This document shows, piece by piece, positions 1 through 64,000 of a stretch of 64,000 nt of DNA. Within the stretch, counting starts at the first letter, position 1; every line of letters begins with the position of its first letter. Made by a program: the position numbers and the translations under genes. Under the pieces are notes generated by a model. That model was not told where the DNA came from. It did no database searches and was given only the letters and a program-made list of their open reading frames with translations. This DNA is from Lutibacter flavus (GTDB taxonomy: Bacteria; Bacteroidota; Bacteroidia; Flavobacteriales; Flavobacteriaceae), in assembly GCF_900188355.1 (NCBI RefSeq), contig NZ_FZNX01000002.1, positions 1 through 64,000 on the forward strand, in the 5' to 3' direction.

Positions 1-3000
1 CATCAATAGTTCCTGTTACTGCTGTACAATTATTCGCATCTGTAATACTATATAATTGCCCAGTTCCTGCAGATACGCCTGTAAAGACTCCTGTAGTATT
101 TGTTTCACTATTAAAGGTATAACTTATTGGTGCTGTTCCGCCTAAAGCAACTATCGTTACCGTTCCTGTTCCGCCATTACAGTCTATCGCTGTTGTTACT
201 CCTGCACTTGATATTGAAATTGCTGCAGGCTCAGTGATGGTTACTGGTGAAGCTAAACTTGCTGCACATCCATTGGCATCTGTTACAACTACATTATAAT
301 CTCCAGCCGCTAATCCTGTTAAATCTTCTGAACTAGAGGTAAAACTATTTGGCCCTGTCCATGCGTAAGTCAATGTCCCTGTTCCGCCTGTAGTTGTAAT
401 ATTAATTGCTCCTGTTAAAGCTCCATTACATAATACATCTGTTTTTGAATCTAATGCAACTGTCCAGGCATTCACCGTTAATGTTATGGTTTCTTCAGTA
501 GGACAAACATTGTTTACTGTTGTTACTTCTACTCGGTAATCATTTCCATTCATTCCGGTTGTAACACTATTAAGTGTAAGTGTGTTACCTGTACCTATTG
601 AAGTTGTACTTGCTCCTAAATACCAATTATAAATATAATCACCAGCAGGGATTGATCCTGGTGCAGCAATAAAATCTGTTTCTCTAACTCCTGTAGGTGT
701 TGCTGTGAATGTTATATCACCATCAACACAAACTGTTGCTGGTGTTGGACTTGAAGTAATTGCCACACTAGAAATAACATCACTTACTGTTACTCCAGCG
801 GTTGTAGCTTGCCCTGTAATTTCTGTACCTGCTGTAGTACCTCCTGTTGCCGCTGTAGGAATACCGTTGGCATTTACAGTTGTTCCTAAATTAGCCGAAC
901 TACCTCCATTACTTCCACCTACTAATGTAGCAATAGTAGCTAAATTATTTATACCTTCTGTAGCATCCGGACAACCATCGTTGTCACTATCTGTATCTAA
1001 ACTATTAATAATACCATCTCCATCTGTGTCATTAAAACTATCTGGACACTGTAAAAGGCCAAAAACGATATTATCAACACCAACATCATTTCCTGCCGAA
1101 CCATTAGGTTGATCATTTATAATTACTATATCAACAGCGTCAATTGCAGCTGTAAAGTTTAAAACAACCCTTCTCCAGATGTCATCATTTGCAACTCCAA
1201 TAGAAGTTGATGAAATTGAATGAAGAACAGTCCCTACACTATTTTGAATTTCAAGTCTAAAAATTGGTAAATCAGCACAACCAATACATAAACCTGCTAA
1301 ATCCAATCTATATCTATAATCTGCACCTATAATCAAGTCGCTTAACGTCTGACGATAGAACTCAGTATTACCAGTATTAATCATATTAATAGATAAATAC
1401 CTACCATTTGAAGAACCGCCAGCTGGACCTGTAAATTGATCAATGTTTGCATCTATATCTCCGTTTTGATCTGTACGATTGTATTGTGAAAGTCCAGAAG
1501 AGAGGGAGGAAACAACAGCATAAGAACCATCTGGAATTGCACCATTAGTATCATATAAGTGACTTATAACATTACTATTAGTTGCTCTTGCAGTACCTGT
1601 CCCAAAATCTTCACTAAATAATACTGATATTTCTTCCTTTTCTGAAATAAGGCAATTTCCATTCTCTATAACATCTAAAATGCCATCATTATCATCATCT
1701 AAATCACATATATCACTTATATTATCACCATCCGTATCTAAATTTCCAGATGCCGTAGCATCACAAGGATCTATACATGCCGAATTATCACCTGAGTCAG
1801 TCACAGCAGCTGTTGTAGCTTGTGGACTTCCTAAAATAGTTGGTACTCCATCACCATCTACAGTTATTCCTAAATTATCATTACTTCCTCCTATACTTCC
1901 TCCCGGAAGTGTTGATGTATCATTAGCTGTAAAACTGCCACCACCTTCAATAGCATCCGAGCAACCATCATTATCACTATCTGTATCTTTATAATCTGGT
2001 ATTCCATCGTTATCTGTATCTTTAGGTACGCAAAACGATAAATCGCCAATTGCCATACCTTGATTAGCAGAAGGGTTTGAGCCAACCTGCTTATAATAAA
2101 TGGTCATTGAATCAACCGGAACCGAAATATTTAATATTAAGTTCTCATCAACTCCACGACCTAAGAATGTATTATTTCCAGTATAACTAATATTTGTTGC
2201 TAAAGTATAATCAGATGGAGTTAAACTATAGGGAGCTCCATCAGAAATTATATCAATCGTTAATTCATCTTGAAAATTAGGCCCTGCATCTAAGTCAAAC
2301 AAGGTGAATGATAAATCGTTTACAGCTCTCGAAAAGTTAAACGTATGAACTGTTTGCCCCCCTATAATTGATGCTTGTAACCAATTATAACCATAACTAA
2401 TATAATTATTATTAATTTTCCAGTTTCCTGTTGTATTTGTTGTTCTACTAATGGTAAGGGTTACACCATTAAAAACTAAAGGCGGTACAGCTGTTGCAAC
2501 TGTTGGATCCTGTCCGCCTGTACCATTACCACTAGTACCTTCAACAAAATGATCTTCCCAGTTTAAAATTGAGGAAGTACAATTAAATTCATCGGCATCT
2601 AAAATACCATCATTATCATCGTCTAAATCACAAATATCACTTACATTATCTCCATCAGTATCGAGATTTCCGGAAGCAGTGGCATCGCAAGGATCTATAG
2701 CTGCTGTTCCAAGAAATTGAAGCTGCGCCCTGTTAAATGTTCCCGTATCTAGACTTACAACATCCCAAATTCTTAAAGTCCAAGTACCTAACGAATTTTG
2801 CCCTTCAAAATTCGTTAGCACATTTAAATCTACACTACGTGTATAATATGGTGATGCTGTATTATCATTAGTTCCATTATCTAATGTTCCTGTACCATTG
2901 TCATCTAATAATATATCATAGTTGTCATCACTATCATTAGAGCTAGTAATAAGGTTAACAACTGTGCCTAAGGGTGATGTTAAAGTAGCTACTATATCAC

Positions 3001-3250
3001 CACGCCAAGTATGAGTTGTGTTAAAACCTACATTTATATCATTAATTGTAAAATTATCAGTAACATTAAAAGTTCTGACCAAAGCAGTAGCTGAAGTTGA
3101 ATTATCAAGAATTGTTCCCGAGATAGTATTATTGAATGTATAGGCCGTTTGCCCAAAAGAAATACTTCCAAAAAATAATGCGATTATAAAAATAAAATTT
3201 ACTTGCTGTTTATTAAATTTTATAAGACTTTTAAAATAATGTTGTTCCAA
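1..3250 (-). CDS. Secreted multidomain adhesin-like protein with P domain, thrombospondin-3-type and SprB-type repeats (partial, C-terminus off window)
   Basis: About 1083 residues are visible as one open frame that runs off the left edge. A signal peptide (FIFIIALFFGSISFGQ) is followed by a proprotein-convertase P-like domain (about residues 35-175). Asp-rich calcium-binding thrombospondin type 3 stretches (DxDxDNDG..) lie near residues 183-220, 407-435, 492-528 and 733-763, and SprB-like repeats (GxITxTxxGG..YxWTGP..LxxGxYxVxVTDANGC) fill about residues 920 onward. These families occur in gliding and type IX secreted surface proteins of Flavobacteriia, so a cell-surface adhesin or secreted protein is inferred; a C-terminal T9SS sorting domain would be off window. 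There is no ATG near the signal peptide. The frame opens after a TAG near 3287, leaving TTG at 3274 or 3250; I use 3250. Confidence 0.85.
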   Translation of the reverse strand, partial: MEQHYFKSLIKFNKQQVNFIFIIALFFGSISFGQTAYTFNNTISGTILDNSTSATALVRTFNVTDNFTINDINVGFNTTHTWRGDIVATLTSPLGTVVNLITSSNDSDDNYDILLDDNGTGTLDNGTNDNTASPYYTRSVDLNVLTNFEGQNSLGTWTLRIWDVVSLDTGTFNRAQLQFLGTAAIDPCDATASGNLDTDGDNVSDICDLDDDNDGILDADEFNCTSSILNWEDHFVEGTSGNGTGGQDPTVATAVPPLVFNGVTLTISRTTNTTGNWKINNNYISYGYNWLQASIIGGQTVHTFNFSRAVNDLSFTLFDLDAGPNFQDELTIDIISDGAPYSLTPSDYTLATNISYTGNNTFLGRGVDENLILNISVPVDSMTIYYKQVGSNPSANQGMAIGDLSFCVPKDTDNDGIPDYKDTDSDNDGCSDAIEGGGSFTANDTSTLPGGSIGGSNDNLGITVDGDGVPTILGSPQATTAAVTDSGDNSACIDPCDATASGNLDTDGDNISDICDLDDDNDGILDVIENGNCLISEKEEISVLFSEDFGTGTARATNSNVISHLYDTNGAIPDGSYAVVSSLSSGLSQYNRTDQNGDIDANIDQFTGPAGGSSNGRYLSINMINTGNTEFYRQTLSDLIIGADYRYRLDLAGLCIGCADLPIFRLEIQNSVGTVLHSISSTSIGVANDDIWRRVVLNFTAAIDAVDIVIINDQPNGSAGNDVGVDNIVFGLLQCPDSFNDTDGDGIINSLDTDSDNDGCPDATEGINNLATIATLVGGSNGGSSANLGTTVNANGIPTAATGGTTAGTEITGQATTAGVTVSDVISSVAITSSPTPATVCVDGDITFTATPTGVRETDFIAAPGSIPAGDYIYNWYLGASTTSIGTGNTLTLNSVTTGMNGNDYRVEVTTVNNVCPTEETITLTVNAWTVALDSKTDVLCNGALTGAINITTTGGTGTLTYAWTGPNSFTSSSEDLTGLAAGDYNVVVTDANGCAASLASPVTITEPAAISISSAGVTTAIDCNGGTGTVTIVALGGTAPISYTFNSETNTTGVFTGVSAGTGQLYSITDANNCTAVTGTID

Positions 3251-3295
3251 TATATTATTTTTTACTTTAATCAATAACTTCTTTACCTATATAAT

Positions 3296-3339
3296 TACAC
3301 CTCCCAAAATAGCATGAATGCATAATTTTGGGAGGTGTA
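3296..3339. repeat. 15-bp perfect inverted repeat in the leader of the adhesin gene
   Basis: Arms 3296-3310 and 3325-3339 are perfectly complementary around a 14-nt loop. In the minus-strand transcript the 3' arm contains GGGAGGTG, and the hairpin ends about 22 nt before the TTG at 3274. No U tract follows, so it is not an ordinary terminator. A -7-like TAAATTTG (minus, 3368-3375) would place the hairpin close to the mRNA 5' end, where it could affect stability or translation. That role is inference. Confidence 0.6.
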
Positions 3340-3778
3340 TTCATTAATTATTATATTTGAAAAATTCCAAATTTATTAGTTTTTAAAATTTAAATTTTTA
3401 TTTAAATTTTTTCTAAGTAAGGATAAACCTTACTTAATGTGGGTTAAAACATTAATAATTATTAGATTAGTCGCCAAAATTAACGATTTTAACCCAATTT
3501 TCAAAGATTTATTAACAGTTTATTAACAGTTTGTTATGGATTTAAAACAAATTACTTTATTATTATAACAAACAACCTATACTTAATTTTTTTATGACAC
3601 GTATTTTAGCACAAAGTCACACATCTGTCAATTAATTGACAGATGTGTTATGTATCAAAAGTTGCATTTAAAATATTTTATAAATAGATTTTATTTAAGA
3701 AAGTTTAAATACAAAAATAATCTAAACCTTTAGTGTAATTTTCTAAAAAGAATTAACACCATTAAAAAAGAGATTTTT
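3340..3778. other. AT-rich intergenic region without a recognisable gene
   Basis: About 440 bp between the hydrolase stop and the adhesin leader. I find no plausible ORF on either strand. It holds a minus-strand TAAATTTG box (3368-3375) without a clear TTG partner, and a perfect 30-bp palindrome described separately. Confidence 0.6.
3619..3648. repeat. Perfect 30-bp palindrome downstream of the serine hydrolase gene
   Basis: Two 15-bp half-sites (ACACATCTGTCAATT and its complement) abut with no spacer. It lies 131 bp past the stop of the minus-strand hydrolase gene. It could fold as a terminator stem, but no T run follows on either strand. A dimeric regulator site is the alternative. Confidence 0.55.
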
Positions 3779-5119
3779 TTAATTTATTGAAGCTAAAATT
3801 TCGCTTAAAAAGGTATCTACTTTAAAAACTGGATTTTCAGTTAATCCAAATCTCACTATTACAACATCTTTAGAAGGAATTATAAACACATGTTGTCCTT
3901 GGTATCCATTGCAAGAAAATAAATCTTTTGGTGCATTTGGGTACACACCGCCAGCATTTAGCCAAAATTGCGCTCCATATTCTCCATTAGCGCCATTAGT
4001 TGGAGTTTTAGAATAATCTATCCAAGATTCATTTAAAATTTGCGTTCCATTCCAATTCCCTTTATGTAAATACAATAAGCCAAACTTAGCCCAGTCACGC
4101 GCTGTTGCCCAGCCATATGATGAACCAATGTAATATCCAGTAGCATCAGTTTCAATTAACATAGAACTCATACCAATTTTATCAATTAGTTCTGAATACC
4201 AAAAATCTAGATATTGTTGATGCGTTTTAAATTGATTTCGAATAAAGCCTGACAATAAATTTGTAGTGCCTGAAGAATATACCCAACTTTCATTTGGTTT
4301 TCCAATTAGTGGTTTGTTTAATTGGATTTTAGTCATATCATCTTCTAAAAAAAGCATTTTAGTAACATCTGAAATGGTATTGTAATCTTCAACCCACTCC
4401 AAACCACTATTCATTTGTAATAAATTATTTAAGGTGATATTTGAACGCTCATCATCTTGCCATTCTGGAAATAAATTTGTTTGATTTATATTAATTCTGC
4501 CTTGTTTTTCAAGCACACCTAAAACTGCATTTGTAATACTCTTAGTCATAGACCATCCTAATAATTTGGTGTTTTTATTAAATCCAGGTGCATATTTTTC
4601 AGCAATAATTTGATCTTTATAAATAACAACTACAGCTCTAGTTCTTTTTATTTCTTCGTTTTCATTATCAAAAGCATTATTTACAGCTAATTGTAATTCA
4701 TTATAATTTATAGTATTAAAAACTGTGTCTTTTTGAGGTAACTCTCCGTAAGGATATTGTAAATTGGTTTTATTAAAATTTCTAACTGGTTTAAATGAAG
4801 TTGTTTCTATAATATCTTCGGGAACAAGAATACATCCAACACCTTCTTTAAAAACAGCTTTTCTCTTTTTTAAGCCAAAAACAGTTGAAGTAACCGATTT
4901 CTCTTCTATATTAACCACATTTTCAGCATAAAATACAGGGTTTATATCATTGTCGCCTTCTTCTATTGACTGTAAATCTCTTCCTGCTTCAAACGTACAA
5001 GAACAGACACTTTTTGCAGAAAAACCCGTAATAATGTTTAGCCGAGGGTAATTAGAATAAACTACATAAGCAAAAAATAAAACAATTAGTAATAAACTAA
5101 ATTTTATAAATTTTTTCAT
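3779..5119 (-). CDS. Membrane-anchored serine hydrolase of the beta-lactamase (class C/PBP-like) family
   Basis: 446 residues. An N-terminal hydrophobic segment (about 8-21) probably anchors the protein or serves as a signal sequence. The catalytic motif SxxK is S190-M-T-K193, and the YxS/N element is Y281-S-S283, as in Pfam Beta-lactamase (PF00144) proteins including esterases, DD-peptidases and 6-aminohexanoate-dimer hydrolases. Substrate cannot be told from the sequence; antibiotic resistance should not be assumed. It is monocistronic and divergent from the tetR gene at 5222, so the 102-bp spacer may hold promoters for both. Confidence 0.85.
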   Translation of the reverse strand: MKKFIKFSLLLIVLFFAYVVYSNYPRLNIITGFSAKSVCSCTFEAGRDLQSIEEGDNDINPVFYAENVVNIEEKSVTSTVFGLKKRKAVFKEGVGCILVPEDIIETTSFKPVRNFNKTNLQYPYGELPQKDTVFNTINYNELQLAVNNAFDNENEEIKRTRAVVVIYKDQIIAEKYAPGFNKNTKLLGWSMTKSITNAVLGVLEKQGRININQTNLFPEWQDDERSNITLNNLLQMNSGLEWVEDYNTISDVTKMLFLEDDMTKIQLNKPLIGKPNESWVYSSGTTNLLSGFIRNQFKTHQQYLDFWYSELIDKIGMSSMLIETDATGYYIGSSYGWATARDWAKFGLLYLHKGNWNGTQILNESWIDYSKTPTNGANGEYGAQFWLNAGGVYPNAPKDLFSCNGYQGQHVFIIPSKDVVIVRFGLTENPVFKVDTFLSEILASIN

Positions 5120-5158
5120 CGATTTTTCTTTTAAAGTATTTTATAAATCTAACTTTTT

Positions 5159-5189
5159 TTTGTCAGTTTAAAAAAAGAATTTACATTTG
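5159..5189 (+). promoter_or_regulatory. Bacteroidota-type promoter of the tetR efflux operon
   Basis: A TTTG -33 element (5159-5162), a 19-nt spacer and a TACATTTG -7 element (5182-5189) match the Bacteroidota consensus. The predicted start of transcription, near 5196, falls inside the adjacent palindrome. Confidence 0.6.
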
Positions 5190-5205
5190 TTAACCAAATG
5201 GTTAA
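5190..5205. promoter_or_regulatory. Probable TetR operator
   Basis: TTAACCA-AA-TGGTTAA, 7-bp arms around 2 bp, lies directly after the -7 element and 16 bp before the tetR start codon. Location over the predicted transcription start fits autorepression of tetR and the downstream efflux genes. Confidence 0.6.
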
Positions 5206-5221
5206 ACTAAATAGTTAATTC

Positions 5222-5833
5222 ATGAAAAAATCTAAGGATACAACAACAGAATCTGAGATTTTAAACGCGGCAAAACGTATTTTTCAACGTAAAGGAATGT
5301 CTGGAGCCAGAATGCAGGAAATAGCGGACGAAGCAGGTATAAATAAAGCGCTTTTGCATTACTACTTTAGAAGTAAGCAATTGCTTTTTGAAGCTGTTTT
5401 TAAAAGTTTATTTTTTATGTTAGCACCTGAATTAAATAAGGTACTGAATGATGATTCAAATCTTTTTGATAAAATAAAAAGTTTTACCGCCAATTATATT
5501 TCATTTGTAATTAAACACCCGTTTTTACCAAATTTTATTATTCAGGAATTAAATAGAAATCCAGAATTTGTTACAACATTAATTACTAACGAATATTTTC
5601 CTAATATTTCAACTTTTAAAAATCAGGTAAAGGAAGAAATTGCTCAAGGAATTATTAAACCTATAAAACCAGAGCAATTATTTATAAATGTTTTAGCCTT
5701 AAATGTTTTCCCGTTTATAGCATCTCCCCTATTAGAAGGTTTACTGGCAATAAACGATAAAGATTTCAACAAATTAATGGAAGAAAGAACTACTCAGGTA
5801 GCCGATTTCATAATTAACGCTATTAAAATTTAA
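5222..5833 (+). CDS. TetR/AcrR-family transcriptional repressor
   Basis: 203 residues. The N-terminal TetR helix-turn-helix spans about residues 12-58 (ILNAAKRIF, MQEIADEAGINKALLHYYF), followed by an all-helical ligand domain. It is the first gene of an efflux operon, 4 bp before the TolC-like gene, so the ligand is probably an efflux substrate. The start follows directly after the predicted operator, supporting autorepression. The inducer is unknown. Confidence 0.92.
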   Translation: MKKSKDTTTESEILNAAKRIFQRKGMSGARMQEIADEAGINKALLHYYFRSKQLLFEAVFKSLFFMLAPELNKVLNDDSNLFDKIKSFTANYISFVIKHPFLPNFIIQELNRNPEFVTTLITNEYFPNISTFKNQVKEEIAQGIIKPIKPEQLFINVLALNVFPFIASPLLEGLLAINDKDFNKLMEERTTQVADFIINAIKI

Positions 5834-5837
5834 GCCC

Positions 5838-7094
5838 ATGAAAAATTTAAGCAAATTTATATTCTTGCTACTTTCAATAAGTGCTTTTGCACAAGAGAAA
5901 TTAAGCTTAGAAAATTGCTACATTTTGGTTGAAAAAAATTATCCTTTAGCAAAACAAACCGATTTATTAGCAAAACAAAATGAATTAGATGTAGCAGTTA
6001 TTAAAACTGAAAAATTTCCTCAATTGGATTTTTTAGCACAGGCTACCTATCAATCGGATGTTACACAAATACCAATTGCAATTCCAAATTCAACTATTGA
6101 ACCTCCCAATAAAGACCAATACAAAACAACAGTTTCCGTAAATCAATTAATTTATGCGGGTGGTTTAATTGATGCTTCGGCTGAAGTTAAATTGGCATCG
6201 CTAAAAACAAAACAAAAACAAGTTGAAGTAAGTTTATACCAATTGAAAAAACAAATAAATCAACTCTATTTTTCCATCTTATTACAGCAAGAAAAAAAGG
6301 CGTTATTAACTTCTAAAAAAGAACTGTTAGAAGCTAAATTAAAAGAAGTAAAAGCTGGTGTAAAGTATGGTGTATTATTATCATCATCCAACAGTGTTTT
6401 AGAGGCTGAATTATTAAAAATAGAACAACAATTTACAGAAATAGAATTTAATAAAACCAGTTTATTTGAAACGCTTTCGCATTTAATTGGAGCTGAAATT
6501 TCTAACACTACAGCATTAAAAAATCCAGAATTTTTATCCAAATTAACATCCGAAATTAAACGCCCCGAATTGGACTTGTTTAAATTAAAAAAAGAACAGA
6601 TTGAAACATCGGAGCAATTAAATTCATTGCAAAATGTTCCCAAAATTATGGGTTTTGTAATAGGTGGTTATGGAAACCCTGGTTTAAATATGTTAGATAA
6701 TTCGTTTCAAACATTTTATATGACTGGAGTAAAACTTAACTGGACAATTTTTGATTGGAAAGCAACAAAAAAACAAAGCGAATCCCTTTTAATTAATAAA
6801 GATATTATCACTACAGAAGAAGAAATTTTTAAACTAAATACAAACATTGAGCTTAACCAACAGCAAGCTGAAATTAATAAAATAACATCATTAATTGAAT
6901 CTGATAACAGCATTATAAAATTGCGGAATAAAATTGTAAAATCAGCTGAATCTCAATTAAAAAATGGTGTAATAACGGCATCCGCATATATAACAGAATT
7001 AACCAATTTATATGAAGCTCAAAACAATTTAAATACACACAAAATTCAGTTGTTGTTAGCAAAAGCAACTTATAAAGTAACTCAAGGAAATTAA
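5838..7094 (+). CDS. TolC-family outer membrane efflux protein
   Basis: 418 residues with a signal peptide (FIFLLLSISAFAQ). The two helical-repeat halves are typical of OEP/TolC proteins: ENCYILVEKNYPLAKQ at the start of the first, and coiled-coil segments near 180-220 and 320-400. It would form the outer-membrane channel of the exporter encoded by the next five genes. Spacing of 4 bp from tetR and 10 bp to the HlyD-like gene supports one transcript. Confidence 0.9.
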   Translation: MKNLSKFIFLLLSISAFAQEKLSLENCYILVEKNYPLAKQTDLLAKQNELDVAVIKTEKFPQLDFLAQATYQSDVTQIPIAIPNSTIEPPNKDQYKTTVSVNQLIYAGGLIDASAEVKLASLKTKQKQVEVSLYQLKKQINQLYFSILLQQEKKALLTSKKELLEAKLKEVKAGVKYGVLLSSSNSVLEAELLKIEQQFTEIEFNKTSLFETLSHLIGAEISNTTALKNPEFLSKLTSEIKRPELDLFKLKKEQIETSEQLNSLQNVPKIMGFVIGGYGNPGLNMLDNSFQTFYMTGVKLNWTIFDWKATKKQSESLLINKDIITTEEEIFKLNTNIELNQQQAEINKITSLIESDNSIIKLRNKIVKSAESQLKNGVITASAYITELTNLYEAQNNLNTHKIQLLLAKATYKVTQGN

Positions 7095-7104
7095 AAAGTA
7101 ACAC

Positions 7105-8004
7105 ATGAAAATTACTCAAATAATAACAGGACTAATTATAATTACAAGCTCATTTATTTCATGTAATAATGATGGAAATAAAGCAGATGGTTATGGTAAT
7201 TTTGAAGCAACAGAAATCACAATTTCTTCTGAAAATAATGGGAAACTAATTCAGTTTTCAATTGAAGAAGGTCAAACTTTAAAAATTAACGAGTTTGTCG
7301 GTTTTATAGATACAATTCCGTTGGCATTAAAAAAAGAACAATTATTGGTTTCTAAAAATATAATAGCATCAAAATCCAGAGGTGTATTATCACAAATAAG
7401 TGTGCTAAAAGCCCAATTAAAAACTACAGCTATTTCAAAAAATAGAATTGAAAACCTTATTAAAGAAAATGCAGGAACACAACAACAACTTGATGGAATT
7501 AATGGAAAAATTGATGTTATAAATCAGCAAATTAAAAGTGTTGAAATTCAAAATGCACCTGTTGTAAATGAATTAAAAAACATTGATGTACAAATAAGCC
7601 AGTTAGAAGATCAATTACAAAAAAGCAACATTATTAATCCAATAAACGGAACAGTTTTGGTAAAATATGCTGAACCTAATGAAATTACTTCCTTTGGAAA
7701 ACCTTTGTATAAAATTGCCGACTTAAGTACCATGCAATTAAAGGTTTATGTAAGTGAAAAACAGTTGCCTTCAATAATAATAGGACAAGAAGTTACGGTT
7801 AAAATTGATGCCGAAAATGGCATGAAAGATTATAATGGATCGATTTCCTGGATTTCATCTGAGTCTGAATTTACACCTAAAATAATTCAAACAAAAGAGG
7901 AGCGGGTTAACTTGGTTTATGCAGTTAAAATTAACGTTAAAAACGACGGAAGTTTAAAAATTGGAATGCCTGCTGAAATGTGGATTTCTAATAGTTTGCA
8001 ATAA
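7105..8004 (+). CDS. HlyD/YbhG-like periplasmic adaptor lipoprotein
   Basis: 299 residues. The N-terminus is a lipoprotein signal (LIIITSSFISC), so it is likely tethered to the inner membrane by lipid. It then shows a barrel-sandwich half (ISSENNGKLIQFSIEEGQ), a long alpha-hairpin coiled coil (about 85-180), the second lipoyl half (INPINGTVLVKYAEPNE) and a beta-barrel domain. It bridges the TolC-like channel and the ABC-2 permeases encoded downstream. Confidence 0.9.
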   Translation: MKITQIITGLIIITSSFISCNNDGNKADGYGNFEATEITISSENNGKLIQFSIEEGQTLKINEFVGFIDTIPLALKKEQLLVSKNIIASKSRGVLSQISVLKAQLKTTAISKNRIENLIKENAGTQQQLDGINGKIDVINQQIKSVEIQNAPVVNELKNIDVQISQLEDQLQKSNIINPINGTVLVKYAEPNEITSFGKPLYKIADLSTMQLKVYVSEKQLPSIIIGQEVTVKIDAENGMKDYNGSISWISSESEFTPKIIQTKEERVNLVYAVKINVKNDGSLKIGMPAEMWISNSLQ

Positions 8005-8043
8005 CATTGAACAGTTTTGAATAAACATCATTTTATGTTGTCA

Positions 8044-8062
8044 CACTGAGCTTGTCGAAGTG
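8044..8062. repeat. Short palindromic repeat (CACTGAGCTTGTCGAAGTG)
   Basis: Imperfect palindrome in the 89-bp gap between the adaptor and first ATPase genes. It resembles the GAGCGGAGTCGAA palindrome found inside metG in this window (34711-34761), suggesting one dispersed family. Confidence 0.6.
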
Positions 8063-8093
8063 TTTCTTTTAGAATTTTATAGCACCAATTACC

Positions 8094-8996
8094 ATGGGAA
8101 TAAAAATAGAAAACATATCCAAATCCTTCAAGAAAATTGAAGCTTTAAAAGACATCACTTTTAATGTTAATGATGGAGAATTATTCGGCCTAATTGGCCC
8201 GGATGGCGCAGGAAAAACAACCCTTTTTAGAATTTTAACTACGCTTTTAATTGCAAATGAAGGAACTGCATCAATTGTTGGTTTTGATGTTGAAAAAGAT
8301 TTTCAAAAAATAAGGAATATTATTGGTTATATGCCCGGAAAATTCTCTTTATATCAGGATTTAACGGTTGAAGAAAATTTAAAGTTTTTTGCTACAATAT
8401 TTGGAACCACAATTGAAGAAAACTACGACTTAATAAAAGATATTTACATTCAAATTGAGCCCTTTAAAAATAGGAGAGCAGGTAAATTATCGGGTGGAAT
8501 GAAACAAAAACTCGCATTATCATGCGCTTTAATTCACAAGCCAAAAGTATTGTTTTTAGACGAACCAACTACTGGTGTTGATCCTGTGTCAAGAAAAGAG
8601 TTTTGGGAAATGTTAAAAAGGCTGCAACAAAAAGGAATTACTATTTTAGTATCAACACCTTATATGGATGAAGCCGCTTTGTGCGATAGAATAGCACTAA
8701 TACAAGATGGTAGGATATTACAAATTGACACACCAGAAGAAATAATAAAACATTACCCTAAAACAATATATAATGTTTGCGCTGATAATATGTATAAACT
8801 AATTGAAAGTTTAAAGAAATATACACACAATTACAATGTATATCCTTTTGGCGAATTTGTGCATTACACAGATAAAAGAATTGATTTTAACCCAAACGAA
8901 TTGCTCCATTTTTTAGAAGAACAGCAACTTAAAAACATACAAATTAATAAGACCCAACCAACCATTGAAGATACTTTTATGGAATTGGCAAAATAA
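8094..8996 (+). CDS. ABC transporter ATP-binding protein (first half of a YbhF/RbbA-like pair)
   Basis: 300 residues. Walker A is GPDGAGKTT (about residue 36), the signature is LSGGMKQK, and Walker B is VLFLDEPTTGVDP. An unusual residue is the Asp in the P-loop GPDGAGKTT, which is common in YbhF/RbbA-like subfamilies. After the nucleotide-binding domain there is an extra C-terminal region of about 75 residues. With the next ATPase it probably forms a heterodimer powering the two permeases. In E. coli YbhF the two ATPase domains are fused; here they are separate genes. Confidence 0.9.
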   Translation: MGIKIENISKSFKKIEALKDITFNVNDGELFGLIGPDGAGKTTLFRILTTLLIANEGTASIVGFDVEKDFQKIRNIIGYMPGKFSLYQDLTVEENLKFFATIFGTTIEENYDLIKDIYIQIEPFKNRRAGKLSGGMKQKLALSCALIHKPKVLFLDEPTTGVDPVSRKEFWEMLKRLQQKGITILVSTPYMDEAALCDRIALIQDGRILQIDTPEEIIKHYPKTIYNVCADNMYKLIESLKKYTHNYNVYPFGEFVHYTDKRIDFNPNELLHFLEEQQLKNIQINKTQPTIEDTFMELAK

Positions 8997-9029
8997 ATTA
9001 AAAACTAATAATGGGGATAAAATTCCGTC

Positions 9030-9050
9030 AACCTGAACTTGTTTTAGGTT
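9030..9050. repeat. Short palindromic repeat, CTGAACTTG type
   Basis: Hairpin AACCTGAA/TTTTAGGTT around CTTG, between the two ATPase genes. The same core recurs at 9093-9113 and at the metG terminator (34147-34174). Confidence 0.6.
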
Positions 9051-9092
9051 CACATAGTAATTGAAAATAGTAATTGAAAACAACATAAGGAG

Positions 9093-9113
9093 ATTCTGAA
9101 ACAAGTTCAGAAT
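9093..9113. repeat. Short palindromic repeat, CTGAAACAAGTTCAG type
   Basis: Near-perfect palindrome with arms ATTCTGAA and TTCAGAAT around a 5-nt centre. It is the inverse orientation of the element at 9030-9050, in the same intergenic gap. Confidence 0.6.
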
Positions 9114-9168
9114 GAAGAGTTTAATAACGAATAAAAAATGAAGAAAGAAACTGTAATACAAGACAATT

Positions 9169-9248
9169 GTCATTCTGAATGTAGTGCAAACCAAATGAAG
9201 AATCTTCTGCTTGAAAAGATGAGATTTTTCACTATCGCTCAGAATAAC
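9169..9248. repeat. 80-bp GTCATTCTGA-type interspersed element
   Basis: Terminal inverted repeats GTCATTCTGA (9169-9178) and TCAGAATAAC (9239-9248) flank inner GAAGAATC (9197-9204). The layout matches the element at 42639-42719. It fills most of the 266-bp gap between the two ATPase genes, which otherwise holds no ORF. Confidence 0.7.
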
Positions 9249-9262
9249 ACAAATAATATTAA

Positions 9263-10033
9263 ATGAAAGAAGAAGCTGTAATACAAGTTGAAAATTTAAC
9301 CAAAAAATTTGGTGACTTTACGGCTGTAAATGCAATTTCATTTGAAGTAAAAAAAGGAGAGATTTTTGGTTTTTTAGGAGCGAATGGAGCTGGCAAAACT
9401 ACCGCTATGAAAATGTTGATTGGTATTTACAAACCAACTTCCGGTAATGCACAGGTAGCAAGCTTTAATGTTTATAAAAACCCCAATGAGATTAAAAAAA
9501 ATATTGGCTATATGAGTCAAAAATTTGCATTGTATGATGATTTAACCGTAAAAGAAAACATTACTTTTTTTGGTGGAATTTATGGATTATCGAGATCTCA
9601 AATCAAAGAAAAAACAGCTCAACTAATTGAAGAGTTGAATTTACAAGAAACAGTGAATCAATTAGTAGGAACTTTACCTTTGGGTTGGAAGCAAAAAATT
9701 TCATTTTCAGTAGCATTATTACACAATCCTAAAATTGTTTTTTTAGATGAACCAACCAGTGGAGTTGATCCAATAACCAGACGACAATTTTGGGAAATGA
9801 TTTATGAAACTGCTAATAATGGAACTACCATATTTGTAACTACGCATTATATGGATGAAGCTGAATATTGTGATCGGGTTTCAATTATGGTAAATGGAAA
9901 TATTGAAGCTTTAGACACTCCTAAAAAACTGAAAAAACAATTTAACGTAGTAACAATGAATGATGTGTTTTTAAAATTAGCTAGAAGCCCATCCCTGACC
10001 CTCCCCTTTGGGAAGGGAGTAAAAAATGATTGA
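9263..10033 (+). CDS. ABC transporter ATP-binding protein (second half of a YbhF/RbbA-like pair)
   Basis: 256 residues. Walker A is GANGAGKTT, Walker B is IVFLDEPTSGVDP, and the switch His is in TTHYMDEAE. The signature is the non-canonical LPLGWKQK in place of LSGGQ, as in second ATPase domains of YbhF/RbbA-like exporters. The last 17 or so residues (ARSPSLTLPFGKGVKND) are encoded by an inserted repeat (9988-10083), so the native C-terminus probably ended near DVFLKLA. The fold should be intact because the addition lies after the conserved domain. Confidence 0.9.
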   Translation: MKEEAVIQVENLTKKFGDFTAVNAISFEVKKGEIFGFLGANGAGKTTAMKMLIGIYKPTSGNAQVASFNVYKNPNEIKKNIGYMSQKFALYDDLTVKENITFFGGIYGLSRSQIKEKTAQLIEELNLQETVNQLVGTLPLGWKQKISFSVALLHNPKIVFLDEPTSGVDPITRRQFWEMIYETANNGTTIFVTTHYMDEAEYCDRVSIMVNGNIEALDTPKKLKKQFNVVTMNDVFLKLARSPSLTLPFGKGVKND

Positions 10034-10083
10034 GTAAAAACTAAAAACATTAAAATTCTTCCCATTTGGGGAAGTCAGATGGG
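9988..10083. repeat. 96-bp MITE-like element at an ATPase/permease gene junction
   Basis: Imperfect terminal inverted repeats: CCCATC..CTGAC at the left and GTC..GATGGG at the right. Inner palindromes CTCCC/GGGAG and CTTCCC/GGGAAG are present. It covers the 3' end and stop codon of the ATPase gene, and its right repeat contains an ATG in frame with the permease gene. A related TTCCCC/GGGGAA palindrome occurs at 47254-47268. Confidence 0.65.
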
Positions 10084-10087
10084 ACTT

Positions 10088-11194
10088 ATGAAACGATTTA
10101 TAGGATTTATTAAAAAAGAATTTTACCATATCTTTAGGGATAAGCGATCTTTATTTATCCTTTTTGGTATGCCTATAGCTCAAATAATGCTTTTTGGATT
10201 TGCGGTAACCAATGAAATTAACAATGTTGATATTGCAATTTTAGATCACTCTAAAGACGTTACAACAAAAGAAATTATAAATAAAATTAGTGCCTCAAAA
10301 TACTTTAGTGTAAGTAATTATATTCGAAATGAAGCTGAAATTGAAACCGCCTTTAAAAAAGGAAAAATTAAAGCCGTCTTAGTTTTTGAAAAAGATTTTA
10401 GCAAAAAAATTGGTAAGGAAAACATAGCCACTATTCAAGTAATTGCTGATGCCACAGATCCAAATACGGCAAATACAATTAGCAATTATACCAGTGCCAT
10501 ATTACAAAAATATCAACAGGAAATAAACACAACTATAAAAATACCCTATCAAATTATTCCAAAAACCCGTATGGTTTATAATCCGGAGCTAAAAAGTGTT
10601 TTTATGTTTGTTCCAGGAGTAATGACAATTATTTTAATGCTGGTTTCTGCAATGATGACATCTATTTCTATTACACGGGAAAAAGAATTAGGGACTATGG
10701 AAATTTTATTAGTTTCTCCTCTAAAACCATCTCAAGTTATTGTTGGTAAAGTAGTTCCATATATTTTCTTGTCAATTATAAATGCAGTTATTATAGTTTT
10801 ATTAAGCATTTTTGTTTTTAAAATGCCAATTCAAGGAAGTTTGATTTTGTTAGGTATTGAGAGTATTTTATTTATAATTACTTCTCTTTCTTTAGGTATA
10901 TTAATCTCAACTATTTCTGCCTCACAACAAACTGCAATGATGATTTCATTAATGGCCTTAATGCTGCCAACTATTTTATTATCTGGCTTTATTTTTCCAA
11001 TAACCAGCATGCCTGTGGTATTGCAAGTAATAAGTAATATAATACCTGCAAAATGGTTTATTATCATTTTAAAAGGAATTATGTTAAAAGGCGTTGGCTT
11101 ATCTTTTGTTTGGAAAGAAACGCTGATTTTAGTTATAATGACCTTGTTTTTTATAGGATTGAGTATTAAAAAATATAAAATCAGATTAGAATAA
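10088..11194 (+). CDS. ABC-2 type permease (YbhS/YbhR-like), subunit 1
   Basis: About 368 residues. An N-terminal membrane segment (IFRDKRSLFILFGMPIAQIMLFGFAV) is followed by a large extracytoplasmic domain (about 45-165) and five further membrane helices. TREKELGTMEILLVSPLKPSQVIVGK is the usual cytoplasmic coupling motif, split here by its conserved EKE-GT-E core. The ATG at 10079 lies in the inserted repeat's right end; I prefer the ATG at 10088, which gives MKRFIGFIKKEFYHIFRD, the usual family start. Confidence 0.88.
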   Translation: MKRFIGFIKKEFYHIFRDKRSLFILFGMPIAQIMLFGFAVTNEINNVDIAILDHSKDVTTKEIINKISASKYFSVSNYIRNEAEIETAFKKGKIKAVLVFEKDFSKKIGKENIATIQVIADATDPNTANTISNYTSAILQKYQQEINTTIKIPYQIIPKTRMVYNPELKSVFMFVPGVMTIILMLVSAMMTSISITREKELGTMEILLVSPLKPSQVIVGKVVPYIFLSIINAVIIVLLSIFVFKMPIQGSLILLGIESILFIITSLSLGILISTISASQQTAMMISLMALMLPTILLSGFIFPITSMPVVLQVISNIIPAKWFIIILKGIMLKGVGLSFVWKETLILVIMTLFFIGLSIKKYKIRLE

Positions 11195-11238
11195 TTCAAT
11201 AAAAAATGAAAAAATAATAGTGAATTTTAAAAAATTGT

Positions 11239-11295
11239 GGCAATCTACTTCTGAAAAATGAGATAATCACATCGCTATCGCTACTCGTTATGACG
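11239..11295. repeat. Partial interspersed element
   Basis: The sequence AATCTACTTC ... ATCGCTACTCGTTATGACG matches the inner and right part of the element at 34003-34073 (AGATTACTTC ... TCGTAATGACG). The left end appears lost. It occupies the gap between the two permease genes. Confidence 0.5.
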
Positions 11296-11302
11296 AATTA
11301 AA

Positions 11303-12439
11303 ATGAAGAATTATAAAATGAACACAATTTTATACATTATACAAAAGGAATTCAAGCAAATCTTTAGAAATAAAGCAATGCTTCCCATTATTTTTGTACT
11401 ACCAATAATACAGTTAATAATACTGTCTAATGCAGCAACATTTGAGGTGAAAAATATTAAATTTTCTTATATCGATAACGATAAAACTTCATTTTCAAGG
11501 GAGTTAATAGAAAAATTTGACGCCTCTTCATATTTTAGTGTACAAACCGATTTTCCTTCAACTAAATTGGCAAGTTCAGCAATGTTAAACGGTGAGGTTG
11601 ATGTAATTTTAGAAATTCCACAGCATTTTGAACGTAATTTATTAAAAAACAGAATAACAGATTTGGCGGTAACCATTAATGCCATTGATGGTGCTGCCGC
11701 AGGTGTTGAAAACGTTTATATTAACCAAATTATACAACGTTTTAACAAAAATGCACAGACTGAATTAATAACCCCTTTTGACTTAATAAATATCCCTAAA
11801 AACATTGTAAGCATCCCTTCATTTTGGTTTAATAAAACCCTGAATTATAAAACATTTATGGTTCCTGGAATCTTAGTTATCTTAGTTACCATGATAACTT
11901 TATTCTTATCTGGAATGAATATTGTTCGTGAAAAAGAAATTGGCACTTTAGAGCAAATTAATGTAACACCCATAAAAAAACACCAGTTTATTATTGGCAA
12001 ATTATTTCCTTTTTGGATCATAGGTATGGGATTATTAACAATAGGATTAATAATAGCTAAAGTATTATTTAATGTTCCAATAGTTGGTAGTGTAGGGTTA
12101 ATGTATTTATACACAGGTATTTATATCTTGGTTATTTTAGGAATTGGTTTATTTATTTCAAATTTTACAGATACGCAGCAACAAGCGATGTTTATTTCCT
12201 GGTTTTTTGCTGTAATATTTATTTTAATGAGTGGCCTTTTCACTCCAATTGAAAGTATGCCACAATGGGCACAACATTTAACAGAGTTTAACCCTATTCG
12301 ATATTTTGTTGAAGTAATGCGTATGGTGATGCTTAAAGGGTCTGATTTTAATGATATTTTACCTCAGTTCTTAAAAACACTTTTTTATGCTTTTATAATG
12401 AATGGCTTAGCAGTTTGGAGCTATAGAAAAATTGCTTAA
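11303..12439 (+). CDS. ABC-2 type permease (YbhR/YbhS-like), subunit 2
   Basis: 378 residues, a paralogue of the preceding permease with the same layout. It has an N-terminal helix (IFRNKAMLPIIFVLPIIQL), an extracytoplasmic domain, then the VREKEIGTLEQINVTPIKK coupling motif and membrane helices. It completes an inner-membrane heterodimer with the upstream permease. An alternative ATG six codons in (11318) gives MNTILYIIQKEF and is equally plausible. It is the last gene of the operon; no clear terminator follows. Confidence 0.88.
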   Translation: MKNYKMNTILYIIQKEFKQIFRNKAMLPIIFVLPIIQLIILSNAATFEVKNIKFSYIDNDKTSFSRELIEKFDASSYFSVQTDFPSTKLASSAMLNGEVDVILEIPQHFERNLLKNRITDLAVTINAIDGAAAGVENVYINQIIQRFNKNAQTELITPFDLINIPKNIVSIPSFWFNKTLNYKTFMVPGILVILVTMITLFLSGMNIVREKEIGTLEQINVTPIKKHQFIIGKLFPFWIIGMGLLTIGLIIAKVLFNVPIVGSVGLMYLYTGIYILVILGIGLFISNFTDTQQQAMFISWFFAVIFILMSGLFTPIESMPQWAQHLTEFNPIRYFVEVMRMVMLKGSDFNDILPQFLKTLFYAFIMNGLAVWSYRKIA

Positions 12440-12504
12440 ATAAATTAAGGTTAATATATTTTAATAATTTACTAATAACAACTTATAAAATAACATCAAT
12501 TTTG

Positions 12505-12531
12505 TAATTTTGTATTTAGAATGATTCTAAA
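12505..12531 (+). promoter_or_regulatory. sufS promoter -7 box with overlapping 7-1-7 Fur-family-like operator
   Basis: TAATTTTG (12505-12512) is a -7 element; no good TTG partner is seen. A perfect inverted repeat TTTAGAAT-G-ATTCTAAA (12515-12531) covers the predicted transcription start near 12519. Its core is a 7-1-7 palindrome, the spacing used by Fur, PerR and Zur proteins. Control of sufS by iron or peroxide is an inference. Confidence 0.5.
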
Positions 12532-12539
12532 AAGAACAA

Positions 12540-13754
12540 ATGATAGATATTAATAAAGTTAGAGCTGATTTTCCAATATTAAAGCAAACTATAAACGGCA
12601 AACCATTAGTATATTTAGACAATGCAGCAACAGGTCAAAAACCTCAAGTTGTTATTGATAGTATTGTAAATTACTACTCAACTTTAAACGCAAATATACA
12701 TAGAGGAGTTCATACATTAAGTCAAAAAGCTACAGATGCTTATGAACTTGCACGCTTTAAAATTCAAAAACATTTTAATGCTAAACAAAACTATGAAATC
12801 ATTTTAACTGCTGGTACAACGCATAGTATTAATATAGTTGCAACCGGTTTTACTACCTTATTACAAAAAGGTGATGAAATTATAGTTTCTGCTATGGAAC
12901 ATCATTCAAATATTGTGCCTTGGCAAATGCTTTGTGAACGAACAGGAGCTATTTTAAAGGTAATTCCAATGAATTTGGATGGTGAATTAATAATGACAGC
13001 ATATGACAATTTGCTTTCAAACAAAACAAAATTAGTTTTTGTCAATCACGTTTCAAATGCACTAGGAACCATTAATCCTATTAAAGAAATAATTGATAAA
13101 GCACATAAAATCGGAGCCGCTGTTTTAATTGATGGAGCACAAGCTTGTCCACATATTAAACCAGATGTTCAGGCGTTAGATGTAGATTTTTATGTAGCAT
13201 CTGCTCATAAATTATGTGGTCCAACCGGAGTTGGAATTTTATATGGTAAAGAAGAGTGGTTAAATAAACTTCCTCCCTACCAAGGTGGTGGTGAAATGAT
13301 TAAACAAGTTACTTTTGAAAAAACAACTTATGCCGATTTACCTCATAAATTTGAAGCTGGAACACCAAATATTGCAGGAGTAATTGCATTTGGAACTGCT
13401 TTAGACTACTTAAATAATTTAGGTTTTAATAATATTGCTGCTTATGAAGCTGAATTATTAGATTACGCTACAAAAAAACTTCTCCAAATTGAAGGTTTAA
13501 AAATCTATGGTACTTCAAAAAGTAAAACCGCTGTAATTTCATTTAATATTGGAAACATACATCCATATGATATTGGTTCAATTATAGATAAATTAGGAAT
13601 TGCGGTTAGAACGGGGCATCATTGCGCACAACCAATTATGGATTTTTATAAAATACCTGGTACGGTTAGAGCCTCTTTTTCTTTTTACAATACTTTTGAA
13701 GAAGTTGATTTGTTGTATAATGCATTGGTTAAGGCTAAAACAATGCTTTCCTAA
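12540..13754 (+). CDS. sufS: Cysteine desulfurase SufS
   Basis: 404 residues, the usual length. The PLP lysine is K224 in SAHKLCGPTG and the catalytic cysteine is C362 in RTGHHCAQP, the group II (SufS/CsdA) signature. It moves sulfur from L-cysteine to a protein persulfide for Fe-S cluster assembly. No sufE or other suf gene is adjacent, so its partners must lie elsewhere. A Fur-like palindrome precedes it. A fragment of its 3' end is repeated at 15767-15840 as a duplication scar. Confidence 0.95.
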   Translation: MIDINKVRADFPILKQTINGKPLVYLDNAATGQKPQVVIDSIVNYYSTLNANIHRGVHTLSQKATDAYELARFKIQKHFNAKQNYEIILTAGTTHSINIVATGFTTLLQKGDEIIVSAMEHHSNIVPWQMLCERTGAILKVIPMNLDGELIMTAYDNLLSNKTKLVFVNHVSNALGTINPIKEIIDKAHKIGAAVLIDGAQACPHIKPDVQALDVDFYVASAHKLCGPTGVGILYGKEEWLNKLPPYQGGGEMIKQVTFEKTTYADLPHKFEAGTPNIAGVIAFGTALDYLNNLGFNNIAAYEAELLDYATKKLLQIEGLKIYGTSKSKTAVISFNIGNIHPYDIGSIIDKLGIAVRTGHHCAQPIMDFYKIPGTVRASFSFYNTFEEVDLLYNALVKAKTMLS

Positions 13755-13911
13755 ACGTTTAATAAGCCATAGTGTATTGTTTTTTCTAATAATTATATTG
13801 GATTACTCTTATTTTTTTAAAATATATTTTACTCTTGTTGTTTTTTTAACGTAACTTTATTGTATTCATCCCGAAATAGAAAATTATTAATCAAAATAAT
13901 CTAATTTTAAG

Positions 13912-14973
13912 ATGAAAAAACTTATTTTTTCCTTGGCAATATTAGCATTAGCTGTAGTTGCCTGCCAGCCAAATTCCGACGACGTTGTACCAAATCAAGA
14001 AGCTACTACAATTGACATGAGTGATTTTTATGTATACACTTATAGTGATTTAGAAAAACCTTCAAGGGATGCAAAAAACAACAAATGTCAAACTATGAAA
14101 GTATTAAACAGACAATTAAAAGAAGATCCAGGATTGGAAAACCGTATGTTTGATATTGAAAAACACACACGTACTTATATTTATTTTAAAGGGAAACCTA
14201 AAAACCCAGGTGGTGGTGGCGGTGGTACTACGCCTACGCCTACTCCAACTCCTTATATAGGTACTATTACTATCCCTGTAGTTGTAAACATTCTAGAAGA
14301 TCCTGCCCATCCTGTAACACAAGCGCATATCGATTCTCAAATTGCTATTTTGAATGCTGATTTTAATAATAATAATCCTAATACAGATGGAGTTCCCAGT
14401 GAATTTGCAGACTTAGTTGCTGACACTGAAATTACTTTTACGTTAGCTGCAATAAACAGAAAAGCTTCAATTACATCTGAATGGGGAACAAGAGACGCAA
14501 TGAAACTAGTAAGCGAAGGTGGAATAGACGCTACTGACCCTACAAATTACTTAAACATTTGGGTTTGTGAAATTGGTGGTGGAATTTTAGGTTATGCACA
14601 ATTTCCAGGTGGAACTTTAGCAACAGATGGTGTTGTTATTGGTTCAGATTACTTTGGTGAGAATGCAGCTGGTGGTGTTTACGGACATGGAAGAACTACA
14701 ACTCACGAAGTTGGCCATTGGCTAAACTTACGCCACATTTGGGGAGATGGTAGATGTCGTCAAGATGATTTTGTTGCTGATACACCAAGTTCTGATGGCG
14801 CAAATTACGGATGCCCTTCATATCCTACAGTTAACTGTAAATCAAACGATATGACCATGAACTATATGGATTATGTTGATGACAACTGTATGTATATGTT
14901 TAGTAATGGTCAAAATGATAGAATGAGAGCAATTTTTGCTACTGAAGGACCTAGAGAAAGCTTTGTACAATAA
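13912..14973 (+). CDS. M43-family (pappalysin-like) zinc metalloprotease lipoprotein, copy 1
   Basis: 353 residues. A lipoprotein signal has its Cys at residue 18 (LAVVAC). A propeptide-like region carries IDMSDFYVYT, then comes a Gly5/TP-repeat linker (about 99-114). The catalytic domain has zinc motif HEVGH (265-269) with third ligand H275 in LNLRHIWGD and a Met-turn region MTMNYMDY. MEROPS M43 enzymes are extracellular proteases. It is a tandem paralogue of the gene at 16017. A hairpin terminator follows, separating it from the small lipoprotein gene downstream. Confidence 0.92.
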   Translation: MKKLIFSLAILALAVVACQPNSDDVVPNQEATTIDMSDFYVYTYSDLEKPSRDAKNNKCQTMKVLNRQLKEDPGLENRMFDIEKHTRTYIYFKGKPKNPGGGGGGTTPTPTPTPYIGTITIPVVVNILEDPAHPVTQAHIDSQIAILNADFNNNNPNTDGVPSEFADLVADTEITFTLAAINRKASITSEWGTRDAMKLVSEGGIDATDPTNYLNIWVCEIGGGILGYAQFPGGTLATDGVVIGSDYFGENAAGGVYGHGRTTTHEVGHWLNLRHIWGDGRCRQDDFVADTPSSDGANYGCPSYPTVNCKSNDMTMNYMDYVDDNCMYMFSNGQNDRMRAIFATEGPRESFVQ

Positions 14974-14996
14974 TATATCCGTATAAAAAAGATAAT

Positions 14997-15023
14997 AAAA
15001 AGGGAGCTTAAGCTCCTTTTTTT
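14997..15023 (+). terminator. Rho-independent terminator after M43 protease copy 1
   Basis: Palindrome GGAGCTTAAGCTCC (15003-15016) followed by seven T. It lies 24 bp after the stop and 28 bp before the small lipoprotein start, so the small gene probably has its own promoter or depends on read-through. Confidence 0.8.
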
Positions 15024-15050
15024 ATCTTTATATTAAAAAATTAATCTATA

Positions 15051-15458
15051 ATGAGAACTTTAAGCACTTTTATTCTTTTTACACTTGTCTTATTTCAATC
15101 TTGTCAAAGCCAAGAAAAAATGAGTACCATTTCATTAAATTATTCAGCACAAACACGGGGATTTACTTATTCAATTCAATTAGAAAAAAATACTCTTAAA
15201 ATAAATGATAACAACGTCATTAAAAAAGTTGAATTATCAAAAATTCAACTTTTAGAAATTAACCAAGCACTTGATAAAATCGATTTTAGCGAAATTGAAA
15301 ATAATATATCAATAGATGATTTAGCAGTTGATAAAGCCATTAAAGGAACATTTAAAGTTCATTTCAGAGAAAATGTCTTTAAATTTGAGCTTAACCACAA
15401 TAAACTCCCTAAGAATATTCAAGAGCTATTTAGACGATTAGAAGCATATTTAAATTAG
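15051..15458 (+). CDS. Small lipoprotein of unknown function, copy 1 (partner of M43 protease)
   Basis: 135 residues with a lipobox ending at about residue 18 (LFQSC). I recognise no known family. It is a paralogue of the gene at 17156: shared features include YSAQTRG/YTAQTRG, NDNN.IKKVELS, FSEIENNISIDDLAVDKAIKGTF (as two adjoining blocks) and a C-terminal LPK.IQELF.RLEAYLN. Each copy follows an M43 protease gene, which suggests a functional link such as inhibitor or chaperone, but that is only inferred from position. TATCTTTA just after the terminator resembles a weak -7 element. Confidence 0.75.
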   Translation: MRTLSTFILFTLVLFQSCQSQEKMSTISLNYSAQTRGFTYSIQLEKNTLKINDNNVIKKVELSKIQLLEINQALDKIDFSEIENNISIDDLAVDKAIKGTFKVHFRENVFKFELNHNKLPKNIQELFRRLEAYLN

Positions 15459-15460
15459 AA

Positions 15461-15775
15461 TTATTTTCTCCTAAAATTAGCAGGTATTTCGCCCCAAACT
15501 TTGGCTCCCCATTTTATAGCAATTCTTGAATTGAAATATTAATAGATTACTATTTGTTTGTTTCAAATACCCCAAACCGTAAACTAAAGATGGAAAATCT
15601 CCAATACTATTAGTACCTTTTTAAAAAGGGGCTTAAATAAATTGCTCCATTTTTGTTTTTATAGCCACTCCTCTATATTCCATTTTTCTTGAGTTACCTG
15701 AACAGGCAACATCTAATGAAAAGGAATATAAATTTGTTTTCCCATTTTTTAACGACTTAGGAGGTAATTTTTCTT
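15461..15775 (-). pseudogene. Truncated remnant of the RNase H gene (duplication scar)
   Basis: Read on the minus strand, the end encodes AIKWGAKVWGEIPANFRRK-stop, matching the ETKAWGEIPADFGRK end of the intact gene at 17566. Further homology (ACSGNPGKMEYRG region, DNA 15680-15760) continues to about 15775. An internal stretch of about 130 bp is deleted near 15515-15525 and frameshifts are present. It is a relic of the tandem duplication. Confidence 0.8.
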
Positions 15776-15840
15776 TTTACAATACTTTTGGAGAAATTGA
15801 TGCTCTATATGAAATAATTTTGAGAGCAAAAACAATGCCT
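15767..15840 (+). pseudogene. 3' fragment of sufS (duplication scar)
   Basis: The plus strand reads FSFYNTFGEIDALYEIILRA then KTM, against FSFYNTFEEVDLLYNALVKA then KTM at the C-terminus of intact SufS. Homology stops around 15840. It is fused directly to the RNase H remnant at a TTTTTCTTTTT run found in both parent genes. Confidence 0.8.
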
Positions 15841-16016
15841 ATTAATTATTTAACATTTTACGGTATTCTGTTACTTTAATGGGTTTTTTCATTATTACCC
15901 TATTTAAAAGGTATATTTTTTTCATTATCTTACCTGTTTTAACATTTTTTTAATATATTCGGCTTTCTTAAAAACAAGAAAAACTCAAATATTAACTAAA
16001 AATTATTCAAATTAAC
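15841..16016 (+). other. Upstream region of M43 protease copy 2
   Basis: AT-rich sequence between the sufS fragment and the second protease gene. It is only weakly similar to the region before copy 1 (13755-13911). I see no clear TTG/TAnnTTTG promoter and no ORF. Confidence 0.5.
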
Positions 16017-17075
16017 ATGAAAAAAATCACCTTATTCTTTGCTATTATAGCATTTACGATTATTGCTTGTCAGGACAATTCTAATGAAATTACCCCAGAC
16101 CAAGAAGTTGCTGCAATTGACATGAGCGACTTTTATGTTTATACTGATGAAAATTTATCTGCAAAAGGAACTAACAACTCAAGTGGAGATAAATGTCACA
16201 GTATGAAAGTTTTAAATAAACAGTTGGATGAAAATCCAGGACTGTACACAAAAATGTACAATATCGAAAAACACACACGTCAATTTATTGCAGCTAAAAA
16301 ACCAACAACCCCAGGTGGTGGAAATGGTGGAGGTGGAACCGATCCTGGAACAGACCCTGTTGATGATGGATTAGGCGTAATAAATATCCCTGTATATTTT
16401 CACGTTGTGTATAGTAACTCTTCAGAAAATGTAAGTGACGCACAAATAACTGCTCAAATGAAAGTCTTAAACGATGACTTTAGAAAGGCAAATAATGATA
16501 TAAATCAAGTACCATCTGAATTCTCAGGTATTGCTGCTGATAGTGAAATTACATTTACTAATGCTGGTACTTTTAGACATTCAAATTCTACAACTTCTTG
16601 GGGAACTAACAATGCTGTAAAATCTGCTTACCCTCCTATTACTCCTTCAACTCACTTAAATGTTTGGGTTTGTAATATAGGTGGTGGAATTTTAGGATAT
16701 GCACAATTCCCAGGTGGCTCATCATCAACTGATGGTGTTGTTTTACTTTACTCAAGCTTACCTGGAGGGTCTGCAGCTCCATACAACGAAGGTAGAACTG
16801 CGACACATGAGGTTGGACATTATTTAAACTTAAGACATATTTGGGGAGATGGTAGATGTCGTCAAGATGATTTTGTTGCGGATACACCAAGTTCTGATGG
16901 AGCAAATTATGGTTGCCCTTCTTATCCAACAGTAAATTGTAAATCAAACGACATGACCATGAACTATATGGACTATACTGATGATGCTTGTATGTATATG
17001 TTTTCTGAAGGACAAAAATCTAGAATGAGAGCAATTTTTGCTGCTGGAGGATCCAGAGAAAGTTTTATAAACTAA
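16017..17075 (+). CDS. M43-family zinc metalloprotease lipoprotein, copy 2
   Basis: 352 residues with a lipobox Cys at 18 (TIIAC), the same IDMSDFYVYT motif, a Gly-rich linker (100-118) and HEVGH at 264-268 followed by LNLRHIWGDG. The last 85 or so residues are nearly identical to copy 1, while the N-terminal two thirds and the segment before the zinc motif are clearly diverged. The active-site residues are intact, so both copies should be enzymes; diverged upstream parts suggest different substrates or prodomains. Confidence 0.92.
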   Translation: MKKITLFFAIIAFTIIACQDNSNEITPDQEVAAIDMSDFYVYTDENLSAKGTNNSSGDKCHSMKVLNKQLDENPGLYTKMYNIEKHTRQFIAAKKPTTPGGGNGGGGTDPGTDPVDDGLGVINIPVYFHVVYSNSSENVSDAQITAQMKVLNDDFRKANNDINQVPSEFSGIAADSEITFTNAGTFRHSNSTTSWGTNNAVKSAYPPITPSTHLNVWVCNIGGGILGYAQFPGGSSSTDGVVLLYSSLPGGSAAPYNEGRTATHEVGHYLNLRHIWGDGRCRQDDFVADTPSSDGANYGCPSYPTVNCKSNDMTMNYMDYTDDACMYMFSEGQKSRMRAIFAAGGSRESFIN

Positions 17076-17096
17076 GGTTAGTTATCTTTATATACT

Positions 17097-17127
17097 AAAA
17101 AAGACGCTTTACAAAGCGTCTTTTTTT
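17097..17127 (+). terminator. Rho-independent terminator after M43 protease copy 2
   Basis: GACGCTTT/AAAGCGTC stem followed by seven T, in the same relative place as the terminator after copy 1 but unrelated in sequence. Confidence 0.8.
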
Positions 17128-17155
17128 ATATCTTTAAATTACAATTTATTTTACA

Positions 17156-17563
17156 ATGAAAATTATTACACCGCTTTTTTTAGTAATCACTGTATTTACA
17201 ATTTCTTGTAATAGTCAAGAAAAAACTAATGATATAATCATAAATTATACTGCTCAAACTAGAGGCTATATTTATTCACTACAATTAGAAAATAATACTC
17301 TCGAAATAAATGATAACAACGCCATTAAAAAAGTTGAATTATCTGAAAAACAACAAATTAAAATAGATAGTTTATTAAATTCTATAAACTTTAGCGAAAT
17401 TGAAAACAATATATCGATAGATGATTTAGCCGTTGACAAAGCTATAAAAGGAACTTTTAATACTTATTTCAAAGAAAAGGTTTTTGAGTATGAGTTCGAC
17501 CACAATAAGCTCCCAAAGGATATTCAAGAGCTATTTAAACGATTAGAAGCATATTTAAATTAA
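17156..17563 (+). CDS. Small lipoprotein of unknown function, copy 2
   Basis: 135 residues with a lipobox (FTISC, about residue 18). It is a close paralogue of the gene at 15051 and has the same position behind an M43 protease. No known domain is recognised. It converges on the RNase H gene with only 2 bp between the stops. Retention of both copies with intact frames, while the flanking rnhA and sufS duplicates decayed, suggests that the protein is useful. Confidence 0.75.
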   Translation: MKIITPLFLVITVFTISCNSQEKTNDIIINYTAQTRGYIYSLQLENNTLEINDNNAIKKVELSEKQQIKIDSLLNSINFSEIENNISIDDLAVDKAIKGTFNTYFKEKVFEYEFDHNKLPKDIQELFKRLEAYLN

Positions 17564-17565
17564 AA

Positions 17566-18198
17566 TTATTTTCTCCCAAAATCCGCAGGAATTTCACCCC
17601 AGGCTTTGGTTTCCCATTTTAATATTTTTGTCGTATAAGTATTCTCCTTAAGCCATTTTTCAGCGCGTTTAACAAAGTCAAAAAGAGGTTTATTTTCTGA
17701 AGTAATTTGTAAATTGGTACGGCACTGACCTTTCTTCACCCAACTAATAGCAATTCTAGAATCTGAATAAATTGGCAGATCACTATTATTTTTCTTTAAA
17801 TAACCCAAACCGTGAACTAATGCCAAAAATTCCCCAATATTATTAGTACCTTTTTCAAAAGGACCTTGAATAAATAATTGCTTTTTTGTTTTTGTATCAA
17901 CTCCCCTATACTCCATTTTCCCAGGGTTACCAGAACAGGCAGCATCTACCGAAATAGAATTTAAATTTGGTTTCCCAATTATTTTTAATGCCTCAGGAGA
18001 TAATTTTTCTTTTTTAGTTTCTTTCCCAACATAATCAATATATTTTCCTTTAAAAGCTTTATCAGCTTCCTCCTTTGATATAAATGATTTGTATTGAGCA
18101 CCTTTAAAATTAGCAATATGTTTTTTGCAGATAGCCCAAGAATTAAACACTCCTGTTTGGTGCCCATTCCAAATAACATAAAATTTTTTTTTAGCCAT
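17566..18198 (-). CDS. Ribonuclease H with N-terminal viroplasmin-like (hybrid-binding) domain
   Basis: 210 residues. An N-terminal RNase H1 hybrid-binding/caulimovirus-VI domain (KKFYVIWNGHQTGVFNSW, about 3-50) precedes the RNase H fold. Acidic catalytic residues are recognisable: Asp in SVDAACSGNPG, Glu in NIGEFLALVHG, Asp in YSDSRIAI and Asp in IPADFGRK. It degrades RNA in RNA-DNA hybrids. It is co-oriented with and 6 bp from purN, so the two are probably cotranscribed. A decayed copy lies at 15461-15775. Confidence 0.9.
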   Translation of the reverse strand: MAKKKFYVIWNGHQTGVFNSWAICKKHIANFKGAQYKSFISKEEADKAFKGKYIDYVGKETKKEKLSPEALKIIGKPNLNSISVDAACSGNPGKMEYRGVDTKTKKQLFIQGPFEKGTNNIGEFLALVHGLGYLKKNNSDLPIYSDSRIAISWVKKGQCRTNLQITSENKPLFDFVKRAEKWLKENTYTTKILKWETKAWGEIPADFGRK

Positions 18199-18204
18199 AT
18201 AAAA

Positions 18205-18771
18205 TTATTGACCTTTAATTACTTGTTCAATTATTTTTGGAAAGTACTCATATTCCAAAATATGCACTTTATTGGCAACATCTTCAGCCGAATCTGAAGG
18301 TAAAACATCAAAATTCTTCTGAAAAATGATTCCTCCTTCATCATAATTCTCATTTACAAAGTGAATTGTAATACCCGATTTTTTCTCTTTATTTTTTACA
18401 ACTGCCTCATGAACATGCATTCCATACATCCCCTTTCCACCATATTTTGGCAATAATGCAGGGTGAATATTTATTATTTTATTGGGAAAAGCTTCAATAA
18501 TTTTAGTAGGTATTTTCCATAAAAATCCAGCTAAAATTATATAATCAGCAGTTGATTTTAGTAAATTCAGCACCTTATCTGAGGTGAAAAAATCTTCTTT
18601 TTCAAAACTTATACCGCTTATTTTAAGTTGTTTAGCCCTTTCTAAAACTTTGGCATTCTTCTTGTTAGAAAGCACTTGTACAACAGAAATTGATTTACTG
18701 CCTTTAAAGTACTTTATAATGTTCTCGGCATTTGTTCCAGAACCTGAAGCAAGAATTACAATTCGTATCAT
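18205..18771 (-). CDS. purN: Phosphoribosylglycinamide formyltransferase PurN
   Basis: 188 residues. The N-terminal GAR-binding motif is ASGSGTNAENI, the active-site region is NIHPALLPKYGGKGMYG with its Asn-His pair, and HEAV..KNKEKKSGITIHFVNENYDEGGII matches the formyl-transfer domain in two adjoining blocks. It catalyses step three of purine synthesis using 10-formyl-THF. It is divergent from acpP, as in many Bacteroidota. Confidence 0.93.
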   Translation of the reverse strand: MIRIVILASGSGTNAENIIKYFKGSKSISVVQVLSNKKNAKVLERAKQLKISGISFEKEDFFTSDKVLNLLKSTADYIILAGFLWKIPTKIIEAFPNKIINIHPALLPKYGGKGMYGMHVHEAVVKNKEKKSGITIHFVNENYDEGGIIFQKNFDVLPSDSAEDVANKVHILEYEYFPKIIEQVIKGQ

Positions 18772-18885
18772 AAAATTAAATAATGTTGCACAAAAATAAA
18801 TTAAAATAATAGTAACTATTGCTTGTTAAAACAAAAAACTTACAAAATTATTTTTGACTAAATCATCTTTTATCAGTTAAATGAT

Positions 18886-18914
18886 TTTGAATTAAATAAA
18901 GTTTTATATTTTTG
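18886..18914 (+). promoter_or_regulatory. acpP promoter
   Basis: TTTG (18886-18889), a 17-nt spacer and TATTTTTG (18907-18914) match the Bacteroidota consensus. The predicted transcription start is near 18921, giving a leader of about 25 nt. Confidence 0.55.
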
Positions 18915-18945
18915 CCAAGTAATTAAATTTAAAATTAAACAAATT

Positions 18946-19182
18946 ATGTCAGACATTGCATCAAGAGTAAAAGCCATTATCGTAGATAAATTAGGCGTTG
19001 ACGAAAATGAAGTAACAACAGAAGCTAGCTTTACTAACGATTTAGGAGCAGACTCACTTGATACTGTAGAATTAATCATGGAATTCGAAAAAGAATTTGA
19101 TATTCAAATTCCAGACGATCAAGCTGAAAATATTGGAACCGTTGGTCAAGCGATTAGCTATATAGAAGAAGCTAAAAAGTAA
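18946..19182 (+). CDS. acpP: Acyl carrier protein
   Basis: 78 residues, acidic and helical. The phosphopantetheine serine is S37 in [13 protein letters not shown]. It carries growing acyl chains in type II fatty acid synthesis. It lies 7 bp before fabF and should be cotranscribed with it. The ATG is preceded by a good promoter. Confidence 0.97.
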
Positions 19183-19189
19183 TTTTTAT

Positions 19190-20440
19190 ATGGAAATAAA
19201 ACGAGTTGTTGTAACTGGACTTGGTGCGTTGACACCTATAGGGAATACTGTTGAACAATATTGGAATGGCCTTGTTAACGGAGTTAGCGGGGCTGCTCCA
19301 ATAACATATTTTGATGCTACCAAGTTCAAAACTCGTTTTGCCTGCGAACTTAAAAACTTTGATGTTAAAGATTTTATTGACAGAAAAGAAGCTCGTAAAA
19401 TGGATAGATTTACACAGTATGCTATGGTTGCTGCTGACGAAGCTATTCTTGATTCTAAATTAAATTTAGAGTCTTTAAATAAAGATAGGGCCGGAGTTAT
19501 TTGGGGCGCAGGAATTGGTGGATTGGAAACTTTTCAAAATGAAGTTTTAAATTTTGCATCAGGTGATGGCACTCCAAGATTTAACCCATTCTTTATTCCT
19601 AAAATGATTGCAGACATTGCACCTGGTCAAATTTCTATTAAATATGGATTTCGAGGACCAAATTTCGCAACTGTTTCTGCTTGCGCTTCTTCATCAAATG
19701 CTATTATAGACGCTTTAAATTACATTCGCTTAGGATATGCAGATGTAATGGTTTCTGGTGGTTCTGAAGCTACAGTAACAATTGCAGGAATTGGTGGCTT
19801 TAATGCTTTACAAGCACTTTCTACAAGAAATGATGATCCAGCAACGGCATCACGACCTTTTGATAAAGACAGAGATGGTTTTGTTTCAGGAGAAGGAGCT
19901 GGTGCACTTATTTTAGAGGAATACGAACATGCCATTGCTCGTGGAGCAAAAATTTATGCAGAAGTTGGTGGCGGAGGCTTATCAGCAGATGCTTATCATA
20001 TTACAGCGCCGCATCCAGAAGGATTAGGAGCCCGAAATGTGATGCTAAACTGTTTAAAAGATGCTGGTTTAAAACCAGAAGATGTAGACGCTATAAATAT
20101 GCACGGAACTTCAACTCCACTTGGAGATATTGCTGAATCTAAAGCAATAATGGAGGTTTTTGGTGAACATGCTTATACGCTTAACATTAATTCAACCAAG
20201 TCAATGACTGGTCACTTATTGGGTGCTGCTGGTGCTGTGGAAGCAATTGCTTCTATTTTAGCAATTAAACATGGTATAGTACCTCCTACAATAAATCATT
20301 TTACTGATGATGATCAAATTGACAGTAAATTAAATTTCACGTTTAATAAAGCACAAAAACGTGATGTGAAAATAGCCATGAGTAATACTTTTGGTTTTGG
20401 AGGACACAATGCTTGTGTGCTCTTTAAAAAATTTGAATAA
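19190..20440 (+). CDS. fabF: Beta-ketoacyl-ACP synthase II
   Basis: 416 residues, the standard length. The catalytic triad is C165 (VSACASSSNAI), H305 (NMHGTSTPLGD) and H342 (TGHLLGAAG). It condenses malonyl-ACP with acyl-ACP in chain elongation. It follows acpP and precedes rnc by 12 bp. Confidence 0.97.
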   Translation: MEIKRVVVTGLGALTPIGNTVEQYWNGLVNGVSGAAPITYFDATKFKTRFACELKNFDVKDFIDRKEARKMDRFTQYAMVAADEAILDSKLNLESLNKDRAGVIWGAGIGGLETFQNEVLNFASGDGTPRFNPFFIPKMIADIAPGQISIKYGFRGPNFATVSACASSSNAIIDALNYIRLGYADVMVSGGSEATVTIAGIGGFNALQALSTRNDDPATASRPFDKDRDGFVSGEGAGALILEEYEHAIARGAKIYAEVGGGGLSADAYHITAPHPEGLGARNVMLNCLKDAGLKPEDVDAINMHGTSTPLGDIAESKAIMEVFGEHAYTLNINSTKSMTGHLLGAAGAVEAIASILAIKHGIVPPTINHFTDDDQIDSKLNFTFNKAQKRDVKIAMSNTFGFGGHNACVLFKKFE

Positions 20441-20452
20441 TAGTACACCTGA

Positions 20453-21220
20453 ATGAACTTCATTCGAAAAATTATAGAAACTCGATCTAAAGAAGATGAG
20501 GCTTTTTATTATAATTTAAAAAAAATAATAGGATTTACTCCTAAAAATTTACAATTTTATAAAAAAGCTTTTATTCATCGTTCTATAAAAGAATTTGATA
20601 AATCAACAGGACTCCCTTTAAATTATGAACGCTTAGAGTTTTTAGGTGATGCCATGTTAAGTGCTGTTATTGCATCCCACCTATTTCAGGAAGTTCCTTC
20701 TGGAGATGAAGGATACCTTACTCAAATGCGTTCTAAAATTGTAAGTAGAGAGCATTTAAACGAACTTGGAAAAGATTTAGATTTATTTAGATTTGTAAGA
20801 AGTAACGTTACCAAATCTAAATTTGGAGAAAACATTCACGGAAATATATTTGAAGCTTTAATTGGGGCTATTTATTTAGATAGAGGTTATAATTATTGTA
20901 GAAAATTTATTTTTAAAAGGGTTATTATTCCATATGTAGATGTTCCAAAACTTGAAGGCAAAATAACAAGCTACAAAAGCTTATTTATTGAATGGTGCCA
21001 GAAAGTTAAAAAAGATTTTCTATTTGATGTTTATGATGATACTGGGAACGATACTGTAAAACATTTTAGTGTAAAGTTAGTTTTGGATGGCAAAATTATA
21101 GCTAAAGGTAGAGCAACTTCTAAGAAAAAGGCTGAAGAGACAGCAGCTAAAAGGGCTTATTACGCTTTTCAAAATGAAATATCAGATTTTAACTTAGAGA
21201 GCTCGAATACGATTTCGTAA
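20453..21220 (+). CDS. rnc: Ribonuclease III
   Basis: 255 residues. The signature ERLEFLGDAMLSAVI and the second acidic cluster (GNIFEALIGAIYLD) mark the endonuclease domain. A double-stranded RNA-binding domain covers about 175-245 (GKIIAKGRATSKKKAEETAAKRAY). It processes rRNA and other double-stranded RNA. The acpP-fabF-rnc order is widely conserved. Confidence 0.96.
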   Translation: MNFIRKIIETRSKEDEAFYYNLKKIIGFTPKNLQFYKKAFIHRSIKEFDKSTGLPLNYERLEFLGDAMLSAVIASHLFQEVPSGDEGYLTQMRSKIVSREHLNELGKDLDLFRFVRSNVTKSKFGENIHGNIFEALIGAIYLDRGYNYCRKFIFKRVIIPYVDVPKLEGKITSYKSLFIEWCQKVKKDFLFDVYDDTGNDTVKHFSVKLVLDGKIIAKGRATSKKKAEETAAKRAYYAFQNEISDFNLESSNTIS

Positions 21221-21280
21221 AATAATTAGTTACTGTTATTAAACAATAGTATTTTTACAAACTTAATTTTCATTCTTTAT

Positions 21281-21736
21281 ATGCAACTATTAACGTTTGA
21301 TTTAGAAGATGATTATTTATTAATTGGGATTCATTCAACCGAAGAAGATTATAGATTGGCTTTTCTAATAAACAAGCATTTAAAAACTAAGTTTATCAGA
21401 TATAAATCTAATTTAGATTTTAAAGATTCAAATGCTGAATTCCCCTTATTTGAATATAGAGATGAAAATAATTTTATTAATTATTATTTAATTAACAACA
21501 AACATTTACAGGTTGTTAATAAACAATATAAAGAAGGGTTATTTGGTGGTAATTACAGTACAACATCGTACTTATTACCAGAGAAAAAAAAAGTTGATTT
21601 CTTTTTAAAAATAGAAGGTTGTACTCAAAGTTCTATTTTAAAAATAGTGGAAAAACTAAATAATATAAATCAAATAATTACTTCATACTCAATTGAGACT
21701 AACACATTAAAATCAAAAAATAATCTAATTTTTTAA
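21281..21736 (+). CDS. IPExxxVDY-family protein (unknown function)
   Basis: 151 residues. LLPEKKKVDFFLKI near the C-terminal third corresponds to the motif that names this Bacteroidota family. There is no signal peptide or membrane segment, so it is presumably cytoplasmic. Its stop lies 2 bp before pyk, an arrangement typical of the phylum. The function is not known to me. Confidence 0.8.
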   Translation: MQLLTFDLEDDYLLIGIHSTEEDYRLAFLINKHLKTKFIRYKSNLDFKDSNAEFPLFEYRDENNFINYYLINNKHLQVVNKQYKEGLFGGNYSTTSYLLPEKKKVDFFLKIEGCTQSSILKIVEKLNNINQIITSYSIETNTLKSKNNLIF

Positions 21737-21738
21737 CA

Positions 21739-23175
21739 ATGGCTAAAAATAGAAAACGCACCAAAATAGTAGCAACTTTAGGTCCCGCTTGTGGAACTAA
21801 AGAAATTATGGAAAGTATGATGGAATCAGGTGTAAATGTATTCAGAATAAATTTTTCACATGCTGATTATTCCGACGTTGAGGAAAGAGTTAAAATAATA
21901 AGAGAAATTAACAAACGTAGAAACTTTCACGTTGCAGTATTGGCCGATTTACAAGGTCCAAAATTGCGTGTTGGAGTTATGGGAAATGGCGTAAAACTTG
22001 CACCCGGAGACACTTTTACTTTCACAACCGAAAAATGTGAGGGTACTAAGGAGAAGGCTTTTATGACTTATCAAAATTTCCCAAAAGATGTTAAAAAGGG
22101 TGAGCACATTTTAGTTGATGACGGTAAATTATTATTTGAGGTAACGGATACTGATGGTGATAAAAACGTTACTACAAAAGTATTGCGTGGTGGAAAATTA
22201 AAATCTAAAAAAGGAGTTAATTTACCAAATACGAAAATATCGTTACCTGCACTTACCGAAAAAGATCAGAAAGATGTGGTTTTTGCAATTGGATTGGATG
22301 TAGATTGGATTGCTTTATCTTTTGTTAGAACATCAGAAGATTTAATTGAATTACAAGAAATAATTAAAAAACATTCAGATCATAAAATACCAATTATTGC
22401 TAAAATTGAAAAACCTGAAGCAGTAGCTAATATTGATAAAATCACTCCTTTTTGTGACGCTTTAATGGTTGCTCGTGGAGATCTTGGTGTTGAAGTACCA
22501 ATGGAAAAAGTGCCACTAATTCAAAAACGTTTGGTATTAAAAGCTAAAAAAGCGCATATTCCTGTTATTATTGCAACTCAAATGATGGAAACTATGATTG
22601 ATAATCAGGTTCCAACAAGAGCTGAAGTAAATGATGTTGCAAACTCAATTATGGATGGTGCAGATGCAGTTATGCTTTCTGGAGAAACTTCTGTGGGAGA
22701 TTATCCGTTAGAAGTTATTCAACAAATGCGTAAAATAATTGAAAGTGTTGAAAATTCACCTTTAATTTCAATGCCAGAAGAATATATACAATGTATTAAT
22801 GACCGTTTTATTTCAAAAACTATATGCCATCAAGCGGCTTTAATGGCAAATAATATTAATGCTGAAGTAATTACTACTTTAACAGATTCTGGATTTACAG
22901 CATTTCAAATATCTTCATGGAGACCAAAATCTAATATTTTAGTGTTTTCATCTAACAGAAGAATTTTAGCAATGCTAAATTTATTATGGGGTGTTAAAGG
23001 TGTTTATTACGATCGTTTTGTAAGTACAGATCAAACTATTGAAGACATTAATAATTTAGCCGCAGAAAGAGGATATTTACGTGATGGTGATTACGCCATA
23101 AACATAACCTCAATGCCTGTAAAAGAAAGAGGTATGGCTAATACAATGCGTATTACAGAATTTAAAAAAGACTAA
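21739..23175 (+). CDS. pyk: Pyruvate kinase
   Basis: 478 residues. KIVATLGPACG opens the barrel, the substrate-site signature is IPIIAKIEKPEAV, MVARGDLGVE contributes the metal site, and MDGADAVMLSGETSVG closes the A domain. The B domain lies at about 70-165. It makes pyruvate and ATP from phosphoenolpyruvate. Its last four bases overlap the stop of the convergent DUF2891 gene. Confidence 0.97.
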   Translation: MAKNRKRTKIVATLGPACGTKEIMESMMESGVNVFRINFSHADYSDVEERVKIIREINKRRNFHVAVLADLQGPKLRVGVMGNGVKLAPGDTFTFTTEKCEGTKEKAFMTYQNFPKDVKKGEHILVDDGKLLFEVTDTDGDKNVTTKVLRGGKLKSKKGVNLPNTKISLPALTEKDQKDVVFAIGLDVDWIALSFVRTSEDLIELQEIIKKHSDHKIPIIAKIEKPEAVANIDKITPFCDALMVARGDLGVEVPMEKVPLIQKRLVLKAKKAHIPVIIATQMMETMIDNQVPTRAEVNDVANSIMDGADAVMLSGETSVGDYPLEVIQQMRKIIESVENSPLISMPEEYIQCINDRFISKTICHQAALMANNINAEVITTLTDSGFTAFQISSWRPKSNILVFSSNRRILAMLNLLWGVKGVYYDRFVSTDQTIEDINNLAAERGYLRDGDYAINITSMPVKERGMANTMRITEFKKD

Positions 23176-24281
23176 TTACTTTTTAGTATCGCATACAAAG
23201 CAAAAGAAGCAAGCCAATGGGCTCCGGCATATTCTCCAGAGTCCATTTTTTTATAACTAAACTCAAAATGTTTATTTGCTAAATTGATCATTTTTTTATT
23301 ATCTAAGGCAGTTCCCATTTCATACAAACACCAAGCTCTACTATAGTTTAACCCATCTAAATGAGCCAACTTTCCATCGGATCTATCTGTAACTTCCGCA
23401 ACCTCTAAATATAATTCCGGATTTTTTCTAAAATCAGGTAAAAATGTATCTAACCAAGGTATAAATTCTTCTTTTGGCAACACCTTCATCATTAAAGAAG
23501 CTTCTTGTAAACAAGGAGATAAAAAATCGAATCCTCCAGGCTCCCAGGTTAATGGACACCCTTGATCGTTTAAATAATATTCTTTTGCTTTTAAAACAAT
23601 TAGGGCTGCCAATTCTGGTGAATATTTTTTTGCATAATCTAGGGCAAAAGACATTCCAAAAGCGGTATTCGAATGCTCCCCTATTCTAATTGGATATTTT
23701 AATTTTGGTAAAAATTCAATGTATTTACGTACAATTATTTCAACCAACGGTTTTAGGTTTTCGTTTAATTGTTTGGCTTCATCTGTATCCCAATCTTGCA
23801 ATGTTTCAGAAACTTTTAGCAACCAGGCCCAACCATAAGTGCGCTCAAAATTTTTATTAAAAGCATCATCAAAATATGTTACTTCTTTTAGAATATTTTC
23901 TTTGGTGATATTTTGAAGTAATTTTTGTAAAACAGCTTCTTTATGCTCAAAATTGGGTACTTCTTTTAATATATTCAATAAAGTCCAATGCCCGTGAACA
24001 GAAGAATGCCAATCAAAACAACCATAAAAAGCAGGATGCAATTCTGATGGTTCTTTTAAATACGTACCATCTCCTAAAACCTGCCCTAATTTATTTGGAT
24101 ATTCCTGATCAATACATTCAAAAGCAAAATGATATAAATACGCAGCAGTTTTATCATTTAATTCTGGCTTCGGATAAACGGTATTATCAACCAATTTTAA
24201 ATCTTCTTTAGACGTTTTTTTAGTTTTATTACAGCTTACAAAACAAGAAATTATTACTAGAATTACAAATACTCTTTTCAT
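23172..24281 (-). CDS. DUF2891-family lipoprotein
   Basis: 369 residues with a lipobox (IISCFVSC). LHPAFYGCFDWHSSVHGHW is the hallmark block of DUF2891, and the rest has an alpha/alpha-barrel-like layout (GWAWLLKVSETL, NTAFGMSFALDYA, LTWEPGGFDFLSPCLQEA). No biochemical role is known to me; the fold hint suggests a glycan-related function, only as inference. It is 3 bp downstream of the M28 peptidase gene. Confidence 0.85.
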   Translation of the reverse strand: MKRVFVILVIISCFVSCNKTKKTSKEDLKLVDNTVYPKPELNDKTAAYLYHFAFECIDQEYPNKLGQVLGDGTYLKEPSELHPAFYGCFDWHSSVHGHWTLLNILKEVPNFEHKEAVLQKLLQNITKENILKEVTYFDDAFNKNFERTYGWAWLLKVSETLQDWDTDEAKQLNENLKPLVEIIVRKYIEFLPKLKYPIRIGEHSNTAFGMSFALDYAKKYSPELAALIVLKAKEYYLNDQGCPLTWEPGGFDFLSPCLQEASLMMKVLPKEEFIPWLDTFLPDFRKNPELYLEVAEVTDRSDGKLAHLDGLNYSRAWCLYEMGTALDNKKMINLANKHFEFSYKKMDSGEYAGAHWLASFALYAILKSN

Positions 24282-24284
24282 TTT

Positions 24285-26597
24285 TTAAAATTGAATGTTA
24301 GTTTTTATTACGGTTGCATCATTTAATACAAAAGGTGTTGGAATCATTGTTTTAGAACGTGGCTGGATTTCAAATGCTGGATTTGAATATAAATCATATT
24401 TGATTTCCAAAATATCAATATCAAATTGTTGATCTTTATTAACAACAAACTCCAAATCAATTAGTTCATTCTCGCTGGTTCTATAATAGCTCAAAATTGT
24501 TCCATAATCAATAGCTAAAACATACGCACTTTCTGCATCTTTCTTTAATGCTTCATCATTTACTTTAAACTGTTTAAATTTTATTGGTATTTTTGCTAAT
24601 AATTCAATTTTATTAGCATTTCTGTTAGAAACAATGCTTAAATACACTTTTCTATCTGAATTAATAATAGTATCAGAAATAATTGAAATTAATGGTTTTT
24701 CAAAATTCCTTATTTCGGTTTTAGTATGTAGTTTAATTTTTGTTTTATACTTACTTGCTGTGGTGTTTTTATCATAACTTCCACTTTCAGGGTTTTCTCC
24801 AAAAAACTGTTTTGTAAATTCATCGGTTGTTGAATTATAACTTGCCCAATAAGCTTCGTTTTTATTAGCATCTAAAACATATAAAATACTGTTTGGTTGT
24901 TTTCTGTCTAAATTATAAGATGCATATAAAGATGCCGATACTAAAGCCATTCCTCCTATTAACAAAAATAAACTAGCTAGTTTTTTCTGATTTTTATATT
25001 GTTGAAACACCGGAATCATAAACCCAAATAGCAATACTGTAAAAACCGAACTTATGGCCAGCATTTTTAAACCCAAACCTTCAGGTAGCATTTTTACTAA
25101 AGGCGCAAAAATTACAAGTACTGGAATTGATAAAATGGTAAATAATAACAAGGTTTTATCTTTAGTAGTTGAAAAAATTAAAATTGACAGCATTACCAAT
25201 AAAATAAGTACTGGTAAAATAAAAAACCCTGCTCCTTGTAAATAAAAAACAATACCTCCATTTATAAGAACCCAAAGTAATAATGGGGCCACTAACAAAT
25301 CTTGTGGGCTTCTTTTTTTAAAGAAGCCTTTATAAAACCAAAAACAGATTGCTAAAGTAAGTGCAACTACAACTGCTATATAATAATAGCCATTGTAGGT
25401 AAACCCGTGTAAAATATCGTTGTATTGCGGATGAATTTTTAATAACAATTTCCAACCATAAAAAGCAACCAGACTTGAGATTACTAAAGAAAAGACTAAA
25501 GGAATAAAACCTTTCAGAATTCCAATAACAGAAAGTCTCTTTTTTGAGATCCCAACAATAAGCAATCCTAAAAATAACAGCACACAAACTACAAACATTG
25601 GTAACACCCATGAAAACGGGTAATAAACCAACCCGAAATAAGGAAAATTAAAATAAACATAGTCTTGTGCTGCATTGAAATTTTCCAAATCACTGTTTGC
25701 AAAATAATTTAGAGTAGCCATTAAATAAGAAGCCTGATGGTTTAACGATTTTAAATCCATTCTCTCAAAAGAATCCTGCTCGGTATGATAGTCAAAATGA
25801 TCTCCAATAAAAGCAAAATTAAATCCGTCAATATTACCATCTTCTCTAAAAACAGTTAAATCTGTATCATTTGGCAACATTTTATAAATGCTATACATAA
25901 GTGAATTACCAACAGGATACGGCGTATTTGCATTCTGAAAAGCTTCAATTAATTTTTTGTTCCCCCCATTTGTTTCTAGCAGTATATAACTTGGTCCGCC
26001 ACTACCACGTGCTTCAAAATTTAAAACCAACCCAACATCTTTTGCCCAAGGGTGATGGTTTACAAAAGCATTGGCACCTAGTAACCCCAATTCTTCAGCA
26101 TCTGTAATACAAATAATTATATCATTTTTAGGCGTTTTATTTGTTGCTAAAAAAGCTCTTACGCCTTCTAAAATTGCTACTACTCCACTTCCTGCATCAC
26201 TTGCCCCTAAAGATGAGTGCGGATTAGAATCGTAATGAGATAATAACAACAGCGCTTTCCCATTTTCACTTCCTTTAATTCTGGCAAGTATATTTCTATT
26301 ATTTGTTGCTGCTCTCCATTTTTTATTTATAGCAACCTGTTCCTGAATTTCAACCTGCAATCCTAATTTTTCAAACTCATCTACAAGATAGTCTCTAACC
26401 ACTTCATGTTCTGGTGAACCGGTATAATGCGGTTTTTTAGTGATTTCTTTTAAATGATGTAAAGCATTGGAAGTTGAGAATTGAGTAGTTCCATTTGTGG
26501 TATTCGTTGTTGAAGGAGTTAAAGAATAAAAACTATAATAAATTATTGCAACTAAAATTAATAGTGATACAACCTGATAATTTTTTTTTGAAATCAT
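24285..26597 (-). CDS. Multipass membrane M28-family metallopeptidase
   Basis: 770 residues. One N-terminal membrane segment (8-24) precedes an M28 aminopeptidase domain with predicted zinc ligands H121 (LLSHYDS), D134 (ASDAGSG), E168/E169 (DAEELGLLG), E195 (NFEARGSGG) and H271 (HFDYHTEQD). About eight hydrophobic helices follow (about 320-560), then a soluble C-terminal domain. This matches the FXNA/Ermp1-like M28 layout known in Bacteroidota. The peptidase domain probably faces the periplasm. Confidence 0.88.
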   Translation of the reverse strand: MISKKNYQVVSLLILVAIIYYSFYSLTPSTTNTTNGTTQFSTSNALHHLKEITKKPHYTGSPEHEVVRDYLVDEFEKLGLQVEIQEQVAINKKWRAATNNRNILARIKGSENGKALLLLSHYDSNPHSSLGASDAGSGVVAILEGVRAFLATNKTPKNDIIICITDAEELGLLGANAFVNHHPWAKDVGLVLNFEARGSGGPSYILLETNGGNKKLIEAFQNANTPYPVGNSLMYSIYKMLPNDTDLTVFREDGNIDGFNFAFIGDHFDYHTEQDSFERMDLKSLNHQASYLMATLNYFANSDLENFNAAQDYVYFNFPYFGLVYYPFSWVLPMFVVCVLLFLGLLIVGISKKRLSVIGILKGFIPLVFSLVISSLVAFYGWKLLLKIHPQYNDILHGFTYNGYYYIAVVVALTLAICFWFYKGFFKKRSPQDLLVAPLLLWVLINGGIVFYLQGAGFFILPVLILLVMLSILIFSTTKDKTLLLFTILSIPVLVIFAPLVKMLPEGLGLKMLAISSVFTVLLFGFMIPVFQQYKNQKKLASLFLLIGGMALVSASLYASYNLDRKQPNSILYVLDANKNEAYWASYNSTTDEFTKQFFGENPESGSYDKNTTASKYKTKIKLHTKTEIRNFEKPLISIISDTIINSDRKVYLSIVSNRNANKIELLAKIPIKFKQFKVNDEALKKDAESAYVLAIDYGTILSYYRTSENELIDLEFVVNKDQQFDIDILEIKYDLYSNPAFEIQPRSKTMIPTPFVLNDATVIKTNIQF

Positions 26598-26661
26598 TTT
26601 TATAAATGTATTGTTCTAAATTAATTCATTTTTAGATTGTTTTTAAGAACTTCTTAAAAAA

Positions 26662-27009
26662 TTACTCTCTCCTAATCAACAAATAAAAATCGTTATCCAG
26701 TGCTAAATATCCCTGATCGTAAATATAATAATAGGTGTTCCCTGTTTTGGTAGTATAAATGGAAGTAAAAAAACTAAAATCAAAATTACCATCTAATAAC
26801 TTTGTTCTGGTCACTTTTGTTTTGCCTGTTGTATTTAAATCACAAAGTAACTTGTGGTTTTTTCGCAATCGATTATTAATATTTCTAATTAAATTTTTGC
26901 TTCCCTTGTTTACTTTATTGTTGTATGAATTTCTGCAATAATCTGAGCAGAATTTTTTATCAACTCTCCCAACTAGTTCTTCTCCACATTCTAAGCACGT
27001 TTTTTTCAT
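26662..27009 (-). CDS. Small zinc-ribbon protein of unknown function
   Basis: 115 residues. An N-terminal treble-clef-like motif C5xxC8 ... C21xxxC25 (CLECGEEL, FCSDYCRNSYNN) is followed by a basic helix (NNRLRKNHKLLCDLN) and a C-terminal part with aromatic residues. It may bind nucleic acid, but no family is assigned. It is monocistronic. Confidence 0.7.
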   Translation of the reverse strand: MKKTCLECGEELVGRVDKKFCSDYCRNSYNNKVNKGSKNLIRNINNRLRKNHKLLCDLNTTGKTKVTRTKLLDGNFDFSFFTSIYTTKTGNTYYYIYDQGYLALDNDFYLLIRRE

Positions 27010-27063
27010 AAGTTATTCCCAATTAAATTAAACTTTTATGTTTAGCTATGATACTCTAACAAA

Positions 27064-27135
27064 CAGATGATGCATTTCGTTTCACTACATTCAGAATGAC
27101 AACAATTGTCATTCTGAGTAATAACTAAGAACCTC
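27064..27135. repeat. Two GTCATTCTGA-type element ends placed head to head
   Basis: TCAGAATGAC (27091-27100) and GTCATTCTGA (27108-27117) form a 10-bp inverted repeat with a 7-nt loop. The sequence on the left looks like the right end of one element and that on the right like the left end of another. Confidence 0.6.
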
Positions 27136-27284
27136 AAATATACAATATATTATCCATTTACAAACGACTACAAACATTTACAACCGAAAGTAATTACATA
27201 CAAACCGAATAAAAATTTTGAATTGACAAATATTTGCACCGTTGAATTGACCAAATGATATTCAGCTTATTAAAACCTTATCTT

Positions 27285-27620
27285 ATGAATACGTTAAGAA
27301 ACAAAGTACAGTTAATTGGAAACTTAGGAAATGCTCCTGAAATTATTACATTAGACTCTGGAAAAAAATTAGCAAAATTTTCTATTGCAACAAATGAAAG
27401 TTACAAAAACGCCCAAGGCGAAAAAGTAACAGAAACACAATGGCACAATATTGTGGCCTGGAACAAAACCGCCGAGATAGTAGAACAGTATTTAGATAAA
27501 GGTAAAGAAGTTGCTGTTGAAGGCAAATTAACCACAAGAAATTATAACGACAAAGATGGTAATAAAAGATACGTTACAGAAATTGTTATAAATGAACTAT
27601 TGTTGTTAGGCACTAAATAA
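27285..27620 (+). CDS. ssb: Single-stranded DNA-binding protein (short form)
   Basis: 111 residues from MNTLRNKVQLIGNLG, the normal family start; the in-frame ATG at 27255 adds ten unconserved residues. A single OB fold is present (KFSIATNESY, TQWHNIVAWNKTAEIVEQYL, VAVEGKLTTRNY). It lacks the acidic DDDIPF-type tail, so it is probably an accessory SSB and not the main replication protein. Confidence 0.88.
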   Translation: MNTLRNKVQLIGNLGNAPEIITLDSGKKLAKFSIATNESYKNAQGEKVTETQWHNIVAWNKTAEIVEQYLDKGKEVAVEGKLTTRNYNDKDGNKRYVTEIVINELLLLGTK

Positions 27621-27643
27621 AACAAAAAAATTAACATTGAAAA

Positions 27644-27671
27644 AAAAGAGTGCAAAATTGCGCTCTTTTTA
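27644..27671 (+). terminator. Rho-independent terminator of ssb
   Basis: AAAGAGTGC/GCGCTCTTT stem with one G-U pair, six-nt loop and a T5 tail, 24 bp after the stop. Confidence 0.8.
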
Positions 27672-28043
27672 ATTATAAATTAAATTTTAAAAACAATCCA
27701 ATTTTTATGCATAACTACTCATTTAAATGGTAGGTTATCCTAATATTAGCAACTAATGGCATCAAAATCCGAGTAAAACAGATTTAATAAAACAGAACAA
27801 GTAAAACTTCTCTTTTTTTTTTGTCAAAAATGGTAAAATCTATCGTTTTATTAAAAAAAGCCATAAAAAAAAATGTGTTTAAATGGTTTTTTACCTTTAA
27901 ACTAAAGATATCTCCATTATAAATTAAAGAAATTATTATCATATTAACACCCTTAACTAGTTATTTATTAACGTTTTACAAAGGTAATCTAAAAATAATT
28001 ATTAAATTAGCATTAAAAATCAATAGTTTTAGTAAATCAATTA
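27672..28043. other. AT-rich intergenic region upstream of the Ala-rich lipoprotein
   Basis: About 370 bp with no plausible ORF. A weak terminator-like hairpin (AAAAAAGCCAT at 27854-27864 with ATGGTTTTTT at 27883-27892) is the only structure I see. Confidence 0.5.
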
Positions 28044-28074
28044 TTGCATAATAAAAATTATATATGTAGTTTTG
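28044..28074 (+). promoter_or_regulatory. Promoter of the Ala-rich lipoprotein gene
   Basis: TTG (28044-28046), 20-nt spacer, TAGTTTTG (28067-28074). The predicted transcription start is near 28081, giving a leader of about 65 nt. Confidence 0.6.
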
Positions 28075-28146
28075 TTGACTAATTGTAATAACACAAGTTT
28101 ATTAACCTATTTAAATTTTAAAGAATATTAATTAAAAAGTTACAAA

Positions 28147-30729
28147 ATGAAACATTTAAAAAAATTGTCGGTAGTTCTGATGATGACTACCTTATTCAGT
28201 GTTAGTTTTACTTCTTGTATAGACAACGAAGTATCCCCATTAGTTGAGGCTATTTACGAGGGACAAGCTGACCTATTAGCTGCACAAGCTGCAGTACAAA
28301 CTGCCGAAGCTGCATATCTTACAGCTCGAGCAAATGCAGAAGATGCTCAAGCTGATTTAACTATTGCTCAAGCTGCACAAGTTGATGCGTATACTGCTGG
28401 ACTTCTTGAAAACAATGCTTACAATGCGCTAGTTCATGAGCAACAATTAATGTCATTAGCAGCTTCAACTGCTACTGCAGTAGCTCAAGCTGAAATGGCT
28501 TTAGAAATTGCTCAAGCGAATTTTAATATTGAAATGGCTGAATTAGCTGCTGATTTAGAAGCCGCGGGTGCACAATTAGCAACTGAATATGCATATGCGT
28601 ATAGATATGCTATGGAGGCTGCAAATTATATCCTTATGGATAAATTAGAAGCTGAAGCTGATTTAGCAGAAGCTCAATTAATGTTTACTGACTATGGTTC
28701 AGATACTCTTTCATGGGCATATGTTTTAGCAATGCTAGAAGGAGATATCGCAACTGAGATGGCTAACAAAGTAGCTTTAGAAGATGCAATTGCTGTTTTA
28801 GAAGCTACTATGGCAGATCCTACTTCTATAGAGGCTATTCGTTCTCAATTAGATGCTGAAGAAGATGCAATAGATGCATTAATTGATGCTAAAAACATTG
28901 AAATGGCAGAAAAATTCAATGAAATTATGGCTATCTACGAAGAAAATGGTATAGCTGATGAATTTATTGATAGATTTGAAGAGGCTAATGATGATCTTGA
29001 AGACATCATAAGTGAAAAAGAAGATCAAGAAGATATTATTGAAGCTGCTCAAGAAGCAATTGTTGAGTTAGAAGCTATTTTAGCTGATTATCCAGCTGCT
29101 TTAGCTGCTGCTGTAACTGCTGACGCTGATGCCACTCTTGCTGAAGAAGCTGCTCAAACAGTTGTTGATGACGCTGTTGCTGCTTTAGGTGAAGAAGTAC
29201 TTCCTGCTGCTATGGCTGGTGATGACGCTATTGATCCTGTAGTAACTTATTATGAAGAATTATGGAATGCTCAATTAGTACTTGCTGACGCTCAAGCTGC
29301 TTGGACTTTATTAGATACTGATGTTGCTGCTTTATATGTAACTTATCAAGATGCAATCGATGCTTTAGCTTTATTAGATGCTGGTTTACCTGCTCTTGAA
29401 GCTGCTTTAGCTGCTGCGGAAGCTGCAATGGTGCCGTTAGTTGCTACTCAAGTTACAGAACAAGGACAATATGATGCTGCTCTTGCTATTTATGTTGCAG
29501 ATCCTTCTGGAGTTACTTGGAATTCCGATGATGTTTCAGATCCAACTACTGCTGATGATGTTATTGGTGACCATACTGATGATGATGATCCAAATACAAC
29601 AGAAACTTATTACGAAGTTCTTACTGCTGCTCCAGACCCAGTTACATTTGCTGCAACTGCATACCCATCTGCTGCAGGTGGTGCTGACTTAACTGTTGCT
29701 CAATTTGCTTTAGTTAATAATGATTACTCAACTTTAGCTGTTGGTGAATTTTATAATGTTGAAGCTAATGATGCTTCTGATACAAACGCTGACTTGTTAA
29801 ATATTGAAGTTGCAGATTTAGATGCCGCTAACGATGCTGTTGCTGCTCAACAATTACTTATTGATGCTGCTAACGAGGCTATTACTGATTATGACGTATT
29901 ATTAGCAGAGGCTAATGAAACATTCTTATATCAACAATCTTTATATGAAGAAGGTGCTGCTTTATTAGCTGCTGCTCAAGATGTAGTAGATGCTGCTGAT
30001 GCTGATGTTGTTGCTGCTCAAACTGTTGTTGATGACGCTGTTGCTGCTTTAGGTATGGAAGTACTTCCTGCTGCTGAAGCTGGTGATGATGCCATTGAAG
30101 ATGCTGAAACTTCTTACGAACTTTTATGGAATGCACAATTAGCTGCTCTTGATGCTGCTGAAGCATTAGCTGATTTAGAAGCCTGCGATGAAGCTTGTAT
30201 CCAAGCTGATATAGATGCAGAAAACGATACAATTGAAGAAGCTACAGCAAAAATTGCTGCAATTCAACCGGTATTAGATGCAAAACAAGCAGTTGTTGAT
30301 GCAATGCAAGCTGAGTATGATGAGTACATTGCAAACGAAGGTTTCTTAAGTTCTTTACAAGCTGATTTACACGCTGCAATTATAGCTGAATGGCAAGCAT
30401 ATTGGGTTCTTGAACAAGAACTTGCAGCTTTAGAATTCCAAGAAGAATTGAAAATTTCAATGATCAACGCTTATGGTGGTTGGGGAGCTGATAACTTAGA
30501 TGATTTAGCTGGTTATATTGAAGATTTACAAGAAGACATCTTAGAAGCTAATACAGATATTGAAGCAGCAGAGGTTGCTTTAGCTTTAGCTCAAACTGAA
30601 GAAGCTGCTGATACTGCTTACTTAGAATATCTTCAAGCTTTAATTGATACTTTAAGCGCTAGACATGCAAATGCTGTTGCAATTGCAAATGAATATAAAG
30701 CATTATTAGACGCTGCATTAGCATCTTAA
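28147..30729 (+). CDS. Very Ala/Asp/Glu-rich coiled-coil lipoprotein of unknown function
   Basis: 860 residues. A lipoprotein signal ends at SVSFTSC (about residue 24). The rest is dominated by Ala, Asp and Glu with very few Lys or Arg, so it must be strongly acidic. Long heptad-like helices run about 30-455 and 575-858, broken by a Ser/Thr/Asp-rich, probably beta or disordered insert (about 456-575). A module containing TVVDDAVAALG.EVLPAA and GDDAI, then LWNAQL, occurs twice, 288 residues apart (DNA 29155-29298 and 30019-30162). No known family is recognised. It is followed by a beta-barrel gene and may form an outer-membrane-tethered filament or stalk; this is inference. Confidence 0.8.
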   Translation: MKHLKKLSVVLMMTTLFSVSFTSCIDNEVSPLVEAIYEGQADLLAAQAAVQTAEAAYLTARANAEDAQADLTIAQAAQVDAYTAGLLENNAYNALVHEQQLMSLAASTATAVAQAEMALEIAQANFNIEMAELAADLEAAGAQLATEYAYAYRYAMEAANYILMDKLEAEADLAEAQLMFTDYGSDTLSWAYVLAMLEGDIATEMANKVALEDAIAVLEATMADPTSIEAIRSQLDAEEDAIDALIDAKNIEMAEKFNEIMAIYEENGIADEFIDRFEEANDDLEDIISEKEDQEDIIEAAQEAIVELEAILADYPAALAAAVTADADATLAEEAAQTVVDDAVAALGEEVLPAAMAGDDAIDPVVTYYEELWNAQLVLADAQAAWTLLDTDVAALYVTYQDAIDALALLDAGLPALEAALAAAEAAMVPLVATQVTEQGQYDAALAIYVADPSGVTWNSDDVSDPTTADDVIGDHTDDDDPNTTETYYEVLTAAPDPVTFAATAYPSAAGGADLTVAQFALVNNDYSTLAVGEFYNVEANDASDTNADLLNIEVADLDAANDAVAAQQLLIDAANEAITDYDVLLAEANETFLYQQSLYEEGAALLAAAQDVVDAADADVVAAQTVVDDAVAALGMEVLPAAEAGDDAIEDAETSYELLWNAQLAALDAAEALADLEACDEACIQADIDAENDTIEEATAKIAAIQPVLDAKQAVVDAMQAEYDEYIANEGFLSSLQADLHAAIIAEWQAYWVLEQELAALEFQEELKISMINAYGGWGADNLDDLAGYIEDLQEDILEANTDIEAAEVALALAQTEEAADTAYLEYLQALIDTLSARHANAVAIANEYKALLDAALAS

Positions 30730-30755
30730 AAGATTCTTTAGGATATAAACAATAT

Positions 30756-30783
30756 AGGGCTGACTTTAACCAGCCAGCCCTTT
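30756..30783 (+). terminator. Weak terminator or attenuator between the Ala-rich lipoprotein and barrel genes
   Basis: AGGGCTG (30756-30762) pairs with CAGCCCT (30775-30781); a competing GGCTG/CAGCC (30771-30775) pairing exists. Only TTT follows, so read-through into the barrel gene is likely. Confidence 0.45.
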
Positions 30784-30819
30784 ATAAAACAAATTATAAC
30801 TCTTAAAGAACTAGAACAT

Positions 30820-31656
30820 ATGAAAAAATATTTAATTTTATGCTTTATCTTAGTCATTACACTTACAAGTGTTAATGCACAGGATAAAGATTCAGAACAC
30901 GTTTGTGCTACAGACTCTTGTTGTGTGGAGGCATCTAAATTTGCACCACAAAAAGGAGACTTTACTGCAGCGATGGTTTTGGGACGAGGAGCATATCTAA
31001 ATTCTGGTTTAACTGTACCATACTCTAATGGAACAGTTAGTGGTGTTGCCGCTTATGATAACGGAGTAGATACAAACTCTAACTCTATAACAAATATGGT
31101 TGGTGCAGAAGGAAGATATTTTGTAAGTAACAAATTCGCTGTTTCTTTTAGCGGAGGTGCTATTATACGTAATACACCTTCTCAATTAGGAATTCCTGCT
31201 GTTAGAGATGTTAATGGAGTAATTCTTATTCCTGCGTACAGTTCAGTTGTTGCTGATGAAAGAGTAGATGTAAATGTATCTGTTGGAGGACAATGGATAT
31301 TTAAAACTAAAAATGAAAGATTATTTCCATATTTAGGTTTTGCACTTCCTTTTGATTATGCAAGAAGATCATTGTATGATCCAACTGTAATAGTTGATGA
31401 TAACACATATACTCAAACGATAACAGATTTAGGTGCTCGTCACGTAGATATAACAGCTTTTGGAGTACAAGCCGTTGCTGGTGTAGATTATTATATCGCT
31501 AAAGATTTATTCTTTGGTTTTGATATCAAACCAGTATCTTATACTTACGCTGTTAATATGAAAACACCAGGTCCAGGGTTAATGAACCTTGAAGCTGAAA
31601 CCGATACAGTATCATTCTTTGCACAATTTTCAGCGAAAATTGGGTTTAAATTTTAA
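30820..31656 (+). CDS. Outer-membrane beta-barrel protein of unknown function
   Basis: 278 residues with a signal peptide ending VNAQ. The mature N-terminus carries a small Cys cluster (CATDSCC), then alternating amphipathic strands (FTAAMVLGRGAYLN, KFAVSFSGGAII, FGFDIKPVSYTY). The last strand FAQFSAKIGFKF ends in Phe, as expected for BAM-inserted barrels. It is 90 bp downstream of the Ala-rich lipoprotein and followed by a strong terminator, so the two probably form one unit. It is related in style to OmpW/OmpA-type small barrels, but no family is certain. Confidence 0.75.
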   Translation: MKKYLILCFILVITLTSVNAQDKDSEHVCATDSCCVEASKFAPQKGDFTAAMVLGRGAYLNSGLTVPYSNGTVSGVAAYDNGVDTNSNSITNMVGAEGRYFVSNKFAVSFSGGAIIRNTPSQLGIPAVRDVNGVILIPAYSSVVADERVDVNVSVGGQWIFKTKNERLFPYLGFALPFDYARRSLYDPTVIVDDNTYTQTITDLGARHVDITAFGVQAVAGVDYYIAKDLFFGFDIKPVSYTYAVNMKTPGPGLMNLEAETDTVSFFAQFSAKIGFKF

Positions 31657-31680
31657 CTTGTGGGATTATTACTAATACCT

Positions 31681-31711
31681 AAAAAGGCTACCTATCGGTA
31701 GCCTTTTTTTT
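31681..31711 (+). terminator. Strong rho-independent terminator after the barrel gene
   Basis: AAAAAGGCTACC/GGTAGCCTTTTT stem, four-nt loop, T8 tail; 24 bp after the stop. Confidence 0.88.
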
Positions 31712-31740
31712 GTGTTTTATTTTTGTTTGCTAGATAGTAT

Positions 31741-31819
31741 GTCATCCTAAGTGCAACAAAAGATCCCATGGAATTATTAGAAGAGATACTTACATACGCA
31801 GAACTACTTTTAGAATGAC
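31741..31819. repeat. 79-bp GTCAT-type interspersed element
   Basis: Left end GTCATCCTAA, right end AGAATGAC, with diverged interior. Size and ends fit the family seen at 9169 and 42639. It lies just past the stop of the minus-strand tex gene. Confidence 0.6.
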
Positions 31820-31827
31820 AAAATTAA

Positions 31828-33954
31828 CTATTTATGATTCATAGATAATTGAATGCGTTTTCTTGCTACATCAACTTCTAACACTTTTACAATTACTTGT
31901 TGATGCAAACTAACAATCTCGCCAACATCGCTTACAAATTTATCAGCCAAATTAGAAACGTGTACCAAACCACTTTCTTTTATTCCAATATCTACAAAAC
32001 AACCAAAATTGGTAATGTTATTTACAATACCCGGTAATAATTGACCTTCATGTAAATCATTTATAGATCTAATATTTTGATTGAATGTAAAAACCTTTGC
32101 TTTTTTACGTGGATCTAAACCTGGCTTTTCCAATTCAGCAACAATATCTTTTAGAGTAGGAAGTCCAACAGGATTTGTACAATATTTTTGAAGTTCTATT
32201 TTTTGAAGCACTTCTTTATTTCCAATTAAATTAGAAACACTCATTTTTAAATCTTTTGCTATTTTAGAAACAATGGTATAACTTTCTGGATGCACTGCAG
32301 AATTATCCAATGGGTTTTCCCCATTTTTAATACGTAAAAATCCTGCACTTTGTTCAAAAGCTTTATTTCCTAAACGTGTTACTTTTTTTATATCATTCCT
32401 TGAATTAAATGCTCCCTTCTCCTCTCTATAGTTTACAATATTCTCTGCTAATTTTTGACCAATTCCTGAAACATAACTCAACAAAGGAACACTTGCTGTA
32501 TTTATATTAACACCAACCGAGTTTACACAACTTTCCACAACGGTATCTAAAGAAGTTTTAAGCTTCGTTTGATCTACATCGTGTTGGTATTGCCCAACTC
32601 CTATCGATTTTGCATCTATTTTTACCAATTCAGCCAAAGGATCTACCAATCTTCTCCCAATTGAAACAGCACCTCTTACTGTAACATCGTAATTTGGAAA
32701 CTCGTCTCGTGCAATTTTTGATGCAGAATATATACTTGCACCAGCTTCACTTACAACAAACACCTCAACATCCTTATTAAAACGCATTTTACGTATTAAT
32801 TGCTCTGTTTCTCGAGAAGCAGTTCCGTTTCCAATAGCAATAGCTTCAATTTTATAAGCAGCGACCAAAGAATTAATTTTTTTCATTGCCCCAATTGCAT
32901 CATTTTTTGGCGCATGAGGATAAATAGTTTCGTTGTGCACCAAAGCTCCCTGAGCATTTAAACAAACGATTTTACAACCAGTTCTAAAACCCGGATCAAT
33001 CGCTAAAATTGTTTTTTCACCTAAAGGCGCTCCCAATAATAATTGTTTTAAGTTTTTCGCAAAAACATTTATAGATCCTTCATCAGCCTTTTGTTTTGCT
33101 AAACTTAAAATTTCATTTGATAACGCAGGAAACAACAATCTTTTATAAGAATCTTGAATAGCTAATTTTATTTGTAAAGAACACTCATTATTAGAACGAA
33201 TAACTCTTTCTTCTACTTTAGTAACTGCTCTATCATCATCAATTTCAATTTTTACACGAATAACCCCTTCCTTCTCGGCTCTTAAAATTGCTAATAAACG
33301 GTGAGAAGGAATTCTGTTTAAAGATTCACTCCATTCAAAGTAATCTCTATATTTCTGAGCTTTCTCGTCTTCCTGTTTCGATTTTATAACTTTGGTGTTT
33401 ATCGCCGCAAATTTTTCCAATTGGTATCGAATATTGTTTCGAATATCTGTACGTTCATTAATCCATTCAGCTATTATGTATCTCGCACCTTCTAATGCAT
33501 CAACCGCTGTTGCAACTTCGTCATTCAAATATTTTACGGCTATAGAATGAATATCAGTAGCATTCTGACTCATAATAATCTTAGATAACGGTTCTAATCC
33601 GATTTTTAGAGCAGTTTCAGCCTTTGTTTTCCGTTTTTTCTTATATGGTAAGTAAACATCTTCTAAAGCCGTTAAATCACTTGTATTCGTTATTTTCAGC
33701 TTTAAATCATCAGTTAAAACTCCTTGCTCATCTAAAGATTTTAAAATACTACCTTTTCGTTTTTCTAATTCTTCAAATTGAGCTTTATATTTTACAATAT
33801 CTCCTATTTGAACTTCATCTAAATTTCCTGTGCGCTCTTTTCTATATCGTGAAATAAAGGGTACTGTACAATCTTCATTTAATAATTGAATGGTATTTTC
33901 AATTCCTTTTATAGGAAGGTTGGTTTTTGATTTTATAAAGTGTCCTAATTGCAT
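31828..33954 (-). CDS. tex: Tex-family RNA-binding transcription accessory protein
   Basis: 708 residues from MQLGHFIKSKTNLP. The Tex N-terminal domain carries VPFISRYRKERTGNLDEVQ, then a YqgF/RuvC-like domain (ILAIDPGFRTGCKIVCLN), helix-hairpin-helix segments (LLSYVSGIGQKLAENIVNYR) and a C-terminal S1 domain (GQLLPGIVNNITNFGCFVDIG). An in-frame ATG 24 codons upstream (34026) lies in an interspersed repeat and is rejected. The exact cellular role of Tex in this phylum is unclear. Confidence 0.95.
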   Translation of the reverse strand: MQLGHFIKSKTNLPIKGIENTIQLLNEDCTVPFISRYRKERTGNLDEVQIGDIVKYKAQFEELEKRKGSILKSLDEQGVLTDDLKLKITNTSDLTALEDVYLPYKKKRKTKAETALKIGLEPLSKIIMSQNATDIHSIAVKYLNDEVATAVDALEGARYIIAEWINERTDIRNNIRYQLEKFAAINTKVIKSKQEDEKAQKYRDYFEWSESLNRIPSHRLLAILRAEKEGVIRVKIEIDDDRAVTKVEERVIRSNNECSLQIKLAIQDSYKRLLFPALSNEILSLAKQKADEGSINVFAKNLKQLLLGAPLGEKTILAIDPGFRTGCKIVCLNAQGALVHNETIYPHAPKNDAIGAMKKINSLVAAYKIEAIAIGNGTASRETEQLIRKMRFNKDVEVFVVSEAGASIYSASKIARDEFPNYDVTVRGAVSIGRRLVDPLAELVKIDAKSIGVGQYQHDVDQTKLKTSLDTVVESCVNSVGVNINTASVPLLSYVSGIGQKLAENIVNYREEKGAFNSRNDIKKVTRLGNKAFEQSAGFLRIKNGENPLDNSAVHPESYTIVSKIAKDLKMSVSNLIGNKEVLQKIELQKYCTNPVGLPTLKDIVAELEKPGLDPRKKAKVFTFNQNIRSINDLHEGQLLPGIVNNITNFGCFVDIGIKESGLVHVSNLADKFVSDVGEIVSLHQQVIVKVLEVDVARKRIQLSMNHK

Positions 33955-34002
33955 TTTTAAAATTTGAATATTGAAATTTACAAAAAACCCTAAAATAAAG
34001 CC

Positions 34003-34073
34003 GTCATTGCGAATGAAATGAAGCAATCTTTTTCTAATGAGAGATTACTTCGTCGCTTACTCCTCGTAATGAC
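34003..34073. repeat. 71-bp GTCATTGCGA-type interspersed element
   Basis: Terminal repeats GTCATTGCGA (34003-34012) and TCGTAATGAC (34064-34073) flank inner GAAGCAATCT/AGATTACTTC. It lies in the 243-bp tex-metG gap, where I see no ORF. Confidence 0.7.
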
Positions 34074-34146
34074 GAGAAATAATATAATTAAATTATCTTA
34101 TGAAGATATTACAGAATGACAATTTATATTGAAAATTGAAATTAAC

Positions 34147-34174
34147 AAAAAACCCCGAAACAAGTTCAGGGTTT
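34147..34174 (-). terminator. Terminator of metG built from a CTGAACTTGTTTCAG-type palindrome
   Basis: On the minus strand AAACCCTGAA-CTTG-TTTCGGGGTTT is followed by a T run, 23 bp after the metG stop. The core is the same short palindrome that occurs at 9030 and 9093. Confidence 0.75.
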
Positions 34175-34197
34175 AAGTTATATTTTTTACTATAAAT

Positions 34198-36309
34198 TTA
34201 ACTCACTTGCTCTCCATTACCAACTGAATCATTTTCCGGTTCAATAAAAGTTAATTTACCTTCAGGAGTATCAGTCATTAAAATCATTCCCTGACTTTCA
34301 ACGCCTCGTAATTTTCTAGGTGCTAAATTTACCAAAACTGTTACTTTTTGCCCAATAATATCTTCTGGTTTAAAGCTTTCAGCAATTCCAGAAACAATGG
34401 TTCTAACATCTATACCAACATCAACTCTTAGTTGTAGTAATTTTTTAGTTTTTGGAACTTTTACCGCTTCAATTATAGTACCAACTCGCATATCTAATTT
34501 GGTGAAATCATCAAATTCAATGGTTTCTTTTTGTGGTTCTACAACTTTGTTTTCCGCCTCATTGGCTAGTTTAGTAGCTTCCAATTTATCTAACTGCGCC
34601 TGAATTTCAGCATCTTCTATTTTAGCAAATAACAATTCTGCTTTTCCTATTTGATGATTTGGTTGAATTAATTCCACTTTTTCTGAAACATCGCTCCAAG
34701 TAAGTTGGTGATTGAGCGGAGTCGAAATCACTCCCTCGCCAACACTTCGACTCCGCTCAATGTCCATCAAATTCAAAATTCCTTTTAATTTTTCAGAAGT
34801 AAAAGGTAAAAATGGCTCAGATACAACTGATAATCCAGCAGCAATTTGAAGCGCAACATACATTATAGTCTTTACCCGTTTCGGATCCGTTTTTATTTGT
34901 TTCCAAGGTTCTTCATCTGCTAAATATTTATTTCCTAATCTCGCTAAATTCATCAACTCTTGAGAAGCTTCTCTAAAACGGTAACGTTCTATAGAACTTG
35001 CTATAATTGAAGGGAATTTTTGTAGTTTTTCTAAAGTTTCATTATCAACATCAGAAAACTCATTTGGTTCTGAAATAATTCCTTCGTAATATTTATTTGT
35101 AAGCACTACTACTCTATTAATAAAATTACCAAAAATAGCTACCAACTCGTTGTTGTTTCTTGCCTGAAAATCTTTCCAAGTAAAATCGTTATCCTTAGTT
35201 TCTGGTGCATTTGCAGTTAATGCATAACGCAGCACATCTTGCTTTCCAGGGAAATCTTCTAAATATTCATGTAACCAAACAGCCCAGTTTTTAGAAGTGG
35301 AAATTTTGTTTCCTTCTAAATTTAAAAACTCGTTTGCAGGTACATTTTCAGGTAAAATATAACTTCCTTCTGCTTTTAACATTGCTGGAAAAATTATACA
35401 GTGAAATACAATATTATCTTTTCCAATAAAGTGAATTAGCTTCGTGTCTTTATCTTTCCAATAAGGCTCCCAATCTTTTCCTTCTCTTGCAGCCCATTCT
35501 TTTGTTGATGAAATATAACCAATAGGTGCATCGAACCAAACATATAAAACTTTTCCTTCCCCACCTTCAACAGGAACCGGAATTCCCCAATCCAAATCAC
35601 GCGTTACAGCTCTTGGTTTTAAACCATCATCTAACCACGATTTTACTTGTCCTAATACGTTTGTTTTCCAATCATTTTTATGGCCATCAACAATCCACTC
35701 ACGTAACCATTTTTCGTATTTATCTAAAGGTAAATACCAATGTTTTGTTACTTTGGTTGTTGGCACATTTCCAGTAATTGCAGATTTTGGATTGATTAAA
35801 TCTGTTGCATTATGGCTAGTACCACAACTTTCACATTGATCTCCATAACTTTCTTCATTTCCACATTTTGGGCAAGTTCCAACAACAAATCTATCTGCTA
35901 AAAACTGATTTGCTTCCGCATCATATAATTGCTCTGAAGATTCTTCTATAAATTTTCCATCATCATATAATTTCTTAAAAAATTCTGAAGCAGTTTTATG
36001 ATGAATTTCTGCAGAAGTACGAGAATAATTATCAAAAGAAATTCCGAAATCACTAAATGATTGCTTTATAATTGCGTGGTATTTATCTACAATATCTTGA
36101 GGCGTAACACCTTCTTTTTTAGCTTTTAAAGTAATTGGCACACCGTGCTCATCGGAACCACAAATGTATAATACATCATTACCTGTATTACGTAAATAAC
36201 GCGCATAAATATCAGCTGGCACATAAACACCTGCCAAATGACCAATATGTACTGGTCCGTTGGTATAAGGCAAAGCCGCTGTAATTGTATATCTCTTTGA
36301 ATTGCTCAT
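34198..36309 (-). CDS. metG: Methionyl-tRNA synthetase with a 17-residue repeat-encoded insertion
   Basis: 703 residues from [18 protein letters not shown]; the ATG at 36390 adds 27 unconserved residues. HIGH is at 21-24, the zinc knuckle uses C146, C149, C159 and C162, and KISTS at 335-339 stands in the KMSKS position. An anticodon-binding helical domain (about 370-550) and a C-terminal EMAP/Arc1p-like tRNA-binding domain (about 595-703, [14 protein letters not shown]) follow. Residues 517-533 ([17 protein letters not shown]) are encoded exactly by a 51-bp palindrome. The inserted peptide sits near the end of the anticodon-binding region, away from catalytic motifs, so the enzyme should work. 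Confidence 0.96.
34711..34761. repeat. 51-bp palindromic repeat inserted in frame in metG
   Basis: Perfect 16-bp arms ATTGAGCGGAGTCGAA (34711-34726) and its complement (34746-34761) flank a 19-nt loop. The length is divisible by three and the frame has no stop, so it adds 17 residues to MetRS. Confidence 0.85.
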
Positions 36310-36411
36310 CAAAATTTGTTTAAGAAAGTGCAAAAATAAGGATTGTTTATTAGAAAAGTGAATAGTTGTTTCGGTTTTCGTAATTTGCAATCTGATTTAT
36401 TAAATTTTAAG

Positions 36412-37308
36412 ATGATTCAACCCTTATTTTTACAAAAAAACGATATTGTCGCTATTGTTTCAACTGCTCGAAAAATAGCTTTAAAAGAAATTCAACCAGC
36501 CATTGATTTACTAGAAAATTGGGGGTTAAAAGTTGTAATTGGTGAAACTATTGGTTTTGAAGAAAATCAATTTGCAGGAAGTGATAATCAACGTATTTTA
36601 GATTTTCAAACAATGTTAGATAATCCTGAAATAAAAGCAATCTGGTGTGCTCGAGGTGGCTATGGAACTGTTAGAATTATTGATCAATTAGATTTTACAA
36701 AATTTAAGCAACACCCAAAGTGGGTTATTGGATATTCTGATATTACTGTTTTACATAACCACATTCATAATTTTGGAATTGAAACTTTACATGCCACAAT
36801 GCCATTAGATGTTAAAAAAAACACCCAACAGGCTTTAACATCATTAAAAAATAGTCTTTTTGGAGATCCAATTTCCTATTCAATTTCTTCTTTTAAAGAA
36901 AATAAAAAAGGAATTGCTTCTGGAGAACTTGTTGGTGGGAATTTGTCTATTTTATATAGTTTATTAGGAAGTAAATCCTCAATAAATACTGATGGTAAAA
37001 TATTATTTATTGAAGATTTAGACGAATATTTATATCATATTGATAGAATGTTTATGAATCTAAAACGAAATGGATATTTTAATAATTTAAAAGGATTGAT
37101 TGTTGGTGGTATGACGAATATGCACGACAATAGAATTCCTTTTGGGAAAACAGCCATAGAAATTATTTCTGATTGTATTTCCGATTTTAATTTCCCTGTA
37201 GTATTTAATTTCCCAGCGGGACATTTAAAAGATAACAGCGCATTATTTTTTGGAAGAAAAATGAATTTAGAAGTTGGTGAAAAGAAATGCTTAATTAGAT
37301 TTGAATAG
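36412..37308 (+). CDS. LD-carboxypeptidase (S66 family)
   Basis: 298 residues from MIQPLFLQKNDIVAIVSTA; the ATG at 36343 would overlap the metG promoter region and adds unconserved residues. The nucleophile region is GYSDITVLHNH; IEDLDEYLYHIDRM and FPAGH supply the Glu and His. S66 enzymes remove terminal D-Ala from murein tetrapeptides during cell-wall recycling. There is no signal peptide, consistent with a cytoplasmic location. It is divergent from metG. Confidence 0.92.
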   Translation: MIQPLFLQKNDIVAIVSTARKIALKEIQPAIDLLENWGLKVVIGETIGFEENQFAGSDNQRILDFQTMLDNPEIKAIWCARGGYGTVRIIDQLDFTKFKQHPKWVIGYSDITVLHNHIHNFGIETLHATMPLDVKKNTQQALTSLKNSLFGDPISYSISSFKENKKGIASGELVGGNLSILYSLLGSKSSINTDGKILFIEDLDEYLYHIDRMFMNLKRNGYFNNLKGLIVGGMTNMHDNRIPFGKTAIEIISDCISDFNFPVVFNFPAGHLKDNSALFFGRKMNLEVGEKKCLIRFE

Positions 37309-37334
37309 CAATTATATTTGACAGTCGACAGTTC

Positions 37335-37411
37335 GTCATGCTGAACTTAATTCAGCATCTCATCATAAAATGCTAAATATTATGTGACCTAGAATCAAGT
37401 TCAAGGTGACA
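37335..37411. repeat. Interspersed palindromic repeat cluster
   Basis: TGCTGAA/TTCAGCA hairpin (37339-37357) in GTCATGCTGA context, then GTGACCT..AAGTTCAAGGTGAC (37384-37410). It lies in the 130-bp gap before the yraN-like gene. Confidence 0.6.
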
Positions 37412-37438
37412 GAATACAGTTTGTAAAAAAACAAAAAA

Positions 37439-37798
37439 ATGGCTACACACAATGAATTAGGTAAAAAAGGTGAAGATTTAGCAGTTGAATTTCTTCAAAA
37501 AAACAACTATAAAATTTTAGAGCGTAATTGGCGGTTTAAAAAGGCAGAAGTAGATATTATTGCTATTAAAAAAGATATTTTAGCAGTTATTGAGGTTAAA
37601 ACACGTTCCAGTAATTATTTTGGGAACCCTCAAGATTTTGTGAATCAGAAAAAAATACAATTATTAGTTGAGGCAATTAATGAATATGTAATTTATAAAG
37701 ATTTAGATGTAGAAGTTAGATTTGATATTGTTGCTATAATTCAAAATAAAAACATTTCTAAAATAGAACATTTAGAAGATGCTTTTTTATATTTTTAA
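37439..37798 (+). CDS. YraN/UPF0102-family endonuclease-like protein
   Basis: 119 residues. GKKGEDLAVEFL, the ERNWRF..AEVDIIA block and LAVIEVKTRS are the family's nuclease-fold motifs (E-xD-ExK as in Holliday-junction-resolvase-like enzymes). The cellular role is not established. The start is 27 bp after the repeat cluster. Confidence 0.92.
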   Translation: MATHNELGKKGEDLAVEFLQKNNYKILERNWRFKKAEVDIIAIKKDILAVIEVKTRSSNYFGNPQDFVNQKKIQLLVEAINEYVIYKDLDVEVRFDIVAIIQNKNISKIEHLEDAFLYF

Positions 37799-37800
37799 AA

Positions 37801-38292
37801 TCATATAACCTTTTCTATTTCAGCATCTAAAAGAGTATCAATCTCTTTTGAGGAGCCTTCAAGAATATAAGAAATATTTCCCGCCTTATCAATTATAACA
37901 TGTGAAGGATACCTTCTAACTGGATTGTAAATTTTTAACATTTCATAAGAACCTGACATTACGGTAAAGTCAAAATCTACTTATCGTTTAAACTTTTTTA
38001 ACGTTTTTTTGCTATTTGGTGCGGGAGCAATAAAAACAATATCATTACGATTTTTATATTTTTCTAAGAGTTTATTAACTTTAGGAATCTCATGCAAACA
38101 AGGTGCGCAAGTTGTAAACCACATTTTAATTACAACCACTTTATTTTTATATGTATCTAGGGAGTTTATAGTTCCGTCTAGGGCATACAGCCTAAAATCA
38201 GGAGCCTTGGCTCCCTTTTGAACAATTTGGGCATTACCTATAAATAATACACCAATTATTAAAACAAAAAATAGTAGTAATTTTCTTTTCAT
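37801..38292 (-). pseudogene. TlpA-like thioredoxin-fold protein interrupted by an in-frame stop
   Basis: The 5' part (37981-38292, 103 codons) encodes a signal peptide (LFFVLIIGVLFIGNAQ), APDFRLYALDG and the redox site C62-A-P-C65. A TAA at 37981-37983 stops it. The same frame continues without another stop to 37801 and encodes the missing half: VDFDFTVMSGSYEML, then the cis-Pro segment RRYPSHVIID and KAGNISYILEG. A single nonsense change therefore splits the gene and removes the cis-proline. It is either a recent pseudogene or a sequencing error. It starts directly after the stop of the TlpA-like gene upstream. Confidence 0.85.
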
Positions 38293-39639
38293 TTATTTAT
38301 CTAAAAATTTCTTTACATCCTCAACATATTCAGGTTTTGAGATAATTTTTTTATTTGAATCTAAAACAAAATAGGTAGGTGTAGAAACTATTTCATATTT
38401 CCTTGCTATTTTATTTTGCCATTTTTCTAAGCCTAAAACATTTGTCCATTTTTCAAAGTTTTGAGTGTGATGGTTAAACCCTAACTCATCATTTTCTAAA
38501 GCAATAGCAATTACATGAACTTCTTCGTTATCTTTTATAAATTCATATAATTGAGGAACTTCTACTAAACAATGAGAACAACTTGTACTCCAAAACACTA
38601 AAATATAAGTTGATGCATTATTCAATTCTGATAAATTGACTGTTTTATCCCCTACATCCCAAGAAAAATCTGGAGCAGTTTTTCCTAATGCTAATTTTAC
38701 TTTAGATTGTATTTCTTTTAAATCTGCCGAGTTTTGAAATTCTTCTGGAAGTTTTTTATAAAAATTATCAATTACATAATCTAAAATAACAGTACTTTCA
38801 AGTTGTGCAAAATTGTACATTAACGTTGTTAAAAGTTCTGCTTTTAAAAAATAATTCTCTTCTATTTTTTCAAGAACTTCTTTTATCGAATTTAAATACA
38901 AACTATTTTGTACCTCAACATCATCGGAAGTGTTCAAATAGAAAACATAATCTGTTACCCTTTCGGTATAAAAAATTGAGTTTAATAACATTGAATCATT
39001 GAAATCTATAAAATCAAAATAATGCTGTTTTTCACTGTTTAAAAATTCTTGTGGAGTTTTAATTAGTGTTGGCGAATAGTATTTATTACTTGATTTTATA
39101 AAACTATTAGCTATTTGCCCTTCGCTTTTTTCGGTAAATAATTCTTGAGAAATTAAATAATGTTCATAGGTTCTTTTATAAATCTTTTGTGTTGATTTTA
39201 TTGCATTTTCACTTTCTAAATTAAAGAAATTCATTTGTAATGAATCCAATTTACGCCTAATATCATTAGTTTCAGCCTGATAATTAGTATACGTTTTATT
39301 TTCATCAGACACTATAAACTCCAGTGTTCCTGAAGGAAAAGTTGGATCAAATTTTAATTCAACACTTTCTTTGTTGTATAAAAAATCAACAAAACCACCA
39401 TTTTTCATATCATAAGTTAAGCGGTACATCCCTTTTGAAGCATTTTCAGGAAAATCCATTTTAAAAACGCCCTCCAAAACAGTAACATTTGCAATATAAA
39501 TTTGCTTAGCCCCTTTTAATTGATATAAAATAACATAATTATAATCTTCTATAACAGGATCCATAGTTCCTGTAACCGAAGTTTGACTTTGAAGTGTGGT
39601 ACTTATTAAAATTAATGCTAGTAGTATTTTTTTAATCAT
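38293..39639 (-). CDS. TlpA-family thioredoxin-like protein with an N-terminal DUF4369-like domain
   Basis: 448 residues. A signal peptide (LLALILISTTLQSQ) precedes a beta-rich DUF4369-like domain (about 20-115), a helical middle and a C-terminal thioredoxin fold with C354-S-H-C357 and the cis-Pro in VSTPTYFVLD. It is probably a periplasmic thiol-disulfide reductase. It is the upstream gene of a pair with the broken TlpA-like gene, to which its stop abuts. Confidence 0.88.
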   Translation of the reverse strand: MIKKILLALILISTTLQSQTSVTGTMDPVIEDYNYVILYQLKGAKQIYIANVTVLEGVFKMDFPENASKGMYRLTYDMKNGGFVDFLYNKESVELKFDPTFPSGTLEFIVSDENKTYTNYQAETNDIRRKLDSLQMNFFNLESENAIKSTQKIYKRTYEHYLISQELFTEKSEGQIANSFIKSSNKYYSPTLIKTPQEFLNSEKQHYFDFIDFNDSMLLNSIFYTERVTDYVFYLNTSDDVEVQNSLYLNSIKEVLEKIEENYFLKAELLTTLMYNFAQLESTVILDYVIDNFYKKLPEEFQNSADLKEIQSKVKLALGKTAPDFSWDVGDKTVNLSELNNASTYILVFWSTSCSHCLVEVPQLYEFIKDNEEVHVIAIALENDELGFNHHTQNFEKWTNVLGLEKWQNKIARKYEIVSTPTYFVLDSNKKIISKPEYVEDVKKFLDK

Positions 39640-39715
39640 CTCTTTTTTTAGTTGAATTATTCAATAATCAGACCAAATGTAAGTATTTTTATTATTTTGC
39701 ATAAAAGTATATTAA

Positions 39716-40510
39716 ATGGAATTTACAAATAAAGTAATTTGGATAACTGGCGCATCATCTGGAATTGGAAAATCTATAGCCATTGAGCTCTCAAAACAAA
39801 ACGTTAAACTTATACTTTCTTCTAGAAATAAAGATAAATTAAGAAAGGTACAAGCTGAATGCAACACTCCTGAGAACGTAAAAATATTAACACTCGATTT
39901 AGAAGATTACAATAATTTACAACCTAAAGTTACCGAGGCAATTACACTATTTGGAACTATCGATATTTTATTTAACAATGCTGGAATTAGTCAACGATCT
40001 TTAGTAAAAGATACGGCTATTGCTGTTGATAAACGCATTATGGATATTAACTATTTAGGAACCGTTGCTCTTACTAAAGCTATATTACCTCATTTTATAG
40101 AAAAAAATAATGGGCATTTTGTAGTTATCACAAGTATTGTAGGAAAAATAGGAACTCCTTTACGCTCTAGTTATTCAGCATCTAAACATGCATTACATGG
40201 ATTTTTTGACAGTTTGAGAGCTGAAGTTTTTTCAAATAACATAAAAGTTACGCTTGCTTGCCCAGGTTTTGTACAAACAAATGTTTCTTTAAATGCATTA
40301 ACAGGAGATGGTTCTCCTCAAAACAAAATGGATGCTGCTACTAAAAACGGTTTAACAAGTGAACATTTTTCAAAACTACTTTTAAAAGCTGTAAAAAATG
40401 AAAAACAAGAAGTTTATATTGGTGGTTTTAAAGAAAAATTAGCGGTTTACGTTAAACGATTTTTTCCAACATTACTTTCAAAAATGATTCGAAAATTGGC
40501 TGTTACTTAA
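39716..40510 (+). CDS. Short-chain dehydrogenase/reductase
   Basis: 264 residues. The Rossmann motif is TGASSGIGKS, NNAG follows at about 90, and the catalytic Tyr-Lys pair is in SYSASKHALHG with Ser in ITSIVGK. It resembles the DHRS7-like SDR group. The substrate is unknown. Its stop overlaps the convergent gene at 40507 by 4 bp. Confidence 0.92.
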   Translation: MEFTNKVIWITGASSGIGKSIAIELSKQNVKLILSSRNKDKLRKVQAECNTPENVKILTLDLEDYNNLQPKVTEAITLFGTIDILFNNAGISQRSLVKDTAIAVDKRIMDINYLGTVALTKAILPHFIEKNNGHFVVITSIVGKIGTPLRSSYSASKHALHGFFDSLRAEVFSNNIKVTLACPGFVQTNVSLNALTGDGSPQNKMDAATKNGLTSEHFSKLLLKAVKNEKQEVYIGGFKEKLAVYVKRFFPTLLSKMIRKLAVT

Positions 40511-40860
40511 ATTAGTTCCTGTACTTTAAAATACAACACAATGGCTTCCTTCATAAGTACAGTTTGTTCTCCGGATTTTAAAGGTGGAAGCTCTTCTAAC
40601 ATGTTATAATGTGGCCAACCATCATCATCAAAAAAATCAAACTCATAATACCCAAAAGGCTCTAACAATCTGCAAATTGCTATATGCATTAAGTTAACTT
40701 TATCGTCTTTTTTAAATTCCACAGCACCTTTCCCTAATTCCTGAACACCAATTAAATAAATAATTGCATCTAAATTAAGTTGTTCTCCTTCGCCAAATTT
40801 TGTTGCCAAAATTGCAAGTATTTGCTCGTAATCTTCCTTTAATTTTTGATCTCTTGACAT
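40507..40860 (-). CDS. Conserved Bacteroidota protein of unknown function
   Basis: 117 residues, acidic, without signal peptide. Recognisable blocks are GEGEQLNLDAIIYLIGVQELGKG (as two parts), MHIAICRLLEPFGYY and DDDGWPHY. It has the look of a conserved cytoplasmic protein, but I know no function. It has its own promoter. Confidence 0.75.
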   Translation of the reverse strand: MSRDQKLKEDYEQILAILATKFGEGEQLNLDAIIYLIGVQELGKGAVEFKKDDKVNLMHIAICRLLEPFGYYEFDFFDDDGWPHYNMLEELPPLKSGEQTVLMKEAIVLYFKVQELI

Positions 40861-40881
40861 CTGAAATTTCTAGTTAGGTTG

Positions 40882-40916
40882 CAAATATACAAATCCATTC
40901 ATGTATATTTACAAAA
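40882..40916 (-). promoter_or_regulatory. Promoter of the unknown-function gene at 40507-40860
   Basis: On the minus strand TTTTG (40916-40912), a 22-nt spacer and TATATTTG (40889-40882). The predicted leader is about 15 nt. Confidence 0.5.
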
Positions 40917-40924
40917 ACATTAAT

Positions 40925-41440
40925 ATGAATACTTTTGACATTATAATTGCCGCATTATTAATTTTTGGATTTATAAGAGGATTAACTAAAGGGTTATTTG
41001 TTGAAGTTGCTTCTTTAGTTGCTTTAATTGCCGGAGTTTATGGTGCAATTCACTTTTCTTATTTTGTAGGAACTTTCTTGGCTAACCGTGTTTCCTGGGA
41101 AGAAAGGTATATTACAATAGTATCATTTGCAATAACTTTTGCAATTATTGTTTTAGTAATTGGCTTATTAGGAAAACTCTTTACCAAAATTGCAGATTTT
41201 GCCTCTCTGGGTTTAATTAATAAATTACTTGGAGGCGGTTTTGGAGCCTTAAAAATTGGACTTATTTTAAGTATAGTTTTACTATTATTTACAAAATTAA
41301 ATAATACAATTCCTTTCATTTCTGATGAGCAAAAAGATGAATCTGTTTTATATGAACCCGTAAAAAACTTAGCGCCTACTTTATTTCCAAACTTTTTAAC
41401 TATTGTTGAAAATGAGGCTGAATTAAAAATTTCTGAATAA
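40925..41440 (+). CDS. CvpA-family membrane protein
   Basis: 171 residues from MNTFDIIIAALLIFGFIRG; the ATG at 40901 adds an unconserved lead. Four hydrophobic segments (about 3-20, 25-45, 60-82, 98-120) and the FxRG..KG motif after helix 1 fit the CvpA family. CvpA was named for colicin V production in E. coli; the exact role here is unknown. Confidence 0.88.
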   Translation: MNTFDIIIAALLIFGFIRGLTKGLFVEVASLVALIAGVYGAIHFSYFVGTFLANRVSWEERYITIVSFAITFAIIVLVIGLLGKLFTKIADFASLGLINKLLGGGFGALKIGLILSIVLLLFTKLNNTIPFISDEQKDESVLYEPVKNLAPTLFPNFLTIVENEAELKISE

Positions 41441-41497
41441 AATACTGTTAGTAAAAACAATAATTAACGTCAAAAAAGAAGATACCAATTTTTTAAT

Positions 41498-42619
41498 ATG
41501 CGATATACGTTTTTCTTAGCTTTTAGTTTTTTTTCTTTTACTTTACTTTTTAGTGGCTGTACTCCAAAAAAAGAAAACTCATTTATTATTTCTGGAAATG
41601 TTCCTAATTTAACTAACGATTATATTTTACTTTCTCATGTTGAAGATCTACAAAACAATAAAACAGTACTAATTGATTCTTTAAAAGTTAATAAAAGAGG
41701 TAAATTTAATGCTGTTTATTTTTTGGAACCTGATATCTATACTTTGTCATTTGATAATAAAAAAACGATTCCACTAGCTATTAACAAAGGGCAACATATT
41801 GTTTTAAAAGGTGATAATTTAGATGAATTAAAAATTACTGGATCTTCAGACACACAATTGTTAAATGATTATGAATCTTTTAGAAAAGAATCTTTAAACC
41901 GATTGGTGAAATCCGTGAGAGATACCATTAAAAAGCTGAAAAAGGAAAATATAAAAGTACATGAAATTGCTGAATTACGTGAAGTTGAAGTTGAAAATTA
42001 CGAAAAACACTTAGATGAATTAACACTATTTATAAAAGAAAAAATGGGTACTTCCATTGCTGTTTATGCAACTTCTACTCGTTGGAATAGTAAAAACTTA
42101 CCTTTTTTAAAAGAACTAGTTTCTGAATTTGAAGGTGAACATCCTGAAATAGACATTACAAAAAAATTAAAAAACAAAATCCAATTACTTCAAAAAACAA
42201 GTATTGGAACTATTGTTTCTAATATTAAAATGCCAAATCAATTAGGTGAACTTATAAGTTTAGATTCAATAAAAGGAACTTATACTTTAATAGATTTTTG
42301 GGCAAGTTGGTGTCCACCTTGTAGAACAGAAAGCACATTGTTAAATGAGCTATATAAAGCCTATAATTCTAAAGGTTTTGAAATTTATGGAATATCCTTA
42401 GACTCTAAAAAAGAACGTTGGTTAAAAGCGCTTGAAATGGACAATCGTATCTGGACAAATGTTTCAACTGTTGAAGGGTTTAAAACTCCTGTTTCTATTG
42501 AATATGGAATTACAGCTTTACCAACAAACTTTTTAATTGATGCTGAGGGTGAAATTATTGCTTCAAATATTCATGGAAAACATTTAAAAGCTAAAATAGA
42601 AGAATTATTTAGTAATTAA
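41498..42619 (+). CDS. TlpA-family thiol-disulfide reductase lipoprotein with DUF4369-like domain
   Basis: 373 residues. The lipobox Cys is C21 (LLFSGC). The DUF4369-like domain covers about 28-115, a coiled helical linker about 120-190, and the thioredoxin fold 235-373 with C272-P-P-C275 and the cis-Pro in ALPTNFLID. It is membrane-tethered and faces the periplasm. It resembles the 38293 protein in layout but not closely in sequence. Confidence 0.9.
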   Translation: MRYTFFLAFSFFSFTLLFSGCTPKKENSFIISGNVPNLTNDYILLSHVEDLQNNKTVLIDSLKVNKRGKFNAVYFLEPDIYTLSFDNKKTIPLAINKGQHIVLKGDNLDELKITGSSDTQLLNDYESFRKESLNRLVKSVRDTIKKLKKENIKVHEIAELREVEVENYEKHLDELTLFIKEKMGTSIAVYATSTRWNSKNLPFLKELVSEFEGEHPEIDITKKLKNKIQLLQKTSIGTIVSNIKMPNQLGELISLDSIKGTYTLIDFWASWCPPCRTESTLLNELYKAYNSKGFEIYGISLDSKKERWLKALEMDNRIWTNVSTVEGFKTPVSIEYGITALPTNFLIDAEGEIIASNIHGKHLKAKIEELFSN

Positions 42620-42638
42620 TGTAAATTCATCTGTTCTT

Positions 42639-42719
42639 GTCATTCTGAAAGGAATGTAACGAATTGAAGAATCTTTTCTTTAATGGAACGTGAGATTCTT
42701 CTCTATAGATCAGAATGAC
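42639..42719. repeat. 81-bp GTCATTCTGA element (best-preserved copy)
   Basis: Terminal inverted repeats GTCATTCTGA (42639-42648) and TCAGAATGAC (42710-42719) enclose inner GAAGAATC (42666-42673) and GATTCTTC (42694-42701). It lies between the convergent TlpA-like and batE genes and could act as a bidirectional terminator. Confidence 0.8.
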
Positions 42720-42774
42720 AGAATTAAAAAATTCTAATAAATTCATAAAAAGAAACTTTACAGAACTCACATTC

Positions 42775-43527
42775 TTAAATCTCTTTTAATTCATCCGAAT
42801 GAACCCAACCAATTTTACCATCGGCTATTTTTATTTTTTTCCAATTATCAAGTTCATCTAATACAATAACTTTTGTCCCTTCGTGTAACTCAAAAACCTC
42901 ATCACTATTTGTTGATGGCGCGTTTTTAATTTCGGCTTTTGCAGCAAATATAATTGCTGTTCTATTTTTTTGAACTGTTTTGAAATTATTAAAAGCAAAA
43001 AACACACTTATTGCCAATACAAAAACAGAAAATATGGTTGCATTAAACAAGAACAGCTTCCTTTTTGTTGAAGAAGAAAAATGATACATCAAGAATAATA
43101 GTGAAGCTAAAAATGAAGCAATAACTGCTATTATAGCCCAAGTGTCAAATGGTAATTTTTGAATTACAGATGCAGAAAAACGTTGAAAAAATGTTTTTGG
43201 CAGTTCTTCAATTACATCAATTGTCATTCTTTTTGCAAAAGCCAAATTAGACTTAGCGTCAGCGTAATTTGGATTTAATTTTAACGTTTTTTCGTAGTAA
43301 TAAATTGCCGGAGCAACTTTATTCATTTTATAATAGCAATTTGCAATATTAAAATACAAATCATCAGACTCCAACCCTTGTTCTTCAATTGCTAAATAAA
43401 CCCCTACGGCTCTAGTATAATTTCCTTCTTTATAAAACGTATTACCTTCTGCAAATAACTTATTTGCTTCTTGTGGGTAAGCAACCAAGCTTAAAAGCAA
43501 CACTATAATGCTAACTAACTTTTTCAT
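42775..43527 (-). CDS. batE: BatE, TPR and SH3-like domain protein
   Basis: 250 residues from MKKLVSIIVLLLSL; the ATG at 43545 would overlap batD. A signal peptide, then TPR repeats (about 20-95: LFAEGNTFYKEGNYTRA, YFNIANCYYKMN), two membrane helices (about 120-190) and a C-terminal bacterial SH3 domain (KVIVLDELDNWKKIKIADGKIGW) match BatE. It is the last gene of the Bat operon, starting 1 bp after batD. Confidence 0.9.
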   Translation of the reverse strand: MKKLVSIIVLLLSLVAYPQEANKLFAEGNTFYKEGNYTRAVGVYLAIEEQGLESDDLYFNIANCYYKMNKVAPAIYYYEKTLKLNPNYADAKSNLAFAKRMTIDVIEELPKTFFQRFSASVIQKLPFDTWAIIAVIASFLASLLFLMYHFSSSTKRKLFLFNATIFSVFVLAISVFFAFNNFKTVQKNRTAIIFAAKAEIKNAPSTNSDEVFELHEGTKVIVLDELDNWKKIKIADGKIGWVHSDELKEI

Positions 43528-43528
43528 T

Positions 43529-45298
43529 TTATAATTGCTTATCAATATTAGTAATTACTTCTTTTGCCTTTTCAAATTCTTGCTCCATCATCACATTTGT
43601 AGTTGGTGTATAACGAGCAAAATCACAATCGTTTAAAACATCTACAAACTGTTTAATTGTATCCAAATCAACATTTTTATTTTGCAATATTTCTGAAATT
43701 CTCTCTTTTGAAATATCTGAAGTTTCTACTTGAAGTTTTGCTTTTAAAAAGTTATGAAGTGCTTTTTCCAATGCAACATAAAATGCTTCATGGTTACCTA
43801 ATTGCTTTTTCGCTTCTGATAAATATTTCTTTGCAAGCCTATCTGCTTTTCTAATTTTGTTTCCAAATACGTCACCTGCACGCTGTGCTCGTTTTTTACC
43901 AATTAATATTCCAATTGGAATTGCCAAAAACGGTAAAAATAGCAATAGATAAAATAAGTTAGAATTTAAAAACTCAGATTTTATTTTTGGTTCGAATTCA
44001 GATTTTAAAGCTATAAATCTAAAATTATTGTCATTAGCTACAACATTTTGCTTAATTATGTTATTCTCAGTACTTGAAACAGAAGACGGCAGTTCTTTAC
44101 CTTCAGTTACATTAACAATAATTGCATCAGCTTTTATTGTTTTGTATTTTTTTTCTTTGGTGTTAAAATAAGAAAATGTTACTTCCGGGATTTTATATTT
44201 CCCTTTAAATTGAGGAACTACAGTATAAGTATCAGAAACACTTCCTCTTAATCCATTTAAAGATGTAGAAACTTTCTCTTTATGTTCTGGAGTATAAACT
44301 TCCAATTCTGCAGGAGTTGTAATTTTTGGTATCTCAAATAATTTTAAGTTCCCTCTACCCGAAACTTCAACTTTAATTTGAGCGGCATCATTCGCTTTTA
44401 ATACATTTTTATTAGCTGCAACTTTAAACTCAAACTCTCCAACTGCTCCAGTAAAGTCAATTGGTTTCCCCAGTTCAGGTAAAGATTTAACTCTAACTGT
44501 TTTTATTGCTGATTGTGCAGAATAATTGATATTCTTGGTAATCATATTTCCAAAAAAGTCACCTTTCCCTGTTGGAATTCCAACAGAAAAATCCATTTTC
44601 ATTGGTTCTATCTTTAGGTTACCGTTTCTTTGAGGAATTAAAACAGCTCTTTTTAAAATAATATATCTATAATCTTCCCCGTTGTACTTTCCTTTTTTAA
44701 CATTAATATCCTTTACTTCAATGTCTTGGTTCCAAAAACCATTGTATTGAGGTGATTCACTCACTCGCCAATCATTAACACTAATATTTTCACTTACATA
44801 CAATTTATAAACAACATAAATTCCTTCGCCAACATAGGGGTTTAAATTAGAAACCTCAGCAACTAAATGAATATTTTGTTGCGCAACATATTCGGGATTA
44901 TTTGGGTCTTTTGGTATCTCAACTGCCTTTGTAACAGTTATTTTAACTGAATTAGATTTAATAATTTGCTTATTATATTCAATTGATGCAGGCGCAAGAA
45001 TTAAGTCTCCTTCTGTTTTAGGCTCTAAAATATAAATATATGATTGCGAATAACTGGCTTTTCCATTTATCCACGATTGATTTACAGATGAACTTGGACC
45101 ACCAACAACTTTAAAATTAGAAAATGGAGGTGCTTTAAAATTATCTGCGCCTTGTTTATTAACTGTAAACTCAACTCTAAAACGCTGGTTTACACCTAAT
45201 TTGTTTTTACTCACAGAAGTTTTAAACTCAATTTGAGCAAAAAATAATTGTGATGTAAATAATAAAAGAGTTAATATGTAAAACTTCAATAATTTCAT
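43529..45298 (-). CDS. batD: BatD, oxygen-tolerance protein
   Basis: 589 residues. A signal peptide precedes repeated beta-sandwich domains (KLGVNQRFRVEFTVNKQG, NPYVGEGIYVVYKLYVSE), as in Pfam BatD (PF13584). One membrane helix (LFYLLLFLPFLAIPIGILIG) and a cytoplasmic helical tail follow. In Bacteroides fragilis the Bat genes are linked to aerotolerance; the mechanism is not settled. Confidence 0.92.
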   Translation of the reverse strand: MKLLKFYILTLLLFTSQLFFAQIEFKTSVSKNKLGVNQRFRVEFTVNKQGADNFKAPPFSNFKVVGGPSSSVNQSWINGKASYSQSYIYILEPKTEGDLILAPASIEYNKQIIKSNSVKITVTKAVEIPKDPNNPEYVAQQNIHLVAEVSNLNPYVGEGIYVVYKLYVSENISVNDWRVSESPQYNGFWNQDIEVKDINVKKGKYNGEDYRYIILKRAVLIPQRNGNLKIEPMKMDFSVGIPTGKGDFFGNMITKNINYSAQSAIKTVRVKSLPELGKPIDFTGAVGEFEFKVAANKNVLKANDAAQIKVEVSGRGNLKLFEIPKITTPAELEVYTPEHKEKVSTSLNGLRGSVSDTYTVVPQFKGKYKIPEVTFSYFNTKEKKYKTIKADAIIVNVTEGKELPSSVSSTENNIIKQNVVANDNNFRFIALKSEFEPKIKSEFLNSNLFYLLLFLPFLAIPIGILIGKKRAQRAGDVFGNKIRKADRLAKKYLSEAKKQLGNHEAFYVALEKALHNFLKAKLQVETSDISKERISEILQNKNVDLDTIKQFVDVLNDCDFARYTPTTNVMMEQEFEKAKEVITNIDKQL

Positions 45299-45391
45299 GT
45301 GTCTATATTATCTGTTTTAAACGGTCACATGCGGTTCGCTGTTTTCATTTACTTGTGCGATAAGCTTTTTAGCATGCTCGTTTCATTTTAA
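45299..45391. other. Unusually GC-richer spacer between batC and batD
   Basis: The 93-bp gap interrupts an otherwise tight operon. It carries AGCATGCT and AAGCTT palindromes and a TCACATGCGGTTCGCTGTTTT run richer in G+C than neighbours. It contains no gene that I can support. Confidence 0.5.
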
Positions 45392-46201
45392 CTACCAGTC
45401 TTTTTCTTGTTTAACTTTTTTGCCTTTGGCTTCTTGAGCATTTAATTTCTTTTGAGTTTTGTTTTCCTCATTATTCATAGCCTCTAACAACTGTTTCATT
45501 TGCTCAGGAGACAATTGGTTTGGTCTAGGTTTTTGATCCTGTTTTTTCTCTTCATCTTTCTTATCGTCATCCTTTTTTGGATCTCCTTTATCATCTTGCT
45601 TGTCTTCTCCTTTATCTTTTTCGTCGTTTTTATCTTCTTTCTTTTCGTCGTCTCCTCCTTCTTTGTCTTTTTGATCTTTATTTTTATCGTCCTTCTTATC
45701 GTCCTTGTTGTCCTTATTATCTTTATTGTCTTTGTTATCTTTATTTTGTTGGTCCTTTAATAACTCCTGAGCCATTGCCAAATTATAACGAGTTTCATCG
45801 TCTTTTGAATTATTTCTCATGGAGTTTTTATAAGCCGCAACCGCCTTATCATATTGCTTTTCTTTCATAAAAGCATTTCCCATATTATGATAAGTTTCTG
45901 CTTTACTCATCTTAGTTGGAGCTGTTTTTTCAACCAATTCAAATTGAGAAACCGCTTCTTTATTTCTGTTTTGCTGATAAATTGTATTCCCTAAATTATA
46001 CGATGCTTTTGGATAATTTGGATTTTTTGACAATGCTTTCTTATAGGCAACTTCAGCATCCTCAAATTTTAATTGATTATACAATTTATTTCCTTCTCTA
46101 ACATCTTCTCTTGCTTCACGTTCTAATTGCTCCAGATTTTTTTCCTGAGAAAAAATTAGACCTGTAAAACACATAAATAATATGACTAATCTATTTTTCA
46201 T
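45392..46201 (-). CDS. batC: BatC, TPR protein with a charged low-complexity tail
   Basis: 269 residues. A signal peptide precedes three or more TPRs (about 35-140: AEVAYKKALSKNPNYPKASYNLG core). About 75 residues of nearly pure Lys/Asp/Asn/Glu/Gln (about 148-225, with NKD repeated four times) and a short tail (LSPEQMKQLLEAMNNEE) follow. It overlaps the start of batB's end by 11 bp. The charged tract is probably an extended linker. Confidence 0.9.
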   Translation of the reverse strand: MKNRLVILFMCFTGLIFSQEKNLEQLEREAREDVREGNKLYNQLKFEDAEVAYKKALSKNPNYPKASYNLGNTIYQQNRNKEAVSQFELVEKTAPTKMSKAETYHNMGNAFMKEKQYDKAVAAYKNSMRNNSKDDETRYNLAMAQELLKDQQNKDNKDNKDNKDNKDDKKDDKNKDQKDKEGGDDEKKEDKNDEKDKGEDKQDDKGDPKKDDDKKDEEKKQDQKPRPNQLSPEQMKQLLEAMNNEENKTQKKLNAQEAKGKKVKQEKDW

Positions 46202-47240
46202 TCTTTTCAGTTTGATTAAATAAATTTAACTTTTGAATCCATTTTGTTTTCTTTTCAAGCAATAATACATCTATTATTAAAAACAATAGGCCTAAACCAA
46301 CAAACCATTGAAATTGATCTTTATAATCAGAGAATTTCTTTGTTTCAAATTCACTTTTTTCAGCTTTTAATAATATATCTTCAATAATATCAATTGTTTC
46401 CTGAGTTCTATTTCCATTTATATATTTCCCATTCCCTTCATTTGCAATATCTCTTAAAACCTTTTCTACCATTTTGGTGATAACAACTTCTCCTTTATTA
46501 TCTTTTTTATAGCTAATAACAGCTCCATTATTTCTAATTGGAATGGGACCTCCTTTTTCTGACCCAACCCCAACAGTATAAATTTTTATTCCTTCTTTTG
46601 TTGCTTCTTGTGCTAGTGAGACTGTATTTTCTTCGTGATCTTCACCATCTGAAACAATAAACAAAAATCTGTTGGTTTGCTCATCATTGTCATAATAGGT
46701 CATTGCTCTTTCAATAGCTTCATTTATTGCTGTTCCCTGACTTGAAACCATATCTGGATTTGCGTTTTGCAAAAACATTTTAGCTGCTGCGTGGTCAGTT
46801 GTAATTGGAAGCAAAGGATATGAATTTCCAGCATAAATAATGATTCCAACTCTATCACTTCCCAATTTTTCAATAACTCTTGTTATTATCTGTTTCGCTT
46901 TTTCCAAACGACTTGGAGCAATATCTTCCGCTAACATACTTTTAGAAACATCTAAAGCAAATACAATATCAACACCTTCTCGTTTTACAGTTTCTAATTT
47001 GGTACCCATTTTTGGATTTGTTAAAGAAATCATTAAAAAAGCGAGCCCTAAGCATATTGCCAAAATTTTTAAAAACGATTTAAAAGTAGATCTCTCTGGG
47101 CTTAATTTATCGATTAACCCCGTATCTGCAAATTGTTTCTGTTTTCTTTTTTTCCACCAAAACACCAACAAAAACAGCACAAATATTACTGGAATAATTG
47201 CTAAGTAAATAAAATATGTTGGTTCTTCTATTTGATACAT
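46191..47240 (-). CDS. batB: BatB, von Willebrand factor A domain membrane protein
   Basis: 349 residues. Two N-terminal membrane helices flank a basic loop. The vWA domain has the MIDAS motif FALDVSKSM (about 90) and GTAINEAIERA, and a C-terminal membrane helix follows (FVGLGLLFLIIDVLLL). BatA and BatB are thought to form a heteromeric inner-membrane complex with metal-binding domains in the periplasm. Confidence 0.93.
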   Translation of the reverse strand: MYQIEEPTYFIYLAIIPVIFVLFLLVFWWKKRKQKQFADTGLIDKLSPERSTFKSFLKILAICLGLAFLMISLTNPKMGTKLETVKREGVDIVFALDVSKSMLAEDIAPSRLEKAKQIITRVIEKLGSDRVGIIIYAGNSYPLLPITTDHAAAKMFLQNANPDMVSSQGTAINEAIERAMTYYDNDEQTNRFLFIVSDGEDHEENTVSLAQEATKEGIKIYTVGVGSEKGGPIPIRNNGAVISYKKDNKGEVVITKMVEKVLRDIANEGNGKYINGNRTQETIDIIEDILLKAEKSEFETKKFSDYKDQFQWFVGLGLLFLIIDVLLLEKKTKWIQKLNLFNQTEKNEK

Positions 47241-47253
47241 AAGCCCCTTTTAA

Positions 47254-47268
47254 TTCCCCAAAGGGGAA
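47254..47268. repeat. Short TTCCCC/GGGGAA palindrome
   Basis: TTCCCC AAA GGGGAA in the batA-batB gap; same core as the inner part of the 96-bp element at 9988-10083. Confidence 0.5.
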
Positions 47269-47316
47269 ATTTAATTTGTTTTAGTTTTAACTATTCTTCT
47301 ATTTCTCAATTCTTTT

Positions 47317-47342
47317 GTCATTCCTGCCTTTGTAGGAATGAC
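47317..47342. repeat. Short palindrome GTCATTCCT..AGGAATGAC
   Basis: Perfect 9-bp arms around an 8-nt loop, in the 111-bp batA-batB gap. It looks like a minimal relative of the GTCATTCTGA elements. Confidence 0.65.
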
Positions 47343-47351
47343 ACTTTTCTT

Positions 47352-48356
47352 TTAAATAAAACTTTTAAATATTGTGTGCTTTAACAACATTTCAATTAAA
47401 ATTAATAACCCCGCTAATAGGACCAATAATCTAAATTTCTCTTGATAATTATAATATTTAAATTCTTCTATTTCAGTTTTTTCTAACTTATTAATCTCAT
47501 CATAAATAGCTTTCAATTTAGAGTTGTCTGTTGCTCTAAAATACGTTCCTCCTGTTTCTTTTGCGATATATTGAAGTAATTCCTCATCAATTTCAACTGG
47601 TGAACTTCTAAATAGTAATTTCCCTGTTTTTGGGTCCTTTGCATACGGAAATGATGCTGTACCATTTGTACCTAATCCAATAGTGTATACCTTTACTCCC
47701 AACCCAACAGCTAATTCCGTTGCCGTTTTAGGATCTACAAAACCTGTGTTATTTACACCATCTGTCAATAAAATGATTACCTTACTTTTTGCTTTACTTT
47801 CCTTTAATCTGTTAACTGCCGAACCTAATCCCATACCAATGGCCGTCCCTCCATCCAATTCTCCCCATTTAATTTCGGAAATGGTATTTCTAATTATACG
47901 CTTATCACTTGTTATAGGTGTTCTGGTAAAACTTTCACCTGCATAAACAACAATTCCTATTCTATCATTTGGACGCTGATTTACAAACTCTGTAGCTACC
48001 TTTTTTAAAGCCTCTAAACGGTTTGGTTTTAAATCACGCGCCAACATACTTGCAGAAACATCAATTGCCATTACAATATCAATTCCTTTATTTGTTTTGG
48101 TACGTTTGCTTACAGAAACATTTCTTGGTCTGGCTAAAGCAATAATTAACAACGTTAGTGCCAACAACCTCAAAATATTTAGTAAAGGCTTTAATTTAGC
48201 TAAAATAGAAGGTTTAACTTCAAATCCTTTTGTACTGGCAATAGTTAATGTTGCACTGTCTTTTTTGCGCACCAAATAAAGCCAAATAGCCAGTAATGGT
48301 ATTAAAACTAATAACCATAAAAACTGTGGATGTAAAAATTCAAAATTTTGAAACAT
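47352..48356 (-). CDS. batA: BatA, von Willebrand factor A domain membrane protein
   Basis: 334 residues with two N-terminal membrane helices, a vWA domain with MIDAS MAIDVSASM (about 92) and GGTAIGMGLGSA, and a C-terminal helix (FRLLVLLAGLLILIEMLL). It is a paralogue of BatB in the same operon and starts 2 bp after the upstream gene's stop. Confidence 0.94.
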   Translation of the reverse strand: MFQNFEFLHPQFLWLLVLIPLLAIWLYLVRKKDSATLTIASTKGFEVKPSILAKLKPLLNILRLLALTLLIIALARPRNVSVSKRTKTNKGIDIVMAIDVSASMLARDLKPNRLEALKKVATEFVNQRPNDRIGIVVYAGESFTRTPITSDKRIIRNTISEIKWGELDGGTAIGMGLGSAVNRLKESKAKSKVIILLTDGVNNTGFVDPKTATELAVGLGVKVYTIGLGTNGTASFPYAKDPKTGKLLFRSSPVEIDEELLQYIAKETGGTYFRATDNSKLKAIYDEINKLEKTEIEEFKYYNYQEKFRLLVLLAGLLILIEMLLKHTIFKSFI

Positions 48357-48358
48357 GT

Positions 48359-49948
48359 TTATGGTTTTAATGATACTGATTTTATAATTCTATTAACAAC
48401 ACTTTCAGCTGAATCATCACTCCATAAAGAAGAAACATAAACTTGTCTCATCCCCTTTTTATCAGCAAAAAATAACATTGTTAATTTATAATCTTCCTTT
48501 AGTTGGGTTGATTCGTTTGTTCTTTTATATTCAATACTTGCTTTTTTACCTTTTACGCCGTTAATTTTAATATTCTCTTTTTTAATATTTGTAAATCGTG
48601 TATTCATTTGAGATTCCATTCCGTTTAAAGCCCCATTAAGGCCTGTATCCAAATCCATCCCATCTAGTTCTGTAATAAAATTAGTAGTTGAAACGGCTAT
48701 GTAAAAATTACTTATTGGACTACCATAAGTATAAATAGAAAAATCACCAACTGTTGATACACCATTTTCAGGAAGTTGAACTGATTGTACTGTTAATATT
48801 TCAGGAGTTTCTATGGTAATTTCTGGAAAACCGTAAGTGGCTTTGTACCACTGCTCTTCCATCATTTCAGTAGTTGTTTTTCCTAAAACATTATTTTTAA
48901 TAAATTGATATCCAAAATAGCCCATTAAGCTTAATCCAATAACAATTAATGCTAAAATAATCACTAATTTTTTCTTGAAATAATTATTCCTTTTTACAGG
49001 TTTCTCAATAAAAATAGCCTCTTCAATTACTTTTTCACCAATTTTTTCTTCTCTTTTATGAACAGCATCTTGCGTATTTTTCAAAATTTCTTCAACAATA
49101 TTTCTGTCACTTCTTATTTCTTCAATAATAGGTTTAGATTTTGCGAATTTTACCAAATCGGCACTTTGCAACACATGTTTTAATTGCTTAATTGTTTCTT
49201 TTGAAATTCCTAAATTACTTGATTCATTAAAATCTATAATTGTTTCAACTAACTCATTAGTAGTAGATTCTAACGCTGGAATTTTAATATCTTTTTCAAT
49301 ATAGGTTCTTACAATATCTGTTAGTTCAGAATAATAAATTTTAATTTTATTTTGTTGTAATAACTGTTTTTCATCTAATTCCTTTAGACGTTGCATTGCC
49401 TCCTGTATTGGTGCAACATAAACTTTTACAACTTCTTTTTCTTTTTTCTTTCTAAAAATAAAATACAGTAGAATTGCGAATAAAATTAAAATTGGAATTG
49501 CCCACCACCATAAATGTTTATAATCCTCAAAAGTTTTAGGCTCTCTTTGGATTGATTTTATTTCAAACATTTTTTGTTGAGTAGTATCAACTTTAACTGT
49601 TGAAACATTCACTAACAAAGAATCCGTTAAAAACAATTTATTATTAATACGTACTTGTTGCTGTGGAATTATATACTGACCACTATCAAAACTGGTTAGT
49701 AGATATCTTTTTTCAAGTATATTTTTTAATGTATCAATTGGTAATGCTTCCACAACCTCAACTTTTCCTAAACTGTCTAATTTTAACTCAGGAAAAATTA
49801 CATTGGTAGTTTCTTTTACAGAAATTTTATACTGTATTTGCTCTCCAATTCTAATGTTTGTAGTATCAGTAGCAATAGAAACTTTGCCTTCCTGTGCAAA
49901 ACCTATTAAACCAATAAAAAATAATATATAAACTAACTGTTTTTTCAT
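48359..49948 (-). CDS. Bat-operon membrane protein with an additional C-terminal domain
   Basis: 529 residues from MKKQLVYILFFIGL; the ATG at 49960 adds four codons. A signal peptide, a BatD-like beta domain (about 20-135), a membrane helix (LWWWAIPILILFAILLYFIF) and a cytoplasmic helical domain form the usual Bat-operon protein. A second membrane helix (KLVIILALIVIGLSLMGYFG) and about 175 further residues with a DcrB/PsbP-like look (TYGSPISNFYIAVSTTNF) follow. Function unknown; the extension may be a fusion. Confidence 0.8.
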   Translation of the reverse strand: MKKQLVYILFFIGLIGFAQEGKVSIATDTTNIRIGEQIQYKISVKETTNVIFPELKLDSLGKVEVVEALPIDTLKNILEKRYLLTSFDSGQYIIPQQQVRINNKLFLTDSLLVNVSTVKVDTTQQKMFEIKSIQREPKTFEDYKHLWWWAIPILILFAILLYFIFRKKKEKEVVKVYVAPIQEAMQRLKELDEKQLLQQNKIKIYYSELTDIVRTYIEKDIKIPALESTTNELVETIIDFNESSNLGISKETIKQLKHVLQSADLVKFAKSKPIIEEIRSDRNIVEEILKNTQDAVHKREEKIGEKVIEEAIFIEKPVKRNNYFKKKLVIILALIVIGLSLMGYFGYQFIKNNVLGKTTTEMMEEQWYKATYGFPEITIETPEILTVQSVQLPENGVSTVGDFSIYTYGSPISNFYIAVSTTNFITELDGMDLDTGLNGALNGMESQMNTRFTNIKKENIKINGVKGKKASIEYKRTNESTQLKEDYKLTMLFFADKKGMRQVYVSSLWSDDSAESVVNRIIKSVSLKP

Positions 49949-49963
49949 TTTAAATCTCACTTT

Positions 49964-50836
49964 CTATCTTGCTCCTTTATGTTTAAAATAACCTAATAAT
50001 TTTTTTACATAACTTTCATCAATGCGAGAACTTATTGTTCCTGCACCACTATGTGTAAATGATTTTTCAAAATAATCAACAGATTCTTTATAATGTGCTT
50101 CGTATCCTGTTCTTACTCTTTTAGAAGCTGTATTTACCAACATTGTTTTACCAGTTTCAGCATCTAACATTGGTACCATTCCTAAATTTGGAATTGAAAC
50201 ATCATGTTTGTCAAAAACTCTAATTCCGGTTACATCATGTTTTCTTCCAACTATTTTTAAAGTGTGTTCATAATGCGTATCCATAAAATCTGAAAGCACA
50301 AAAACAATAGCTTTTTTCTTCATTACACTTGATAAAAATTTTAAAGCCTCATTAATACTTGTTTTGGTACTTTTTGGTTTAAATTCTATCAATTCTCTAA
50401 TAATTCTAAGCACATGACTTTTCCCTTTTTTTGGAGGAATAAACAATTCCATTTCATCAGAAAACAATAATAAACCAACTTTATCATTATTTTGAATTGC
50501 TGAAAATGCTAATGTTGCCGCTATCTCTGTAATGGTATCTCTTTTAAATTGTTGTGTTGTTCCAAAAAATTCTGAACCACTAATATCTACCATTAACATC
50601 ATTGTTAATTCACGTTCTTCTTCAAAAACCTTTATATAAGGTTCATTATAACGTGCGGTAACATTCCAATCAATTGCTCTTACGTCATCCCCATATTGGT
50701 ATTGTCTTACTTCAGAAAAAGTCATACCTCGTCCTTTAAACGAACTATGATATTCGCCAGAAAATATATGATCAGACAAACGACGTGTCTTAATCTCTAT
50801 TTTACGAACTTTTTTAAGTATTTCTTTGGTATCCAT
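49964..50836 (-). CDS. DUF58-family vWA-like protein
   Basis: 290 residues. GRGMTFSEVRQYQYGDDVRAIDWNV-type block (here in parts at 35-58) is the DUF58 hallmark, and MMLMVDISGSEFFG forms a degenerate MIDAS (DISGS) of a vWA domain. It is cytoplasmic. DUF58 genes next to moxR and bat genes are standard; the protein is thought to work with the MoxR ATPase. Confidence 0.93.
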   Translation of the reverse strand: MDTKEILKKVRKIEIKTRRLSDHIFSGEYHSSFKGRGMTFSEVRQYQYGDDVRAIDWNVTARYNEPYIKVFEEERELTMMLMVDISGSEFFGTTQQFKRDTITEIAATLAFSAIQNNDKVGLLLFSDEMELFIPPKKGKSHVLRIIRELIEFKPKSTKTSINEALKFLSSVMKKKAIVFVLSDFMDTHYEHTLKIVGRKHDVTGIRVFDKHDVSIPNLGMVPMLDAETGKTMLVNTASKRVRTGYEAHYKESVDYFEKSFTHSGAGTISSRIDESYVKKLLGYFKHKGAR

Positions 50837-50839
50837 TCT

Positions 50840-50884
50840 TTTTAAGCTTTTGGCTATTGGCTAATTGCTATTAGCTAAAGGCTT
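50840..50884. repeat. GCTATTAGC-type repetitive spacer
   Basis: AGCTTTTGGCTATTGGCTAA and TGCTATTAGCTAAAGGCTTTT form an imperfect inverted repeat in the moxR-DUF58 gap. This reiterated GCTA motif is unlike the other repeats in the window. Confidence 0.5.
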
Positions 50885-51892
50885 TTAAGGTACTTCTATT
50901 ATATTCACAATTTGATTGATGATATCTTCTGAAGTGACATTTTCTGCTTCAGCTTCATAGGTAATTCCAATTCTGTGACGCAATACATCGTGCACTACAG
51001 CGCGAACATCTTCTGGAATAACATAACCTCTTCGTTTAATAAAAGCATAACATTTTGCAGCCATTGCCAAGTTGATACTTCCACGTGGTGAAGCTCCAAA
51101 ACTTATTAATCCTTTTAAATCTGGTAAGCTGTATTTTTCTGGAAAACGTGTTGCAAAAATAATATCAAGTATATATTTTTCAATTTTTTCATCCATATAT
51201 ACTTCTTTCACTGCTTCTCTTGCTCTAATAATTTGCTCTAAAGATGCAACTGCATTTACAGTTCCAAAAGTTCCTTGTAAATTATGACGCATAATTAATT
51301 GTTCCTCGTCTAATTTTGGGTAGTGAATAACAGTTTTAAGCATAAAACGGTCGACTTGGGCTTCTGGTAATGGATATGTTCCTTCTTGCTCAATTGGATT
51401 TTGAGTTGCCATTACTAAAAACGGCACATCTAATTTAAAAGTAGTATCTCCAATTGTTATTTGGCGTTCCTGCATTGCTTCTAATAAAGCCGATTGTACT
51501 TTTGCCGGTGCACGATTAATCTCATCTGCCAATACAAAGTTTGCGAAAATTGGTCCTTTTTTAATGGTAAAATCATTGTCTTTTACACTATAAATCATGG
51601 TACCAATAACATCGGCTGGAAGTAAATCTGGAGTAAATTGAATTCTACTAAAATCTCCATGGACAGCTTTTGCCAATGTATTAATTGCTAATGTTTTTGC
51701 CAAACCAGGAACACCTTCAAGTAAAATATGTCCATTTCCTAATAAACCTATAAGTAATCGTTCAATCATGTGCTTTTGACCAACAATTACTTTGTTCATC
51801 TCCATCATCAATAAATCTACAAATGCACTTTCTTTCTCAATCTTTTCATTGATAGCTCTAATATCTACCGAAACGTTATTTTCTTCAATCAT
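50885..51892 (-). CDS. MoxR-family AAA+ ATPase
   Basis: 335 residues from MIEENNVSVDIRAINEK; the ATG at 51943 adds 17 unconserved residues. Walker A is GVPGLAKT, Walker B is LADEINRAP, sensor 1 is MATQNPIEQEGTYPLPEAQVDRF (conserved ATQNP and RF). The C-terminal lid has FGASPRGSI. MoxR ATPases act as chaperones for vWA proteins; it is the first gene of the Bat operon. Confidence 0.94.
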   Translation of the reverse strand: MIEENNVSVDIRAINEKIEKESAFVDLLMMEMNKVIVGQKHMIERLLIGLLGNGHILLEGVPGLAKTLAINTLAKAVHGDFSRIQFTPDLLPADVIGTMIYSVKDNDFTIKKGPIFANFVLADEINRAPAKVQSALLEAMQERQITIGDTTFKLDVPFLVMATQNPIEQEGTYPLPEAQVDRFMLKTVIHYPKLDEEQLIMRHNLQGTFGTVNAVASLEQIIRAREAVKEVYMDEKIEKYILDIIFATRFPEKYSLPDLKGLISFGASPRGSINLAMAAKCYAFIKRRGYVIPEDVRAVVHDVLRHRIGITYEAEAENVTSEDIINQIVNIIEVP

Positions 51893-52006
51893 TTTTATAG
51901 TTTTTAACCGCGTGAATTTAACATGCTTTATTTCACAATGCAAATAGCAGAATTATTTTTTTAAATGTTGTTAAAAATTGGTTAAAAATACAGTGAAATA
52001 TAAGGT

Positions 52007-52753
52007 TTAATAAGATTTTAACACTGTTTCAACACCATTAAAAACACCATAAGTAAAATGAGTTATCCAATCTCCAGTATTAATATATTTTGAATTTTTT
52101 GAAAGTTCAATTTCTAAAGGCAAGTGTCTATGCCCAAATATAAAGTAATCAAAATGTTTTTCAGTTAATTTTCTCTTGCAATAAATCACCAACCATTCAT
52201 TTTCTTCCCCAAGAAATTTAACATCCTCATCTCCTGAAATCAATTTGTTTTTTACTGATAAATATTGTGCTAATTTAACTCCAATATCTGGGTGCAACCA
52301 TCTATAAAGCCACTTAGAAAATGGGTTTGCAAATACCTTTTTCATACGCTTATACCCCTTATCTCCAGGGCCTAAACCATCTCCATGACCAATTAAAAAT
52401 GTCTTATTATTAAACGTAAATTCTTTTGGATTGTGATAAATTGGAATGTTTAATTCTGTTTCAAAATAATCTTGCATCCAAAGGTCATGATTCCCAACAA
52501 AAAAATGGATTTGAATTCCACTATCCCTAAGTTCGGCCAGTTTCCCTAAAACCCTTACAAAGCCTTTTGGAACAACTTTTTTATACTCAAACCAAAAATC
52601 AAATAAATCACCAAGCAGAAAAATTACTTCAGCATCGTTTTTTATAGCATCCAACCAAGCAACAAATTTCTGTTCCCTAATTTTACTTTTTTCAACAGTA
52701 GGAGCTCCAAAATGTTGATCAGAAGCAAAATAAATATTTTTATTTGTTGTCAA
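52007..52753 (-). CDS. lpxH: UDP-2,3-diacylglucosamine diphosphatase (LpxH-like)
   Basis: 248 residues, starting with TTG at 52753; the catalytic SDQHFG begins at residue 11, so a later start is impossible. Metallophosphatase motifs SDQHFG, LLGDLFDFW, VGNHDLWM, GHGDG and FGHRHLP are all present. LpxH cleaves UDP-diacylglucosamine to lipid X in lipid A synthesis. It stands alone between moxR and ctp. Confidence 0.9.
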   Translation of the reverse strand: MTTNKNIYFASDQHFGAPTVEKSKIREQKFVAWLDAIKNDAEVIFLLGDLFDFWFEYKKVVPKGFVRVLGKLAELRDSGIQIHFFVGNHDLWMQDYFETELNIPIYHNPKEFTFNNKTFLIGHGDGLGPGDKGYKRMKKVFANPFSKWLYRWLHPDIGVKLAQYLSVKNKLISGDEDVKFLGEENEWLVIYCKRKLTEKHFDYFIFGHRHLPLEIELSKNSKYINTGDWITHFTYGVFNGVETVLKSY

Positions 52754-52808
52754 AATTAATGTGAATTAAAACTGAAATATACATATAAGTTCCTATTAGA
52801 TAAAAGGT

Positions 52809-54434
52809 TTAATTTTTACTATCTAATTCAATAACTTTTAAAATCATATTATCTTTCTTTTGAGTAATCATAAAATAACCTGTTTGATCAAATAAATCAC
52901 GTGCAAAAAAGGCTTTAAAATATCTTTCTAAATCTTCTCTTGAATTTGGTCCTAAAGGAATATTTAAATCTAATTCTTCTAAGTACTGATTAAATATTTT
53001 ATCATCTTTATCAAAATTATCAACAAAATCCTCTAATTTCCATTTATTTAATTCTTCCCTGTGAGTATCTACATATTTAAAAACAAAACTATTTAACCCT
53101 CTATAAAGACGATTATTATAAGTACGAGTTGTATCTAATGGAACAAATACGTCTGGAATTATTCCTCCACCACCATATACTGTTTTCCCCTTAGGCGTGG
53201 TGTATTTTAAGGAATCAATAACTTTAATACTATCCTTTGAAATAAGCTCCCCACTATGTATCCTGTTTAAATAATCATTTCCGTATTTCTTATTTCCATT
53301 GTGATTATATGGTTTTTGAATAGATCTTCCAGTTGGAGTATAATATCTTGATGTTGTTAATCTAACTGCTGAACCATCTCCTAAATCCATTTCCTGCTGA
53401 ACAAGTCCTTTACCAAAAGAACGACGTCCAACAATAGTTCCTTTATCATTATCTTGTAACGCTCCAGCAACAATTTCACTTGCTGAGGCTGAATTTTGAT
53501 CAATCAAAACAAATACTTTTCCTTCTTCAAAATCACCTTCATCAGTTGCAAAAGATTTATCTACTTCACCATTTTTATTTTTAGTGAAAACAATCAATTT
53601 TCCATCCTCTAGAAATTCATCAATAATATCATTAGCAATATCCATAAAACCTCCTGGATTCCCTCTTAAATCTAATACTAAGGAAGTCATTCCTTTATAT
53701 TTTAATTCATTAAGTGCTAACTTAAATTCCAGATACGTTGTTCTTGCAAAACGGTCTATATTTATGTAACCTAACGTTCTATTAATCATATAATAACCTG
53801 GTACACTCTTAATTGGAACCTCATCTCTATCGATTGGAATTTCAATAATTTCATCTGTAGATCGTCTATAAACTGAAACCAACACATTTGTTTCTGCCTC
53901 CCCTTTTAGAGATTTCATAACTGCATCAGAAATTTTTCTATTTCCTAAAATTGTTCCTTTCTCAATCTCTTTAACACCTGCTTTTCTTTCAATACTTTCA
54001 CCAAACAAAGTATCATTATCGGCAATAATAATTCTATCTCCTGCTTTTATTCCAGCCTTATAACTTGGCCCCCCTTTTATAACACCTGTTATTGCTACCG
54101 AATCTTCATGCATTAAAAAAGAAACTCCTATACCAACAAATTTTCCTTGCATATTTTCGGTTACCTGTTTTAAATCTTCCTTTGGAATATAAACAGAATG
54201 CGGATCCAATTTTATCAACATATTTGTAATTGCGTCATCTAACAAACTATCAGTATTTACTTTATCTACATAATCATACTGTATATAATTTATTAAACGT
54301 TTTATTTTAGCTTCATTCGTATTTGAACTAAATAAAACAGCTTTGTTTTTAAAGTTAAATGAACTACCAATTAGTATTCCAACAGCCACTGCCAAACCAA
54401 TAAATAGTGGCAAATTTGCTTTTCCTTTTATCAT
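52809..54434 (-). CDS. C-terminal processing peptidase (S41 family)
   Basis: 541 residues. An N-terminal membrane segment (about 9-24), a PDZ domain (about 90-190: VGIGVSF, IKAGDRIIIAD) and the S41 protease domain follow. The Ser-Lys dyad lies in NSASASE (314-320) and FGKG (K342); LDLRGNPGG is also present. It cleaves periplasmic proteins at their C-termini. The start overlaps the deaminase gene by 4 bp. Confidence 0.94.
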   Translation of the reverse strand: MIKGKANLPLFIGLAVAVGILIGSSFNFKNKAVLFSSNTNEAKIKRLINYIQYDYVDKVNTDSLLDDAITNMLIKLDPHSVYIPKEDLKQVTENMQGKFVGIGVSFLMHEDSVAITGVIKGGPSYKAGIKAGDRIIIADNDTLFGESIERKAGVKEIEKGTILGNRKISDAVMKSLKGEAETNVLVSVYRRSTDEIIEIPIDRDEVPIKSVPGYYMINRTLGYINIDRFARTTYLEFKLALNELKYKGMTSLVLDLRGNPGGFMDIANDIIDEFLEDGKLIVFTKNKNGEVDKSFATDEGDFEEGKVFVLIDQNSASASEIVAGALQDNDKGTIVGRRSFGKGLVQQEMDLGDGSAVRLTTSRYYTPTGRSIQKPYNHNGNKKYGNDYLNRIHSGELISKDSIKVIDSLKYTTPKGKTVYGGGGIIPDVFVPLDTTRTYNNRLYRGLNSFVFKYVDTHREELNKWKLEDFVDNFDKDDKIFNQYLEELDLNIPLGPNSREDLERYFKAFFARDLFDQTGYFMITQKKDNMILKVIELDSKN

Positions 54435-54853
54435 TTTAAATCATTAAGATATGTTAATTCAACCCCAGCTTTTTCCAAAAACTCTAAACCAGAAGTATCT
54501 TTATATTGATTGGCATAAACAACACGTTTTATACCTGATTGATGTATTAATTTACTGCATTCTTTACAAGGTGATAATGTAATATATAACGTAGAATTTT
54601 TACAAGATTGTGTTGAACTTGCAACTTTTAATATTGCATTGGCTTCAGCGTGTAAAACATACCATTTTGTATCTCCTAATTCTTCACAACAATTTTCAAA
54701 TCCTGTTGGAGTTCCATTAAACCCATCAGAAATTATCATTCTACCCTTTACAATTAATGCACCAACTTGTTTGCGTTCACAATACGATAATTTAGCCCAT
54801 TCTAAGGCCATTCTCATATAGGCCTGATCGTATTTTAATTGTTTTTTATTCAT
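54431..54853 (-). CDS. dCMP deaminase family protein
   Basis: 140 residues. Zinc motifs HAEANAI and PCKECS define the cytidine/deoxycytidylate deaminase fold. It should convert dCMP to dUMP for dTTP synthesis. Close to ComEB-type proteins by length. It is translationally coupled to ctp by a 4-bp overlap. Confidence 0.92.
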   Translation of the reverse strand: MNKKQLKYDQAYMRMALEWAKLSYCERKQVGALIVKGRMIISDGFNGTPTGFENCCEELGDTKWYVLHAEANAILKVASSTQSCKNSTLYITLSPCKECSKLIHQSGIKRVVYANQYKDTSGLEFLEKAGVELTYLNDLK

Positions 54854-54907
54854 TTATTATGATAATTACGAAAGTAAAAAGATTCTCAATACTCTTAAGT
54901 TAAAATT

Positions 54908-55492
54908 TTACCAAAAAATAGCAGATTTTAATATTGGTAAAACTACGCCAATAACAATAGACGATATAATAATAACCCAATCGCGTTTGGAAAATCTGAA
55001 AATAGTTTGAAAAATAAAGCCTAAAATTAATATAATTAGTACAATTATTATCTGAGCTAATTCAACTCCTAATGCAAATTCTAATAGCGGCAATAATTTA
55101 TTTGTTGAATTGCCAATTAAAATTTTAAAATAACTAGAAAATCCAAGTCCGTGAATTAGACCAAAAAAAAGTGCAAAAATTAAATTTGTATTCGTTTTTA
55201 ATTGTTTTGTACTTTTACGAACATATAAAATATTAAATAGTGCAGTTATAATAATTGTAACAGGAATTAAAAATTCAATCCATTTAGTATCAACCGAAAC
55301 TATTTTATAGGCTGCTAATATTAATGAAAGTGTGTGCCCTAAAGTAAAAAGTGAAATCAGCCATATTACTTTTTTCCAATTTCCAAAATCGTAAACAACT
55401 GCTAATGCGATTAAAAATAAGATATGGTCGTATGCATTCCAATCCAACACATGAAATAAACCTTCTCTACCAAAAAATATAAAATTGTCCAT
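54908..55492 (-). CDS. HupE/UreJ-family membrane protein
   Basis: 194 residues with about six hydrophobic helices. Family motifs are DHILFLIALAV, FTLGHTLSLI and FGLIHGLGF, with conserved His residues that may bind a metal. HupE and UreJ are nickel-related permeases in other bacteria, but no hydrogenase or urease gene is in the window, so the substrate is uncertain. Confidence 0.88.
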   Translation of the reverse strand: MDNFIFFGREGLFHVLDWNAYDHILFLIALAVVYDFGNWKKVIWLISLFTLGHTLSLILAAYKIVSVDTKWIEFLIPVTIIITALFNILYVRKSTKQLKTNTNLIFALFFGLIHGLGFSSYFKILIGNSTNKLLPLLEFALGVELAQIIIVLIILILGFIFQTIFRFSKRDWVIIISSIVIGVVLPILKSAIFW

Positions 55493-55540
55493 TAATACCT
55501 ACTATTTAAGAACTCAAATATAAAAAACTTTACCCTCAAA

Positions 55541-57028
55541 TTATTGCTTAAACCAATTATTTACAAGGGATTTTTCAATAGCATTTGCTGTTTTGTGAAT
55601 AAATTCATTTTTTATTGCATTGTAATCGTAATCTTTTCCCCACTCTTTCCAATTTTCAGCCACTTGTCTTATGCTTTCACAAACAAATAAAACTTCTTTA
55701 TTAGTCATTGTTGGATGAATAGACATTCGCACCCATCCAGGACGCTCTGTTAAACAACCTTCAATAATTTGTTTTTCAATATTTTTTGAAGTATGCTGAT
55801 CAACATGTAATAAAAAGTGGCCGTAAGTACCTGCGCACGAACAACCTCCACGAGTTTGAACTCCAAAACGATCATTTAATAATTTAACAATTAAATTAAA
55901 ATGCACCTCTTTAATATAAAAAGAAAAAACCCCTAACCTATCTGTATGTTGAGGAGCTAAAATTTTAAGATTTGAAATTTTTGAAAGCTCCTTAAAAACT
56001 ATGTTATTTATTTCATGTTCACGTGCCAGTATATTTCCAACACCCATTTGTTCTTTAAGCTGAATTGATAAAGCAATTCTAATGGTTTGCAAAAACCCAG
56101 GTGTACCACCATCTTCTCTGGTTTCAATATCATCTATATAATCGTGATCTCCCCAAGGGTTTGTATAATTAACAGTACCACCTCCCGGATTGTCAGGAAC
56201 TATATTTTTATATAGTTTTTTATTGAAAATTAGCACACCAGATGTTCCTGGACCACCTAAAAACTTATGTGGTGAAAAGAAAATTGCATCTAGATAACTT
56301 TCTTCATCTTTTGGATGCATATCAATGTGTACATAAGGTGCAGAACAAGCAAAATCAACAAAACAAAGCCCACCATATTGGTGAATCATTTTTGAAATTT
56401 TATGATAATCCGTTCTAATTCCTGTCACATTTGAACATGACGTTATAGAAGCTATTTTAATGGGTCTGTCTTTATATTGAATTAATAACTTTTCAAAACT
56501 TTCAAAGCAAATAAGACCTGATTCCTCACAAGGAATTATTTCAACATTGGCAATAGTTTCTAACCAGGAAGTTTGATTAGAATGATGCTCCATATGCGAA
56601 ATAAAAACAATAGGTTTTAGTTCATCTGGAATATTTGTATGTTCTTTTAAATTTTCAGCAACCTTTAACCCTAAAATACGTTGCAGCTTATTTACAACAC
56701 CGGTCATTCCTGTACCAGATGTAATTAAAACATCATCTTTGGTTGCATTTACGTGGTTTTTAATAATATTTCTGGCTTTATGATATGCCATAGTCATTGC
56801 AGAGCCCGTTATTGAAGTTTCGGTATGGGTATTGGCCACAAAAGGACCAAATTCATTCACAATTTTATCTTCAATAGGCCTATATAATCGTCCGCTTGCT
56901 GTCCAATCAGTATAAATAATTTCTTTTTCTCCATATGGAGATTGAAAGGTTTGATTCACCCCAACAATATGTTTTCTAAATTGCTGAAAATAGGTTTCCA
57001 AGTCTGTAGAATTATTTACTGAATTCAT
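55541..57028 (-). CDS. Class V aminotransferase (cysteine-desulfurase-like PLP enzyme)
   Basis: 495 residues. The PLP lysine is in FFSPHKFLGGPGTSG, DFACSAPYVHIDM supplies the PLP Asp region, and SGTGMTGVVNKL binds phosphate. RGGCSCAGTYGH near residue 400 carries Cys residues where desulfurases have their catalytic Cys. It is longer than SufS and clearly a different subgroup. The substrate is unknown. It lies 15 bp downstream of dsbD. Confidence 0.9.
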   Translation of the reverse strand: MNSVNNSTDLETYFQQFRKHIVGVNQTFQSPYGEKEIIYTDWTASGRLYRPIEDKIVNEFGPFVANTHTETSITGSAMTMAYHKARNIIKNHVNATKDDVLITSGTGMTGVVNKLQRILGLKVAENLKEHTNIPDELKPIVFISHMEHHSNQTSWLETIANVEIIPCEESGLICFESFEKLLIQYKDRPIKIASITSCSNVTGIRTDYHKISKMIHQYGGLCFVDFACSAPYVHIDMHPKDEESYLDAIFFSPHKFLGGPGTSGVLIFNKKLYKNIVPDNPGGGTVNYTNPWGDHDYIDDIETREDGGTPGFLQTIRIALSIQLKEQMGVGNILAREHEINNIVFKELSKISNLKILAPQHTDRLGVFSFYIKEVHFNLIVKLLNDRFGVQTRGGCSCAGTYGHFLLHVDQHTSKNIEKQIIEGCLTERPGWVRMSIHPTMTNKEVLFVCESIRQVAENWKEWGKDYDYNAIKNEFIHKTANAIEKSLVNNWFKQ

Positions 57029-57043
57029 TAAAATACTTTTGAT

Positions 57044-58990
57044 TTAATTAAAATTTGCTATTCCTTTTTTCAACCAATTATAATATTCATCAACGTCTGG
57101 AGTATACGCTACCGGATCGATTAAGTTATCTTCATTATGATCCATTAGCACATAAAATGGTTGTGCATTTGCACCATATTTAATCGTTTGAAATTCACTC
57201 CATTTCTGGCCAATATATTTCAGTTTTTTACCAGGACGAAGTTTTGAATCCATCTCTTCTCCAGGCTTTAATTTCCTTTTATCATCAACATACAAAGAAA
57301 TTAAAACCACATCATTTTTAAGAATTGGCAAAATTTTGTCTTTAGCCCAAACATTTTGTTCCATTTTTCTACAATTTACACAAGCGTGACCTGTAAAATC
57401 AATCATTACAGGTTTATTTACTTTTTTGGCATATGCCAAACCTAAATCATAATCATTAAAAGCTAAAATATTATGTGGAGCCATCAAATGCGCTCCCTCA
57501 GGAATATCATCATGATTTCCATTCGTACTTCCACCTAATTTTGAGAACCCAACTCCATAAGGAGATTCGCTATAATGTTGAGCTGGTGGGAAAGCACTAA
57601 TTAAGTTCAATGGCGCTCCCCAAAGCCCTGGAATCATATAAATTGTAAAAGCTAAAGTAATTAAACCTAAACTTAATCTACCAACTGAAATATGAGTTAA
57701 AGGAGAATCATGTGGTAATTGTATTTTTCCAAATAAATAGAGTGCCAGTACTCCAAAAATCGCTATCCAAATAGATAAGAAAACCTCGCGTTCTAACCAA
57801 TGTAATTGCAATACTAAATCGGCATTTGATAAGAATTTAAATGCAAGTGCCAATTCCAAAAACCCTAAAACTACTTTTACTGTATTTAACCAACCTCCCG
57901 ATTTTGGTAGTGAATTTAACCAACCTGGAAATGCTGCAAACAACGCAAATGGAATAGCTAATGCTAATGAAAATCCAAGCATCCCAACAATTGGACCTAT
58001 TTGATTTCCACCTGCAGCAGCTTCAACCAACAAAGTACCCACAATTGGACCCGTACAAGAAAATGAAACTATTGCTAAGGCTAATGCCATAAAAAATATT
58101 CCAATAATACCTCCTCTATCCGCTTGTTCGTCAACTTTTGTCCCCCAAGAACTTGGCAAAACAATTTCAAAAGCACCTAAAAATGAAACTGCAAAAATTA
58201 TTAATAATAAAAAGAAAATAATATTAAACCACACATTTGTTGATAGAGCGTTTAAAGCATCTGCGCCAAAAATTGCACTCACCAATAATCCTAAAACTAC
58301 ATAAATTATAACAATAGAAAGCCCGTAAATTATGGCGTTTCTAATACCTGCAGCTTTACTTTTACTTTGTTTTGTAAAAAAACTAACTGTCATTGGTATC
58401 ATTGGAAAAACACATGGCGTTAACAATGCTGCAAACCCAGATAAGAACGCTATTATAAATATTGTAAGTAAACTTTTATCTGAAGATTTATTACTTTTTT
58501 TTGAATTTTCAACTGAAGAAACTACAGAACTGGATTTATCCCCTTTAATTATAAATTCTAAATCAACTTCTGTTGGTGGTAAACAATTAGAATCATCACA
58601 CACCATAAATTCCACAAAACCTTTAATGTTTATATTTTTGGCTGAATTTAATTTAATCCGTTGCTTAAAAGATGCATTGTGTTCAAAATATTTTATTTTC
58701 ATTCCAAAAACAGGGTCATCTACTGTATGTCCTTCTTCTTCTGAAGCATCCCCAACTAACTCAAAATCATCTGTTTTTTCAAAAACAAAAGTTGTTGGTA
58801 TTGGTCCATCTTCCGGAACACCCTGAGAATATAGATGCCAGTTTTCTTCAATAGCAGCATTTACTAATAACTCAAATTCTGTATCAGATATTTTTTTTAC
58901 TGAAGTAGACCATTTTACAGGGTCATGAATTTGAGAGGTTATACTTAAACTTGTAATAAAAAGTGTAAGAAATAAAAGAATGTTTTTCAT
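57044..58990 (-). CDS. dsbD: Thiol:disulfide interchange protein DsbD
   Basis: 648 residues. A signal peptide, an N-terminal DsbD-alpha domain (about 22-155, with CDDSNCLPP), an eight-helix membrane domain with redox Cys in [10 protein letters not shown] and FSCTGPIVG, and a C-terminal thioredoxin-like domain with C537-V-N-C540 are all present. It carries electrons from cytoplasmic thioredoxin to periplasmic thiol enzymes such as the TlpA-like proteins encoded in this window. Confidence 0.95.
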
Positions 58991-59194
58991 ATTACAGGGA
59001 TTTTCTTTTTATTTTAATTTTCAAAATTAAACAATAATTATCATTAAGTCGGAATCAACCCTTAATTCCCCTATTTCATTATGTTAAAGTTTTCATAATG
59101 TAAACGGGCTCATATAAAATATGTTTTTCCCTTACCAATATTACGCCGTTTCCATAAACTTTTAGGTATTAGTTAAATTAAAAGAGAAAAAAAA

Positions 59195-59223
59195 ATTGAA
59201 TGTTGAAAATTATTATATATTTG
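59195..59223 (+). promoter_or_regulatory. Promoter of the candidate small RNA
   Basis: ATTG (59195-59198), a 17-nt spacer and TATATTTG (59216-59223) face rightward, where there is no protein gene on that strand. The predicted start of transcription is 59230. Confidence 0.5.
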
Positions 59224-59229
59224 ATTTGA

Positions 59230-59304
59230 CTATAAAAACAAAACAATCAACCCCAGAGACATTTTTATAGTTAAAAAGGGTTTATAATTAAATAAACCCT
59301 TTTT
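59230..59304 (+). ncRNA. Candidate small RNA of about 75 nt
   Basis: From the predicted start, CTATAAAAA (59230-59238) pairs perfectly with TTTTTATAG (59262-59270) around a C/A-rich loop, followed by a terminator hairpin (59273-59304). No ORF is present. Its 3' end is antisense to the end of the response regulator gene. No known RNA family is recognised. Confidence 0.4.
59273..59304. terminator. Bidirectional terminator at the response regulator stop
   Basis: Perfect AAAAAGGGTTTAT/ATAAACCCTTTTT stem with a 6-nt loop; T5 on both strands. It includes the last codons of the minus-strand response regulator gene. Confidence 0.85.
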
Positions 59305-59965
59305 CTTTTGCTTTTAAAATCAACTCCCTATCATCATTATCTTGTATAACAAATAACTCTTTAAGATTTTTTTTCCTTTTTTCAAGACCAGCCATTGACA
59401 TAGGAATAATTTTAGGAAGATCTTTCATTTTTGTTCCTATTGACAGCTCATATAATAACTGCCTGTCAATTTTATCTAATCTATAATCAATGGAGTTTTG
59501 CTTTCTAAATAATTCTAATACCGATTTACTATAGTAAGGAGTATTATCCATTATGGATTTTATGGATTTAACTAATTCATTTTTATCAATGTCATTTTTA
59601 ATTAAAAACCCGTCTGGATTTACATTTTTTAAAATTACTTGAATTCTATAATTGTCATTAAATGTAGTAGCAACAATAATTTTACATTTTGGAAGTAATT
59701 GTCTCATTTTTATCCCAACATCTTCACCTGATAACAACTTCCCATCTTTAGATGGTGGTAATGAAATATCTAAAAAAACAATATCAATTCCATTTTTAGT
59801 TGAAGCTTCTATTATTTGTTTATCGGCTTCATCACAATCAACAGCAACAGCAACATTAAAATTCAATTCACTATTTTCAGAGCTTATAAAATCAAATGCA
59901 CTTTTATAAGCATCCGAAATTATCGGATGATCGTCAATTAGTAATACATTGTAAATTTTATTCAT
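59288..59965 (-). CDS. NarL/FixJ-type response regulator
   Basis: 225 residues from MNKIYNVLLIDDHPII; the ATG at 59974 adds three codons. The receiver has acidic DD in LLIDDHP, phospho-Asp in DIVFLDISLP and a Lys in LIKND. The C-terminal part (DKIDRQLLYELSIGTKMKDLP) is a LuxR-like helix-turn-helix. It overlaps the kinase gene by 8 bp, making a coupled two-component pair. Confidence 0.9.
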   Translation of the reverse strand: MNKIYNVLLIDDHPIISDAYKSAFDFISSENSELNFNVAVAVDCDEADKQIIEASTKNGIDIVFLDISLPPSKDGKLLSGEDVGIKMRQLLPKCKIIVATTFNDNYRIQVILKNVNPDGFLIKNDIDKNELVKSIKSIMDNTPYYSKSVLELFRKQNSIDYRLDKIDRQLLYELSIGTKMKDLPKIIPMSMAGLEKRKKNLKELFVIQDNDDRELILKAKEKGFI

Positions 59966-62018
59966 AATTTTCATTTATGGGACAGGTAATATAAATAGTA
60001 GTTCCGCTACCAATTACAGAGCTAACTTTAAATATTCCTTCAATTTTTTCTGCCCTTGATTTCATATTTTTAAGTCCAATTCCTTTTCTTTTATCCTGAA
60101 CATTAAAACCACAACCATTATCTTTTATAAATAAATTAAGATTGTCATTTTCTTTATCTATCCTAATTTCAACATTTGTTGCTTTGGCATATTTAATTAT
60201 GTTCTGTAATGCTTCTTGAATAATTCTATATATATGAATTTTTATTTCGTCGTTTATGTAATTCCAATTAATTTCTTGATCATAATTAAATTCATACTCG
60301 AATTGTCCTAAATTACTCCTTTTTTCTATTAAATCTTTTATAATTCTTAAGAAATTTTCCTTTGATGACAAAATTTCGCTCTTTAATTCATGAGAAATTG
60401 TTCTAATTTCTTTTTCAATATTTTGAAGTTCATCTATATATAGTTGATGCTTTTTTATTGTCGCTTCATCACCTGTTATATTTAAAAACCCTAATCCTAA
60501 TCTTGTTCCAAAAATCTTTCCTAATACACCATCATGCAAATCTTCTGAAATTCTATGACGCTCATTTAAACGGCCTTCTTCCATTTTAGACTGTTGCTTT
60601 AACATTAAAGAAAAAATCTCTTGGTTGGTCTTTTGTTGTTCTTTTTCAAAACGTAATTCTTTATTTTTATTACTTTGAACTCTTAAAAAATAAGCCAAAG
60701 AAAGAATTAAAATTGTAAAAAACGCTCCTAGTGTAATTAATAGATTTTGCTCGGAAAGCTTCTCGGTTTCCTCTATGTATTCATCAGTTTCAAAGCGAAT
60801 TCTGGTAAATTTATTTCTTGTTTTACGATCGGCTATTTGAAGACTGTCATTTAAATGAACATATTCCTTCAAATACTTATTAGAATTTTTTTGATCTATT
60901 TTTGAAAGTAGTAAAAGTGTCGCTAACTTATCTCGATTATTGTCAACTTGACCTGCTAAATTATATGCCTCTGATAAATAATTTAAAGCGCTTATTGTGT
61001 CTTTTTGAAAGGCTTTATACTCTGATAAATGACGCTTACTAACTACTACCCCTGAGAATTTTTGTAGACTATCCCGAATATCATGAGCTCGATTTAATTC
61101 CACCTCTATGTTTAACGTGTCCCGCTGCAAAAACTTAGTATAAGCGATATTATCCATCAACATAGCGTAAAGTTCCATGTTTTTATTTTTTAAGTTATTA
61201 TCATTTAGCGCTTTGCTAAAATACTCTAAGGATTCTTTATACTTTCTTTGTTTACTTAAAATAAGTCCTAAATTATTTAAACTAAACTCTTTAAAAAGTT
61301 TTTTATTTTCAACTTTCTCTAAATAATTTAAAGCTTCATTTTGGTAATAAATAGCCATATCAAACTCTTCTAATTCCATATAAATTAACCCTAAATAATT
61401 ATAGCATTCATATAAATCCTCATATAGCTTTAGTTTTTTATAAATAGCAATGGCTTCATATAAAGAGATTTCACTTCCGGTATAATCTTTAATCTTCCCT
61501 TGAATATAACCCAAATTATACAACATTCTTGCTGTATATTTTTCGTTATTTACTGATTTAAAATCTTCATAGGCCTTATGAAAATGGTAATAAGCACTAT
61601 CAATTTTTTCTTTTTTTGAATAGTATGCCCCATAATTCCAATGTGCAAGGCCACTTTCTAATTTATTATTAACCTTTTTAGCAAGGGCTAAATTTTTAAA
61701 GTTCGCTTTTTTAAAAAACTCATAACTATTCAACCTCTCTGCTTCATAAGCTATTTTAGAAAAATAGTTTAAACGAATGGAATCTGCCAATTTTGAATTA
61801 ACTGCATTATATGCTTTATTTAAAGCACCTTTTCGCTCGTCTAAAGTTAATTTATTGCTTTTAGATTGGTTAAACCAATAGGTTACACTATCGTTTTTTG
61901 ATGTAATTGAAGTATTGACTAACGTTCCGTTTAAACCTTCCTTTTCACAACTTGCAAAAGAAAATAAAAGGTAAACAGAAATTATTAATCCCACTAAATT
62001 TAAAAAAGAAGTCTTCAA
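59958..62018 (-). CDS. TPR-containing sensor histidine kinase (HisKA_3/HATPase)
   Basis: 686 residues, starting with TTG; TAA lies two codons upstream, so no ATG is available. The N-terminus is a lipoprotein-like signal (SFASC, Cys 24). TPR repeats fill about 60-395, a membrane helix spans about 428-446, and a coiled coil follows. The phospho-accepting H495 is in ISEDLHDGVLG, with the N box at N606 (EALQNIIKYA) and G boxes DNGCG and GIGLKNM. Periplasmic TPRs feeding a cytoplasmic NarL-type kinase are common in Flavobacteriia. A terminator lies only 26 bp upstream. Confidence 0.9.
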   Translation of the reverse strand: MKTSFLNLVGLIISVYLLFSFASCEKEGLNGTLVNTSITSKNDSVTYWFNQSKSNKLTLDERKGALNKAYNAVNSKLADSIRLNYFSKIAYEAERLNSYEFFKKANFKNLALAKKVNNKLESGLAHWNYGAYYSKKEKIDSAYYHFHKAYEDFKSVNNEKYTARMLYNLGYIQGKIKDYTGSEISLYEAIAIYKKLKLYEDLYECYNYLGLIYMELEEFDMAIYYQNEALNYLEKVENKKLFKEFSLNNLGLILSKQRKYKESLEYFSKALNDNNLKNKNMELYAMLMDNIAYTKFLQRDTLNIEVELNRAHDIRDSLQKFSGVVVSKRHLSEYKAFQKDTISALNYLSEAYNLAGQVDNNRDKLATLLLLSKIDQKNSNKYLKEYVHLNDSLQIADRKTRNKFTRIRFETDEYIEETEKLSEQNLLITLGAFFTILILSLAYFLRVQSNKNKELRFEKEQQKTNQEIFSLMLKQQSKMEEGRLNERHRISEDLHDGVLGKIFGTRLGLGFLNITGDEATIKKHQLYIDELQNIEKEIRTISHELKSEILSSKENFLRIIKDLIEKRSNLGQFEYEFNYDQEINWNYINDEIKIHIYRIIQEALQNIIKYAKATNVEIRIDKENDNLNLFIKDNGCGFNVQDKRKGIGLKNMKSRAEKIEGIFKVSSVIGSGTTIYITCPINENYE

Positions 62019-62044
62019 TATTTATTTTATGAAAAACAAAGCTA

Positions 62045-62075
62045 CTAAAAAAGCCTTAAACAATGTTTAAGGCTT
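62045..62075 (-). terminator. Terminator of the 53-residue lipoprotein gene
   Basis: AAGCCTTAAAC/GTTTAAGGCTT perfect 11-bp stem, 3-nt loop, T tract on the minus strand. It lies 29 bp after the small gene's stop and 26 bp before the kinase start codon. Confidence 0.85.
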
Positions 62076-62104
62076 AAAATATATTATGTTTAGAAACTTT
62101 TAAA

Positions 62105-62266
62105 TTAATCTCTATTTGTATTAATCTCAGCAGCAGTATCACCTCCAGTAAATTGAACTTGTTCTTGTACGTATATTTCATCATCATCAGCAGTTGCAGT
62201 AGCCGAACAAGCAGTTAAAAAAATAGATAAAAATGTGAATGCGAAAATGTATTTAATTGATTTCAT
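62105..62266 (-). CDS. 53-residue lipoprotein of unknown function
   Basis: MKSIKYIFAFTFLSIFLTAC is a clear lipoprotein signal with Cys at residue 20. The mature part is only 34 residues, acidic (ADDDEIYVQEQ, GGDTAAEINTNRD). A strong terminator follows directly, which supports a real transcription unit. It may be a small surface or signalling lipoprotein connected with the neighbouring kinase; this is only inferred from position. Confidence 0.75.
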   Translation of the reverse strand: MKSIKYIFAFTFLSIFLTACSATATADDDEIYVQEQVQFTGGDTAAEINTNRD

Positions 62267-62533
62267 AATGGGATAACTTTAAAATTTGTTTATATGTTTT
62301 TATTAATATTTTAAATTTTATAGATTTATTAATTATCAAATAACTAATAATCTCTTGCACTAAATTCTTTGCTAAAGTACTTTGTAAAAGCAAGTTGAAC
62401 TAATGATTTAACCTATTATTAGTCAAATGGGGTATTCTAAATGTGAAGCATACCCTTTTGTTAGTGAAAAATTATTTGAAATTTTTTAAAAAGTGCGTTT
62501 TATATATAAAAAGATGCCGTTTATTAGATAAAA
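62267..62533. other. Intergenic region upstream of the small lipoprotein
   Basis: About 270 bp, AT-rich. I see no ORF and no convincing TTG/TAnnTTTG pair. GTTATTTGATAA near 62335 on the minus strand is the nearest promoter-like string and is weak. Confidence 0.45.
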
Positions 62534-63259
62534 CTAACTGAATGATTGATAAGAATATTCCGCTAAGTCCTTATTCATACTTTCTATATTATCTATGTAT
62601 GTTTTTGTAAAAGGGACTTCAAATCTATTTCTTTTAATTGTACACGTAAATTTTCCAAATTGAATTCTAGAAACAAAATTTTTATTAATTATATAACTTT
62701 TATGAATTCTATGAAAATTATTAGGAAGTATACTTTCAAAAGTCTTAAGGGTTTTATAGGCACTTATAATTTGGCCATCAAACATATGAAAATCTGTAGC
62801 ATTATTATCTGCTTTTAAATAAAGGATTTCATCGGTTTTTAAATATTGGTAATCTTTATAAGATTTCAAACAGATGTTTTTTCTTGATTGTGCAGGAATT
62901 TTCTTTAACAGCTTAAGTACAGATTTACGAGTCTCCAACTCCTTTAAAGGCGTTAATAAAAAATCGAAAAAACCATGTTTTATAACTTCATAGGCCATTT
63001 TTTTTGAAGAAGAAATAGCTATAAAAACTGGAAAATCATCATTAAACAAGTTTAATTCTTGTATAAATTCAAAGGAATTCTCAATAACATTGTCAATATT
63101 AAAAAACACCAAATCTGGTATTTCTTTTAAAATAATATTCATAGCAACGCTATAATTACTTGTTACACCTATGCAATTAAATTCATTATAATCTTTCAAA
63201 ACATTCTTTATGTTTTGAACAGAAATAGAGTCATTATCTATAATTAGATAGCTTCGCAT
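62534..63259 (-). CDS. LytTR-family regulator with a degenerate receiver domain
   Basis: 241 residues. The N-terminal receiver keeps acidic D8 and D10 (IIDND) but has N54 (VFFNIDN) where the phospho-Asp belongs and Thr at 103 (FLLTPLK) in place of the conserved Lys. The C-terminal LytTR DNA-binding domain covers about 135-235 (ILYLKADNNATDFH, FHRIHKSYIINKNFV). It probably acts without phosphorylation. No kinase gene of the LytS type is adjacent. Confidence 0.88.
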   Translation of the reverse strand: MRSYLIIDNDSISVQNIKNVLKDYNEFNCIGVTSNYSVAMNIILKEIPDLVFFNIDNVIENSFEFIQELNLFNDDFPVFIAISSSKKMAYEVIKHGFFDFLLTPLKELETRKSVLKLLKKIPAQSRKNICLKSYKDYQYLKTDEILYLKADNNATDFHMFDGQIISAYKTLKTFESILPNNFHRIHKSYIINKNFVSRIQFGKFTCTIKRNRFEVPFTKTYIDNIESMNKDLAEYSYQSFS

Positions 63260-63488
63260 ATGAAATTGAGAATATTAGTTTTCGTGAAAATACTAAAGTT
63301 TTTTGTAAAATATGTAGGGTTTTCCCTTTCTTTTTTTATGGATTATCAAGATATTTTATAGTTTAATTATATTAATTTTATAATTATTCTTTTAACTAGG
63401 AATGTTCACTAAATATTTTATTAACTAGTTAATAATTTGGTAGTTAAATAAATAAAAAACCTAACAGTGTTAGTTAAAAAAACCATAA

Positions 63489-63644
63489 ATGAGCAAGAAG
63501 ATGAATAAAAAACTTAATCAAAATAAAGTTAATACAAAAACTGAAGAAACTAACAATATTCCTTCAGACTATAATATTAATCAACAAAACAAAAATTATC
63601 CAAAAGATATTCAAGGATTATTTGAAAGATTAGGAATTGACTAA
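63489..63644 (+). CDS. 51-residue small protein (hypothetical)
   Basis: A short Asn/Lys/Gln-rich polar protein (MSKKMNKKLNQNKVNTKTEE start) ending YPKDIQGLFERLGID. The end resembles the C-terminal LPKDIQELFKRLEAYLN of the small lipoproteins at 15051 and 17156. There is no signal peptide. A hairpin terminator follows about 60 bp later. Composition is close to that of non-coding DNA, so the call is tentative. Confidence 0.5.
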   Translation: MSKKMNKKLNQNKVNTKTEETNNIPSDYNINQQNKNYPKDIQGLFERLGID

Positions 63645-63704
63645 AATTAACTCCTTTTAAATTCACAATTATTTCGAATTTCTATTCATTAAAACCATTG
63701 TCAG

Positions 63705-63726
63705 ACCCTATTTAGTAGGGTATTTT
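63705..63726 (+). terminator. Terminator downstream of the 51-residue ORF
   Basis: ACCCTA-TTTAG-TAGGGT followed by ATTTTT; an outer ACCATT/AATGGT pair extends it. It supports transcription through the small ORF. Confidence 0.65.
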
Positions 63727-63732
63727 TAATGG

Positions 63733-63890
63733 TATCCCCTATCTAACTTCCTTATAATATCTTTTTTCACGCTAAATCTTAATTTAGCGTAGTTAAATCT
63801 AAGTTGATCACTTCTCAAATTTTATATTTTATTATGGAATTTTTTAGATTTTGTAGAAAAAAATTTAATCAATTTTTAGTGAGGGTAAAT
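63733..63890. other. Intergenic region with one isolated hairpin
   Basis: ACGCTAAAT (63769-63777) pairs with ATTTAGCGT (63782-63790) around CTTA. No T run follows on either strand. I see nothing else in this AT-rich stretch. Confidence 0.5.
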
Positions 63891-63932
63891 AAAAAAATCG
63901 TAAACACTTAAAAATAAGATATTTACGATTTT
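63891..63932 (-). terminator. Terminator of tRNA-Leu
   Basis: AAAATCGTAAA (63894-63904) pairs with TTTACGATTTT (63922-63932). On the minus strand a T run follows, starting 8 bp past the tRNA 3' end. Confidence 0.7.
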
Positions 63933-63939
63933 AATAAAG

Positions 63940-64000
63940 TACCCCGAGTGGGAATCGAACCCACACTCCCGAAAGAACTGGATTTTGAATCCAGCGCGTC
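63940..64000 (-). tRNA. tRNA-Leu (anticodon CAA), partial
   Basis: Minus strand: anticodon stem CTGGA/TCCAG with loop TTCAAAA giving anticodon CAA; a long variable arm typical of type II tRNAs; T-stem GTGGG/CCCAC with TTCGATT; acceptor strand TCGGGGT and discriminator A at 63940. CCA is not encoded. The 5' part lies beyond the right edge. Confidence 0.9.

Follow-up and report, generated by a model that had tools for sequence, protein, structure and literature searches.

Two inverted REP-like units within metG of Lutibacter flavus lie in a methionyl-tRNA synthetase loop that appears to be rewritten repeatedly across Flavobacteriaceae

How an essential enzyme comes to encode a palindrome is the question raised by metG in the analysed window, a 64,000-nucleotide stretch of Lutibacter flavus (GCF_900188355.1, contig NZ_FZNX01000002.1, positions 1–64,000, forward strand). 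The gene (34,198–36,309, minus strand; ORF and Pfam) encodes a methionyl-tRNA synthetase (MetRS) with a C-terminal tRNA-binding domain, and at 34,711–34,761 it holds a 51-bp palindrome of two inverted REP-like units, which were located by direct reading and genome pattern search: a first arm ATTGAGCGGAGTCGAA on the plus strand (34,711–34,726), which is a TGAGC..GTCGAA unit, a 19-bp spacer (34,727–34,745, direct reading) and a second arm TTCGACTCCGCTCAAT on the minus strand (34,746–34,761), which is an inverted copy of the unit. A sequence-only reading of the window had described the arms as perfect over 16 bp and the palindrome as lying in frame within metG and encoding residues 517–533; the first point was confirmed by direct reading and the second by minus-strand translation from ATG. 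Residues were counted from the ATG at 36,309; an alternative TTG start lies one codon earlier. The insert is located inside the match to the anticodon-binding domain PF19303 (residues 418–573), and its GC content is 53%, versus 34% for metG and 30% for the window. A repeat search returned an extended palindrome at 34,706–34,766 (21-bp arms, 90% complementary); the two units fold imperfectly when each is taken alone. A perfect, uninterrupted 15-bp palindrome (ACACATCTGTCAATT/AATTGACAGATGTGT) was noted at 3619–3648 of the window.

The complete 3.89-Mb genome was searched for the arm with the pattern TGAGCN{1,6}GTCGAA, which gave 60 matches, versus 1 for the reversed control pattern; by these genome-wide copies chance is ruled out as the source of the palindrome. 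Outside ORFs of at least 80 aa lay 51 of the 60 matches; 9 lay inside, two of them the metG arms, and those inside the LacI, PurL and LeuRS ORFs may be chance matches, in-ORF matches not each being proven repeats. A likeness of the arms to 8044–8062 had been pointed out from the window alone and is real: this stretch (plus strand, outside ORFs, preceded by TGTC) is a single unit of the same repeat, CACTGAGCTTGTCGAAGTG, with the common TGAGC..GTCGAA core. The genome search for other copies that had been proposed with it returned the exact unit TGAGCGGAGTCGAA five times, namely twice in metG, once in an alpha-2-macroglobulin-like ORF (in frame, read as TSTPLSN) and twice outside ORFs. Further inverted unit pairs are present, e.g. 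at C2:71145 and 71176. With its many, mostly extragenic copies the repeat behaves as a dispersed palindrome of the REP-like sort, and the name that fits the insert best is untagged REP-like dimer.

Among the best 80 of 591 named loci, the window MetRS was closest to genes of Lutibacter metagenome-assembled genomes (MAGs). The insert is absent from one gene of the same genus (L126, 93% identity to the window MetRS) and from two Lutibacter MAG genes (L045, 89%; L046, 88%), all three having 8 residues in the segment where L. flavus has 26. The gap in relatives that the sequence-only reading had expected was thereby found, with a difference of 18 codons and not 17; given these 18 codons, 34,706–34,766 is likely to be the true extent of the REP-derived DNA. 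Near relatives without the residues, together with the arm copies elsewhere in the genome, support the reading of the palindrome as an insertion. Two further Lutibacter MAG genes (L047, L048) carry same-core repeats at this position, read in the opposite sense and present as tandem copies. In a genome of the same genus (G077, locus L417), which stands outside the 226-gene set used below and outside the matches listed for family genomes, the MetRS match is split exactly at the loop, and a long in-frame insert is found there, with inverted CGTCAT..ATGACG sequences near both ends and a resemblance to the D-type loops L139, L150, L151 and L167.

For the comparison across the family, the best 80 of 591 confirmed named loci were combined with the window gene and 149 others (the other genes among 150 matches listed for 397 family genomes), and removal of 4 duplicates reduced the 230 genes to 226, among which genes with long inserts are under-represented because the sample leans toward high-scoring MetRS. 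Length-variable stretches were defined as alignment columns with occupancy below 90%. At residues 517–535 of the L. flavus protein 26 different lengths were found, and 55 genes had at least 8 residues there; the remaining internal variable stretches reached 4 residues and the last dozen residues 8. Both protein ends also vary in length; otherwise, 517–535 was the sole strongly length-variable stretch found. The insert appears to sit in a putative surface loop that is permissive for many frame-keeping lengths. One of ten palindrome consensus strings was matched by 84 of the 226 loops (58 of these by family A, F, B, E or G), versus means of 0.05 for shuffled loops and 0.1 for non-loop stretches of these genes (each control run 20 times). 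As strings A, T, C, D and H had been taken from the loops themselves, dispersal was checked, genome-wide for A, B and T. In relatives' genomes A gave up to 54 matches and B up to 25 (reversed controls 0–1); T reached more than one copy in 1 of 40 genomes, and in another three its lone strict match was the metG position. H was weakly specific, with 2 reversed-control matches in 629 kb, and only L195 and L143 depend on H alone. Strict repeats in the 80 named loci (629 kb, 90% inside ORFs of at least 100 aa) numbered 12 in metG ORFs, 26 outside ORFs and 3 in other ORFs, and A, F and B also occur outside metG in these loci. With kinship ignored, A was more abundant elsewhere in genomes with an A loop (5 vs 22, i.e. 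27 of the 40 searched; p 0.016) and B in genomes with a B loop (5 vs 25 genomes; p 0.019). What escaped the sequence-only reading is that repeats have landed here recurrently across the family.

By label the loops comprised A (26), B (18), T (17), composite (8), F (the window type, 6), E (5), D (5) and C (1), composites and F being assigned by eye; the labels total 86 and the matches 84 because the composites L158 and L225 had no automatic match. Nine or fewer residues were present in 56 of the 226 loops, and 84 were longer without a recognisable repeat. On a MetRS tree from which the loop was left out, at least 49 changes of loop group are needed (45–50 on 12 bootstrap trees), a count in which the 84 unrecognised loops were treated as missing and which includes losses and swaps, not gains alone. 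Since the tree was made from this very gene, transfer of metG as a whole fails to explain these changes. Shuffled labels gave a mean of 68 changes and a minimum of 58 (100 shuffles), against which the 49 observed show the labels to be partly inherited. The clearest case is that of two genes of one genus (L155 and L164; 88.7% identity outside the loop), one with a CGTC-type and the other with an A-like palindrome, at equal length. The A loops were read in one frame in 23 of 26 cases (3 unscored, of which L265 is reversed), the B loops in 17 of 18 (one unscored) and the T loops in 15 of 17 (one in another frame, one unscored). Random insertion would not give a single frame, which points to inheritance with swapping in place, to selection on the peptide or to a site-specific process; the window insert, which is in a different frame from A, looks like a separate event.

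The 51 bp are thus very probably two inverted REP-like units that were inserted in frame into a permissive metG loop in this lineage. The repeats may arrive as small non-autonomous mobile hairpins, or by recombination with the other repeats of the genome; insertions elsewhere in genes would mostly be purged, and because the loop would tolerate many frame-keeping lengths, those landing in it could persist, swap and decay. Neither a transposition event nor a target-site duplication was seen. Most likely the added residues serve no function themselves and are a tolerated insertion.

A palindrome that entered the loop once or a few times early, its interior since swapped by recombination or deleted, with little new insertion, is a serious competitor, although we judge it the less probable course of events. 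It would fit the partial inheritance of the labels, the common outer arms and register of A, T and composite loops (B and E having another register) and the composites in which, by eye, a second repeat is nested between the arms of an A-like repeat (L208, L225, L195, L245, L133). Against it, the window insert and those of L047 and L048 stand in other orientations and frames (IERSRS..STPLN, STPLSDQ), the same genus includes both the other insert kind of G077 and the short loops of L045, L046 and L126, the A and B registers differ yet interchange within one genus, and the loop is short in the root Flavobacterium genes L094, L097 and L106 and in most of their neighbours. Two other genes named Flavobacterium (L061, L070) have loops of 11 and 10 residues with no recognised repeat.

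Other genes were inspected by means of 40 stretches picked around B-type matches in five genomes (45 matches). Nine of the 45 matches lay in ORFs, two of these in metG, one in LeuRS and six in other genes (an Mfd-like protein, a 3-hydroxyacyl-CoA dehydrogenase, a PRA isomerase, a NamZ protein, a glycosyltransferase-like protein below the Pfam cut-off and a MeaB/mutase protein). LeuRS has a second variable site of similar sort, immediately before the editing domain. Its loop measures 14 residues in 19 of 48 scored genes, some other loops hold REP-coded peptides, e.g. VIASEAKQSH, and some a nuclease-like DUF559 domain of about 100 residues; 18 of the 48 match the tried families, which is not a rate, 20 of the 50 loci having been picked for long frames or convenience (the two unscored ones, L372 and L367 of L. 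flavus itself, are both among the 20). In L350 and L355 the LeuRS loop is a short tandem direct repeat of GTTCAGA-like units with no palindrome. The LeuRS of L. flavus (L367, C7:483300–485700) contains an in-frame DUF559 before the editing domain (C7:484725–485006, E 3.9e-15), and its MetH (L389) contains one between two B12-binding domain matches (C4:230481–230801, E 5.9e-35); relatives have DUF559 in MetH (L387 and, by reading, L395) and in frame within IleRS and RecG (L390 and L397). Ten LeuRS loops of more than 100 residues, the L. flavus one being outside the ten, were scored for palindromes at their ends: five had a GC-rich palindrome at both ends (L365, L368, L370, L371, L373), three at the start only (L361, L369, L374), and in L375 and L376 the end test found one at neither end. 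The DUF559 segment with palindromic ends looks as if it were a mobile element with hairpin ends. A two-tier mobile system of the Flavobacteriaceae could be imagined, in which palindromes would enter permissive linkers of essential enzymes (MetRS, LeuRS, IleRS, MetH, RecG) site-specifically, either alone, as short peptides in frame, or as a longer in-frame element with palindromic ends that codes for the DUF559 domain, with the nuclease as mobiliser, in a manner that might be likened to the homing endonucleases of inteins, without splicing; we consider this unlikely. The connection between DUF559 and the palindromes is a lead and not demonstrated, and DUF559 and REP counts are hardly correlated: with A counts the association is weak (rho 0.34, p 0.037, multiple testing and kinship ignored), with B counts there is none (rho 0.01), and two genomes rich in A and B (G011, G017) have neither Y1 nor DUF559 matches, on which ground DUF559 was rejected as mobiliser. 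The Y1 transposase was likewise rejected: PF01797 gave 0 matches in the L. flavus genome at E 0.001, and its counts were unrelated to A (39 genomes, rho 0.04); with B they gave rho -0.32 (26 genomes, p 0.11). A plasmid source was also discarded, 301 bases giving no megablast match in PLSDB.

A functional adaptation of MetRS, in which the insert would serve for example as a contact or as a regulatory mRNA hairpin and its palindromic DNA would be incidental, is very improbable. The frame is open and the predicted mRNA hairpin is strong (34,696–34,776 folds at -33 kcal/mol, z -4.6, with 0 of 200 shuffles as good), but the sequence, length and repeat family of the loop differ among close relatives, the loop is short in the 56 genes counted above, and copies of the same repeats are mostly extragenic. 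An RNA-fold profile along metG in 60-nt steps of view, taken over all genes, had no clear peak at the loop and was set aside. A chance palindrome or an assembly artefact is scarcely credible, for although, of 60 window copies simulated with a first-order Markov model, 1 had arms of at least 16 bp (spacer up to 60), arm length by itself being only modestly above chance expectation, the arm is a dispersed repeat, the Lutibacter MAG genes L047 and L048 have same-core repeats at the same site and the frame is open across the insert through a conserved 704-residue reading.

The insert, read as an inserted pair of REP-like units, was then compared with known systems. BIMEs and REPINs are paired inverted REPs with a RAYT transposase; the two inverted units with their spacer are like them, and the L. 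flavus genome differs in having no match to a RAYT-type Y1 transposase. RPE palindromes are said, after Ogata et al., to be inserted in frame into unrelated Rickettsia protein genes. The metG insert is likewise an in-frame palindromic insertion absent from orthologues, whereas RPEs are about 150 bp long and belong to Rickettsia. One species relevant below, G. forsetii, is a flavobacterium. RPEs (Rickettsia palindromic elements) are described in the available part of a review (PMC10969869), and the available text of Di Nocera et al. 2013 (PMC3733652) classes RPE-4 and RPE-6 among CGTC repeats. The same text reports CGTC REPs in Bacteroidetes, with G. forsetii among the CGTC-positive species, so the earlier remark that such insertions are undescribed in Flavobacteriia needs care. 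It further reports tRNA synthetase genes with internal REPs in X. oryzae, E. litoralis and S. alaskensis, and different REPs at about one recB site in two Xanthomonas species; the word 'methionyl' is absent from its main text. As far as that text goes, the metG insert resembles the intragenic GTAG/CGTC REPs in being a short dispersed palindrome, of a kind often found as inverted dimers and sometimes in genes including those of tRNA synthetases. It differs in that its units have no adjacent CGTC or GTAG tag (by eye, neither CGTC nor TGTC/CCTC at either unit) and an imperfect stem in place of the 8–9 bp stem and 4–5 nt loop of the CGTC superfamily. The relatives' B-type loops (e.g. L093) have both by eye, with a TGTC tag, an 8-bp stem, a 5-nt loop and a CCA tail, and are in these respects like the CGTC repeats of PMC3733652.

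Intragenic insertion of the REP/RPE type is thus a known kind of event, and the unusual part is the recurrent landing site; no family-wide recurrence at one loop, by several repeat families, is reported in the available text of PMC3733652. Among the titles and abstract openings listed in literature searches, none described repeats in Flavobacteriaceae MetRS or in-frame DUF559 insertion, which is no proof of absence; the novel part seems to be that a single loop of an essential enzyme is rewritten again and again across the family. In-frame palindromes in genes have been known so far from isolated instances. Here a single loop has changed its content dozens of times within a bacterial family, by way of several repeat families, and the result is a natural set of inserts within a protein that is otherwise almost constant. 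It becomes possible to test how REPs that lack a known transposase move, for which the DUF559 found in frame at the comparable LeuRS loop is a candidate enzyme, and how far mobile repeats supply new protein sequence; in the Flavobacteriaceae, one part of an essential protein appears to be rewritten continually by small mobile repeats.
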